Source: Diprion similis
Lineage: Eukaryota; Arthropoda; Insecta; Hymenoptera; Diprionidae
NCBI RefSeq assembly: GCF_021155765.1
Contig: NC_060110.1
Location: forward strand, 13,910,001 to 13,974,000
DNA: 64,000 nt
Direction: 5' to 3'
The notes under the pieces are model-generated. The model saw only the letters and a list, made by a program, of their open reading frames with translations, made no database searches and was not told where the DNA came from. Both the position numbers and the translations under genes were made by a program. Of the stretch, positions 1 to 64,000 are shown in pieces (the stretch's first letter is position 1; each line of letters opens with the position of its first letter).

Positions 1-3000
1 AACACATGAAAAAGGGTCTAGGACCAACAGCAGAGAAATGACGACGAAAATCTGCAGTTTTTCGGCTGTTACTTTTCAGGCGCTGCTCGCAGCGTATTGG
101 GACTGCGCTTAATCGATTCCTCTCGCAAAATTACGTCGGAATAGTGCCCTAAGAAATTAATTGCAGCCTTTTTCGAAATCGTCGAAAGTTTCGACAAAAA
201 TCCAAAGGGGTTAGCCTTAGTTTTTTCTTGATTTTCTGAGCCGAAAATTTTGCGTCTTCGAATCGATTAGTATGACCCTTCCTAGAGTAATTCGACCACC
301 AGGAACTCAGAAAACACATGAAAAAGGGCCTAGGACCAACAGCAGAGAAATGACGACGAAAATCTGCAGTTTTTCGGCTGTAACTTTTCAGGCGCTGCTC
401 GCAGCGTGTTGAGACTGCGCTTAATCGATTCCTCCCGCAAAATTACGTCGGAATAGTGCCCTAAGAAATTAATTGCAGCCCTTTTCAAAATCGTTTAAAT
501 TTTCGACAAAAATCCAAAGGGGTTAGCCTTAGTTTTTTCTTGATTTTCGGAGCCGAAAATTTTGCGTCTCCGAATCGATTAGTATGACCCTTTCTAGAGT
601 AATTCGACCACGAGGAACTCAGAAAACACATGAAAAAGGGTCTAGGACCAACAGCAGAGAAATGACGACGAAAATCTGCAGTTTTTCGGCTGTAACTTTT
701 CAGGCGCTGCTCGCAGCGTATTGGGACTGCGCTTAATCGATTCCTCTCGCAAAATTACGTCGGAATAGTGCCCTAAGAAATTATTTGCAGCCTTTTTCAA
801 AATCGTCGAAATTTTCGACAAAAATCCAAAGGGGTTAGCCTTAGTTTTTTCTTGATTTTCGGAGCCGAAAATTTCGCGTCTCCGAATCGATTAGTATGAC
901 CCTTTCTAGAGTAATTCGACCACCAGGAACTCAGAAAACACATGAAAAAGGGTCTAGGACCAACAGCAGAGAATTAAGGACGAAAATCTGCAGTTTTTCG
1001 GCTGTCACTTTTCAGGCGCTGCTCGCAGCGTATTCGGACTGCGCTTAATCGATTCCTCTCGCAAAATTACGTCGGAATAGTGCCCTAAGAAATTAATTGC
1101 AGCCTTTTTCGAAATCGTCGAAAGTTTCGACAAAAATCCAAAGGGGTTAGCCTTAGTTTTTTCGTGATTTTCGTAGCCGAAAATTTGGCGTCTCCGAATC
1201 GGTTAGTATGACCCTTTCTAGAGTAATTCGACCACCAGGAACTCAGAAAACACATGAAAAAGGGTCTAGGACCAACAGCAGAGAAATGACGACAAAAATC
1301 TGCAGTTTTTCAGCTGTAACTTTTCAGGCGCTGCTCGCAGCGTATTGGGACTGCGCTTAATCGATTCCTCTCGCAAAATTACGTCGGAATAGTGCCCTAA
1401 GAAATTAATTGCAGCCTTTTTCGAAATCGTCGAAAGTTTCGACAAAAATCCAAAGGGGTTAGCCTTAGTTTTTTCTTGATTTTCGGAGCCGAAAATTTTG
1501 CGTCTTCGAATCGATTAGTATGACCCTTTCTAGAGTAATTCGACCACCAGGAACTCAGAAAACACATGAAAAAGGGTCTCGGATCAACAGCAGAGAAATG
1601 ACGACGAAAATCTGCAGTTTTTCGGCTGTAACTTTTCAGGCGCTGCTCGCAGCGTATTGGGACTGCGCCTAATCGATTCCTCTCGCAAAATTACGTCGGA
1701 ATAGTGGCCCAAGAAATTAATTGCAGCCTTTTTCAAAATCGTCGAAATTTTTGACAAAAATCCAAAGGGGTTAGCCTTAGTTTTTTCTTGATTTTCGGAG
1801 CCGAAAATTTTGCGTCTCCGAATCGATTAGTATGACCCTTTCTAGAGGAATTCGACCACCAGGAACTCAGAAAACACATGAAAAAGGGTCTAGGACCAAC
1901 AGCAGAGAAATGACGACGAAAATCTGCAGTTTTTCAGCTGTAACTTTTCAGGCGCTGCTCGCAGCGTATTGGGACTGCGCTTAATCGATTCCTCTCGCAA
2001 AATTACGTCGGAATAGTGCCCTAAGAAATTAATTGCAGCCTTTTTCAAAATCGTCGAAATTTTCGACAAAAATCCAAAGGGGTTAGCCTTAGTTTTTTCT
2101 TGATTTTCGGAGCCGAAAATTTTGCGTCTTTGAATCGATTAGTATGACCCTTTCTAGAGTAATTCGACCACCAGGAACTCAGAAAACACATGAAAAAGGG
2201 TCTAGGACCAACAGCAGAGAAATGACGACGAAAATCTGCAGTTTTTCGGCTGTAACTTTTCAGGCGCTGCTCGCAGCGTATTGGGACTGCGCTTAATCGA
2301 TTCCTCTCGCAAAATTACGTCGGAATAGTGCCCTAAGAAATTAATTGCAGCCTTTTTCAAAATCGTCGAAATTTTCGACAAAAATCCAAAGAGGTTAGCC
2401 TTAGTTTTTTCTTGATTTTCGTAGCCGAAAATTTTGCGTCTCCGAATCGATTAGTATGACCCTTTCTAGAGTAATTCGACCACCAGGAACTCAGAAAACA
2501 CATGAAAAAGGGTCTAGGACCAACAGCAGAGAAATGACGACGAAACTCTGCAGTTTTTCGGCTGTAACTTTTCAGGCGCTGCTCGCAGCGTATTCGGACT
2601 GCGCTTAATCGATTCCTCTCGCAAAATTACGTCGGAATAGTGCCCCAAGAAATTAATTGCAGCCTTTTTCATAATCGTCGAAATTTTCGACAAAAATCCA
2701 AAGGGGTTAGCCTCAGTTTTTTCTTGATTTTCGGAGCCGAAAATTTTGCGTCTTCGAATCGATTAGTATGACCCTTTCTACAGTAATTCGACCACCAGGA
2801 ACTCAGAAAACACATGAAAAAGGGTCTAGGACCAACAGCAGAGAAATGACGACGGAAATCTGCAGTTTTTCGGCTCTAACTATTCAGGCGCTGCTCGCAG
2901 CGTATTGGGACTGCGCTTAATCGATTCCTCTCGCAAAATTACGTCGGAATAGTGCCCTAAGAAATTAATTCCAGCCCTTTTCAAAATCGTCGAAATTTTC

Positions 3001-5455
3001 GACAAAAATCCAAAGGGTCTAGCCTTCGTTTTTTCTCGATTTTCGGAGCCAAAAATTTCGCGTCTCCGAATCGATTAGTATGACCCTTTCTAGAGTAATT
3101 CGACCACCAGGAACTCAGAAAACACATGAAAAAGGGCCTAGGACCAACAGCAGAGAAATGACGACGAAAATCTGCAGTTTTTCGGCTATAACTTTTCAGG
3201 CGCTGCTCGCAGCGTATTGGGACTGCGCTTAATCGATTCCTCTCGCAAAATTACGTCGGAATAGTGCCCTAAGAAATTAATTGGAGCCCTTTTCAAAATC
3301 GTTTAAATTTTCGACAAAAATCCAAAGGGGTTAGCCTTAGTTTTTTCTTGATTTTCGGAGCCGAAAATTTTGCGTCTCTGAATCGACTAGTATGACCCTT
3401 TCTAGAGTAATTCGACCACCAGGAACTCAGAAAACACATGAAAAAGGGTCTAGGACCAACAGCAGAGAAATGACGACGAAAATCTGCAGTTTTTCGGCTG
3501 TAACTTTTCCGGCGCTGCTCGCAGCGTATTGGGACTGCGCTTAATCGATTCCTCTCGCAAAATTACGTCGGACTAGTGCCCCAAGAAATTAATTGCAGCC
3601 TTTTTCAAAATCGTCGAAATTTTCGACACAAATCCAAAGGGGTTAGCCTTAGTTTTTTCTTGATTTTCGGAGCCGAAAATTTTGCGTCTCCGAATCGATT
3701 AGTATGACCCTTTCTAGAGTAATTCGACCACCAGGAACTCAGAAAACACATGAAAAAGGGTCCAGGACCAACAGCAGAGAAATGACGACGAAAATCTGCA
3801 GTTTTTCGGCTGTAACTTTTCAGGCGCTGCTCGCAGCGTATTGGGACTGCGCTTAATCGATTCCTCTCGCAAAATTACGTCGGACTAGTGCCCCAAGAAA
3901 TTAATTGCAGCCTTTTTCAAAATCGTCGAAATTTTCGACAAAAATCCAAAGGGGTTAGCCTTAGTTTTTTCTTGATTTTCGGAGACGAAAATTTTGCGTC
4001 TCCGAATCGATTAGTATGACCCTTTCTAGAGTAGTTCGACCACCAGGAACTCAGAAAACACATGAAAAAGGGTCCAGGACCAACAGCAGAGAAATGACGA
4101 CGAAAATCTGGAGTTTTTCGGCTGTAACTTCTCCGGCGCTGCTCGCAGCGTATTGGGACTGCGCTTAATCGATTCCTCTCGCAAAATTACGTCGGAATAG
4201 TGCCCTAAGAAATTATTTGCAGCCCTTTTCAAAATCGTTTAAATTTTCGACAAAAATCCAAAGGGGTTAGCCTTAGTTTTTTCTTGATTTTCGGAGCCGA
4301 AAATTTTGCGTCTCCGAATCGATTAGTATGACCCTTTCTAGAGTAATTCGACCACCAGGAACTCAGAAAACACATGAAAAAGGGTCTAGGACCAACAGCA
4401 GAGAAATGACGACGAAAATCTGCAGTTTTTCGGCTGTAACTTTTCAGGCGCTGCTCTCAGCGTATTAGGGCTGCGCTCAATCGATTCCTCTCGCAAAATT
4501 ACGTCGGAATAGTGCCCTAAGAAATTAATTGCAGCCTTTTTCAAAATCGTCGAAATTTTCGACAAAAATCCAAAGGGGTTAGCCTTAGTTTTTTCTTGAT
4601 TTTCGGAGCCGAAAATTTTGCGTCTTCGAATCGATTAGTATGACCCTTTCTAGAGTAATTCGACCACCAGGAACTCAGAAAACACATGAAAAAGGGTCTA
4701 GGATCAACAGCAGAGAAATGACGACGAAAATCTGCAGTTTTTCGGCTGTAACTTTTCAGGCGCTGCTCTCAGCGTATTAGGGCTGCGCTTAATCGATTCC
4801 TCTCGCAAAATTACGTCGGAATAGTGCCCCAAGAAATTAATTGCAGCCTTTTTCAAAATCGTCGAAATTTTTGACAAAAATCCAAAGGGGTTAGCCTTAG
4901 TTTTTTCTTGATTTTCGGAGCCGAAAATTTTGCGTTTCCGAATCGATGAGTATGACCCTTTCTAGAGTAATTCGACCACCAGGAACTCAGAAAACACATG
5001 AAAAAGGGCCTAGGACCAACAGCAGAGAAATGACGACGAAAATCTGCAGTTTTTCGGCTGTAACTTTTCAGGCGCTGCTCTCAGCGTATTAGGACTGCGC
5101 CTCATCGATTTCTCTCGCAAAATTACGTCGGAATAGTGCCCTAAGAAATTAGTTGCAGCCTTCTACAAAATCGTCGAAATTTCCGACAAAAATCCAAAGG
5201 GGTTAGCCTTTGTTTTTTCTCGATTTTCGGAGCCGAAAATTTTGCGTCACTGAACCGATTAGTATGACCCTTTCTGGAGTAATTCGACCACCAGGAACCA
5301 GAAAACACATGAAAAAGGGTCTAGGACCAACAGCAGAGAAATGACGACGAAAATTTGCAGTTTTTCGGCTGTAACTTTTCAGGCGCTGCTTGCAGCGTAT
5401 CGGGACTGCGCTCAATTGATTTTTTTTTCAAAATCACTGTCGGATAAGTGTCCCA
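1..5455. repeat. 312-bp tandem satellite array (about 17.5 monomers)
   Basis: A head-to-tail satellite with a very regular 312-bp period. The landmark AACACATGAAAAAGGG recurs at 1, 313, 625, 937, 1249, 1561, 1873, 2185, 2497, 2809, 3121, 3433, 3745, 4057, 4369, 4681, 4993 and 5304. The last step is one base short because of a single-base deletion near 5297. Copies differ by scattered substitutions at a few percent, and the final copy decays after about 5440. The array is cut by the left edge, so its full size is unknown. Each monomer holds three short dyads (see findings). ORFs inside it only reflect the repeat. Such arrays are typical of centromeric or pericentromeric heterochromatin, but location is inference. 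Confidence 0.98.
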
Positions 5456-5459
5456 GGGC

Positions 5460-6079
5460 CGTATCAGTTTTTCCGAGTGAATAGGTAATTTCATTCAATA
5501 ACAAACAAGTCATTTATTCAGAAATGTCATAGACATTGATAGGTCCCTAGTTACAATTCATAATATCTATAGGGTTTATTTTTACTGATTATATCTATGA
5601 TATACAATAGAACGCAGTACTTCTGACGGACTGCAACCAACGAACCGGAGTAGTTCATCAATATGGTTGTTCAGCAACTGATTTTATGTAACAAAATGCA
5701 TGCCTTAGGTGATAAAGACAGAATCCGTGAGGGTGGGAGGCAATATCAGGTACCTTTGTACACGTATGAGTGGTCCGGTATGGGTTGGAAAAACCCAGAG
5801 ACGCCTTGCAAGGTCCTAGACGTAAGACCCTAAGCTGGTAGCCCATGGCATCGCACATGGCGACTACCTGGACCCCGTAGACGGGGAAAGTCCGAGGTCC
5901 TGAATTCATCGACCGTGTTCTGGCCTTGTCATTGCTACTTTTCCAGGCATTCTTCTCCTTTGAGCACTCCATGTGCGTTTTTTATGACTCGTGAAAACCC
6001 GTGGGGTCAGGCCTGACCTGGGATTGCCTCCCCCATGATTTGGGAAATTTCATGACTCAGTATGATGATTTACATTCTT
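5460..6079. other. Satellite flank with a GC-rich block of unknown origin
   Basis: After a short AT-rich stretch, about 5690-6010 is clearly more GC-rich than its surroundings and full of short dyads. Examples are GGTAG/CTACC with CATG/CATG inside it (about 5838-5871), CCCCGT-AG-ACGGGG (about 5874-5887) and a 14-nt palindrome GGTCAGGCCTGACC (about 6005-6018). A T6 run sits at about 5974. One minus-strand frame is open for 104 codons but resembles nothing I know and runs through the dyads, so I do not call it a gene. It could be a decayed mobile element or a structured RNA. I cannot decide. Confidence 0.4.
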
Positions 6080-6262
6080 CGAAATCGATTTTGACTCATA
6101 CAACAAAACTATAAGTAGATCATTCGGTCATGCAAGACCGAACATCCAAAATCACCAAAATTTTCACTAAAAATTTCAAGGACTTAGCCTCACCTTTTGC
6201 GGTTATTCAAGTAAATAACTTTTCATTTTAGTTTGTGGACTGATTGCAACCTCTGTCGCGCG
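6080..6262 (+). repeat. Diverged satellite relic (partial monomer)
   Basis: This stretch follows the central and 3' half of the 312-bp monomer in order. It has an AATCGATT-like block, then AAAATC..C.AAATTTTC.C.AAAAAT, then a (G/C)(A/G)CTTAGCCT block followed by TTTTGCGG. Identity by eye is roughly two-thirds, far below the near-identity inside the array. It reads in the same orientation as the array. Confidence 0.55.
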
Positions 6263-6794
6263 AAAAAGACGTTTCGAATAGCAAATCAGTAACAGCCAAG
6301 GAAAATCAAAGAAAATACAGTAAAAATTAATCTATCATCTAGTCTAATCCAGGTTACATGAAATAGTGAAAATACAATGTCACACAACACATATCGTATC
6401 CTGCAGAGGTGAATAACACCTGTACGCAGGCCGAAACTTAAACTATATTTTACAACTATGATAACAAGTATCAAATACAGTATTTCGCATAGCTTGCTAA
6501 ATCTAATAGCTATAGGTATTATCCAATAGGTATAGATATTGACATAAGTACTTCGCATCGTTGCATTCTTTTTTGTCTTACATTTTAATATCTTTGGTCA
6601 ACTTGCTAATCTACGACATACTGACATCCGAACACTTGTACTAGAATTAAGGGATATTGAATAAAGCGAAACTCTGAGCTATTGTGTTTTCTCTTTCCAC
6701 CTTTTTCAAAACCCTTGGCAAATTTCATTTATTTCGGCCGTACCTTTCGATTCGTTGTTCAAACGGTAAACGTTTTTTTTTTTTTGGGATATTT
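6263..6794. other. AT-rich spacer between satellite relics
   Basis: No coding exon is supported. About 6735-6770 (TTTCGGCCGTACCTTTCGATTC) again resembles the GGCTGTAACTTTTCAGGCGCTG part of the satellite, so a third fragment may be present. A T13 tract lies near 6774. Confidence 0.4.
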
Positions 6795-7095
6795 TAAGAT
6801 TAGCGTGGGACTAAGAGTCGAAGAAATACGAAGAAATTGCCACGTTTTTTGACTGGTACTACTGATCCGTTGCTCACAGCGACTCTAGACTGCGCGCAAT
6901 AGATTTCTTTTGCAAAATTGCATCGCTTTAGTGCATCAAAGAATCGATTCTAGCATTATTCGAAATAGGCCAAATTTTGACCGAAAAAAATCAATGGGGC
7001 TAATCTTACTTGTTTCGCGATTTTTCAACCAAACGACTTTCCATCTCCGAATCGATTTACACGACTCTTCCTTGACTGAGTGAACCTCAATCATG
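6795..7095 (+). repeat. Diverged full-length satellite monomer
   Basis: A near full-length relic of the 312-bp unit, aligned in order over about 300 bp. It carries GGGACTAAGAGTCGAAG, GTTTTTTGACTG, CCGTTGCTCACAGCG, ACTGCGCGCAATAGATTTC, TTTGCAAAATT, GGGGCTAATCTTA and CCATCTCCGAATCGATT. Each matches the corresponding part of the array monomer at about 65 percent identity by eye. Orientation is that of the array. This shows the array once extended further or moved, leaving decayed copies outside its present edge. Confidence 0.75.
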
Positions 7096-8754
7096 GTCGG
7101 TAACTTTCACGAAGACGGTGTGGAGTAATTTTTGTGATACAAAATACAGTTATACGTCACAACAAATCACATTGAATCGATAATTCTTGAAATCACTTAT
7201 TTTTACTCAAAAATATTATTGTTCAATATTTTTCAAAAGAAAAATTTATTCCGAAGAAGAGAGATGATAGTTTGTTCAATGATGCCATTCGAGAAAATGA
7301 TCAAAGCTTCGTCAACTTCGAAGGCTCAAAACTATATGAATGCGCAGAAAAATAGTACATTTTGTAACGAGCATGGATACGGTTTTTTCACGAAATGTGA
7401 GACTCACGGCACGAGCTGAAGGCGAGTACTGTGACCCGCGAGTAAGGACCAACTCAGAAAATTCTACAAGATTCTCCTGTTTTTTATTAATTCTCATTCT
7501 TAAATCTTGCTGTCCCATCACTCCATATTTACCATACAAATTTCTACACCTGGACCCTATGGATCACAGGGAACTTCTCTCTAAACGAATGAACCTCCGT
7601 TTGGTTTCTCCATTCCACCTTCTACCGAAGAATTCAACTTCCACGAAATATCGTTGTTAACATATCAACTATCTCCATTAGTTCACATTTTAACGATACC
7701 TAATGTATCGTAAAATATATTTTCAAGTAATAAAAATCATTATGTTTTATTTTATTAGTTTCCCATGTGGTTTGGTAATCATCGATTTTCTCGTAAGTCA
7801 CAAAATTCGAGTCGCGTGACTTTTGACCTACACTTATAATTTTAATTATAATTATTATATTATATTATAATTATCTTTCGTGATATTAATTGAACTTCAT
7901 CGACCTTGCCTGAAACACTAGCTTAATTTTTAACGCTATTCAGAGTTAACCTTTTCATCGTTCCAGGTGAGGTAATTGCATAACTTTACCAGCTGCCAGG
8001 AGAACCTGCCTAGACAAGTCTAAGTAAAAGATCGCTGCCACCGCGTGTCGTCTTCAAACTAGTGAGTGTTGCTTCTGCATACTGTTGCCCTGAAAGGAAA
8101 ACCTTGACATTTTATAACTATGACAAGCTACTTCGGATAGCATATCCGTCTAGACTTTTCTACGTACTGTTATCATTTTATTTCCATCTCCTCATGGATG
8201 GTAGACTAAACTTTTCTTACCATTGATTTCGTTCATTCTAAGTCACTTTGACAAACACTACCCGATGCAGGTTTTGAAACCTGAAATTGACATCCTACGA
8301 TTAGACGTACGCAATGTATACCTGTAATATACGAAGACATAACTTTTAACGAAACATTGTTTTATTAGATAATATGAAGTGGCATTCTTTCCATTTTACA
8401 ATATATAAATTCAAATTACAGGATATAAGATTTAGAACTGGTAATTAAATCAGATTCAAATTTTCGCAACAAATATCCAGCAAACTTTTGACCGATTTCA
8501 ATCTAACAAATGCAAATTGTAATGAAAATTGATAATTGCTCTGCTCTCCGGCTACTTCGATTAACAATCACTGTCTTACTTTTATTTTGCGTAAATAGAG
8601 CAACGAATACCTGCGTCGAAAATATAACTGACTGACTATGAAATAAAAAAATAAAAAATCAATTCATTGTGAGTGATAATTTCATTTCTCTTTCGTATAG
8701 AAATTAACACCATCGACAAATATGAATGGGCACTGTGAGCGACGAATCGATGTT
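7096..8754. other. AT-rich intergenic DNA, no gene recognised
   Basis: Short open frames occur on both strands around 7219-7660, but they overlap each other, lack splice context and resemble no family I know. A run of TTATAATTA-type sequence lies at about 7835-7875. Nothing else can be supported. Confidence 0.5.
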
Positions 8755-8810
8755 TCGTGTGTTCCCAGTCCCACCAGGAGGAATACTTTCACCTTGTCTG
8801 GGTGTGCAGG

Positions 8811-9123
8811 AAAAATAGCTGACCCCGGTGGCGTTCGCCTCGGGGCTAATGATGACCGGCAATCCTGAGGGGAAAGAGTACGCGGGATAAAGGTTTTCGA
8901 CCTGAACTATTCAGATTGTGCCGCGTGGCTTGTGCCGTGGAAGCCGATTTTGTTCCAAGCAGGGAGACGCGCCTTTGCGCGGAGCTTACATCAGCAATGT
9001 TAATTAGCCCCGCCTTGAGACTCCCAGTTTCATTGACGGACTTTCCCTCTTCGAACAAGACGAGGTTTCGATTCACCGAATGTATTCCGATGTCAAGAAT
9101 CCGAAGCCCAGGCTTCAGCAAAA
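8811..9123 (-). ncRNA. RMRP: Candidate RNase MRP (or RNase P) RNA gene
   Basis: A GC-rich block of about 313 nt in AT-rich surroundings, read on the minus strand. Its 5' GCTGA (9115-9119) can pair with its 3' TCAGC (8818-8822) as P1, followed by CCTGG with CCGGG as P2. TTCGGATTC pairs with GAATCGAA (about 9070-9113) like the P3 helix. GGGAAAGTCCG (9037-9047) matches the CR-I core shared by eukaryotic RNase P and MRP RNAs. AAC-x2-CAC-CGGGG-TCAGC (about 8818-8835) resembles the CR-V end of vertebrate MRP RNA, and TATCCCGC (8882-8889) also occurs there. The run ends in T5 (8811-8815), a Pol III terminator. MRP is preferred over P because of the P1 and 3'-end resemblance. P4 pairing is imperfect, so assignment needs a covariance search. 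A 145-codon ORF across it is judged fortuitous. Confidence 0.6.
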
Positions 9124-9124
9124 T

Positions 9125-9454
9125 GGATTGTATATCTGTTACACCCCGAGACTGAAAACTCTCACTCAGTGAGAGAAAAAAAAGACTAGAACACGTCATG
9201 GCTTGGACCACATAACCAAATACCGAAATTCTATCGTTTTTCGTTTTTTGGCCGTTGTATTTCGACCGCAGCACGATATACACGTTTGACTCCTACTCGC
9301 GACGCGTTCTGTAAAATCACGATCAACCAAGAATCAACTTGAATTCTCTTATGTAAACGAATACGAACATTATCAATACAAACGAAGTGCATTTTTACTT
9401 GTATTCAGTACAGTTGTCAGTATAAATTAATTACCATCACTGACATTAATTGAT
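9125..9454 (+). repeat. Left arm of a large inverted repeat
   Basis: About 330 bp whose reverse complement is found at 9980-10312. Shared blocks include CAATACAAACGAAGTGCATT followed by TTTACTTGTAT, GACGCGTTCTG, GGCCGTTGTATTTCG and AATTACCATCACTG. Identity by eye is about 75-80 percent with a few small indels. The outer end of the arm coincides with the 5' end of the MRP-like RNA, so this arm is essentially that gene's upstream region. A perfect 8-bp dyad (CTCTCACT-C-AGTGAGAG) lies near its outer end. Confidence 0.85.
9130..9167 (-). promoter_or_regulatory. Conserved 5' flank of the MRP-like RNA, candidate Pol III promoter block
   Basis: Read on the minus strand just upstream of the RNA: GAGTGAGAGTTTTC, then GGGGTGTAAC and ATATAC. 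The same order is kept in the opposite-facing arm near 10265-10302 (GAGTGAGCGTTTTC, GGGGTATAAC). Position immediately 5' of a Pol III-type RNA suggests promoter elements, but I cannot match it to a defined insect PSE. Confidence 0.3.
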
Positions 9455-9979
9455 AAAAACAAAGGATGTAATTAATGGATTTCGATACTTTTGTAATTCA
9501 GAGGATTTATTTAATATTATTGGAAATTCTGCCATAGCAAAGGGACGAAAACGGACAATAGGTGAGAATTTTGAATACAAGCTGTTCATTATATACCGAG
9601 CGTTGTATACTTGGTAACGCTGTTGTGAAACGATTGAATTTACTTTCAGTTACGGACGCAGAATTAAACGAAAAATATTGTAACGTCACGATAAGAGCTA
9701 TCGAATTTTATTTCTCGATATGTCAGCAATGCTAGACGAAAAAAGAAATTGAAAAAAGAAGCTTGGTCGTTGCACCCATTTCATTCGATTTCGCGCTGTC
9801 CAGTGGATTTGGTTGACATGCAATCCGAGGAAGATGGAGAGTGTCACTTCATTTTTAACTATCAAGTTCATCTCACGTAATTCATGATTTTGAAATCGCT
9901 TGACGAAAATGGAGGTAAAGAGGACAAGATATATCTATCAGGGAGCAAGTAATTTCCTCAACCATTTGAGGATTATCCC
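9455..9979. other. Spacer of the inverted repeat, no gene recognised
   Basis: About 525 bp of unique AT-rich sequence between the two arms. It holds no convincing exon, terminal repeat or transposase-like frame. Confidence 0.5.
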
Positions 9980-10312
9980 ATCAATTAATCCCAGTGATGG
10001 TAATTAGTTTATACTTACAACCGTACTGGATACAAGTAAAAATGCACTTCGTTTGTATTGACAATGTACGTGTCTATTTAAATAAGAAAAGTCAAATCGG
10101 TTCGTGGTTGATTATGATTCTCCAGAACGCGTCGCGGGTACGAGTCAAACGTGTATAACGCGTTATGGCCGAAATACAACGGCCACAAAGCGATAAACGA
10201 TGGAATTTCGGTCTTTGATTGTGGTCCGAGCCACGACGCGTTCCGGCCGTTATTTTTGTCCATCGAGTGAGCGTTTTCGGCCTTGGGGTATAACGTATGT
10301 ACTAACTCCTTA
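9980..10312 (-). repeat. Right arm of the large inverted repeat
   Basis: Reverse complement of the left arm. It faces rightwards, as if it were the promoter region of a second, divergently transcribed copy of the RNA gene. Beyond about 10315 the similarity is lost after a TTGCT, and no MRP-like core follows, so any second RNA copy is truncated or was never included. A 61-codon minus frame here is a by-product of the arm. Confidence 0.85.
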
Positions 10313-11260
10313 ATTTGTTGCTATAACATTTTGGCAATTCCCGTTCGAGCATTCGAGCTTAAAATTTGTTTAATAAATATATAGGTAACGTAAAAATTAA
10401 TATCTTTTGCTTCTTCTTCCTGATTCTGGTGTTACACTCGCTAACTCATTGCTTGGAAAGAAAAATATCTTCTTGATAAATTGCGAATCCACGAGCGGCC
10501 GTGAGCCTCATGCAAATTCCACGAGTACAGGCCTAAAGCATACAGAAGAGCCGATCTTTTTTCCGACAACTTAAAACTAGAGTTAAAAAACTCTTGGCAG
10601 TGGCTTTTTTTCAATCATGTATTCACCATATTGATACACGGTGTGTTTAATCTCGTTTTAGGAGTCTCTAATCTTCAAGTCACGTTTCACGTGGATGACC
10701 ATCCAGTCGGTGCAAAATCGTACGTAAACGAAATTACTCAGACGAATTGTACTCTCTTAAACATAATTTTGTCGCCCAGATTTCTTACCTTTCGTTGTGC
10801 ATAATCCCCACTGAAATGCTGTCATTTAATTATAATTTACTAGCGAAAAAGAGATTGGCATAAAAAAAAAACAAAAAAAAAAAAAACGCACCAACCCTTT
10901 AATTCAAGAGGCAGATTATTTTATCTGCAGACTTACGTTTAAGATTTATACGTTTCAGCCTACGGATATCTCAACCAATAAGAACATATTCCCTGGAATG
11001 CGAATTTTCGTTTGAAGAATACCGACTCTCAGCCAATAATCCTCGAGTGTGAGATGGATACCACTTCTTGGTACCTCGAATCGTGATTCGTAGCCTCTTC
11101 CCATTCAAGCGCACGCACACGAATACCCGTCACTCGAAGCAAGGCATAGACGGAGGCACGAACAACTTGAAATTTCAATGAAGCATCACGGCACATCGGA
11201 CCTCGCGCAGGTCCTTGTCATTTCGACAAGGTAGGAACGCACTCTCTCCCCATCTCCGAG
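10313..11260. other. Intergenic region upstream of the CPAP3 gene
   Basis: No gene is supported. It contains A-rich tracts at about 10862-10886. One short open stretch behind an acceptor-like TTTTAG (about 10660-10727) has no partner exon. Sequence from about 11080 becomes more GC-rich toward the downstream promoter. Confidence 0.45.
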
Positions 11261-11264
11261 GTGA

Positions 11265-11294
11265 TATAAGCTCGGGCAGGTGAGGCTCTCATAT
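11265..11294 (+). promoter_or_regulatory. Candidate core promoter of the CPAP3 gene
   Basis: TATAAG at 11265-11270 is followed about 26 bp later by CTCATA (A at 11291), a plausible initiator. This would give a 5' UTR of about 70 nt before the ATG at 11361. TATA-driven promoters are common in insect cuticle genes. No transcript data support it here. Confidence 0.4.
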
Positions 11295-11360
11295 AGTTTT
11301 GGTACAGAATCGTGAAAGAATACAGCAGGGTATAAGGTGATCAATATATATCCGATCATC

Positions 11361-14300
11361 ATGGCTCATCTGCCGATCGTGACCTTAGCGATATTCGTTG
11401 CAGTTTTTGCTGTATCCAGTGAGTACCACTTCACCCAAGTTCTATAGGATTCGTTTAAAACTGGTTAAATATCGCACGATTACTTCTAGTTTTTGGTTAA
11501 TCAATTGCAACTCATAAATTTTCCGATATTTCACCGAGTCAACTATTCCAAATTGGAACAGAGTGCAAGGTCTACGGTAACGACGCTCGGCTAAGTTTGA
11601 GTCAATGAAATTGCAAGATAACGAAACTGTTATCTTGATTTTACATCACAATTAGCTAAAGTTGAAGATTGAATATTTTTCATTATTTATCATTTCTAAT
11701 TTTATAACAGTACGGCAATATATGACGTCAGCTGGAAAAAAATAAATAAAAAATATCAATACAGCCGTCACGGAAAATGTTGATCTTCATTTATTGAAAA
11801 CTCCGTCTGCCTGAAACGTTTCTTCACTCTTGCGTTGACCATGTTAGATCTTCTGATGAAATCGTAGAGTATAGACTGAAAAAACAAAATTGCAAAAAAT
11901 AGTAATTTCAATTACGAACCGCTGCACAGAACAAAAATGGATTGGAAGGTATAGTTTGATCAATATTCGAGAACACATTGAACTTGTAATTCCTATAGCT
12001 TACCGATTACTCAAGCCATAGACGAACGACTAGCTTGGGTATTTCCATCGTGCTAGCGTCATAGGTTTCAAGAAACGTTTTATATTCAGTCAAGGCGTCC
12101 ATTACTGACTGTAGAACTTGCATAGGTGCACGTGCACAGCGACCTTCAATTCCGAATTGTTCTTGGTCGAGCTCAATGTATACAATACTGCAGTGTAAAG
12201 TCGTAGTGAGTCTTGAGAATTTCGGCTGAAAATATGCATGAATCCGGTTAAAATTAGTTGGTTCAACGAAATCTTGTATACGATATTTTCAGATCTATGC
12301 TATAAAAATTTTGTAAGCCCGTCGAGGCAAGAGTGACTCGATTTAGTTCTCGAGCTTTCGATCAGTTGATGATACCGTAAATTTTTACAAAATGATTCAA
12401 GATGGTCTAGAATCGTGGAAAGATATAAGTTATCTTGAACTAAACTAATAACTGAAGCGAATTATAGGTACAAATTTTTTAAGATAAATCCAAGCATGAG
12501 GTATCGCGATATCAGATAAATTATTCACTATTTCTTGTCTCTGGAACAGCGGTAGAAAATTTCAGGGAAATGAAAAATTTCCGAACGGTTGTATGTACTT
12601 GGAATTCACTCATTTTAAATACTTGTAGAACCACGTATAGCGTTATGTAATCGACACACACACGTGAAGGTTGCAAAGATGCGCAACTTTCCCTCTCGTT
12701 ACGCGCGGCACCTGAATTCTCGTAGACTCTCCGTTTCGTAAATCGTGGCTTAAGAACCGATCGGTAAACTGTTCGATAACTGTAAACGGATGATGGGAAT
12801 TATGATATTTTGCGATTCTGACATTTCACTTTCTTTCGCACGATTATCACATGGACCTGTGTCCGACGTATGAGCAATCACATGGACGGTTGACTAAATT
12901 TCCATAAATGACAAACGGTGCACATTTTACGATTATTCGAAATCGAAATTTCAAGTAACTATCCACGACCAGTTGACGTAATTAAATAAATGTTTTGCTC
13001 CGGCTCAAGTTAACCTTGACGTTTAGCATTTCATTTATTCAATTTCATCTCGTAATATAAATACAAGCTATTAATGATACTCACATACGATGCGCATAAT
13101 TTAATTCCTCGATCTTTACACATCGGCTTGTTTACGCGATAATCGAATTGCTTTTGAATTGCGAAAATGTTGTCCGTTCAAGTTGAGAAGTAGCGAGAAA
13201 AAAACAAATAAAAAACAAACAAAAACTGGTACAAGACTATGAACTATTGCCTCGATACTTTTAATTCATGTATAAAAAAAGTATCTACCTGGGCAACGTG
13301 ATTGCAGGCTTTGCTCAGCGTCAATTCCAGCAGCAAAACTTCGTCCAGCGCCCCCAGGTACAAAGCGTTTCCCAAGTACCACAACAGTACCAACCGACTC
13401 CTCAAACCGCACCCCGAGTGTTTTCGGGCAGTTGTCCGGACAAGAACGGAAGATACCCCGTCCCATCGCAGTGCGACGCTTACGTAGAGTGCATCGACGG
13501 CGTTCCTGAGGAGAAACTTTGCCCCGAAGGATTATTATTCAATCCTGACGCTCGATTCAACTATCCTTGCGGTTACCCCATCGACGTGAACTGTGATGGT
13601 CGACGAAGCGTTCGTAAGTATCATTGAGACAGTTCAATGCGATCTCTGAACGATATTTTATCGCTGAAATTTCAAACTTTGAGATGAATCGATCGCTTTT
13701 TCTCGATTTTGGTCCACCACAGAGCCCCCTCAGCCCACTGAAGACTGCCCTCATCAGTTCGGTTACTTCAAGGTCGGTGATAGTGTAAACTGTGGAAAAT
13801 TCATGAATTGCGCCGATGGTAAAGGATACGTCTTCGACTGCCCAGAGGGACTTGCCTTCAATGCCGAAAGCTATCGTTGCGATTGGCCAGATCAAGTGGC
13901 TGATTGCGATGCCGAAGGTGAGCTTGTAACCATTATAAGAAAAGTCCCATATCGGCAACTATGCAGGGGATTTTTAACGCGGGTTTTTTTCTTTTTTTAG
14001 CCTACTTGGGTTTCCGTTGCCCTCCACCCGGTGAAGGAATTTTCGGACCAGGCGAGATTCGCTACTTCAGAAGCCCGCAGGATTGCCAGCGTTACTTTAT
14101 CTGTGTCGACAACAGACCCCGCCTTCAAAACTGTGGCGAAGGAAATGCGTTCAGTGAAGATATCAACGCTTGCGATGCAGCTGAAAATGTTACCGGATGG
14201 TTAGTACGATCAATTATACATATAAATAATAAAGCAATATAGCATGTAATAATATTCTGAAATCTTATTCAATTTTTCACGTACATAAGAGTGAAATTTT

Positions 14301-14398
14301 ATCAAAAATCTAACCTCTCGTATCAACTGTTTTAATTTTCCAGCGAGCCAGCGGGTTCTCTTTTAGGCAGAGGTGCCGGTCAAGTGAAATTGTTTTAG
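11361..14398 (+). CDS. obst-E: Obstructor-E-like CPAP3 cuticular chitin-binding protein
   Basis: Secreted protein expected to bind chitin and organise cuticle. Coding exons: 11361-11418, 13308-13613, 13723-13917, 14001-14199 and 14344-14398, giving 270 residues; all introns are GT-AG. Residues 1 to about 22 form a signal peptide. Residues 23-60 are a glutamine/proline-rich linker. Three ChtBD2 (peritrophin-A) domains follow at about 62-115, 130-183 and 193-253, each with six cysteines; the last cysteine codon is split by the final intron. Three domains plus the EAYLGF-x-CP junction before domain 3 and the EKLCP-x-GLLF stretch in domain 1 recall obstructor-E rather than gasp or obst-A. The Q-rich linker is longer than I recall for the fly protein. 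Only one version of each domain-coding exon is visible. Intron 1 (1.9 kb) may host a minus-strand gene. Family assignment is firm; the E subtype is likely. Confidence 0.92.
12007..13123 (-). CDS. Candidate small nested gene inside CPAP3 intron 1
   Basis: Proposed from two minus-strand exons that join in phase. Exon 1 is 13085-13123: ATG, 13 codons beginning MCKDRG, then a GTGAGT donor. Exon 2 is 12007-12225: TTTTCAG acceptor and 72 codons to TAA. The 85-residue product includes ELDQEQFGIEGRC and MDALTEYKTFLETYD, which read like genuine protein, but I recognise no family. One codon after the TAA a GTAAGC donor (12003) could join a TTTTTTCAG acceptor to a further open stretch of 35 codons (11768-11875) in the same frame. 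So the TAA is either the true end with a spliced 3' UTR, or a premature stop in a decaying longer gene. Exon 1 is tentative; exon 2 is the better supported part. Confidence 0.4.
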
Positions 14399-14933
14399 TC
14401 GTGGAGACGGAAAAGAAGATGCGGTGGACACTAGACTTGAAGAACATTATGTTAGGTGCCGAAGAAAGCCATGAATTTGACACAGTCATTACATGACATG
14501 CACATTATGAAAACAAATACTTGACACCAAAACTGTCTAATACCATACAATAATTGGGATTATTTTAAGTCGTTTATTTCATACCTCCATATATGTTATC
14601 TTGATTGAGGTCTACCCCAGATTACTAAATCCCATCAAGTTATCAACGTGACTCAATACTTATTGCTGACCCATTTCTGAGCCACTTAAAAGCATAAGCA
14701 TACGCTTTGCTTTTCTCGAGATCAAAACATAAGCACTACATGTTTCGCACGATATTATACATAGAATTGTTCAAATTGCAATGACTATTACTGTGGCCAC
14801 CAACTTGAACCATATAAATCTGATCAAAACCAACACATACGCGAAGAAATCCTTGAAACGAACGTATGTTCAATGGTGTTAATCTAGGATGAACCTATGT
14901 CACAAATTACTACGAACTGATTAAATAAAGCAT

Positions 14934-14939
14934 TTGAAA
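14934..14939 (+). terminator. Polyadenylation signal for the CPAP3 gene
   Basis: AATAAA about 540 nt after the TAG stop at 14396-14398. This is the first canonical hexamer downstream on the plus strand that I noticed. Confidence 0.5.
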
Positions 14940-17900
14940 CTTCCAAATGAAAAGTTTATTAGTTTGTATGTTGTAATGAATACTGATTATATTGGCGATT
15001 ATCGAAAAGGATCGGCGAAAATTATACATTGAAGAAGATGCATCATCCTGCCTTCTTATACTTTTCACTCATTCGACAGTTTTGGTCATATTCATAGTTT
15101 TGGCTAGGTTACACAGAGCTTTTATTAATATTTTTGAGTAAAAATAAACAGAATTATCATCAAGATAATGAAAATTGCCTCTTTGAAGCACTATCTTATT
15201 GTCCATTCAAGACACAAAGGAGCCATTGGAAGGTAAGATCACAAACTGTGGTACCTACACGTACGTAACACTTTATTGCCAGAAATATGAAAGTTGCATC
15301 ATAAGCGGTGAATCATATGACGTATCATTTGAACTACTTGAAGATTATGCACATCATGCAGTAAAACACCTGATACAAACGTGGAAAGTTATTGTGCCAC
15401 CCCAGAGACTAGAATGAGTCAGGTTTCAAGTGATCTGCACTATTCTAATGGCTCGACTGTGTTAGGACACGACGCCTACAATAAAGTGAGGAGCGAAGCG
15501 ATATAGATAGTAGTAGAGATAAATCAAAGATCAAAGGCATAAAAGCCTGTGATAAATTTTTTATAATCGATATCAACACACGCTGCATAGAACAATTGTA
15601 AGTAATAATTCGTGTCCAAAACTGAAGTCTATCAACGGCTCGGTTAATCAAACGCGATTATTTTGAGTCAATACTTAAGTATACACTTGAATAGCATTCA
15701 ATTTATAATTCTCTTTAGAGAAACGATTTTTCGCGCATATTTTTCTTACCATCATTATTTTGAAATCGTTGAACTCGTTCTTCGTACGAATCAAACAGGT
15801 AACGTGTGCTTCAATTTATTACACTGGTATAATATTTGAAATCTAGTTCAGAAACTGATAGTGATAGATGAAAATTTGTCGTCTGTAAGTGGTATCAATA
15901 TCTCTGAAGATCTAACGTATGTTAGTTAAATGAATGATGAGTTTGATGTCAACGGATAACTTATGTAACACTTCAACTATATCTTGAAATTGAAACAATG
16001 TGACAAGTGTAATTGTGCGAGTAACTCTAATGACACTTAAAACTAAATACCGATTTCAAGTTCGTAAATGAAATCCTGCGTAGAATAGTTCGCGACAAGA
16101 ATTAAAGTCTTTTTCAAATTTTTAAATAAACTTTCATCAAACATCTCAAAATAGACGGCATGGAATTCAGAAACAATTAGACGCCGACATCCGTCAATTA
16201 CAATTCGCTGCGTAGGAAACGGATTTTTATCAGAGAATGGCGTACGTGATACGGTGACGATGATCACTTTGTTACGCACACATGTAGAGCAGCAAACAAT
16301 CAATAACTATGACCGTGTTATGTTACTAATGTGTTTCGAACCAGAGCTTGACTATCAAGCCTGTCCTGTATCGTAATTATAGTTGATTCTCTGATCGAGA
16401 ACAAAGGTACAAACAGAGCATAATGACTGATTATATGATATACACGCATAACACTGTACTGTGTAGAGAGTTCGCGCTCACGCACAAACACATTTCAATA
16501 GTACATGAATTCAAAAACCCGGCGTTTTGCTCGCGAATAAATTAACTAGAATTATTTCACGAGTCGAATAATTCTAGTTTTGTTTAAAATTTTTTATTTT
16601 TTGTCCAATTGTCAATAATTAAACGCAAAATGAATTTTTAACACCAAGCTCAACTAATCAATGTGTGAATGATAACGCTTATTTTGAGTGGTATCTCTGC
16701 CTACTATAATCACGCTCATCTCTAATCAACGAACGTTAACGTTTTTCCCCTACTTCGCGATAACAAACAAGCAGCATTATTCACACGCACTGGTCGAACC
16801 CGTGAGTCACTTGATTTCATGAAGAATGCAGCAAACCGAATTCTGTGTTTTGAAGTTTGTTCCAGAACTTTCGTTAGTTGTTACTTACAATAAATGTTTG
16901 AAGAAATGGGTAATGTTTCTGAAAATCCGTAATGTCGTTTTGATTTTGACAAAAGCGAACTTTATGTGATAAAATTATTTTTTCTTTTATTAGTTACGTA
17001 GAAGTCATTAAAATATGACATCTAGAATTCAGACTCAAAAATCGTGTTGACCGATATTATTTATCACCGTAAAAAATACGAAAGTAAACTTCATAAGTAA
17101 CAAATCAAGATTTTGGTTATTATTCGATGTATAGAATCAAAATATATTCATTTAAATATAAACTCAAAAAAAAAAAAAAAAAAAAAATTTCTCCTTGTTG
17201 ACCAGTGTTATTAGTCTTATAAACAGCAGGACACTTTCATCTGTTTGAATCGTAGAAGTAAATAAACTAAGATAGATCACTCACCCGTATCGCAGTAACA
17301 GACAGGCCATCCGAGCTCATATCCCCGATCGTAAGACGGCACAACACACATTGAGTGCACTTGTTACCCGCGTCTACGATAATTGTACTAGCTGGGGATG
17401 TGGAAGCGTTTCGTTATCTCCGGATGAGCAGAGAAAAAAGAGAGGAAAAAAAGCACTCCCACCCACCCTCTCAGAGACGCACACACGTGAAACCGCACTA
17501 CCAGCTGTGATATTCAACGGTTGAATTTCTCGGGTAGCCGTCACCGCTCTATAAAGGGCTTTGTCAGTCGGAGCCTCAACTTGGCCCGTGAATGTGTCGC
17601 GCGCGCAGAGCTCGTGAGCAAACAGCCATCAGAACTGCGAATGGAATCAGTTGTGCCAAAATATTTGCAATTATTGAGTTACTTGAAAATTCTTTTATTT
17701 ATCAATTTTTATCGAGGTAATATCGGACCGACATTTGTCACAATTATTCATGAAGTACCTAAAGGCGTTTATCGAAATCTGATGATCACTGAAACGCAGT
17801 TCATGGTACCTTAGTCCACAACTAATATCCAAGGTGAATTGATCATCCAAATTTCGTTCTTATAATACTGTGGTATCTACGTGTGTGAATGTAAACGTAC

Positions 17901-20900
17901 ACTTAACTTGGATTCTTTTCCTCTCACAATTAAGCTTCGGGGCAGTCGTACGGTATTTATACGTAATTGATATTCTGTAAACGTTCTACAAACGTTATGA
18001 ATACTATAAAGTTACTTATTATACATACACTTGTAACTTGGAACGTGCATTTGCATTTACGAGAGCAAATGTTCCTCAACGAATGTGAATACGTACCAAC
18101 TTTGAAATATTCCGTAACCTTTCGATTTCTTACAATAATTAGCTCGGATCACTGTGTGATTTCAACATTATAGTGTACGAGTATGTATAAGATTATCAAG
18201 TGAAGCTAATGAGCTCAATTTGATTAGCTTTATTTACAAAGTCACATTATCCAATAGATAAAAAAGAAAATGTTGCATGTTCATTAGAGATTGAGTCAGC
18301 TGTTGCTTCTTTTTACCAACCACCTAACCGCCAGTCTCTGTAATTATACACATCTATTGTGGTGGCGGACATAATTACACATAGACCTAGGTACTCAACA
18401 TTTACAGCACTTCTGATACAAACCATATATAACGCAAAGCTTAAACTTTGTACCCCTGGCCATCTTCAGCAGGTCTGTAGAACATTTCAATAGTGAGTTC
18501 CTCGGCGGATTAATTGCACTGTATTTTTTCACTTGTAAATTTTCTGGAAGCATGTCGAATTACAAAAACATATTCTACGTCTTTCTAGGAACTAGTTAAT
18601 CATATTGTATTATGATCATCGGCCCGTTATTTTTTAAAATAGACAAAAATCAGCACATGTTCTTGGGTTATCATTAACTGGGAAAACACATGTAACTATT
18701 AAGTAATAACAATATCTGTAAGTCAAGCATGTGCTCCCCGTTGCCATTTCCGTAAACTTAGCAGTTATCTTGCTTACCCGCAGTTACGTGATCACTAGGC
18801 GTAAATTCAAAGGCGTGATATGGTTGATAGGAAATTCCTGACGTGTTGAGCAATTTGCAAATATCCTTGTGTTGGAGCTTTTATGGTTATCGACCGTGCA
18901 GCTATTTTTGTCATTAAGATTATAGGCATCTACAAGATGTGAGACCAGAACTCTCGAGCACAGTTGCACGGGATGTGAGCGATATATTACTAGAAATAAT
19001 ATTTTAAAATATTTAAACTGTCTTCAAGAAAAAAGGGCCGCTGCCCAGATAGAGCGTGAAATTTCAACCTGACGCTAATTCTCTTGATTATAATCTTCGT
19101 CTTTGGATTAATCAAAAGTGGAGCAGCGGTATTCGGTCAATAATATTATTTTCATTGTGTTAGTGACACCTGCCTGAGGTTCGATAACTTCTTAATCGTT
19201 GAAAACACGTGGAATATGGATATGCATGCATATACATGGCTGCTCCGAATAAGAGTCTGATCGTTAAAACGATTCTAATGCAACTAACGTGTCTGTTTAC
19301 TAATCTCCTCAAGACTCGCATCGATTCGTCCTTTGACGTCATTTCAGTTGTCGCGGCAGGTGGCAGATACGACTTCGCGTTCGACACAGCATATGAGGGA
19401 TTTGATTGCACCACTTGATAAGCGTGGATACCTACGTTGCAAAGTGGTCAAGTGGACAGGCGTATGCGCCACATCATCGAAAAACACAAATACCTTATCA
19501 AGGTTACACATCAATGCGTTGTTTAATATCTTTCGCACATTTATCTCAGCAGGAAAAATAATTTTCGGCATTTGCAGGCTATCCAGTGAGAATCTGGAAC
19601 AAGTTACTCACCCTTTAGGTACCACTGAGGAATTAAAAGGGTCCTTCAGGCTATTTCATTGAATTCTGCAGATTAGTTGGTCTCACAATCGGTATAATTG
19701 ATGGTTGTGCAAAATTTCACCATAACATTGGATAGAATAATTTCTCTTGAATACGCTTGGAAAATGCTGCACTGACTGAAAGGCAATGCCAGGCATAATT
19801 TCCAATCGGTGATCGATTTGTCGAACACAGAAGCAGCATTTTCTTTGCTCGCTTCGATCGGAACAGTGAACTATAGATACACTCAACGGCGCAGGCGGCT
19901 TCGCGCGTCTAGACGGAAACAATGCAACCGAATGTGCGTAGGCGTCATGGGACCTCCAAGGTCAAGGATGAATCACAGGCATGAGAGGCGCACGAATACC
20001 TCGTCGTCTGCAGGAGCTCCAAAATGATGATGCGGATAGGTGGTGGTAGATTCTTCTGCTCCGATTAAGAAGTATTAAGAAACAGCTTGTACCGTACTTT
20101 GAAACAGTAAAATTTCAATGTTGCACAGATTATTATTTGTTGAAACGATTTATTGAACGACTTGAAAGGAAAAAACAACAAATTTTAAATTTCTCAACTA
20201 TAATCACGTTTCGTATCTAATTTGTTTAAATTGTATACGATGCAGGCATACACAAGCCGTTCTAATTTCATGAGAAAAAACTTTCAAGCGATCGAAACTT
20301 GTCTACGCGAGCAAAGTTCTCGTTAACTAGATAAGAATAGCATTCGTAGTCCACTCAAAATCACTTCAGTCGCTTGTCCGCTTGCTTGGGCTATGTTTGG
20401 TCAGACAACGTCTTTGAGACGACTGCCGAGTACAAGGAATCAATAGAATTTCATTTGTTGGAAGGTCCGTGATCCCCGTCACCAAGTCAAATGTGAGTTT
20501 CCGCTGCTTCTGTGGTTGTCTGACATTTATAGAATTTTGAAAATATTATGTTGAAAGGTCTTTAGTTAAAAAAATATCATCACATTAATAATGATATGCT
20601 CAAAACGACCAAGTCAATTGATGGAATGAAATGAATGAAATGCACGTTTAAAAGAAAAAATTTTACGACGATAAAGAAGAAGATGAATATTTTACACGTA
20701 TTCTACACACGTTTGAGATATATGTATATGTGTTTCATATAGATATAGATATATATATATACATATATGCGTAATACGGTTCGGCTTATCTGCACACTAA
20801 ACAAATATTTAAATTCTGTCTGTTATTCCAATGTTCTGTTAGCACAGACGTTATCAGACCAACTGTTCCACCAAACATTTACTTACTACGTATATTTTCA

Positions 20901-21758
20901 GAAACTTTGGCTAGCTTCGAATATCTTTATTAGGTTTATAATGTGTAAAAATCGATATGGAACGAGCGAAGAAAATTATCACGAACAACATGATACGGAT
21001 ACCTAACGTATATTTGAAATTTAATGAATATTACCCGTAATGCATTATTTGGCGTTAAACTAGCCGCTGTGTTACTATAGAATCCACTTTTACAACCAAA
21101 TTGACTAAAAAATCTGCACAATCTTTGCGAAAACATACTTCTGAGCATGAATTTTTCAAGGAGTACATAAATCTAAATGATAATTAACTTAATTCAGTCC
21201 ATTCGATTAAAGCTTCATTCTAAAATTGAAACATAATTCATTTACTTTCCTATGTACCCTCTCTCAAGACTTTGAATCTATATCTCGACGAGCAGAAGTG
21301 GTGCGGTGTAATTATCTTTTCTTTTCTGGGTCAAAGATATCGATCAGTATCACAGACAGTGTAGAGATACAGAGATTAAAGTGTCATCTACATGTAAGCG
21401 AAAATAATGAAATAGAACCAAAGCCTATTATCGGGGAAATTTGAGTCGCCAAAATCGACAGCGAACTGTAACCTGATTACTTACGAAATATTAGTAGCCA
21501 ACCGCTGATGTGGTAAAACGTCTGACTATTTTAAATACTGACGCAGGAAGGAAGTAATCACGCTCATTCTATTTATCCACTCTGGTAATCCTATAGTAGT
21601 AGAAAATATTTGCCCACTGCGCGTTTGCGAGATAAGCTATCCACGCACGAGTAGAGGTAGATTTTCACCGAAGAAACTACACAGTACATAGCACTGATCT
21701 TTTTCAGAGTCGGCGTCGTCCGAATCAATTATACTGATTTGATTAAATTTTGTTTCAG
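14940..21758. other. Long AT-rich intergenic region or leader intron of the first AGPAT gene
   Basis: No protein-coding exon is supported. A 72-codon frame at 15199-15417 looks mildly protein-like but has no family match or splice partner. The AGPAT start codon at 21759 sits directly behind a TTTGTTTCAG acceptor, so an untranslated first exon should lie somewhere here (candidate at 17540-17715). Also present: a poly(A) tract at about 17166-17187, a TA-rich run at about 20744-20768, and a palindromic CRE-type site TGACGTCA at 19334. Confidence 0.5.
17540..17715 (+). promoter_or_regulatory. Candidate promoter and untranslated first exon for AGPAT copy 1
   Basis: TATAAAG at 17550-17556 lies about 28 bp before a CTCAACT initiator-like site in a locally GC-rich stretch. 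A possible donor CGAG-GTAATA follows at 17716. If used, it would splice over 4 kb to the acceptor at 21758. A CACGTG E-box lies about 60 bp upstream of the TATA. The proposal rests only on these motifs. Confidence 0.22.
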
Positions 21759-24700
21759 ATGACTACTTGGCTGCTCTATTTTTTCGCCATTATTTTCGTG
21801 CTGGTAGTTTTAATTGTAACATCGGACAGCCATGATGTGGTTCGTTTTCATGCGAGGTTCCTTTTGTACTACATAGTCTCCTCTACAATTTCCGTGATGG
21901 GTATACCTTATCTCATGCTCAGACCTAAGGATGTCAGAAATTGTCGGTAAGTCGATATACCTAATGTGAACAAAATTTTTTTGAAGAAAATGTCTCGAAA
22001 TTTCAATCTGTGTCTTGTGTCGTTTCGAATATGTAATAAAATACGAATACAATACAACCAATAAAAACATACCGATTATGGTGAGTGAAAACTTATTCAT
22101 CTCTTTTGCAGGGATCTGTCACTTCTGCTCAAGCAGGTTACCAAAATCTTGGGTATTCAGTGGGAACTTCGTGGTGCAGATGAATTGAGTGTAGAGCGAG
22201 GATGCGTCGTAGTCGCCAATCATCAAAGCACACTCGACATTCTTGGTAGGTATTCAAATATTCATGTGTAGAGAAAATTGGTACGTCCCAGTATTTCCAT
22301 GGCATGAAACTTTACGCCTTTATTCAAAAAGCACCCTACGATTTTATTCAGATTTTGGAATCCTTTGTTATATAACTCCGGGCGATATGGCCATGGGTAA
22401 AAAATGGCCCACAGTATAGTCCAATACAGTAAAGTACTTGAGAATTACCCTAATTGAAACTGTAATCATTATTTTTTTTTATATTATTATAATCATCCGG
22501 AGATGGTAAATCCACCTACGCGAAAAACAAACCCGTATAGAAAGATATAGAGCGAGTTCCAAAATCGCATCGTCGTTTCATCAGTAAGAACAGTAACATC
22601 CTCAGTTCAGTTTAATAATTTACATCCATTGAGATGGTAAATCTACCTACGCGAAAATCAAGCCCTGGGTTTGCCTAAATGTATTAAGTGATTTCGCAAA
22701 TTATTATACTTGGCAACGCTGTAATACCCGAACCTCTCTGCAGCTGGCTGTTGAATTATGGCTTTGTTCTTTTATTTTCACACCTCCCGAGTTTTATCCT
22801 TACGTATAATGCGTACAGTCCGTGCATTCCCCGAGTGCAAGATACACCAGAATTCTCAAAAGTTTTCATCCTAATTCCGGCATTGCCGCTATTGATCTTG
22901 AACAATTTCAAGTGTTTTCAACATACCAAAAATGACACTAGATATTAGTAATCTCCATGTTTAGTTTTCTACCTTCAATTTCTACTTCTATTATATCGTT
23001 TCTTTACATGACTAACTTATGTATCTTTCAAAGGAATGTTCAACATCTGGCAAGTAATGGGAAAATGTGCGCCTGTGGCGAAGCAAGCGATTTTCTATGT
23101 CTGGCCATTTGGTTTGGCTGCTTGGCTGGGTGGGGTCGTTTTCATTGATAAGCGAACGCCGGGAAAAGCTGTAGCGACACTAAATGAGACGAGTAAAGTT
23201 GTCAACACTCGCAAGGTAAGAAGGCAAAAAAGCGGTTTGCATTATGAATAAAAACCAAACGCATTGATTAAACTCTTCCTACATTTGCATAATTCTAAGT
23301 CACCAAGGTCATGCTGGATTTCAGTGACTCGTGGGTGCGACTGTGCTTTGGTAAATCTGGTAATTTTTCTAAATCGTAATCTGACTCATGTATGCTACGT
23401 CTCCGTGCCTTGTACAATTTTATTGCTGGCTTAAGTTCGTCTAGGTTTAAATATTTGACATAGTATGACTTGTATTCAGTCATGTTGTCTGAAATAAAAT
23501 TTCGTTGAAAAACCTCAGGATACAAAGTATTGGGATCTATAACTTAATTGACAGTGTCAGCTGCAAATCGATACATGAATCATTTTCTTCATTGCTGTGA
23601 ATGTGCCTGTGTGTGATTACAGTGATTATAGCAGTATCATTCTCTTATCCCCATCGCTGGTGATAATATTTTCATTCATTATAAAACTCTCACCAATGCC
23701 GAACTAATTTATGTTACATTTCTTATACGATATTATACCGCAGTGAGTGAATAAATCCATTTCATTTTCTTTCGGTAATCGAAAATTAAATATTCGTACA
23801 AAATATTGAAGACATTTTTTTTTATTCAGATTCTGTGATTGATCATGAGTACTGTTGCAGGTCAAGATGTGGATATTTCCTGAAGGTACGCGAAATAACA
23901 ACATTATTGCGAAGGGTATGCTGCCCTTTAAGAAGGGCGCCTTTAGAATTGCGATCGAGAATCAAGTTCCAATTCTTCCATTAGTCTACTCGCCATACTA
24001 CTTCGTTAACCATAGGAATCACTACTTCGGCAAGGGTAAGAGCAATAAATTTGTTTTCGTTTGTGATTTGAAGAAATAAATTTCACCAACTGAGACGGTG
24101 GAATGATTTGACTTGTTCGTAATGAATAAGTTACGAGAAGTCTGAATCCTACAGTTCAGGTATAATTCTCATATGAAAAAGGTTAGCTGGCCAAAAACCG
24201 ATATTTTATCATGGATCTTATCGCAAAATAGTCGAACGTTGCGTATTTGCCATATTATTACAGTCGCAACTTGATTCAAAAATCGCTTTAAGAATACAAG
24301 ATTAGAAAATACTGGAATCACAAAAAAAAGAAAAGCTTTGATATCGCTACATCGTTTCAAATCACTCCAAAATCGTTAAAATCTAATAAATTCGTTCGAT
24401 TTCACTCTACGATGACTCATTTCATTCGGAAGACGTTTTTATAAATGACCGAAACGTATTTTTATTTTTAACAGTAGTCCATTGAATATTGCCATTTATT
24501 GATCGTAATTAGTAGAATATTTTCCACTTTTGTGTCTTCTAAAATATCCTCGCATAAGTTTACGAGTATGACAATCTGACACATATTGAATATACATCTA
24601 TCTCGTAATAAATTTAATAAAAAGTATCGATTTTTGGTTAGCCAATCTTCACAATATAAAGGGTCAACCTCAAACGCAGTATAGCTTCGAAAAATATGAA

Positions 24701-24964
24701 AAAAAAAATCTTAACCAATGCATGTTACATAAGTATTAATAATACCCACTTCATGAATTCATTGCAGGTAAAATGATTATTCAAACTTTAAAGCCTATAC
24801 CTACAGAAGGTCTGGGATTGGAAGACGTCGATGATTTGATGAAGAGGACGCAGAATATTATGCTACAAGTTTTGAAGGCGTTAACGAAAGAAGTCCTTGC
24901 GCCATTGCCACCGGATTATCCTGGACTCCAAGGAATAGAAATCCCTAAGACTGAAATGAGTTGA
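21759..24964 (+). CDS. Agpat1: 1-acyl-sn-glycerol-3-phosphate acyltransferase (AGPAT1/2 type), copy 1
   Basis: ER membrane enzyme that acylates lysophosphatidic acid to phosphatidic acid, a step in phospholipid and triglyceride synthesis. Exons: 21759-21946, 22112-22245, 23034-23215, 23861-24035 and 24768-24964; 291 residues, the usual family length. N-terminal hydrophobic segments occupy about residues 3-20 and 32-50. The four acyltransferase blocks are intact: NHQSTLD (99-105, catalytic H100 and D105), the GGVVFIDKR region (140-148), FPEGTR (174-179) and VPILPLV (204-210). The start is the first ATG after a strong acceptor, so a 5' UTR exon lies upstream. Introns are GT-AG with phases 2, 1, 0, 1. 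A second, more diverged copy follows 13.7 kb downstream on the same strand. All key residues are kept, so it should be active. Confidence 0.96.
22500..22665 (+). repeat. Short direct repeat in AGPAT copy 1 intron 2
   Basis: A 35-bp unit starting GAGATGGTAAATC and containing ACCTACGCGAAAA occurs at 22500-22534 and again at 22631-22665 with three mismatches. The spacing is about 131 bp. No open frame or known terminal repeat is associated. Confidence 0.7.
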
Positions 24965-25355
24965 TGAAAAAATCGATGCTCTTATCTTAATCATGAAATC
25001 ACTCGAAGATAATTAATTAACTATAATCATGTATTCTTGCGATCCAATACCAGTGTAGTTTATGCTATTTAAAACTTTATACAAATCAACTGGAATTCCG
25101 AAGACTGATCAATTTTTAGCGAATTAGTAGGCCAATTAGCTGCGACGTACAGCTATGATTATTCTACCAAAATATAAATTGTGAAATTTGGAAAAACACA
25201 ACCAATTCAACAAAGTGAACAATTCATTACTATCATCGACGCGTTATCGATATTTTATTTATAATGTGCCAGCGGTTTTCATTGTATTTATAACAAGTGA
25301 GATATTTCATATAAATGTAGTGGATGCGGTATTTGTAATTTAATGATCCATAAAT

Positions 25356-25361
25356 AATAAA
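25356..25361 (+). terminator. Polyadenylation signal for AGPAT copy 1
   Basis: AATAAA about 390 nt after the TGA stop ending at 24964, in an AT-rich 3' UTR. Confidence 0.5.
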
Positions 25362-28339
25362 CGTGAGAAATTTACAAATCATTGTTTAACGTAATGCTTT
25401 TTTTTAACGCCATCGCATATCTTGGATGTGTTTGAAGAATGTGAACGATGTGCTACGTTATGAATATATAATACGGTAGGCAATTATTGTACAAACAGTA
25501 ATACGGGCATTTAAAGTTCGGATTACATATAATAGATACAGAATTTTTCATAGAGCATTTATCGTTTATAAGGCTTGTCGATTAGAGCATAGAAAATTTG
25601 CATCTAGATCAAATACTATTTAGAATGCAGGATTAGCTGAATATAAATTTGAGTGACTCGAATTTTTCCGAGTTATTTTTATGAAATTTCTCTTCCAGCC
25701 TCGTTGTAACGCCTGACTATAGGCAACACAACATACGACTCCGTGATCAGACGAGTTGCAGATCGAGCGCCTAATTACAGGCAATTCAATGGCATTCGTA
25801 TCGTATAATATAAATCGTGTACAAATCAATTGTTTGAAATTCTATTTCAAAATATTGCTTGCAATCAAAATAGCAGTAGAATGAATTTCTCTCTTAAGGA
25901 CATTATTTTTACCGTTAGCGAAGTGAAAAAATTATCCAATTCCGGTGTAATATGTCCACAAGATCCGTCATCTGGAAAAGTGATTATTTTTTTTGAACAA
26001 TTAAACCGTGAAATAATATTTTTAGCGGTACTCTCCATCACTATACAAACCAATTAAATTACTGGAAGTATTATCAAGTATAACCAAGATTTCTCGTTGT
26101 TAGTTAGTCGTTCATATCCACTTTTTTTCATAAAACGTACGGTTCCTCTGTTTCTTATGAAATCTGTGGCGTTATTTTATTTGTTGTACAGCAGCTTGTA
26201 TGAAATTTTCTATAAATGTTGTATAAGCTGTATCGCAGTCTTGCAAGTTGGATGAATATTTCTGTAGAAGCTTACGATCAAAAAAAACGAGACATGCCAA
26301 TTTTCACTGTTCATCATTTGATTGTCAATTTGTGTAAATTTTAGCTTATTTAGCAAGCCGTTTTCGAAATAATTGCGGCAGTTTGTTGTTGACAGACACG
26401 CAAACCGACATTTCTCTAAAAACCAGTTTTTCGGATACTAGGGGTCCGAAAACGTAAAGATTCGTTGAAGAATTCCGAAATCAATACTTTTCCTATTACC
26501 GTATGTGATGAAAAGTAAAACGCAGTGCTTGAAATGAAGTGAAACACATGTATTTGAAATCAAATAAGGAAAATTGGTTTAAACTGACTTTATGCAAGTT
26601 ACAACACTAACCACTTCAGGCAACAACATTCATTTTTTTTTCGCTAAACAACACAACTCATCATATTCTGTTATGACCTGATGATTTACACCTACGTTAA
26701 CCTCCGCAATAAAAAGATGGTAAAATGAAACATTACGACCGAGCGGGAAAAACTTACAATGAGCAGCCGTAAAAGTTTTTCGGAATTGGAATTAATGACG
26801 TGGACTGGCAAATCGTGGGCCCTAATTACTTGCCCAACAAACTGAAGAAAATTGAAACGGATTTAGATTTTTTAATCTGATCCAAAACGGTGTCTTTTTC
26901 CGTATAAAATACTCAGGTGCACCGCGAATAAAAACAAATTCATCAATTAGTCAACTTACTCGCAGGATTGGTTCGAATTGCACATAAATAACGGAATCCG
27001 AAACGTCGCATTAATTCGTAGATTATCCTTCCGTATTAAAAAAAAAAAATCGTTCGAAAAAAAAAATTATGCTTATTGAATAGGACGTATTCATGTGATT
27101 TGTCTTCATTTCAAACATTTCATTTACATAAATAGAACTAATCGGATTCGAAATTGCAATAACCTATTCTTAGCCAAAATTTGAAACGAATAAACAGCGA
27201 AATATTGCATTTGTGCGGATAAGATGGGGCAGGAAAGGACAGACAGAAACGAGTAGAAATGAATATAAGATTTTCACTAGAAACAGGATTTATAAACGGT
27301 GCTTCATGCCACTGGTATGATTAATACGTCGCGACACGCCATTTAAATTGAACTTGAGTGTATTCACTGTATAAAACTCTCTGATACTGTTTCGTTCGTC
27401 GGGCAAGTTATCACCATTTATGTATGCGGATCATCTTATTGTTTTTCATTGATCGAGTGATACAAATTTTTACGGTGACAATAGATGCGCAATTTCTTTT
27501 GTTCGAGTTTCACATTCTCATTTTTCAGCAATTTTCACTAGCCGGTGACGCTTATGAAATTACGACTCAACAACCGCGTTATGTCATACCATTGACTGCA
27601 ATGTCCTAGTTGCGACTGGTAGTCCGAGGTTTCATCACGTCTCCTACATTGCCACACTAAGGCAGGCAAACAATGGAAATTTCTGATCGCTATCGGATCA
27701 GGTCGTCGCACCTTTTGCGCTGGGTACCCAAATGTTAAATACTCAGTTTTCATTCAACAGTTCGTGTTCCAGTTATTACGATCATTCTAGTCATACTGGG
27801 TTGAAGTTATAGCAACGTTAACGTAACAAAACGTTGGAGAAAAAATGGGAACCTTGAAATTTGAGAATGACTTTAAATGAGTCAAGTTTTCAAAATATAG
27901 GTATGGTTTGCTCTACTAAGATTCCCTGAATTTCAGACAATCCTAAAATGTGAAATAAAGATTTCTGCAAAAGTTCACCTATGCAATAACGATACTAATT
28001 AAACATCACAGTTCAATCTCATGTATTCCTTGGATTTTACAAGATAATCGCAATCCGAATCTGCAGCTTCTCACAATTCATGTAAAGTGAGAGATGCCAA
28101 ATGCTTTCTGTATTTTGTGGAATTTTGTGAAATATCTAAACGTAATTCAACAAATAGGTATATAATAGATGAATGTACTATCGGATGTCTTGATCCAGTC
28201 TGTTTCGAGCATGTAATGTATAGATAGATAGAAGTTATAAGTCAAAGATTTCTGGTCAAAGATATGGAAAGAACGCGGTCGCATTGCGTAAATATTAACC
28301 ATTCACAAAATACAAACTATGGAACTACCTTTCACCCGA

Positions 28340-28620
28340 CTATCGAGCACCGGAGCGAAACAGTGTCTGGGTTTCCTAGTTCCCTAATAGTGAACTTACC
28401 GCCTCGGCAGCATCGCTGGTAAACCGGTTTTCCTAGGTCGGTGACTGGAGCCAAGACCAGCCAGCTCTCCGTGTCTCTAGAAACGATTATCCAACCTGAG
28501 ATCACTAAAGTGCCACTATGCTTCCCTGGTACTCTTGTCTAGGCGCAGGAGCTATCCCCTGGCCATTTGCCGTTGGCAGAACGTCCTCGAGATCGTCGAC
28601 TAGAGAAACACTGCAACATA
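28340..28620. other. GC-rich island of unknown origin
   Basis: About 280 bp near 50 percent GC within AT-rich DNA, with sharp edges by eye. Both strands carry stops in all frames I read. I looked for tRNA A/B boxes and for U-RNA, SRP and 7SK motifs and found none convincing. A decayed mobile element or an untranslated exon are both possible. Confidence 0.35.
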
Positions 28621-30229
28621 ATGTAGGTGCAACTGAGGAATCAGTCCTGTGAATCGTAAAAAATTTTATTAGGAAAAACGGTAACTCGAAATTAGACTAG
28701 GAGCAGTTAGAAATTTCATGTCAATTTCTATTTAACATCAGTAAAATTTTGTTCAACATTATTGTCCATCATTTCGTACAAAGTAATTACACGATGAGAA
28801 TTCGAAGCTACAGAGCTACGAGCTATGAGAATTACAGAGGACACACTTTCGAGTGCAGTGCTATTGACTTCAGCTTTGCTTGGCAGAGAGTTTAAAAAAA
28901 ATCATCACACCATCAAGCCTGGGCAGATCTAGATATCGAACCGTTTAAATTGAGTGCGTAGAAATGTTGCCTGGAATTAAGGCAAATTCAACACCTACTC
29001 AGCGACAACAACCGGATCAATTATAGAAGCTTTTAAAATACCAGACTGTTTGAGAAACATATTCGAGCAATATTCGTTCTTTCGGTATTTTTTCTGCGTA
29101 ACTCATGAAGTACAACAAAGAACGATGAATGCTGAAAGTAAAAGTCATATCTATGCGTATAATCTATACGCGGAGACATGAGTATGGTACGCTCGTGTGA
29201 TTAGATGAGACTTGCTAATTAGTTCGCGAGTTCTTGGTTACTTTACACTGATGTTTTAACGTGCATTTAATTAGATTTTATACGCCACGATTATCTAACT
29301 ACCACAGAACAAAAAAGTACCGAGGTGCGTCGAGTCTGGAGTTCTAATGTGTACACACAAAAGTATAAAACATAAAGTAACTTTATTTGGGGCGAAACTG
29401 TACGTAACCTGATTAATCCTCAGTTTCTGAGCGCACTCGAGTGGTTCAGCTACAGTAATACACAGAACAAAATATTTGCCGAGCGATAAATGTTCAAGTC
29501 TCTTTACTAAAAATTTATTATGCTTATAGCGAAAATTAATTTCGCCAGAGCTACGATTTTCCTGTGAGAAAGGGTAAAAGATCATCCTCTTCAAGGACCA
29601 TCCTCGTAGCTCGTAGACGGTATGTTACTTCCGGAAACGAGATATCGGCAAAGCGGAAAAACTATTAGAAGCTATCGAAGAAGTATACGTATGTTCAAAC
29701 ACAAATAGTTCCTTCATTTCAAATTTTAATGTCTTCCCCCTACTTCATACGAGGTTTCAGGGTCTTTGATCAACCTGACGAACGTTCCTACCTGCGGACA
29801 CCGAATTCAACGATCACTTGTCATTCTGCTAATTACAATGGGTGCACGAAACTAATTGTAATCTCCGTCGCCTTATAATACAAATACGTATATCTCTCAA
29901 GTGCCGCGTGCTATGAAATTGTACTCGAATCACACTAGTTATGGAATAAGAAGATATTATCGTGCGTGAACACCAAGGTACAGATAACGCTTGGGTATAG
30001 CTGATTAGCATGAGAAGCTAAGCGTGCGACACGCAGGCAGACATGCCATGCGATGGCGTTCGAGTGTGTCTTGATTTAAGTTCTTGTAAGAATAATATGT
30101 ATCCGTAAAATGGTGAAGGATCATCAATATCACTTCGAAAATTGAATGCTGGCGTAATCAGGCGCAGGAGAGCTTTGCCAGAGTACCGAAAGCTCCCGAA
30201 GGCACCCGAAGAACTTTCGCTCGATACCG

Positions 30230-30357
30230 CGCACGTGTCTGTCGGTTCGTGTCATTTTAGTGAGGAGCTACACCGACTGCGGAGTGAACGGTATCGCAAG
30301 TTCGACGGTTGATGGTGGTGATTGTTAGTGATTATTATTTCTGTTGATTCTTTATAA
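30230..30357 (+). promoter_or_regulatory. Candidate untranslated first exon (AGPAT copy 2)
   Basis: A locally GC-richer stretch with an ACCGCGCACGTG element just upstream ends at a good donor, TATAAT-GTAAGTAT (30358). A similar segment ending CGCACT-GTAAGTGT occurs near 32033. Either could be a leader exon for the downstream gene. No open frame reaches either donor from an ATG. Confidence 0.22.
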
Positions 30358-33300
30358 TGTAAGTATAAGCACAGGTTTTATGAATCGTAACGCGTGTAAA
30401 GCGCACTAAGAATAAGCGCGCTGCTTTTGTGTACCGTCAACTAATGAATACGTCTGATTTAAACTTAGCGAATCTCATTCATCGCGAAAAGTCCGCGATA
30501 ACAATTTGAAAGTCAAATTTTACACATCCAGGAGATCTGACATTCTTACAATGACGCAGAGTGTAAAGTTGTTAAACTCTCGACTACTTGTCCATAGTGC
30601 TGGATAAAATATAACAAATTTTTTCCATTGCTTCTACGTTTTTAAAATCTATCTTGTCGGAACGTATTAAAAATTTTCAATTCATTCAGGTTCATTGTTC
30701 ATAAATGAATTGGAACAATGCGAATCGATCGATATGTGTGAGCATATTTATAATACGAGTTATATTTGGCGACAGTAATTTCAAGTCGATATCAGGTTTC
30801 GGAAAACGAAACACCTGGTGAATTACTTCGATAGTGGTTGACCCCTTGAGATATTTACTAATATTCAATCTTCAAAGTTAGGCTCTGATTCACCAGCCTA
30901 GCGATTTCTCGCGGTTTCGATGATCCAGTGGAAGAATTATATACTGTAAACGTAGGACACCTATCGTCATATTATTGAGGGATGATTTCGTACGGGTTAT
31001 ACAGCGAAGTAGGTTACTAAAAAGCGTTTTCAATCCAAATCAAAGAACACTTTACAGCTAGAACGTCTTACGAAATAATCGCGCAACGCTTTCGCCGTCA
31101 GTTTGTATATTTGAGTGTAGCATCAGTTTTATTGTTTCAACGACTCGACTTAATTTATCTGTAAACGATTATACACACGTATATGTATTACATCTGTTTA
31201 ACTTAAGATGTGCAAAGAAGTTGCCATTTACAAATATACATAGATACAATCGAGAAGATTCAACGGCATAGCTTGTAGATTCTTGTGCAATTCGAAACAA
31301 AAATCTGCATCACTAATTGACGTCAACGAAAAGTCAAAAATTTGCCTGTGATGTAGAATGAATAACTAGCTCGGCAAATATTCTTTGGGAAAAATCGTAA
31401 ATCCAATTGTACATCGTACGTCATATTGCGATTTTTTAGAAATAAAAAATATGTGCCTACATGATCAAATTCAATTTACTCCACACTCTTAAGATACATT
31501 AATATACGATTCAGATTCATATTTAGGATTTATTTTAAACATTGAACTAGGGAAGTATAATTAAATCCAATTATCTTTCCATGGACTACTTCGATTTATC
31601 CCACATTTATAGAGGTCATACTCTGTACGAAGAACGAAACTTCATTCTAAAGCGGATCAGGACGCATTGATTATTCAAACATATATCCTTGGTGTATTTC
31701 TACCTTTTACCCCCAAGATATAACATATATACATTGTTCACACCATAATGTATAATATTTGCGGAAGTGTAATTGAAAATGATTTCGTAATATAGACAAT
31801 TCAAGGAGATATGTGTATATGTATAATACTAATCGTATTTTATGTAATGTGTCGAGTGATCGTCTGGACTGAATCACGTGAGAAAAGGTAACGAGTAAAA
31901 ATAAAAGTGAGTTGCCGATGAAGTTCGATCTGCGAATAGTTTTAATCTGTTCAGCTCATTGATTAGCGAAGAACAACAGACTTACACGCGTTGTGCCGAC
32001 AGGGTGAGCCCGCAGCACCGGCAGATCTTATCGCACTGTAAGTGTATTAAGTGTATATATGTACAATGGTGGACATGTATGTAGAATCACGCGTTCCATA
32101 ACTCTCCGCACTATATTTCCTAATGTATACACACTATCACGTCACGCACGTCATGTCAGAAGTGCGATCAACGGTTCACAGAACATGCTTGGACAGCAGA
32201 GCTGAAATCACTATCGCCAAGACTTGACAATTACTTACTTCACGGAAAATTAATTGTTATTTGTCACAAAGGACTGAAGTATGAATCGATTAAGACTAAA
32301 GTATACCTAAATTTGAATTTATCATGGAAGGATGATGATGAGGAAGTAATTATTATAGGTACAAAAGTTTTCATTCATCTCAAAGTGTAATTTTGAAAAG
32401 ATGTAAAGCTATGGAAACAAAATCCACGAATGCGGAAACAGGCTCAAGACAACACAGTTACGAAGAGTGAATTGTAAGACGAAATGTTCAGAGTCAGTAC
32501 CACACTGATTCCCTGATAGAATTACACTTTTTTCGAATCATTTTTCGGGCGTGAGATGTGACATAAAAGGATGACGATTGACATTATTTCTCCGTTCTAC
32601 GTTAATTGCGTCTTCGGACAGCTGCAAATTTCGATTCCGCCAACTGCAGAATGTATAAATATTTTTTTTATATTTTATTGTCGTACGTAAAAAATTCAAC
32701 CTTGATCGGTGTTCTTGTGGACTTTAAACAAGAAAATTGGAACTTTGATGTATTTGACATCTATATGATGTACAATACAGGTGTAAATGTAACTATGCAA
32801 ATGACCCGAACGACATATTCGTGGAATGTAACGCTATTTTATTCCCAAAACAGAAAGCACTTTATTCGACAGATGAACAATATAAGAAATCGTTTTCTCC
32901 GTCACATATGGTTATTTCAGTACCGTATACGGGAGACCAAGTCAATTTTAGCGGCTGAACATACATTACGTTCTCTTTGAAATACAATATTCGAGTTCAT
33001 CCACGAAAAAATTTGAGTCACTGATTAATTTATGTACTTTTGTATTGCAATTTTGGTATTGCGATTCTGAATTTCTCGGTCTGCAGATGTTATCGTAGCT
33101 GCGATACTGTACCATTTCTCCGATTTACATGGGCTCGTAAATATGAATTAAATGAAATTGTTAAAATTGTACAGATGTCATGTAATCCCAGTAAAAAATC
33201 TTTTAACAAGATAAATACGTTACAAATGAAATATTCTTGACGATTTTATTTGTTATGCCATAGATACAGTGACCGACAACCTTTTCCCACATTACGAAAA

Positions 33301-36300
33301 CCAAAAGAGAAAAGAAATCATCGATAAAGTATCTGAACAAATATTATACCAGATTGCAAGAAGTTAATATGTGTATACCTATATGCAGCAGGCTTGTTTG
33401 GCAGCTACGATAAGTTCATCATATTGCGGTGTTTGACAAGTAAGAAATGTGGGAAATGCGTCGTTGATACTCAAAGTCATATCTTAATATTTAGCAAAAA
33501 TTTGAACCAAAGATAATATTCTGTTGGTAGAGCCGAATTATCCAGGCAAATTTAGCAAGAGCCAATTAAATTTCACGCAGCTCATTTGCCGTTCGGAGAA
33601 CCGTGTTAAATCTGTCAGTGAATAACGGTACTGTACACGTTATACATTATCACAGTTTCGCAAAGAATAGAGTTTCCTTTTAAATTCGTCATTCACCTAG
33701 TCAGAACTAATTCGTTTCTTGAATTACCTGCAATTTGCTAAGTAGGTTATTGAGTCTCGTTTGCGCGACAGCTGCTCTTCAGAAATGATGTTGGGAAATA
33801 CGAGGATACTATACATCTGACAATTCTGAGCTAGTTGTTAAAAAAAATATCCAAGAATTCTAATCTGTCGTGGGCTCAGGATATAGGTACAGAGTACCCG
33901 TTATCTCAATCGGATAATTAAGAATTTTGTTGACTTTAGCCAGTATCTAATGGAGCGAATGCCGGGCTGCGTCAGTAGATATCGAAGTTAGAAGATTACA
34001 CTTTATCTAGGTGTTTCGTGAAATTTGATTTGAATGAAGCGAGCTCGAAAAGACATGCGAGTAGCATGATTGATCCCTACAATCAATGCCACCTCTGTGA
34101 CACCATTTTATCACTGCACATAATAATCCTGGATTTGGCGAATGGCTGCAGTTTTAGCAATTAAACCCGTTCCAGTTTTACATATCCGATTAAAAGCCGA
34201 GCAATGTTGGAAATTAGATATTAACCGGACATCTATTGATGTTTATCATGCTACATGAGAATATTACGTTTTTTACATCCAACCTTAACCTGTTCCAATC
34301 TTGAATGATCTTTCGATCCAAATTCTGAATAGCCGTAGCGAATCTGGCTTGCTCGTCTACATTTTTTTTTTAATTAATATTTCTGGACCACACAGACCGA
34401 GGAGTCCACTTGAAATTGGCTTGTAATGTGCATATTATTTGTACTTTCTATTTTCAATCGATGTATTTTTAGACCTAATGATGAATATGCAGCATAGAAC
34501 TATATCCGAAAATTTATTATTTGATACCGAAATAATCAAATACATTGAATACGTTTCACGAACACGTGCTGCCTTAACTCCTTTCCTGTTTTATTTCTTT
34601 TCAGACTACCCGCCAATGATCTATATCTAATTGTTGGCCTTATTTTGTATCACGCTATCTGGCACACGTGCCGCCTTATTCACTACCAAACGGAAATGAC
34701 GTACTGTAAATTAATTAGCACGCCTGTACAACGAAAAAACAGATCATAGTAGCAGAAACCGTGTGCTTGTAACGTATCTAATAGAAGCAATGATATTCAA
34801 ACAGTAATAAAACTCACCCGCATATAGGGATCTAGATTAGAGCAGGTAACATGTATTTACAGTGGATCCAGTGTTCAACATTTCAGTGCTGTTCGTTATA
34901 GAGCATCGTATCAAATGAAAGTTGTTATTTCTTATCTGACTTGGGGGGTTGTGTTGCAATTTTACGTTGGCGAGCCTGAATGCTGAGAAAATTTTGGTTA
35001 GAGTACAGCTGCTGCTAGGAGAATTGATTAGTCAGCTTGTGCGATTAATTATTGGATTTTAGCCTTTGCAGAGATATAATTGTATAGTAAGTCTCTCTGG
35101 CAATTATCCGTCACACGCATTGAGAAGAATTACACATAGTTGAAATCCTGATTATCCACAACAGACTTACTGCCGCAATTGCGTTCGACGTGATCATATC
35201 AAATCACTCATACTTTAATAGTTGAACACACTCGTATAGGTACTTGAAAGCTACGCCTACTGATTCACTGATTCGATAATCCTGATTAATTAATATTTCT
35301 AAATAGAGAACAATCAAAGCTCCGGAAATATTTCCTAGCATATATTATATAACGCAGATTTTTTCCACATTTCAGGTTCACCGTCTTTCAATTAAGTCGG
35401 AGAAATGGTATTCGGCATGAGTGCATTTGTATTTTTAATAGCAATATTACTGAAATAATTCAGCGTGAATGGTAATAGGTTACACGAGTGATTCTATTCG
35501 ATGTCGTATCGGCATATCGCTCATTCGGAGCTAATCTGTCACGCCAATTTTTGCACTTAATGTGAACTCTAAATACATTATTTTATATCACCGATTTATA
35601 GTCGACGTGTTCCGAGTTCAACTCTTCGACCTGAAGTCTGAGATAATGATAACACATTTTATGACGATCGTTTAAGCTTGGTAAGAGATTAACTTTTAAT
35701 CTCTCGTTGCGTTGCACGCCTCTGTATGTAGATTGTCGACACATCCTGAGCAATTTATTAATCTAATTCGTCCTGAGTCCGGGTTCGATTTTCAGCGACT
35801 TATTTGCTTATATAAGGTTTTCTTACCAGCTGGAACAATAGACATGAAATGCATTTATCTCTTTGCAGCTGCAGGCAGTCGTACCTTCAACGTTATCACG
35901 TCCATACGTCATTGTGTTCTTTTTTTCGGCTTTCTTATGCCTCGTTAATCTCGTGCAATCATACCAACAGCGAGATTACTGCATGTAACGTTGCATAATG
36001 AGTGTATATGAAATCCGTAAGGTTCAGAAAAATTACAGGCAATTTATTTAAACTTTGCTCGATCATAAATTCGCTCTGCAATGACAGTAGGGAATTGCCC
36101 AGAATCACGACGACGATCATTCGCAACAACTGAGATGTTCCAATGTATAAGTTTTCACATCTAATGTTACTGGTGCACATATCTCGGTATTGGAGCGCAG
36201 GCTCGCAATGATATAAATCAGACACGGTCTCCATAACTGTATTTCGTAACGCAAATGATTTGCTCTTTTATAGCGAATCGGAACTGATCACAGCCGGTCG

Positions 36301-38665
36301 ATACGTCTTAATGAGAAAACCGAGCACAGGTTTCCTCCTCGAATATCGGTTTTCGCCTTAAACGAAGTCAAGCTACATTGTCCTGAAAGGACTCAGTTGG
36401 ACAACTCAGACCACGAATATCTTCGGATCTGCGGCGGTTCTTTGGGCCTTTATATTAATAACGAACAGGAAATGGAAAAACTTGCATTCGAAAAAAATGT
36501 CAAATAGATATTGTTGTTTTTGGAGTGTCAAAGTAGTGCATGATAGGAGATATTGTAAAAGCTAGTCTGCAGTTGTCGTCGCTTTGTGATTGGAGTCCCG
36601 CGGGTCAAACAATAAGGCATCAGACAGAAAATTTGGCACCAATTCTATACTCTGGGATTCACGAGTTGCAAACGAATGCTGACCCAGTTCGCGTGGATGA
36701 TGACCACTTTGACAAGTATCGATTCGTTATTATATACCGTGAGACATAAAACGTAGAAGAAAAAATTAAAATCTCGGAAATGAAGTGACATCTACGTGAA
36801 TTCATTGAATGGTTTCTGCGGCGACACGGAACGTCATCTTAGATCACATTTTTATAACGGCCTTGGCGTACGACTGTACAAAGTATATTACGCTACTGTA
36901 TCTATAACGCGTTAGAAATTCGATTTCAGTATCCCGCAATTCTGTAATAGCAAATATTAAATATAATTCGAACCTATCTTGTGATATATTCATCCATATA
37001 CCTATATTTCTTGCGGTTAATCGTATGTGCCCGTTCAGCAAATTTCATATAAATCGATAACTCGTGCTCTCCTATCCCGAAGAAGTGATATCAAGTGGAT
37101 TTGGATTTGATTCAGGGTGTTGAATAAAAGCTTAAATTGAAAATAATAATCGCATTTTTTTTATCGATCACGCTTCACGTGAAAGAAAGATGACTCAAGT
37201 CCATTTACGCGGATCCTTTACAAAGGACCAGTTACCCATGCAATCGAATAACTTTTCACGATATCTCGATTTCATTCACTTGCTGAGTTATAAGGCTGCA
37301 CGCGAACAAAGCAGGAGTGAAAAATATCACAATTGTATAAGATCTTCGTGTCAACGGTCTTTTCACCGTCGGTAACGAAATGAGATGGACACGATTATTA
37401 CTGGAGCGGAAATCAGGTAACAATGCACGAGAGTCAGATCAAGGCGTGCGTGTGTATGGGAGTGACGTCACGACGCTATTGAATCCTACATTGTCAGTAA
37501 ATCTCGGGGGGCAATCAGCCTCCGGCGTCGTCCTGGTTTAAGTGTCAGATATAACAATACGCCTGTATATACATTATACGACTGTCCTACACTGCTTTGA
37601 TTCGCGGGTCTTGACGGCGACGGCAGTTGGACTTGAGGGTTCAGAAGCTCTTTCAAATTTAGTTGCCTCGACGTCAAGTACAACGCGTCAAGATCTCTTA
37701 TAAAATTTCAATGGATGAGTGAAGATGGAAGCTAAGGGTGCATGGTGAAGATCTCCACTCAGTGCTACACTGAACGGATACGCAAACAATACAAACTTCA
37801 AGTTTATACTTTACTTTAATAATTGTAACTTTATTCAGACCCGAAATTCAAACTCAGGCGCAAATTGTATTCACAATTTATTTCACATTGTTTAGGAGAT
37901 GGTGTTGTTAGGAATAGAACGGATGCCTGGGTTAAAATAAATCTCATGAAAATCGGAGTTTTTCTGCTCTTCTTTCGTGGGTTCGATTTCATACAAAATT
38001 TAATCTCGTCGTCTATTTCTTTTTCATTTAAGTATAACATTCACGCCGCATCGAATTTTACATCTTCACGAGGAATCCTTAAATTAAATTTCATACTGAC
38101 CTATTCATTCTCATTCAATAATTATTCATGGAAATGGGCTGCGATATCTATTCAACTCGCATTTCGGTGTCAAGATATTAGCAAGGCCTCATGCCTGTGT
38201 ACTTGTTCGCGTTCGAAGTGACGTATGTATGCATGTTACATCGAGGCTACGTGCACAATGTTGTTAATTATAATTAGTTTTGCAACATAGAGAGGTATTC
38301 TGGCTTCTGCACTATCTATATCACCGAGAATCAACGCGTCAGCGACTGAATTAAACCTCGACTGACTTTCACTGCCAACGCTGATCGGTGCAAATTCGAA
38401 TTCATGCACGTTAGCGATGATCAGTTTCGCGAATCAGTTGCATGAACAATTGCGAGCAGGAAAAACGTTTCGGTATCAAAAGTCAAAATTGTACAGTAAT
38501 CATTTCAGGCGATAGTTATTTGTAATTCTAAATTTCAAAACCTTTTATCCCAACGATGTCTGAAATTCTAAGCTTCGTATCTGCTCTACCAAATTATGTA
38601 AATGAAAAATACAGCACAATCGCGTCATCACTGTACTGCCTTCAGGAAACGTATATATAACCAAC

Positions 38666-41096
38666 ATGCTTACCAGAGTTAACCAGATCCTGACGATTTC
38701 ATTACTTTTTTTTATTTTTAGGGTCCTGGGAGTTTCTTGCAGCAGCGTCGGCGTTGCTCTCCTGCTGCTCCTGGTCGTAGTTTGCGCTGTGAGCGATGCT
38801 GCAAGATATCGGATTAAATTTGTACTCTTTATTTTTCTAAGTGCTATAGCGGCGACATGGTGCATACCAATTATGCTCTTTCAGCCAGGACATTGGAAAA
38901 ATGCGCTGTGAGTTAGGCTCTTTTAGTAATTAACCGTAACACGAGACACGTACATACGGCATGATGTCAATTTTAATTTTCCTCTATATTTCGACGAACA
39001 ATACATTATTTTGTACAAGATAATTTACTGCGGCTAAAATTTTCAAATAGATTATACCTGATTGCATATTGAAAATGTTTGTGCACTTGAATACGGAGGA
39101 AATTAAAAAACTCAGAATTACTTGCTGTAAATATTTATGTAAGATTCTAAATAACGTTTCGTTTCACGAGATAACAACAACGTAGTGACTGGCAATAATT
39201 ATGTGTAACGTTGTTGCTAACCGCTAACGAGTCAAAGTTTCTCTCGTAATACGTGCATTAATGTTTCACTCGCTACATTTGTCCTGTTGTGTATTTGAAC
39301 AGTCAACATTCAAACTAAAAGAAATTAAAACTTATACTTTGGGTGAAAAAAATCCACGTCAAGTCAGTACAAATCAGCTATAGTTTGAGTAATGAGCACG
39401 AAGATTCTATGTAGGAACGGAAGTACATACGATTTATAGTATATATGTAACCGTGAGACTTTAATTACAGCATACCTGCGTGGGGAGGGCGACAAATTGC
39501 AAAACTCCTAGGCATACAATTTCAAGTTCGTGGGAAGGAAAATATCGTCAAAGACACGGGTTGTGTAGTGTTGATTAATCACCAGAGCGGACTTGATCTT
39601 TGCGGTAAGTCTTATCAGAGCTATAATTAATTAATCTAAATGTATGCGTAACACCGAGTAGATGGACACGCTTTTGCATTGAACTGCGTAAGCGATTAGA
39701 CTCGTCGAATAACTATACGAGAAAAATGTTATTACGATTTCCACTTGTACGATAATTAATCAGTACAAATATCTATGGCTTTCGAGTATTCACAATCGTA
39801 CGGCAATCGAAATAGAGAGAGACGATTTAGCGCGCTGAGATTGATACAGATGACCTATTTTCGTTTGAACAAGAATTGTTATCGTCTACAATAATAATAA
39901 CAATGCAATGGAGTACACGAATAACAATTCACTTATACACGTCTAACTAATAATAAAAATAAAAAAAAAAAAATAAAAAAATAATTTTCTGGGTCAGAGT
40001 GTTAATAGTCCGGCTATTTTATTATCTTCCCATAGTGTCATATTATATTTTCTGCTATAATGCCGTTGACATAAACTGCATATTTGCTTTTTTAAATCAG
40101 TTTCGAACCCGTTCGATTACTCTCGTAAACAATTTTCTCATTCACAGTATTGGCAGAGTTGTGGCCGGTGTTGGAACGATGCACGGTGATTTCAAAAAAA
40201 GAGATTCTCTACTTGGGGCCGTTTGGGCTCGCCTCCTGGCTTTGGGGTACGATTTTCATCGACAGGCGGCAAGCTGAGCAAGCACATAGCACCATGAACT
40301 CGACGGCGGACATTATCAATAACAGAAAGGTCAGTTCGGGCTACTCCGTTGAATATATATGATTATAATTGTCAATTGGCGAATAATACAAGGAAATTAA
40401 ACTCCAGTGAGCGCGTTGAATTAAGAGGAGAGCTGCATTGTACGACTCAGCAATTGTCCAATAATGTTACAACTCTCCTATCAGGCAAAACTTTGTCTAT
40501 TTCCCGAGGGTAAGCGGCACTCCGGGACGAAGCTGCTTCCGTTCAAGAAGGGCGCCTTCCACGTCGCCATCGCCTCCCAGACCCCGATTCAGCCGGTCGT
40601 CGTCTCCAAGTATTATTTTCTCAACGACAAACTCAAGAAGTTTGGCTCTGGTAAGTTCGAGCTTCGTGACGTGACTCGTGTAATTAATCTCATGGGAATC
40701 CACCACATCGAAATACGCATTTTGGTATGTCAAACAATCAGTGATTGCATCGGGAAATTACCGTTCGCCGACAAAGTATGGTTTTTATTTTCTATCTTTT
40801 ATCATTTCCATGAGTAATACAAACCCATGTCAGTTCTGATAAATCTACCAATAGTCCATGTGATCATGACGTTCGCCGGGACTATAATGGATACTATGTG
40901 CTAAAGTTCAGCGATGGTTAATTAACTTCCAGGAAAAAGTTATATCACCATTTTACCACCGATTTCCACAGTCGGAATGACAAAGGACAATATAGCGGAA
41001 CTGATGGATGAAGCCCACGAAAAAATGAACAAAGTTTTCCAAGAGACCTCTCAGGAAGTTCTAACGTTACATGTCGACAATTCAAACTCGAAATAA
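38666..41096 (+). CDS. 1-acyl-sn-glycerol-3-phosphate acyltransferase, diverged tandem copy 2
   Basis: Paralog of the gene at 21759-24964. Exons: 38666-38907, 39471-39604, 40148-40329, 40485-40650 and 40933-41096; 295 residues. Exons 2 and 3 have the same lengths as in copy 1 (134 and 182 nt) and all intron phases agree (2, 1, 0, 1), so the two arose by tandem duplication. Catalytic block 1 is NHQSGLD (117-123). Block 3 is FPEGKR (192-197), where the family has FPEGTR, and the loop after it is three residues shorter. GTIFIDRR and the PIQPVVV block are present. GC at third positions is visibly higher than in copy 1, especially in exon 4. The ATG at 38666 has a good context (CAACATG), but a polypyrimidine AG at about 38721 allows an alternative spliced start. 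Probably an active acyltransferase with altered substrate handling; that is inference. Confidence 0.92.
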
Positions 41097-41719
41097 TGAG
41101 AGTAAGGAAACTCGCGGAGTAAAAATAGTACTAATCATAATCCAAAGAGACAGCGAATGAAGATCTACTCGAAATTGCAAATGTATTGACTAATGTCAGC
41201 GTCATACCTTTATACACACGTAAAGTTGGAAATTCCACGGAAACTTGGACTAGTGACCTTTGCGTCGGTGCAGTAAGAGTTCGTATACCTAATAGAATCG
41301 ATTGTTGCCACATACAACTATTTTACATGAATAATTCTAAGAGTTGTATGCATTTAAACGTTATACGTATACAATATCCCGCACAACATTTTTTATACAG
41401 ACTTTTAGATGATGTCGACACGTTGTAAGTATAAAGCAAAAAAGGAAAAAAAAATATAGGTCGTCTATCACGCACATGCCTGTTATATTGTATACACAAT
41501 ATATGCATATAAATATTTACCAACGATCGATTGAGAACTGAAACGAAACTGACATATCCAAATTACGACCGATCAAATATCCAATTATAGTATTATGTAA
41601 AAGTCGTGTACAGCAAATGAAGAAAAGTATAAGTCAGATGAATTACTTATTCATAAGTCTTCTTTTCTATCTCAATCTAAATTACAACACAATTTATTTT
41701 CAAACATTTTAAGGTTGTA

Positions 41720-41725
41720 AATAAA
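41720..41725 (+). terminator. Candidate polyadenylation signal for AGPAT copy 2
   Basis: AATAAA about 620 nt after the TAA stop (41094-41096). Other AT-rich variants lie nearby, so the choice is uncertain. Confidence 0.35.
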
Positions 41726-43615
41726 AATCTGGTAATATGTTCGAGTTTTGGTATTTGTTGAAATTCATAGAATTTAAAGATCGGCTATTTCATCAAGATG
41801 AATTGGTCTCAAATCGAATTGAAGGTATAGGTGAAATTTGATCTCAACACTATTTACTTTAACTGATTGTGAGACCTTTGATTTTTTCTACGAAATGATA
41901 TCTTTACATATGTAGGTTATTATTTAAGTCTAACGCACATTCGCTGGTTAGCCCCATAGCAGCTGTGCACAAAATTTATTGTTTATGTTGGTCACAGGGG
42001 CTAATCTCATGCATATACTCCGGCTCTACTTCAGATTAATTTCTAATATTTTTCCGGTGTAGACTGTACATAGTTTCTAAAAATTGTTGTCGTGACATCG
42101 ATATGACGCATAGGAAAGACGAAAAAGAATCGGCGCAATTCAAATTGTCACACGTGACACTACATGACTACTGATTTCCGAAATACGATTTTATTCGTGC
42201 AGTTTTTTATAAACACGAATATTTTCCTTTGTTGTATTCATCGAAACTTTGGCAATTTTGAGGACAAAACTTTACTAGTCCGAATGTCTAAGAATTTGGG
42301 TGTTTTTATCCGTTTTTTTTTTTTTTTTTTTTTTTACTACAACTAATTTCAAAGATTTTGTAAAATCAAGGTTTCCCGATGGTTCAATGTTGTACATTGA
42401 TTTGCGAAATACGTAGTTTTTGTTTAAGTATTGGAATATGAATTAGGTATCCTGATGAGCTATTATAGTGGCCTTAAATTTAGAATATACGCGCGATTGA
42501 GAACCTCATTATTGTAATAACTCAAAAATTATTCAGTAGTGATTGTCATTTACCTAAGACACGCAGACATATCGATATCAATCATCTCAATTCAAATATT
42601 ACATTCCAGTTGGCGAACGGTCAAACATATGTTTTTTCTTACACCATGAAAAATTTCGTCCGCCACGTTTGAATTTATGATTTATGACGGTCTTTTTTTT
42701 TTTTTTTTACAACGTTTTGAATCTGCTGACGAAGTCCTAATCAACAATTGAATTTGTGTTTAATTCATTCTGTTTTTAACAGTTTCGGAATATGAACTCT
42801 CAGCATTAGTACAATCAGTGCACTGCAACGGAATGCTTTAAATATTTTTATTCAAACACTTTCCATTTGAAAGTTTGAAGTCATTCGATCGGCAGTCAAA
42901 AACAGTTTATAGTGTAAGTGAAAATATTGAGGAATTAGATTAATTACCCGCACACCACGTGCATGACCATTGTGTATTAGTGTAATCTGATAATGATAAA
43001 AGGCAAGTTGGTAAATAGTTTAAGAGAAATGTACAGAGTAACTTTTTCCAACCTCCGCTCCATTGTTCCTGGTGTACATACACGTTTAATGCGTGTATAC
43101 GTCTACGTACGTATAGTTGTGTCTGTCTCATTATGCAGTAACGACAAACTATGTATAAATATATAGGTATATTTTTTGCTGTACTAAATATCACGTTATA
43201 CATTATTTCTAACTGTTGATCAAGACAACAGTTGATGTGAGGGCTTATTTATTAACCGTATACGAATAGTTGATAATATTATACTGATACAATTATGGTA
43301 CTGATTATTGTAGTAAATGATATAATTACTTATACGATATGGGTCATCGCGAGCACGTGTAGAAATATTGTTATTATTGTAATAAATTATTTTAAACTAT
43401 AACTCACGAGTACACTAGCCGCCCTCATACTCAAATCCCATTTATTTATACCGTATGTCCAATAGAATCGAGTAATCATGTCTGTATAACGATTCGAACA
43501 AGTACAAGTGTATTCACAGCATTTGTTACATTCATAAAGTGTAAGACTTACCAGCTCGAGGATTCGGCGTTATCAGTTCTGAACTGTCCCGCAGCTACGA
43601 TTCTCTTCGCTTCAT
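41726..43615. other. Intergenic region between convergent genes
   Basis: The plus-strand AGPAT copy 2 and the minus-strand repetitive-protein gene end here facing each other. No exon is supported. T-rich tracts lie at about 42315-42336 and 42692-42708. On the minus strand an AATAAA (TTTATT near 43247) could end the neighbouring gene. Confidence 0.45.
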
Positions 43616-46600
43616 TCAATCCAGGACAAGATGATCCAACCTCTCTGAAGGAAAAGCGTAACGCCTGTCGGACATTTCTATCACTCGTAATCCTCTGTCA
43701 GACACGTGAGATTGTTCGCCGACGAGAACCGGCACAAGAGTGTAAACATTTTGCGATTCTTCGAAATTCCGATACGATCCTGCCCTCTGCGTTAGATAGT
43801 CGTAACCATTTCGATCAAAGAGATTCCCTCTGCGAGCATGATATGGCGGCGATTTGACGTAGGTTGAACAGGAACCTGCCGACTGAGGCTCTGCACAATC
43901 AGCCACGGATTTTGGATCGTCGGCATACTGAGAGGATTTTCTTGAGAGGAAATAATTCGCTACCCGTCGAAGGAGAGCCGGTCTGCTCGACGTCGTTTGC
44001 GCCTCTCTCGCATCCGGCAGATTGGGATCCCTTCGTGTTGAAAAACTTCCAAAATCTGCCGGAATGTAGAATTCATCGAATCTATAGTGGGCGTTTTTAT
44101 TCTGTCGAGAGCGCGATGACGGTGATCCGGATACTTTGCTGGTCGCCTCTTCGTCGGTTGTAATTGGCTCGAAATCGTTGGACGTCATTGAGCTGGTCGT
44201 CGGTACTGATCCGAGCGGATTAAACCGTGGTGAGAAGTAATTGATGGTAGGATCAAACCGCTGCTGGCCCCAGGGATGCGGCTCTTTCTTGTTTACGCGG
44301 CGACTAGATTTTGGAAAATTAAACCCGGTCCGAATTGGACGATGTATAGGATCCGAATGCGGATACGTTTGTCCGAAATCCGGTTTTGGTATCAAAGAAG
44401 ATACGCGATAATTGTGATAAGTTTGTCGACGGCAGAAGGGAACCTTCTCTGTTGGCGTGATACCTGGACTTACTGATGATACCGTTCGCTTGTCAGAATT
44501 ACACGATCTTGCCGAGGACGGAGTTACGTCTCGTGTATATTTTGATGCCTGCGATGAATTACACAGCTTTCTGGGTCCGCAGCACTTCGGGCATTTTTTA
44601 CTCTTGCGCTTGAATGGGATAAGCAGCTTTTTGTAGTGATTTCTTTTCACACTCTTCTTACGATGGCACACCGAAGGTATGTCGCCATCTGGAAACCACA
44701 CCTCTGCCGGAAGCTTATCGACAGCACCACACACGCTGATCGCTTCCTCCGCAGTTGTCCATTTGGGTACGGCAGTGGTTGCTTCTTCAGTATTCACACC
44801 CCTCGAAGTATCCTGATCGTCTGAAGAGCTCTCCGATGTCGTGCCGGTCTTTATAGACCAGCCGCTGTCACTGGTTAGATTCTCTGCGTATTTTTCAGGC
44901 TCGTCACTTACTTCTTGGGTACCGGCAGCAGCATCGGCGATTTTTACTCTTCTCGAGCTCTCAGGTAGTCTCATCTCCGTCGACTTTGAACTGGCAGGCT
45001 CTTCCAATGTTTGAGTTTTTTTATTATACTTGAGTTTTGAATTATCGTGGACTTCTTGCTCAGCTGATGATTTTGGAGATTTTTGTGTCTCTTTATTGTC
45101 CTTCGTTTTTTCTTGTCTAGTAATTTTCCTCAATACTTCAACAGAATCATCTGACTCCGTACCATCAATAGATGTACTCGAAGATGATGAATTCTCTACG
45201 TCTTTCAGATGCTCTCGTCTTTTTTTCGCAGATACGTGGACTGGTTTTTCGATCGAACTTGTCGACTCTGTATCTCGGGGCGTTGAACTCGAGAATGACA
45301 ATTTTTCTGAAGCCATTCCATGTCTTCTCCTTTTTTTTGTTTCAATATCAGGAAGCTTTCTAACAGATTTTTCTGACTCTGTACTAAGAGTACTTGTACT
45401 CGAGGGTGGAGATTTTTTGGATTTTCGGTTCTTCCGATTTTTCTTTACAACTTCGTTTGATTCTTCAACTGAGGTGTCTGATTCAGTGCTAATGGAATAT
45501 GCGCTGGAGGATGGTGGTTTTTCTTCTTTCATAAGATTTCGTCTTTTTCTATTAACAATTTTACTCGGGACGTCAGCCGTATTATCCGAATCTGTATCTA
45601 GAGTGGCTGACTTTGAATGTGGTGATCTTGCCGTCTTCCTTCGTCTCCTTTTTTCTTTCGGAGCAATTTCAATCGATTTTTCAAATGAGCTATTCAACTC
45701 CGCACCAAAAGTATCTGTACTAGGGGATGGTGATTTTTCCCTTTCATTTTTCTTTTTTCTTTTTTGATTCACAACCTCAGTTTGTACCTCTTCCGTACTG
45801 TCTGATTCTGTATCTAAGGTAGCTGTTCTGGAGGATGGAGATTTAGTTTTTTCTTTTCGATGCCTCTCTCGTTTTTTCGTAACAATTTCGGTTGGTTCTG
45901 CAACCGAACTATCCGACTCACCACCAAGCGTAGTCATAGTCGCAGGTAGTGATTTTTCCGTTTTCGCTCGATTTCTCCTTTTTTTCTCAACAGTTTGAAC
46001 AGGTTCCTCGAGCGAATGATCAAATTCTGTACCAACGTTAGCTGTCCTTAAGGATGGTAACTTTTCAGTTTCTTTTCTATTCCTTCTTCTCTTCGTAGTA
46101 ATTTCAGTTGGTTCTTCAACCGAATTATCCGACTCTCTATTAGGGATGACCGTCCCCGCGGGTGGAGCTTTTTCTATTCTCTTTTGAGTCTTTCTTTTTG
46201 TCGAAACAACTTCCGTTGGCTCTTCAAGCAAACCATCCGGCTCAGTACTAATGGCAGTTGTCCTTGAGGTTCCCGACTTCTCAATTTCCGTTTGATTCCT
46301 TCTTCTTTTTTTTACAACCATTTCAATTGGTTTTTCTACCGTACTATCTAACTCCGTATCAACCACAGCTGCTTTCGAAGATGGCGATTTTTCTGTTGCT
46401 CTTTGATCCCTCACCTTTTTTTTCTTAGCAACTTCAGTTGGTTTTTCAAGCAATTTATCCGGCTCTGCATCAATGTCAGCTACACTCGAGGATTGTAATT
46501 CCGCAGTTTCCTGTTTTTTCGTTTTATTTAAATTATTATTTTTCTTCGTGTTAGTGGTGATGATTGGTCTTTCAGCCGACGTACCCGTCGCTCTACCAGG

Positions 46601-48125
46601 GATAGATGTGCTCAAAGAATGCGATTGCACCGTTTCCTGTTTATCCAATTTCTTCTTACTTTCATTCTTTTTTTGATTATTTTTACCCGTAGAAGGTTCA
46701 ACGGAATCATTAGGCTGCACGGTAGACGTATTTTTAATCAGAGGTTGGGCTTCCAACACTTCTGCTTTCGGATCAGATTTCGATGAACCTGTGTTTTTAC
46801 GGCATTTATTCAACGGTGTACAAAGAGATCCAAGATTTTGTTTGAAGCTGCCCATGCAAGTAGGAGTTGGTTCGTTTTCATTGTCCTTCGAAACAGTTTC
46901 CGAGGTTGAAATGGTTTGTTGTCGCTCATCCTCACTCGGTTTTCCTGATTTATACAATCTCTTTGGCTTTGTTGTTTGATTAGCATTCTTTTGCCCATCT
47001 ATCTCCAGAGTTTTTACACCTCGTTCGCCATTTACGTTTTTCCGATCCAATGTATCTACTTTCATCGATACGCCACTGTTGGATGTTTTACTCGGTTCAT
47101 TCGCAGACAGTTCCTGAGCCTTGATCTTTCTGCGATTTTGCTTTAGCTTTTTTTCAACTTTACGTGTTTCGATAGAGGCAGAATCATTCGATTCAGCAGT
47201 GTCCACACTACCGCTTGCTTCCGATTTCACAATTTGCTTCTTGTTCTTCTTACCCTTGCTACTATTCACACCGACTATTGCATTCCTATCTTTTTCAGCG
47301 GTTAACTTTTTCTCTTCCGTTTTCAAAGCCTTCCGAGTTTCCTCGCCGTTTCCTATTTTTCTTCCCATTGATTGAACATTGCCACTTGCAGGCTCGCGTT
47401 TTTCTGTTTTATTCGGCTCCTGTTTCTTCGATTTATTTTTGTTTGTTGGTGACGATTTTGACACTAACTTCGAGAAGGCAGACGAATTTTGCTGGTCTCG
47501 AAAATAGTATTCAGACAATACAATATTTTTACCGGATGGCATATAAGGTGGCGAATTCATGGCAGTATCTTCAAACAAAGTTTCACTCGAATCTTGGTTT
47601 TTGTCTATCTGAGAAACAGGTGTTTTTGGTATCTCATTTTGGGACCGATCCTTCAGTTTTCGCAATGTTGCAGTAGAGTTTTTCTTACCAACAGTTTGAT
47701 CTATCATTGCTTTCCTTGCGGATACTTCATTGTTCATTCTTTCATTTTTAATCAACAGCGATTTGACTTTGATCGTATTCACCTCTGCGCGTAATTCGTC
47801 AACTGCCTTTGTCAACGCAGTCATTTGTAATATTACATCGTTTAATTTATCTTGTTTTGAATTATCTGGACGAGACATTTGGCATTCAGTTTTCACAATA
47901 AAATTTAGTTTACTGAAATCTAAAATATGATCCCGTGTAACACTATACGGACTGTTCCTTTTTTTTGTTCTGTCAAAGCATTGAAACAGATGAGCGAGGG
48001 AATAAAAAAAGAGAGAAAATCGTTTAGAATTCAAAATAAACTTACCTTATTGCAAGGAGGCCAAGTTCATGTATACAAAGCACGCCACTGATACGGTTCA
48101 ACTTTCTTCCAATTATTCCTAACAT
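43616..48125 (-). CDS. Large Lys/Ser-rich repetitive protein of unknown function
   Basis: Two exons, 48046-48125 and 43616-47912, joined across a 133-nt GTAAGT...TTTCAG intron, keep one frame of 1,458 residues. An alternative start inside exon 2 (ATG at 47878, MSRPDN) would give 1,420 residues. The N-terminus (MLGIIGRKLNRIS) is basic and partly hydrophobic. A short coiled-coil-like segment follows (ILQMTALTKAVDELRAEV). Residues about 495-980 are some 13 imperfect 36-residue repeats of the form EK-SPSS-x5-TESD-S-x-EEP-x-E-x2-KKRRR, alternating acidic, CK2-like serine stretches with basic clusters that look like nuclear signals. A cysteine/basic cluster KKCPKCCGPRKLC lies near 1131-1143. The last 330 residues are less biased and rich in Arg, Tyr and Phe. 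I recognise no family. Long disorder and many basic clusters suggest a nuclear or chromatin-linked role, but this is inference. Confidence 0.9.
45050..46510 (-). repeat. Coding minisatellite: about 13 copies of a 108-bp (36-codon) unit
   Basis: Within the large minus-strand ORF, units of about 108 nt repeat in frame. Recurring codons give TESD, EEPTE and KKRR at fixed spacing. Copies are well diverged at DNA level but keep length to within a codon or two, so selection appears to act on the charge pattern. Confidence 0.85.
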
Positions 48126-48400
48126 GATCAACGGTTTTCAATTGAATCATTTTCGTTGCTGACTTTACAAATACAGAAAGTCTTCAAAAATGTATATTCA
48201 CCAATATCAGTGTCACCATCTCAGAGTCGTTTGATGGTACGATTTTGAGTCAATGTATAACTTGCTTCACCTCGTTCCATCAAATGACAGAACATTAAGG
48301 TCGGTATTCTAAGTCAGTTCTTATTTTCACGACGGTCTTAAGACAGCTCTAGACGTGCATTGTAGGCGTGGAGCCGTTCGTAAAGTAAGGTAAGGACAGA
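48126..48400. promoter_or_regulatory. Candidate bidirectional promoter region
   Basis: The minus-strand repetitive-protein gene starts at or right of 48125. On the plus strand, TCAGTTCTT (about 48315) is an arthropod-type initiator, and a stretch ending in AAGTAAG-GTAAGG (48390) could be an untranslated first exon for something transcribed rightwards. No ATG in that stretch stays open to the donor. Confidence 0.25.
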
Positions 48401-49710
48401 TTTATTTTATTATTACTATTAAATAACGTATATTAGTATCATACAGCCTAGGTACATTCATCAGTCATCGAGTTGCATTGTATAACGGACTGGCAATTGA
48501 AACAATGTTTGGTTAAATACAAAATTCTTGTATGCCAATACATGTACAATATAATACTATAGCGATTTATTTACAATAATTATAGTAGCGTATGCTTATG
48601 ATGAAATTAAATGTACGTGATCAGTGTTCATATCCAACATATAATTGCATCAGATAATTCTTAGAACATACTGCGTGACATCCAAGGTAAAAATTTTCGC
48701 TAATAGTGTTTAAATCGTAACTATAATCACCCAACTTGAGAGAAGCACATAATGATATTACTGATAGAAAATATTGTACTAAATAACTTAAATTGAATCA
48801 ATGATTCACAATGGTAATATTCGAAATGGCCTCGCTACTAAACATTCTGTGTCCAACAAAATGATGTCTGATACAGTTTCAACTGTTAACTAAGCCTAAA
48901 ATTGCTTGAGCGCTAATCTTGTCTTATAGTCCTGGTCCTCATTTGCTGCTCGATTAGAGGTTTAAAATGTATTCATTGTCTATCATATTTTAACATCTAT
49001 TTGTACACGCGGTGAGTATAAATTGATTGAGAAGGTAGGAAATATAGTTGCACTTATGGCTCAGCGGCGATACATAATTCACTATTACTTATGTTTGTAC
49101 GTTGATACATTCCTTGTGCTATGAAGAGATAATTATTCGAAAAACGGATTAATATTTCTTCACTGCAGTTGAATATTTGAAAAAAAGGAAACACCCTAAA
49201 TTAGTATACGACAACCTTGGGTTTAGCAAAGAGAAAAAAAGTATTTCATCAGATTTTATTGTTACGAATGTAAACTTTTGTATAGTTGAAATTAATTGTT
49301 GCTGTGTTGATGAGTGTTCATTAAAATGAAAATGCACCACTTTTCAACAGCTCCAACAGTTTTTAATTCACTTCAAGTATTGGACTTGTGCTGTACAAGT
49401 AATGCAACGAAAATAGTAACTAGATCAAAAATTATGCTTTTACGGTGTATTATCTTAATTTTTCTATACCGCAACTCTATCTTGTTTAACTAGGTAAGAG
49501 GCAGGTTACATGACAATATCCGATTGTTGCGTGATAAGAATGAGTGGAAGATAACATATACATATGCAAGGTGAAATGAAGCTACCACCTGCTTAATTGA
49601 TGCCGGCATCAAAAAATGACACGTATACATACCCTGAAAGTAGAGTTGCATGTTATAAATGTTACAGCAAATTTTTTAATATACAATGTATATATATATA
49701 TATATATATG

Positions 49711-49741
<31 letters not shown>

Positions 49742-50019
49742 CTTTTAGTTAAAATATTTTTAGAGAGCCTGTATAAGTATGTTACTTCTCTGCGAGGTAC
49801 TCGACATATTTCAATTTTCGATACAAGATAAGTAAGATAAAGATAGGAAAAAATTATAAATGGTATTACGTGGTAAAGTCATTCATAACAATAATAGATA
49901 CCATTTCAGTGTAATAAAAAAATTTTCCAACTATTAAAATCAAATACAATTGTTGTAAAACATGTTACATTGCTTTGTTTTCGAATGACATCATTAGTAT
50001 TTTCGTTTTTTCATTTCAG
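48401..50019. other. AT-rich DNA, no gene recognised
   Basis: If the plus-strand leader (to 48389) and the exon at 50020 belong together, this is their intron. No convincing internal exon was found. Confidence 0.4.
49688..49741. repeat. Compound TA/CA microsatellite
   Basis: A (TA)n run, then GCACACACACA, then a second (TA)n run. It is a nearly pure dinucleotide tract of about 54 bp. Confidence 0.97.
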
Positions 50020-50157
50020 GGCATTCAAGTCTTAATATCAGCAAATCAACAAGAACATTTTATTAAGCACATTCCTTATTATTTCAATCCAAGCCTTGAT
50101 TTGGTAGCGACTATGCCATTCTCAAAAAAGTTATATTTTTCACTCAAAATTAACTAA
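50020..50157 (+). CDS. Orphan candidate terminal exon
   Basis: Behind a good acceptor (GTTTTTTCATTTCAG) a frame stays open for 45 codons to TAA. It reads GIQVLISANQQEHFIKH and ends KLYFSLKIN, with protein-like composition. I recognise no family, and no upstream coding exon was found, so it may be an exon of an unannotated gene, part of a lncRNA, or chance. Confidence 0.25.
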   Translation, partial: GIQVLISANQQEHFIKHIPYYFNPSLDLVATMPFSKKLYFSLKIN

Positions 50158-53100
50158 TGAAGAGAAATTATCTTGCGTTATTGAAATTAGTATAAATTTA
50201 CGTATGTCCAATCATACGATTGGACCATTTTATGTTGCATGACTTTTGTCATCCTGATACAGAGGGTATTTGATTCAATCAATAAATGTTGGTTAGAATG
50301 GAAAAAAATTAGCGACTACGAGCCTCGCAAGTTTGCTAACAAGGATGTATTGAGATAATAGACATTTGTTATTTAGATAAACACACGCTGCCAATTTCGT
50401 TGACTTATTGCTCCATTGCTCGTACGGTGCAATGTTAATACTTAATTGTCTAGTATATCACGTTAAATAAAAATGACTCTGGATTTATAAGTGTTGACTT
50501 TATATAAACAGGGTATAATAGTTCACTACCTGTTTACTTTGGTCCCATCTCATTCCCTCGCTCTCTTCTCCACTATCTTCTAACACTGTGTGCGGCAGCA
50601 GTCTTCACAGTTTGACAAAACTCTACACACTCGTATACTCGCTTGTCCATTAGATACAACGGTCCTTCTTTTGATCCTTTATACACTTTGGAGTTGAAGA
50701 TAGCATTTATCAGCACGTGTTGCAGGCATGCACTATGCACTAGCTCAGTTTAGCCGCCCAGAGTATGGTCTGTCAGGAATTCGGGGGGGAATATTGGGAA
50801 CAGGTCGCCTACAACATACATATTTAATGAGTAACAGTTATATATGATAATAAATAATAATGATTAATTTATAATACGATGAGAAATGATCAATGAATTT
50901 TTTACGTTATTATTGAATTTGATTTTTAATTTGACATCGTTACCAGAATGACAAACAGGTTCTACGGAACACGGCATCAGAAAAATTCGATGTAAGTTTC
51001 AAAAAATTCAATGACTTTGCCACACTAATATTGATTGGATAGACGCCAAAAATTTAGAAATGAAATTTACATTATGCGTATATTTTGTCTTACAAAATTT
51101 TTTATTAATTTTTTTTCTGAATTTCAATAAATACATATAATCATTTATATCCAGAGCTAATGAAAATATTAACTAAAATAAAATGCCGAGCCTTCATAAA
51201 AAAAATTCTTTTCATATGAATACAATAACATAATGAATACTGAAAACACTTAATTGAAAATATTTCTTGCGTAACATGCATAGAAAGTAAGACATGCATC
51301 AATAGAATGGTTTCGAAGGAGTTCTAAAAATCTACGAAAATTGCAAACAGTAAGTGATGTATACCAACACTAATTATCTGTCAAGATAAAATAAAAAGGA
51401 ATTGGTAACCCAGTGACCTTAGTAAATAATATATTCAAAATTTTGATTTAGAAATCCCTTGAGTCTTAAACAATAACACGTACATATCCTGAAATGCATG
51501 TCAAGCATAGAAACACCAACACCCGTGAGTGAAAAGGAAGATTTCTTTTATACACATGAAACTAATTAGAAAGAGAAAATGATGAATTATGATAGTAAGC
51601 TGAAGCAACAACGTAAACATTTATTATTATCGAGGAAAAGGAATTAGATTAGGATTAATAACAAGACAGAACATAGGCACACATCTTACAAATAATGTAT
51701 AAATGTGTGTCTAGTATTCGCACAATTTACGATTATTATGTCATAATCGTTTATATTTTTTAACATAGTATAGTAGTCCCTATATACACATTTATATTGC
51801 AATAATAAGTGTACTTCTTATACAATTTATCTTCACATGAAACTTGTGTTTTACATATTAGAATATGTTCGTGAAGTAACCCTATGTTAGAACCATGAAT
51901 GGCATTTTATCTTTGGAAGGTACAACTACAGATGTATGTGTGTGTATCTATGTTGATGTGCCACAATACGATTCCCAGTATATGGTCTACCAATAATTAT
52001 TACAACTTTTTAACGCATTGTAATACAACTGAATGATAAAAACTTAGTCTACCTACGTGAAAGAACACGTGAAGGGGAAGAAAGCAAAAATGGAAACCTG
52101 ATTCATAGATATTGGTCGCAGTTTTTATCAACAAGGCTTTGAGCCTATAATGTCAATGATACTTCATGAATTATATGCTACATTTAATGTAATACATTAA
52201 ATCTTTCAAGACCAAGAAACCTTCAAAGTGAAATGAACTTACGTGGCTTTATCGATTAAGCTGCTTAATGGAAGTACCATCTATTAAAATTCTACCGTGT
52301 AACCAATTTATAAACAGAGAAAGATATTTCCTATATTTTAAACCGGGGAACTTAATTAGTTTCAGCACAAAACGATGAGTAAAGAAAAACATGAAATGGT
52401 CCAATTTTAGTACATATAACTTAAAAACCGGACCCCAGGAAATTGTTTTACCACATAGGTACGTATTAAATTTCAGCCCATGAATTTTAAGGTTTAAGTA
52501 CTATGGAGAGTAAAAGCTTCAACTACTTTAGCTATATTTTTATTCAGCGTAAAATAATAGCACTCTATAGCTAACAAGTGCCATCAGTGATTGCAGGGCT
52601 CAAATAAAATTACAAATCTGTTCAACGCCAGTCATGCTGATTTTACGTCAAGGTTTATATCGGTCTGATACAAACCCTGTAGAAACAATTGCTCGTCGTT
52701 TTCAGCTTAAGCTCAATTTTTTTTCACATTATTATATGAAAAATATTTGCATTCAAAGAATAATTTTTGTCATATGTTTACATTTTGGCGTATTCAGACT
52801 GTAAGATTCACTTGTACGCATGTGCATGTATGGCGAAATAATAGTTTTAAAAACTGACTGGAGCTCATTCTTAAAGTCGAAACGAGTATGAAAATTCTAC
52901 ACCACTCCTACGATGAATCAATAATATTCGGTCGCACCGCGTATGTAAAGACCCTAATTGTGTGATATTCCACTAGATACCAGTTTCTATTGATCAAAAT
53001 CATTTGATAAAATCGGCATTCCCCAATTTAAAGCATTCTTTACATAAATATGACTATAGTACAAAAATATAAATTCAATTGAATCAAGGATTACTTCACG

Positions 53101-56100
53101 TACAAATTTTTTAGTTTTTCGTTTTTGTATTCACTTGAAACGTCCGATGACGAGTAATATTCCTGAACCGTTACAAGTGTAACAATAATTAATCGAGGAC
53201 ACTATTATATATTATTAAAGTCACTATACATTGCAAATATTCAACTTGGTATACTTATCTGTCGAATATTAAGGCTCTAGGTGGAAGCATTCAGTGTACC
53301 AAACTTCGATTTTATGAAAGGAAAATGTTATTGATTTTCAAATGTACATTTTGTAACAAATTCAACAAAAAGTAGAGTCAGAAAAGAATATATTTGAAAA
53401 TGAAAATATCGACTCAAAGCCGTATTATTCATAATGGTGCGGGTAAATACTGAAGATGAATTTCTCAAATGATCTGAATAAATATTGTTAAGGAGTACTT
53501 TAGGAGTTGAGTTGAATATCCACAAGCAAGTTTATGTTATATCCTTGGGATTCATCATTGTATAGTACTATGAACTAAATGCCATAACTACTTATGTTAA
53601 TGTGATAAATATTATTATTTTTTAGTTTTCACTTTTTTTTTCTAATTGTTATATATTTACCAACATTGTTTTATTTCGTCACAGAAGCGATCAGTTCAGT
53701 GCATTACTACAGTAACGATTTTTCAGCCCCATATTCAGTACTACATGAGAGCGTTCAGTAATTACAAACACAGAAGGAAAATTTATGTTCTCAGTATAAT
53801 TTAATTTGGAAAATTTACAACTAATATCTACTCTGGGGCCACTAATCGCGTTTTTTCTAAGAGATCGTATTAATAATTGACTTATGAATACGGAATGAAT
53901 ATAAGAAACTATCAATTAACTCATGAGACTCTGGTTTCCAAATAACTAGTTACACCGTCTTTTCGTTGTCGTTTGATCTGTGAACTTATTTCTCATTTCA
54001 CATATATCGAAAACAATCTACTACTTACACACAAGTGATTTTTACAGATTGACTTGCGTATAGAAATCATATTCCGATCGAAAACTGAACAGAAATAAAA
54101 ATAAAAATTGAAAAGTTAAAAGTTAATCGAAACTGCCATGTAGGTAAATTTGAACATTTCTTAACATGCTAATAACTACCGAACATGGGACATGGTGCTA
54201 CAGAATAGATTTATAACTTATTAGCCTGGCAACAGTGCATGAATCTGTTAGATATACAATGTATACTGTACAATAACATTCCAATATAATGCCACTCGTG
54301 ACTGCACATATTTTCATAAATAATAAATAATATTTATATATGAACGCAGCACTGCCCGGCTTTGAATGGAATGATACGAGTTAACATTTTTCTTATCACT
54401 TCATTTGAAGAAACATTCACTTTTGCAGTGATATATATCCTTTTATTAAGCAGAACTTGATACATATTTTGGCAATTAATGTCGTAACCTTCAGACGCAT
54501 CAAGTATATTCAGAGATAATAATTTGATGTGATAACATTTACACGACTTACGATTGATACTTTATATTCGAATAGACCAAATAATTGTTGTGACAAATCT
54601 TTAATTTCGTTGACAATAGAGTTAAGGTTTTCATTATCTTTTACGATAAACTTTGAAAGTAGTTACACTATATCACATACTATGATGAAGTAGGTTTTGC
54701 TTTAGATAGCCAATAGTTAAACAATCTTTATGGACACATAGACATTTCTATAAATCAAAATTACCAGGCATCAAATTTATGCTAAAGTTCACTCTCCTGT
54801 TTTCCAATTTTTTTAAATTACTCAGTACTACACTCGTTCAGTATCAATTACTAACATTTAAAATTTAATTAACACAATGATATAATACGTAGAGTGAATA
54901 CGAGATCACTTTATCATAACAGCATGACATTTTTGTCCAATAATAATTGTAAATATCACTGAAAATCGTTATCAAGTAATTATATATAACGATAACATTT
55001 ATTCTTCTATATCAAAAAACAATATCCTGAACTTCAACTGCAAGAAATGCTTATATTTCTAATTTAACTGATCTATTGTATGGAATGCCGGCAGAGTTTA
55101 CTTGTGGTAAGGGCATCTAATAATCACGGCTATTGTTGGTAGACTTTTCAGGACTTAGTTACTCATGAAATCGTTTTTCTTTTACTAAGAATGATAGAAC
55201 TTAAATGAAACCGATTGCTCAATTGATAAATACTGATTTTTTCATCCATTTCAAGGACATGCGCAGCAGGTTCTGATTTTATAAAGCAAAACCATTTCGA
55301 CATCAATTATAATTTCACGCAAACAATAGAGAGACTGGGTCAAAGTGGGACATTCAAGGAAAGAACATCATTATGATTATTCGAATGACATTTTCCCGTT
55401 TCTGTTTGCATATTTGCCAACAAATTAGTTTTTATTCGCGGGACAAAATAGGGTACCTTTGAAAAATGTGAAGAACAATTTTTCATAAAAGTTTTACTTG
55501 TCCCATTTTGCCTCACTTTATACTGGTCTCATCTATATTTTTTACGACAGAAACGTTTTACATGACTAATAATTATATTAGAGCTGCTTTCTTTGCAATT
55601 TTCGAAATTCTTGCAATTGAATAATTTAATATTGCATTTAAACTATATCATTCATTAATAGCAATAAATTTATTTTACATAGAGTTGGATTTGATAGTTC
55701 CGTATAATTTACTTGATTTAACATTGCGAATTGTCCAACACTTGACGAATTATTTTGTCTTTTTTGAAACGTCAGTCATCACATAAAGCGAAAAATCCAA
55801 TTTTCAAGGGTCAAACCTCTCAACTAACGATTCATTAAAATATAATATCTATACATCGTAATATTTACCACTGGATCGTTAGAATGAGTTTTTTTTTGTA
55901 TTCAGTAATTTAACAAGATGAATCTTTCCTCTTTGCAATCCGACATATATTATGTGTATTTAATGTACACTTAAGAACTAAGGTGCCAATACAGGGAATC
56001 TTTGGTGAAAAGACATCCTCCGAGCTACGTGACACCGCCAGTTCCAACAAAAGCAAAAGTTTTCACCAAAAATTTGCTGTATAATTAGCTATGATCTATT

Positions 56101-57452
56101 ATTCAATTGAAACACAGCAGAGACAATCAAAAACTAGATAACTGTACAGGTATGGCTAATGCCAATTTTATATAATTGATATAATATTCAATCGCGATTA
56201 AATGAAATCCCCTTTCTAGAACATTTATCGCAACTCAGAAAGACATATTCATTTCTGTGATCACTCATAATTGAAGTACATACAACACATTTCCAAGCAA
56301 CTTTTGAAGAGTTCACTTCACTCGTAGCACAAAAATTCAATCTGCGTGTAACAATTTTGTGGCTAGAATTACACTAGTTAATAATTGACGTTTAGTCATA
56401 GCCTGTTGAAAGATTGTCTTTATCCAAATTTCCAACAGCCTGATTTATGTTGTAAATAAATGAAATTTCAAGTTTGTATTCAAGTCCAGTATCCAATACG
56501 GGATTTATTATTTTGTCCAGTCCTACAATCCCTTGTAGCATACTTAGATAAGTATACAATTTATAGACATGTCATCTTCTAATACTGTATATTATGACTA
56601 CAAATTTTAGATGAAATTTGACATTTTGAATAAACAGCCATGGCAAGAGCTGAATAAAATTTCTCCGATCTGAGTTATGAACAATTTTCATACTGTAATT
56701 TGTACGCTAGTTTTCACCCTGACTTGTTGGCCAGTACACAAAGTTTGCTAAACTTGGCATCGTCGTACATATGAATTTATACCAAGAAGCAATTTTGAAA
56801 ACCTAGTTCAGATCTGAACAGTAACTATATTCTAGAATCCACCAAAAGGTACCTAAAACTTTTTAGATACTGTTCAATGAATAATCATTATTAGTATAAT
56901 CTTTTTTCTTTTGTAGATACATGAATTTGTCAAAAGAATAATTCAATTTTTTTCAACTCTGGGGTACACGTGCATGTGTGCTTCAATCAATGTATTGCTT
57001 TCATACAAGATGAATTAACCCTTGGTATTAAAACTTGTTAGCCCAGGACTTTTTCTTTTGTGCTCTCAACAATAGTTTTTGTAAAATCGAATACTACTTC
57101 TATCCTGTCGAGCTTTAAGAACGACACACCCAAGGGTAAAGCAGTCTGTTCATGATGGCATGAAATGCAATACGAATAATGTTACACCATACTTTGTGTT
57201 TATTTCCCAATGTCGTATACTTGTATATAGTTTAGAAATCTAACAGTCATTAATTCAGCTTGTAAAATCATGCATAGAAATCAAAAAGTTAGTTGCAAAT
57301 TAGTAAACTTTTATCATAGAATAGAGATTAGAATTAGTTTCTTCTTAACCCTGAACAGTCTACCATTCTACATAAGTTTAATTACTCATTTCAATTTAGA
57401 TAGGCAACTGCAAAGTTCGATATGGCAAGCGATAGCATTTTTTTTTCATTAT
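50158..57452. other. 7.3-kb AT-rich region downstream of dynamin
   Basis: No coding exon is supported on either strand. Part of it may be the dynamin 3' UTR, since TTTATT (AATAAA on minus) occurs repeatedly, but I cannot pick the used site. A somewhat GC-richer island at about 50520-50800 contains, on the minus strand, GTGTATAAAGG and a possible donor, so an unrecognised promoter or first exon may lie there. Confidence 0.45.
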
Positions 57453-60400
57453 TTACTTGATCCTGAATGCATCCATCATCTCGTTCATAGCAGCATTAGC
57501 AGCAGCCTGTGTAGCAGCTTGACCCACTCGTTGCTGCAGCCCACCCCCACGACTAAACACATCAGTTCGTATTTACACTCTAAATTAACTAGAAATAATT
57601 TACGCTTTGCTTAATATAACAATATGCTTGTTTAACGATTCCATTTTCTTTTAAAAGAGCTTCAGAAATAAGGCTGCAAACAATGGATATTGAGTTTTCA
57701 CTCAGGCATCAACATTGTTCTAAACTGATCCGTTTTATATGCATTGTAAATAATTTGGAGCCTCTTCAGAAGGTATGTACATCTTAGAATAGGGTACTTC
57801 TGAGAGGATAATGTGTCAAAAAAAATAATTCCAGCAATTGATTGACAATTTCTAGACATTGGCAAATGTTTTCGATAATAAAACTTGACTAATTTTAACC
57901 CAGATTAAGTCGAACCAAAAATATTGCAACAATTTAAATAGCATTACGTGGTTCACGGACGGCCCCTTACCATTTTTAAGAAATAATCTTCCGGCACTTA
58001 CCCCAACGGGGTGTGGCCATTAAGGAAGAAGAAGAAGTCCTTCAAACTCCAATAAATTATAGGATTAGTTGATTTTCACGAAAGTTTCACGAATATCTTT
58101 ACAATAAAATTGAAAATAAATTTGCATTTCTTTCACTTTCAAATTGATATTCACGTACGTGCACTTTGATAGTAACTGATTTTCAAATGATCATCTTTAC
58201 ACAAGATAAAGAAAATTGAGACTATTGCTGAATAATTTCTTGCAATTTTTCAGAACCTATAAGTAGTCATGTATCACTGGGAAAATTAGCTTATGAACAA
58301 TGATTCTTTTCTCCGATCAAAACTTATAGATGTCATAGCATCGCATTTTTAGTCTTGTATCTTCAAGCATCGACTTACAAAAGAAAGTGCATTATATGAA
58401 TTGAGCACATAATGTTATAATCGGGCGCACCTTAGATTCTTAGTTTCGTGTGTTTAAGCAGCAAATTAACGAATAGAGTGCATCATATAAATTGAGCTCA
58501 TGTTGTGATCAGGCGCCGACATGTCCTTCTTCAGGGAAATCTCCAAGTGATAAAAACATGAGTACGTAATTAAAAAATTACGATGTATTGCTGACATGTG
58601 GACACCTGTACTAAATGACGTCAAAAGAATGCTAATGATATAGTACCGATTGTAGAATGTTGGGTGTTAAATGCAATGTCATGCTGTTATTTCTTACAAT
58701 TGTTATTTGATAAAAACCAGAAACCGAAAACCACTGAATTATAAATATTTTCGAATGGTATATACAAGAGTTACATACAATTTGAAATGCAAGCAGCTCA
58801 ACAGTGGACAAAATAATTTACACATGAACGATAAATATATTTTACACTTTTTTAAGTATCCTAAACACATCATGTTTAAATTAGGAACATACAAGTACTT
58901 GCATTTCATTAATTCTCAGTATTGCCAGGCTAAATTATGCTGTTTGTAACACTAGCAGAGATGTGCAGATTTTAGTAACTACACATGAAAGATGATTTGC
59001 TTGTATATGTATAAGCGAGACGATATCAACAGAAATAGAATTTTATTCAATACTGCCGTTACTGTACATGAGAAAGTGCACGTTGACTCAGCAGCTCGGG
59101 TTCTCTCCAAAATGCAAGACGAACATGATAACATTTGAAAAGCTTTTCACCATATTTAGACTTTCAATGATTACTGAAAAAATGTCTATTTCCACAATGC
59201 GATGATTGAAGCTACATTATTGCCATTGATCGTTTACTATAAATTGAAAGCAATTACGGCAAGGAGTATTTTATAAGTGAACTATACATTTATTGTACAA
59301 ATTTGCACACCTCCAACAGCAATTATCATGTACTATACATAGAATATGTAGATATAGAATACAATTTAGTGAGAACATTTTGAGTATTAAATATTTACGA
59401 ACTAGATGCAACAAATATATATGGGTTAGTAGCGACTAGATGTTAATGTGAAGAAGTTATTGTCGGCGCCTGGAATAAAAAGGAACATTAACACTGCAGC
59501 CCGATTGAACATGAAGCCAAGTTGCCTGGCGTGTAGATTTTGAGACTCAAAAAATCTGGAATTCCATTATTTGTAAAATTTTTCTGTATAAATTGAAAAC
59601 TCCTTTCTACCTAGATATTACATAGATCATTAACACAGACCTGTAGGCAGTCAAGCCAGTAGCAAAGCTTCTTTATATTTAAGCGTATTTGTAGCTGAAT
59701 ACACAAATGTTACCACAAAGCATTCATATACTATCCAAGATTATCAGGTGGTGATTTTTCGTATACGGAATATATTTTTACTTCATCATTCCAGGGATCA
59801 TTCAAAATTAACTTCAATACCTGCCCTGAATATTTTTTTACCACACCCCTGAATAATTCTTGCAATGAACTGCCGTCCATTTATTGATTTTTTGAAGATT
59901 TGAACTCTAAATCTGAACTGTGAGTAACTGGAACATGCTGTTTAAATTATGATCTAATCGTCTATTAGTATAATAGTAAAATCTTCACACAGGTCATCGA
60001 AAACAAGACACCGCTAGAAACACTTAATGTAATTTCAAAGCAGCAGTAAAAATATTTTGGTAAGAAAGTTATCAATTGAAATTCAATTATTTCCACTTTG
60101 TGAAATTTGCGCAGCAACTACGTTACTTCATTTTATTCTAATAATGATTTGATTTTTCAACAGGAGACGATAAATTTTTCTTTTCTTTTTCCTTTCACTC
60201 AAACTCTATAATCCCAATGCAGAAACAAGCATAGTATTACTATGTTGGAGTTTATCAATAGTTCGAAACGGATGATGAAATTGTAAATAAAGTGAGTAAG
60301 GTTGAGATCAGTACTTACGATGGTATGAGTGGTGGTGGCAGGCCAGGGGTGGCTCGGGCTGGAGGGGGTGCACCAGGTCCAGGTCTGTTGGGAATAGCTG

Positions 60401-63400
60401 GTGCTGGTCGTCCTCCAGCTGGTACCGGTGGCGGAGCCCGCGAGCTTGCTGGAGGCATCATTGATTGTGCAACAACTCGCCTTGGCCCACCAGGAGATGG
60501 CGGAGATAGCCTGTAACAAAACGTGCAATGAGTATTCACCAATGACTGGTTTTATTCTTCCCTACAGGAGAAAAAAATTCAATCATTAAAATGTTTTTAT
60601 GATGTAAGTTGGATACTAGCAGTTATCGATAGATTTACACATTCGTATGCAGCTAGACATAACACATAATAGCAATTTCAACACTACACTTTAAATTGAT
60701 ATTCAAACTTTTAGCATTTTTTATTATCCGATTTTTTCTTCCAATCCATACCAATATTGATGCACTCTGGCTAAATTGGTAAAGAACATAGTGCTTCAGG
60801 TAACAATTGTGACATAATATATCAATGCACAACAAGTCACTGAATGAGATATGTCGAATTCAGACATTATGAACAATATGAAAAAATTTTCATAATAATT
60901 CACAGTAACTACAAATTGACGAAACAAAAAAACAAATTGTAAATGAAAGTGGTAAAAATGGAGGCAAATGAGGTGTAGTAAGATCTAAAAATGTAAATAT
61001 GAGTGAGTAAATATATAATCTTACCCAAGACTGAAGCGTTCACGTTCAGAGCGAATGGAAAAAGTAGACAGAAAGATGTAGAAAAGTAGTAAATTAGTAA
61101 CATAGGCAAATAAGAGCATGCAAATATGTAATCGAAATATTACCTTGGATTTTCACCGGACGCCAGCCAGTCACTTTTGACTGGAGGTGGTACTGGTGTA
61201 GAAACTGTTGCCATTGAGACATCTCCAATAATTCGTAAAGCTTCTTTGCAAGCATGATACATTCTAAGCATTTCCTCGCGCTTCTGGGCTTCTTCAGGTG
61301 ATTCTTCCATCATAGAAGTCTGAAAATTCTCTCCATATTAGTAATTAAACGATTCATGATTTAAAAGTCTATTAAAGTTAACGTCATCTGTTCAATGTTT
61401 CGTTTAAAATTACTGTCCCACTGAGTCATCACCAAATAATTAACGAATCATTGTTCCATTACAAAGACATACGATATTATCTCCTGCCGTGAATACTGAA
61501 TACACTGTGGTTTTCAAGAGAATCCTCAGTCTTTAGTCACCATGTTCTCCCACGAATACATTGTTACAATACAGAATACAATATCAATAATCAATAATCA
61601 ATACAGCTTGTGTTTTTGAAATACGAATGTACTTTTCTTTTTTAAATACAAAATGGCATCCAATTAATCATAGCATAGATTTATGAAAACCCAGATATAC
61701 TCTCTGTTACTAGGACAAAAAAAGAGAATAAGGTAGGGACAAGGATTAACTCAGGGATCGGTATACATTATTTAGGACAAGGACTTACAGTAAGAGGTGA
61801 AATGAAATTCTTCAAATTATCTATTTCTTCTTTGGACAACTGGGAAAAAAGGAATTATTCGTAAGTTTTATAAAAATAAGTTTCAGATTCCGTCAAAACA
61901 TCTTGTTTACATCCCTGCAAAATTTTCGCCAAAAATATTAGGAATTAGATGAGATAATTTGCTTTTACTTACTTGGTCACCGCTGGCATAAAGGTGAGCT
62001 AATAATTCGCCGTTGATAAAATCCTTTGCATTATTGATAATCAACATCATGATAGCTTTTGGTACAAGATCTCGCGTTGTTTTTGTGACGATTTTCATAT
62101 AGGAGTCAACAAGATTTCTTATAGTTTCCACCTGTCGTTCCAGCTGAGGATCCATCGAAGATTGATTCTCAGTTCCACCCTAAGAACAGACATCTTCCAC
62201 TTGTAGTTCAATCATCCGAAACAGTACACTTGACAGACGTATCCTGTATTAGCATTGTGTAAACAATGTGCGCAGTGTCAAATGTTTAAATGATAGGAAC
62301 AAGTTCAATGTATAAGTTTCACTGTGCTTGATATTTTCATATGAAGAAATGATCGTTGCTTAATAAACGTAACAAAATGAACGAAACGTATAATCAGAAA
62401 ACATAAAACTATTGTGTTTGGTGGTGTTTTCGATTTCAGGTGTAATCACAGTATGTCAGACACGATGCGGGTATATATTTCTGTGTAACCATGTCAAAAG
62501 TAGTTGTTTGTGATTTTACAACAGCGTGGCATGAATATTTAAGTGCATCATATGATTTCATCAAACAACAAATCAACTTAAATCATATACGAACCTCGTA
62601 TCCTTCCTTTTGTGTGAAACAGTTTGAAAACAGAGATTCAATGACAAATACAAGAGATAAATATATTTCAATCAACCATCACCATAAATATGCATAGCTT
62701 CTAACATAGTGATTTCACTTTTACAATAGTGACGCAAAAACAGCACTCGATCCTGTCATTGTTAAGAGTCTGAAGACGATTGTAATACTATTAGATCCAA
62801 ACCACCACATAGTTAGAACCAAAATCAGAAAACTAAATAACTAAAAGCACAATTTCGCAAGCTGTTGAACCACTCACCCTAGGCAGTAGAATATCCTAGA
62901 ACGAACGAAAGAAATGATAATGATGGAAATTATAACATTAATGGGCCTGTTTAAGCAATCACCTTGTAAGACTGCAGCATGACGAAAAAAATTGAATATC
63001 TAAAATACATGTCCTATTACATTCAAATGAATTTGAAAAATGGAAGTCGGCGGATGTATAAGTATTGATTCTCACATACAAATTTTAACTGCTACATTAC
63101 ATAGGTTAATATTTTGGACCGCAGGAAAAGATGATGTTTTCAATTTCCTTGATGAATAATGAATAATTATCAATTCGAAGGATTGCTGAACTGTCTTCAA
63201 ATGTATCAGATGCTATCGGTATTTTCAGACATCTTGAGTAAAGATTCGAGTAACAGATATTTTACCTCTCCATCGCCGTTAGCCTGTTCTGTTGCCCTCT
63301 CAGGATATACTCCAGCTCTGAGGAAAGAGGCCTTCCATGAATCGACATCATCTTGTGTCTCACAACTTAATTCCAACTGCTTATAGTCCTTGTATACATT

Positions 63401-63904
63401 TCTGCCTTCAGGATTGAACAAAGCAAATAAATGCCTCCGTGACATGAAGCTCTGTTCCAGATCTCGAAGCTTCAATCCATCCAAAGGCAACATATACTTT
63501 TTTTCTCTTTCCTATTCGAACAAGATAGAATTCCGTCATTTCAACAATTCTCATGTCACATACATATCCATATTACCAATCTAACATTAACGTACAGATA
63601 TTACATAACTTTTAAGGTTTGTGCAGAATTATAGCAATTTCAGTGTCACTTATCTTTGTGTTTTCCTTAATTCGCACAATTATTGTGAGGCGGGTAAAAA
63701 GAAGCAGGTTGTGTTGAAAAAGATATATTTACCTCCTCATCTTTGAACCAGGAGATGCTCTCCGAAGTAAGAACGAACCAGTAGTCTCTTGAACCACCCT
63801 TCATAATTCCCAAGTTATGTATGCACATATATCCCTTACGGATAACTTGATTGCCCAACGTATGACGACCTGCCTTAACTGAATTTTCAGACGACTGCTG
63901 AGCG
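57453..63904 (-). CDS. shi: Dynamin (shibire), C-terminal half, 5' end beyond the window
   Basis: GTPase that severs necks of endocytic vesicles. The GTPase and middle domains lie right of the window. Minus-strand exons in order: 63733-63904 (NAQQ linker and start of the PH domain, [16 protein letters not shown]), 63266-63511 (rest of PH, with [13 protein letters not shown]), 61973-62179 (start of [21 protein letters not shown]), 61144-61319 (end of [18 protein letters not shown], and PVPPP linker), 60319-60510 (proline-rich domain with PxxP/Arg motifs for SH3 partners) and 57453-57552 (C-terminus RGGGLQQRV...DAFRIK). All junctions agree in phase. Optional exons at 62878-62895, 61789-61839 and 59457-59469 are listed separately. 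Close likeness to fly and human dynamin in PH and GED makes the identity firm. It is partial only because the window ends. Confidence 0.97.
57955..58040 (+). mobile_element. Possible 3' end of a decayed non-LTR element
   Basis: A GC-richer segment inside the last long dynamin intron contains CTTACCCCAACGGGGTGTGG and then GGAAGAAGAAGAAG. A GC-rich hairpin followed by a simple-repeat tail is typical of LINE/SINE 3' ends. No reverse transcriptase frame is attached. Confidence 0.25.
59457..59469 (-). other. shi: Alternative last coding exon of dynamin
   Basis: Acceptor CCTTTTTATTCCAG on the minus strand is followed by 13 nt that continue the split serine codon of the exon ending at 60319 and give RRQ-stop. 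This would end the protein ...LIPSRRQ, competing with the exon at 57453-57552. A TTTATT (AATAAA on minus) near 59288 could serve as its poly(A) signal. Confidence 0.6.
61789..61839 (-). other. shi: 51-nt cassette exon in the dynamin GED
   Basis: CTTTTTTCCCAG acceptor and ACT-GTAAGT donor flank 17 in-frame codons ([17 protein letters not shown]) between the two GED exons, both in phase 0. Inclusion would insert 17 residues after ASGDQ, where the fly and human proteins I know have none, so it is probably alternatively used. Confidence 0.6.
62878..62895 (-). other. shi: 18-nt microexon of dynamin
   Basis: GTTCGTTCTAG acceptor, six codons DILLPR, and GTGAGT donor, in phase 0 between the PH exon ending at 63266 and the GED exon starting at 62179. 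It would lengthen the PH-GED linker by six residues. Confidence 0.55.
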
Positions 63905-64000
63905 CTATAACAGAAACAACATTGTACTGTGAAATACTAGGCAAACTGATACAGTGTGCAGGTACTTTATTGTAGGTACAAAGGTACTTTGCTGTTGAAG
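63905..64000 (-). other. shi: Dynamin intron running off the right edge
   Basis: The acceptor TTTCTGTTATAG (just right of 63904) completes an AAC codon in the conserved NAQQ motif, so the preceding exon must end in AA beyond or near the edge. No exon can be fixed in these last 96 bases. Confidence 0.5.

Follow-up and report, generated by a model that had tools for sequence, protein, structure and literature searches.

A 13-unit block-polyampholyte repeat protein of Diprion similis with signs of selection on its charge pattern

The long minus-strand open frame in the analysed stretch of Diprion similis DNA (64,000 nucleotides, positions 13,910,001 to 13,974,000 of contig NC_060110.1, hereafter the window) belongs to a real, protein-coding gene, whose coding sequence lies within one large exon and for which no paralogue was detected. 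Its product carries an array of 13 diverged repeats, and the differences between them support the conclusion that charge contrast, not the exact sequence, is maintained. In regard to what such a protein might do, the explanation we favour, at a probability of about 0.4, is that this disordered block polyampholyte serves as a multivalent condensate scaffold, likely nuclear and linked through a coiled coil.

The open frame extends over positions 43616-48046 of the minus strand and counts 1,476 codons from stop to stop, while among 30 dinucleotide-Markov sequences, each 64 kb long and read on both strands, the longest stop-free run was 193 codons. Because the frame is far longer than expected by chance, and because the comparison between repeat units reveals purifying and charge-preserving patterns, the gene is considered real. 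Within this frame, the coding sequence preferred here is a single exon of 1,420 residues (43616..47878, minus strand), starting with an ATG (MSRPDN...) and ending with a TGA, with an intron located upstream in the 5′ UTR. This model is preferred because of the ranks of the splice acceptors, the codons upstream of Met 47878, which do not look coding, and the coiled coil predicted just after this methionine. Since the coiled-coil window begins 8 residues after it, Met 47878 appears as a natural start.

Splice sites were scored using generic matrices not trained on this species. The donor at 48045 (AAG/GTAAGT) ranks 1 among the 3,644 minus-strand GT sites. The original prediction joined it to an acceptor at 47913 by a phase-perfect intron of 133 nt, thereby extending the protein upstream of the obvious open frame. 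However, the acceptor at 47913 holds only rank 926 of 3,278, compared to rank 108 for an acceptor of the same phase at 47970, which would give an intron of 76 nt (47970..48045, minus strand). This shorter intron is plausible and probably resides within the 5′ UTR. The ranks fall short of proving it, since the same scoring, as a control, also gives high ranks to sites within the open frame, namely donor-like sites at ranks 2, 14 and 22 and acceptor-like sites at ranks 46, 59 and 79. Further splicing is conceivable at the donors of ranks 2 and 14 and at another strong donor-like candidate, located at 43551 (rank 6 of 3,644), 64 nt past the stop.

Coding scores give the upstream extension no support, with the limitation that the stretches in question are short and the comparisons consequently weak. 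In the frame of the protein, the 30 codons that lead from the 47970 acceptor to Met 47878 score -0.035, a value reached or exceeded by 91% of 3,000 stretches drawn from positions 48200-60000, while a different frame of these nucleotides reaches 0.426. The frame of the predicted first exon (48046..48125, minus strand; MLGII...) scores 0.307 and does not stand out from a background with a mean of 0.176 (sd 0.178), since 22.5% of the stretches from the same interval, again short and so a weak comparison, equal or exceed it. This segment is probably 5′ UTR, and upstream of the predicted start at 48125, position 48150 carries an ATG that is out of frame and has A at -3. The original prediction is thus probably wrong in its intron coordinates, in view of the better in-phase acceptor, and in its longer N-terminus, in view of the low coding score preceding Met 47878, weak as short stretches make it.

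The repeat array itself (45047..46465, minus strand) was recovered through in-frame spacing and profiles as 13 units of 35-37 residues each, their starts being separated by 105, 108 or 111 nt, every one a multiple of 3. The units follow the consensus ESDxSxExPxExVxKKRRxxxxxEKSPxSxTxxxxT at a mean pairwise identity of 34% (range 11-67%), so the predicted 13 repeats of about 36 residues with heavy drift are borne out. In spite of this divergence, 12 of the 13 units outscored all 500 of their own shuffles in leave-one-out profiles, and unit 11 outscored 499 of 500. Copies past these 13 were sought and not accepted: four stretches, all upstream of the array, were considered, of which three scored below zero and one, a degenerate unit at residues 486-507 in the numbering of P0001, reached a weak 2.9 bits. 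Among the other stop-free frames of at least 20 residues in the window, none matched the repeat profile below E 0.2. Comparison between units yielded a mean pS of 0.57 and pN of 0.39, a purifying pattern, although with pS close to saturation the ratio pN/pS can only be indicative, and identities at codon positions 1, 2 and 3 of 59%, 61% and 51%, respectively.

Compared to shuffles of the same residues, charge segregation reaches a z of 5.5 in the array, against 0.2 in the N-terminal and 2.7 in the C-terminal flank, and the autocorrelation of the smoothed charge peaks at a lag of 36 (0.73; even lags 10-58). If alignment columns 1-12 are taken as the acidic and columns 14-26 as the basic half, the basic half is net positive in all 13 units (+2 to +8, with only +2 in each of the last two), and 12 units have a net negative acidic half, that of unit 11 being neutral. 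The alternation proposed earlier therefore stands, but its strictness does not. Likewise, the predicted order of motifs (SPSS, then an acidic, then a basic segment) mostly holds for the acidic and basic halves, and fails for SPSS, which is literally present in only 2 of the 13 units. Every one of the 14 four-residue K/R runs in the protein, counted with overlaps, falls within the repeats.

The maintenance of the charge rhythm was assessed by simulations in which the observed nucleotide differences of each unit were placed randomly on the consensus unit, stops excluded; the procedure assumes a star phylogeny and uses a consensus built from those same units. The mean charge contrast observed (7.92) was not reached in any of 1,000 simulations (mean 5.05, sd 0.73), and the units accumulated fewer amino-acid changes than simulated (16.8 against 18.4 per unit), with 1 of 1,000 simulations showing as few. 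The weakest contrast of a single unit is 3, a value that 60 of 1,000 simulations attained and that is within chance. The segregation and the contrast above all simulations bear out the polyampholyte reading of the original prediction. Phosphorylation motifs were also inspected as a possible enriched feature of the array and discarded: S/T-P motifs reach the observed count in 2,079 of 5,000 shuffles, and CK2-type motifs number 22, a count attained in 2,168 of 5,000 shuffles (mean 21.0).

Outside the array, the sequence just past Met 47878 holds a feature absent from the first reading, a predicted short coiled coil at P0001 residues 61-95, corresponding to residues 9-43 from Met 47878 (47750..47854, minus strand). 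As judged from its heptads, it is hydrophobic at 9 of 10 a/d positions and represents the top 35-residue heptad window of the entire protein. Shuffling of the whole protein (n=200) gave at most 7 such hydrophobics, and shuffling of residues 53-130 gave 9 in 1 of 2,000 cases. The coiled coil is followed by a Lys/Ser/Asn/Thr-rich linker without charge segregation (46466..47749, minus strand), and the array by a short disordered linker at P0001 residues 997-1091 (44762..45046, minus strand). The remaining 381 residues form a C-terminal region unrelated to the repeats and without family match (43619..44761, minus strand), which ends in PSERLDHLVLD. None of the 15 cysteines of P0001 is in the array, and four of them (1148, 1151, 1152 and 1158; 44561..44593, minus strand) follow a Lys/Arg-rich stretch and could possibly constitute a metal site, a candidate that matches no recognised finger and no Pfam family above cut-off. 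By the Uversky charge-hydropathy boundary, disorder is predicted for the array and for the two linkers, and with a narrower margin for the C-terminal region, but not for the coiled-coil stretch.

Taken together, a coiled coil, a long linker and a block polyampholyte make up the layout expected of a multivalent scaffold. In the favoured model, the coiled coil at the N-terminus would join chains to one another, while the array displays acidic and basic blocks at regular spacing. These blocks could attract opposite blocks on neighbouring chains as well as other charged partners, RNA or DNA, and the multivalency resulting from such contacts would allow the protein to serve as a condensate scaffold. 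A nuclear location is likely in view of the many KKRRR-type clusters, and by analogy the condensates would be nuclear and possibly nucleolar. Phosphorylation is left out of this explanation because neither CK2-type nor S/T-P motifs exceed chance level there. If the protein does act as a condensate scaffold, the 13 diverged units would represent a natural experiment on which features of disordered repeats are selected, with selection holding the charge rhythm and not the letters, and the protein could be an insect counterpart of the vertebrate nucleolar polyampholytes. A more specific version of the same idea, in which a Treacle-like scaffold evolved independently in an insect lineage, setting up or tuning a nucleolar or chromatin compartment under selection for its charge rhythm but with a drifting sequence, is improbable on present evidence. 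Treacle's role is itself evolutionarily recent.

Searches for relatives agree with the view that the protein belongs to no recognisable family. In Pfam, the whole frame gave nothing at E<=1 and its three parts nothing above cut-off, the matches to NpwBP, Preseq_ALAS and CI-B14_5a lying below their cut-offs and being taken as chance. Neither the Treacle profile nor LisH was among the Pfam matches at E<=1, nor was SRP40_C, the C-terminal domain of Nopp140, with the whole frame and the three parts (we take these profiles to be PF03546, PF08513 and PF05022, respectively). With NCBIfam, neither the whole frame nor the C-terminal part had a match at E<=1, and the same was true in the PDB (phmmer) of the whole frame, the N-terminal and the C-terminal part. 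No homology of the C-terminal region to a known family, which would have spoken against the original prediction of a possibly lineage-specific gene without recognisable family, was thus found in these three collections, of which Pfam and the PDB include families from eukaryotes. Matches of the repeat profile to Astressin2B and NELF-E in the PDB (E 0.033 and 0.52) and a match to PHROG 8184 (E 0.075) were also considered chance. Searches with short peptide patterns, which reach close relatives only, detected no match to the C- and N-terminal parts in viral contigs or to the C-terminal part in prokaryotic genome contigs, and Rfam had no match in the window. Among eukaryotic genomes, the search covered the window's own (269 Mb, 60 contigs), in which no paralogue was found: besides the gene itself, the best match was at E 0.04. 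This match and another at E 0.37, both with stops inside, were not taken as paralogues, nor was one at E 4.7. As a separate observation on this genome, (TTAGG)n is abundant in it, as suits an arthropod: a 25-mer matched exactly 10,300 times on the forward and 6,745 times on the reverse strand, whereas the control had no match, and the repeat fills the listed start of contig C1.

The neighbours of the repeat gene look like ordinary animal genes. They were surveyed by running Pfam on 20 of the longer frames of the window and then on seven, two of them repeated. Two exons of a dynamin GED, both above cut-off, are located at 61.1-62.2 kb on the minus strand, and the best PDB matches of the larger GED part are dynamins 3 and 1. 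A PH-like dynamin exon, below its cut-off, lies at 63.2-63.5 kb of the same strand, and a Pro-rich minus-strand frame at 60.3-60.5 kb, without Pfam match, was read by eye as dynamin's Pro-rich exon. On the plus strand, acyltransferase exons were found at 39.5 kb (just below cut-off) and at 40.4-40.8 kb (above cut-off). CBM_14 exons reside at 13.3-14.2 kb. Apart from the PH-like exon, a GBP match at 60.2-60.6 kb and three further sub-threshold Pfam matches were taken as chance.

This arrangement raises the question of whether the long exon could be an alternative last exon of the upstream dynamin (shibire) gene, whose GED and PH-like exons share its strand. The Pro-rich frame ends at a phase-2 GTAAGT donor (60318) whose phase would suit either acceptor of the long exon, but such agreement is expected once in three cases, and 12 kb separates the two. 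Moreover, the nearer donor upstream of the long exon ranks 1 of 3,644, compared to 147 for the dynamin donor, and the frame from acceptor to Met 47878 is not coding-like, a weak indication on such short stretches. Of all the explanations weighed, this one retains the slightest chance. Hardly better is the prospect that the frame is decaying or not expressed and its repeats are leftovers of an old expansion; the failure to find a relative in the collections searched would suit it, but 1,476 open codons and the purifying, charge-preserving patterns between units argue otherwise.

The most serious competitor to the scaffold, although the less probable of the two, is a cytoskeletal or sperm-structural protein, in which the basic blocks would bind microtubules or DNA and the repeats act as a charged spacer. 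Long KSP-type or KKE-type repeats occur in microtubule-associated and axoneme proteins, and structural repeat proteins of this kind evolve fast, which would fit a protein with basic clusters beside Ser/Pro, an N-terminal coiled coil and no folded domain found. However, the charge segregation exceeds what a spacer would seem to need, and the whole frame has no Pfam match at E<=1 and so none to models of microtubule-associated repeats. It is unlikely that the gene is an orthologue of some known insect protein, such as Nopp140 or a chromatin protein, with a conserved part that has diverged beyond the reach of profiles. An acidic/basic array between unrelated ends is a Nopp140/Treacle-like layout, and Nopp140 exists in insects, as reported for Drosophila (PMC12192640). 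On the other hand, SRP40_C, Treacle and LisH are missing at E<=1 from the Pfam results for the whole frame and the three parts. A condensate scaffold remains the favoured explanation, and the closest known parallels are Treacle, Nopp140 and the Ki-67 repeat domains.

Treacle is described as a block polyampholyte whose condensates are stabilised by alternating charge blocks (PMC11996177). The two proteins are alike in length (1,488 residues for isoform d, 1,420 here), in disorder, in a central domain of repeated stretches of alternating charge and in a short N-terminal motif, LisH in Treacle and a putative coiled coil here (PMC11996177). They differ in that Treacle has S/E-rich stretches with linkers in place of 36-residue units. 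According to the same source, the Lys-rich C-terminal end of Treacle nucleates its phase separation, while its N-terminal domain plays a negligible role (PMC11996177). The analogy is partial because such a Lys-rich nucleolar localisation end is missing here. Nopp140 (NOLC1) shares the alternating acidic and basic disordered repeats, yet the human protein has about 699 residues, about half the length, and its acidic serine blocks are rich in CK2 sites, which are at chance level in our array. In Drosophila, the Nopp140 gene produces two isoforms with different tails (PMC12192640). Judged by sequence, the defining features of both Treacle and Nopp140 are absent from the protein described here.

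Ki-67 repeat domains offer a parallel in principle, namely the charge blockiness of disordered repeats, which increases their phase separation; their alternating blocks are acquired through mitotic phosphorylation, unlike those in D. similis, which are written in the sequence (PMC9106583). More generally, nucleolar proteins of 11 eukaryotic species are described as enriched in disordered regions that are Lys-block plus Glu-rich, and the proteins that carry them vary between those species (PMC10936679). The property common to condensate-forming block polyampholytes, charges segregated beyond composition, is found in our array (z 5.5; contrast reached in 0 of 1,000 simulations). The gene is a sound and mildly unusual one, and its product joins the block polyampholytes, an established class, and shows a sign that its charge pattern is under selection.

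A strong donor-like site (CTG|GTAAGT) is found at position 43551, 64 nt downstream of the stop codon that closes the minus-strand open frame of 1,476 codons (43616-48046), the frame holding the coding sequence of the candidate gene. It ranks 6th among the 3,644 GT sites scored on this strand with generic matrices. The G+C content is 52% in the stretch ending at this site and 34% in the stretch following it. The site could belong to an intron in the 3′ UTR, or hint at a more complex 3′ end. Within the same frame, part of the array of 13 charge-alternating repeats is overlapped by a stop-free antisense frame of 250 codons (45015-45767, plus strand), which is probably a side effect of the repeats' codon composition.

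Another GTAAGT donor, at 60318, marks the end of the Pro-rich frame that was interpreted as an exon of dynamin. As it overlaps the TAA of that frame, splicing at this position would remove the stop, and dynamin would then run on into a further, putative last exon.

The window opens with a tandem array of a 312-bp satellite (1-5421; 17.4 copies, 96% matches). A preliminary whole-genome scan for this satellite gave 1,661 candidates, and the one scored among them proved to be another array on the same contig (14.398-14.405 Mb), composed of 22 pieces with identities of 85-96%.
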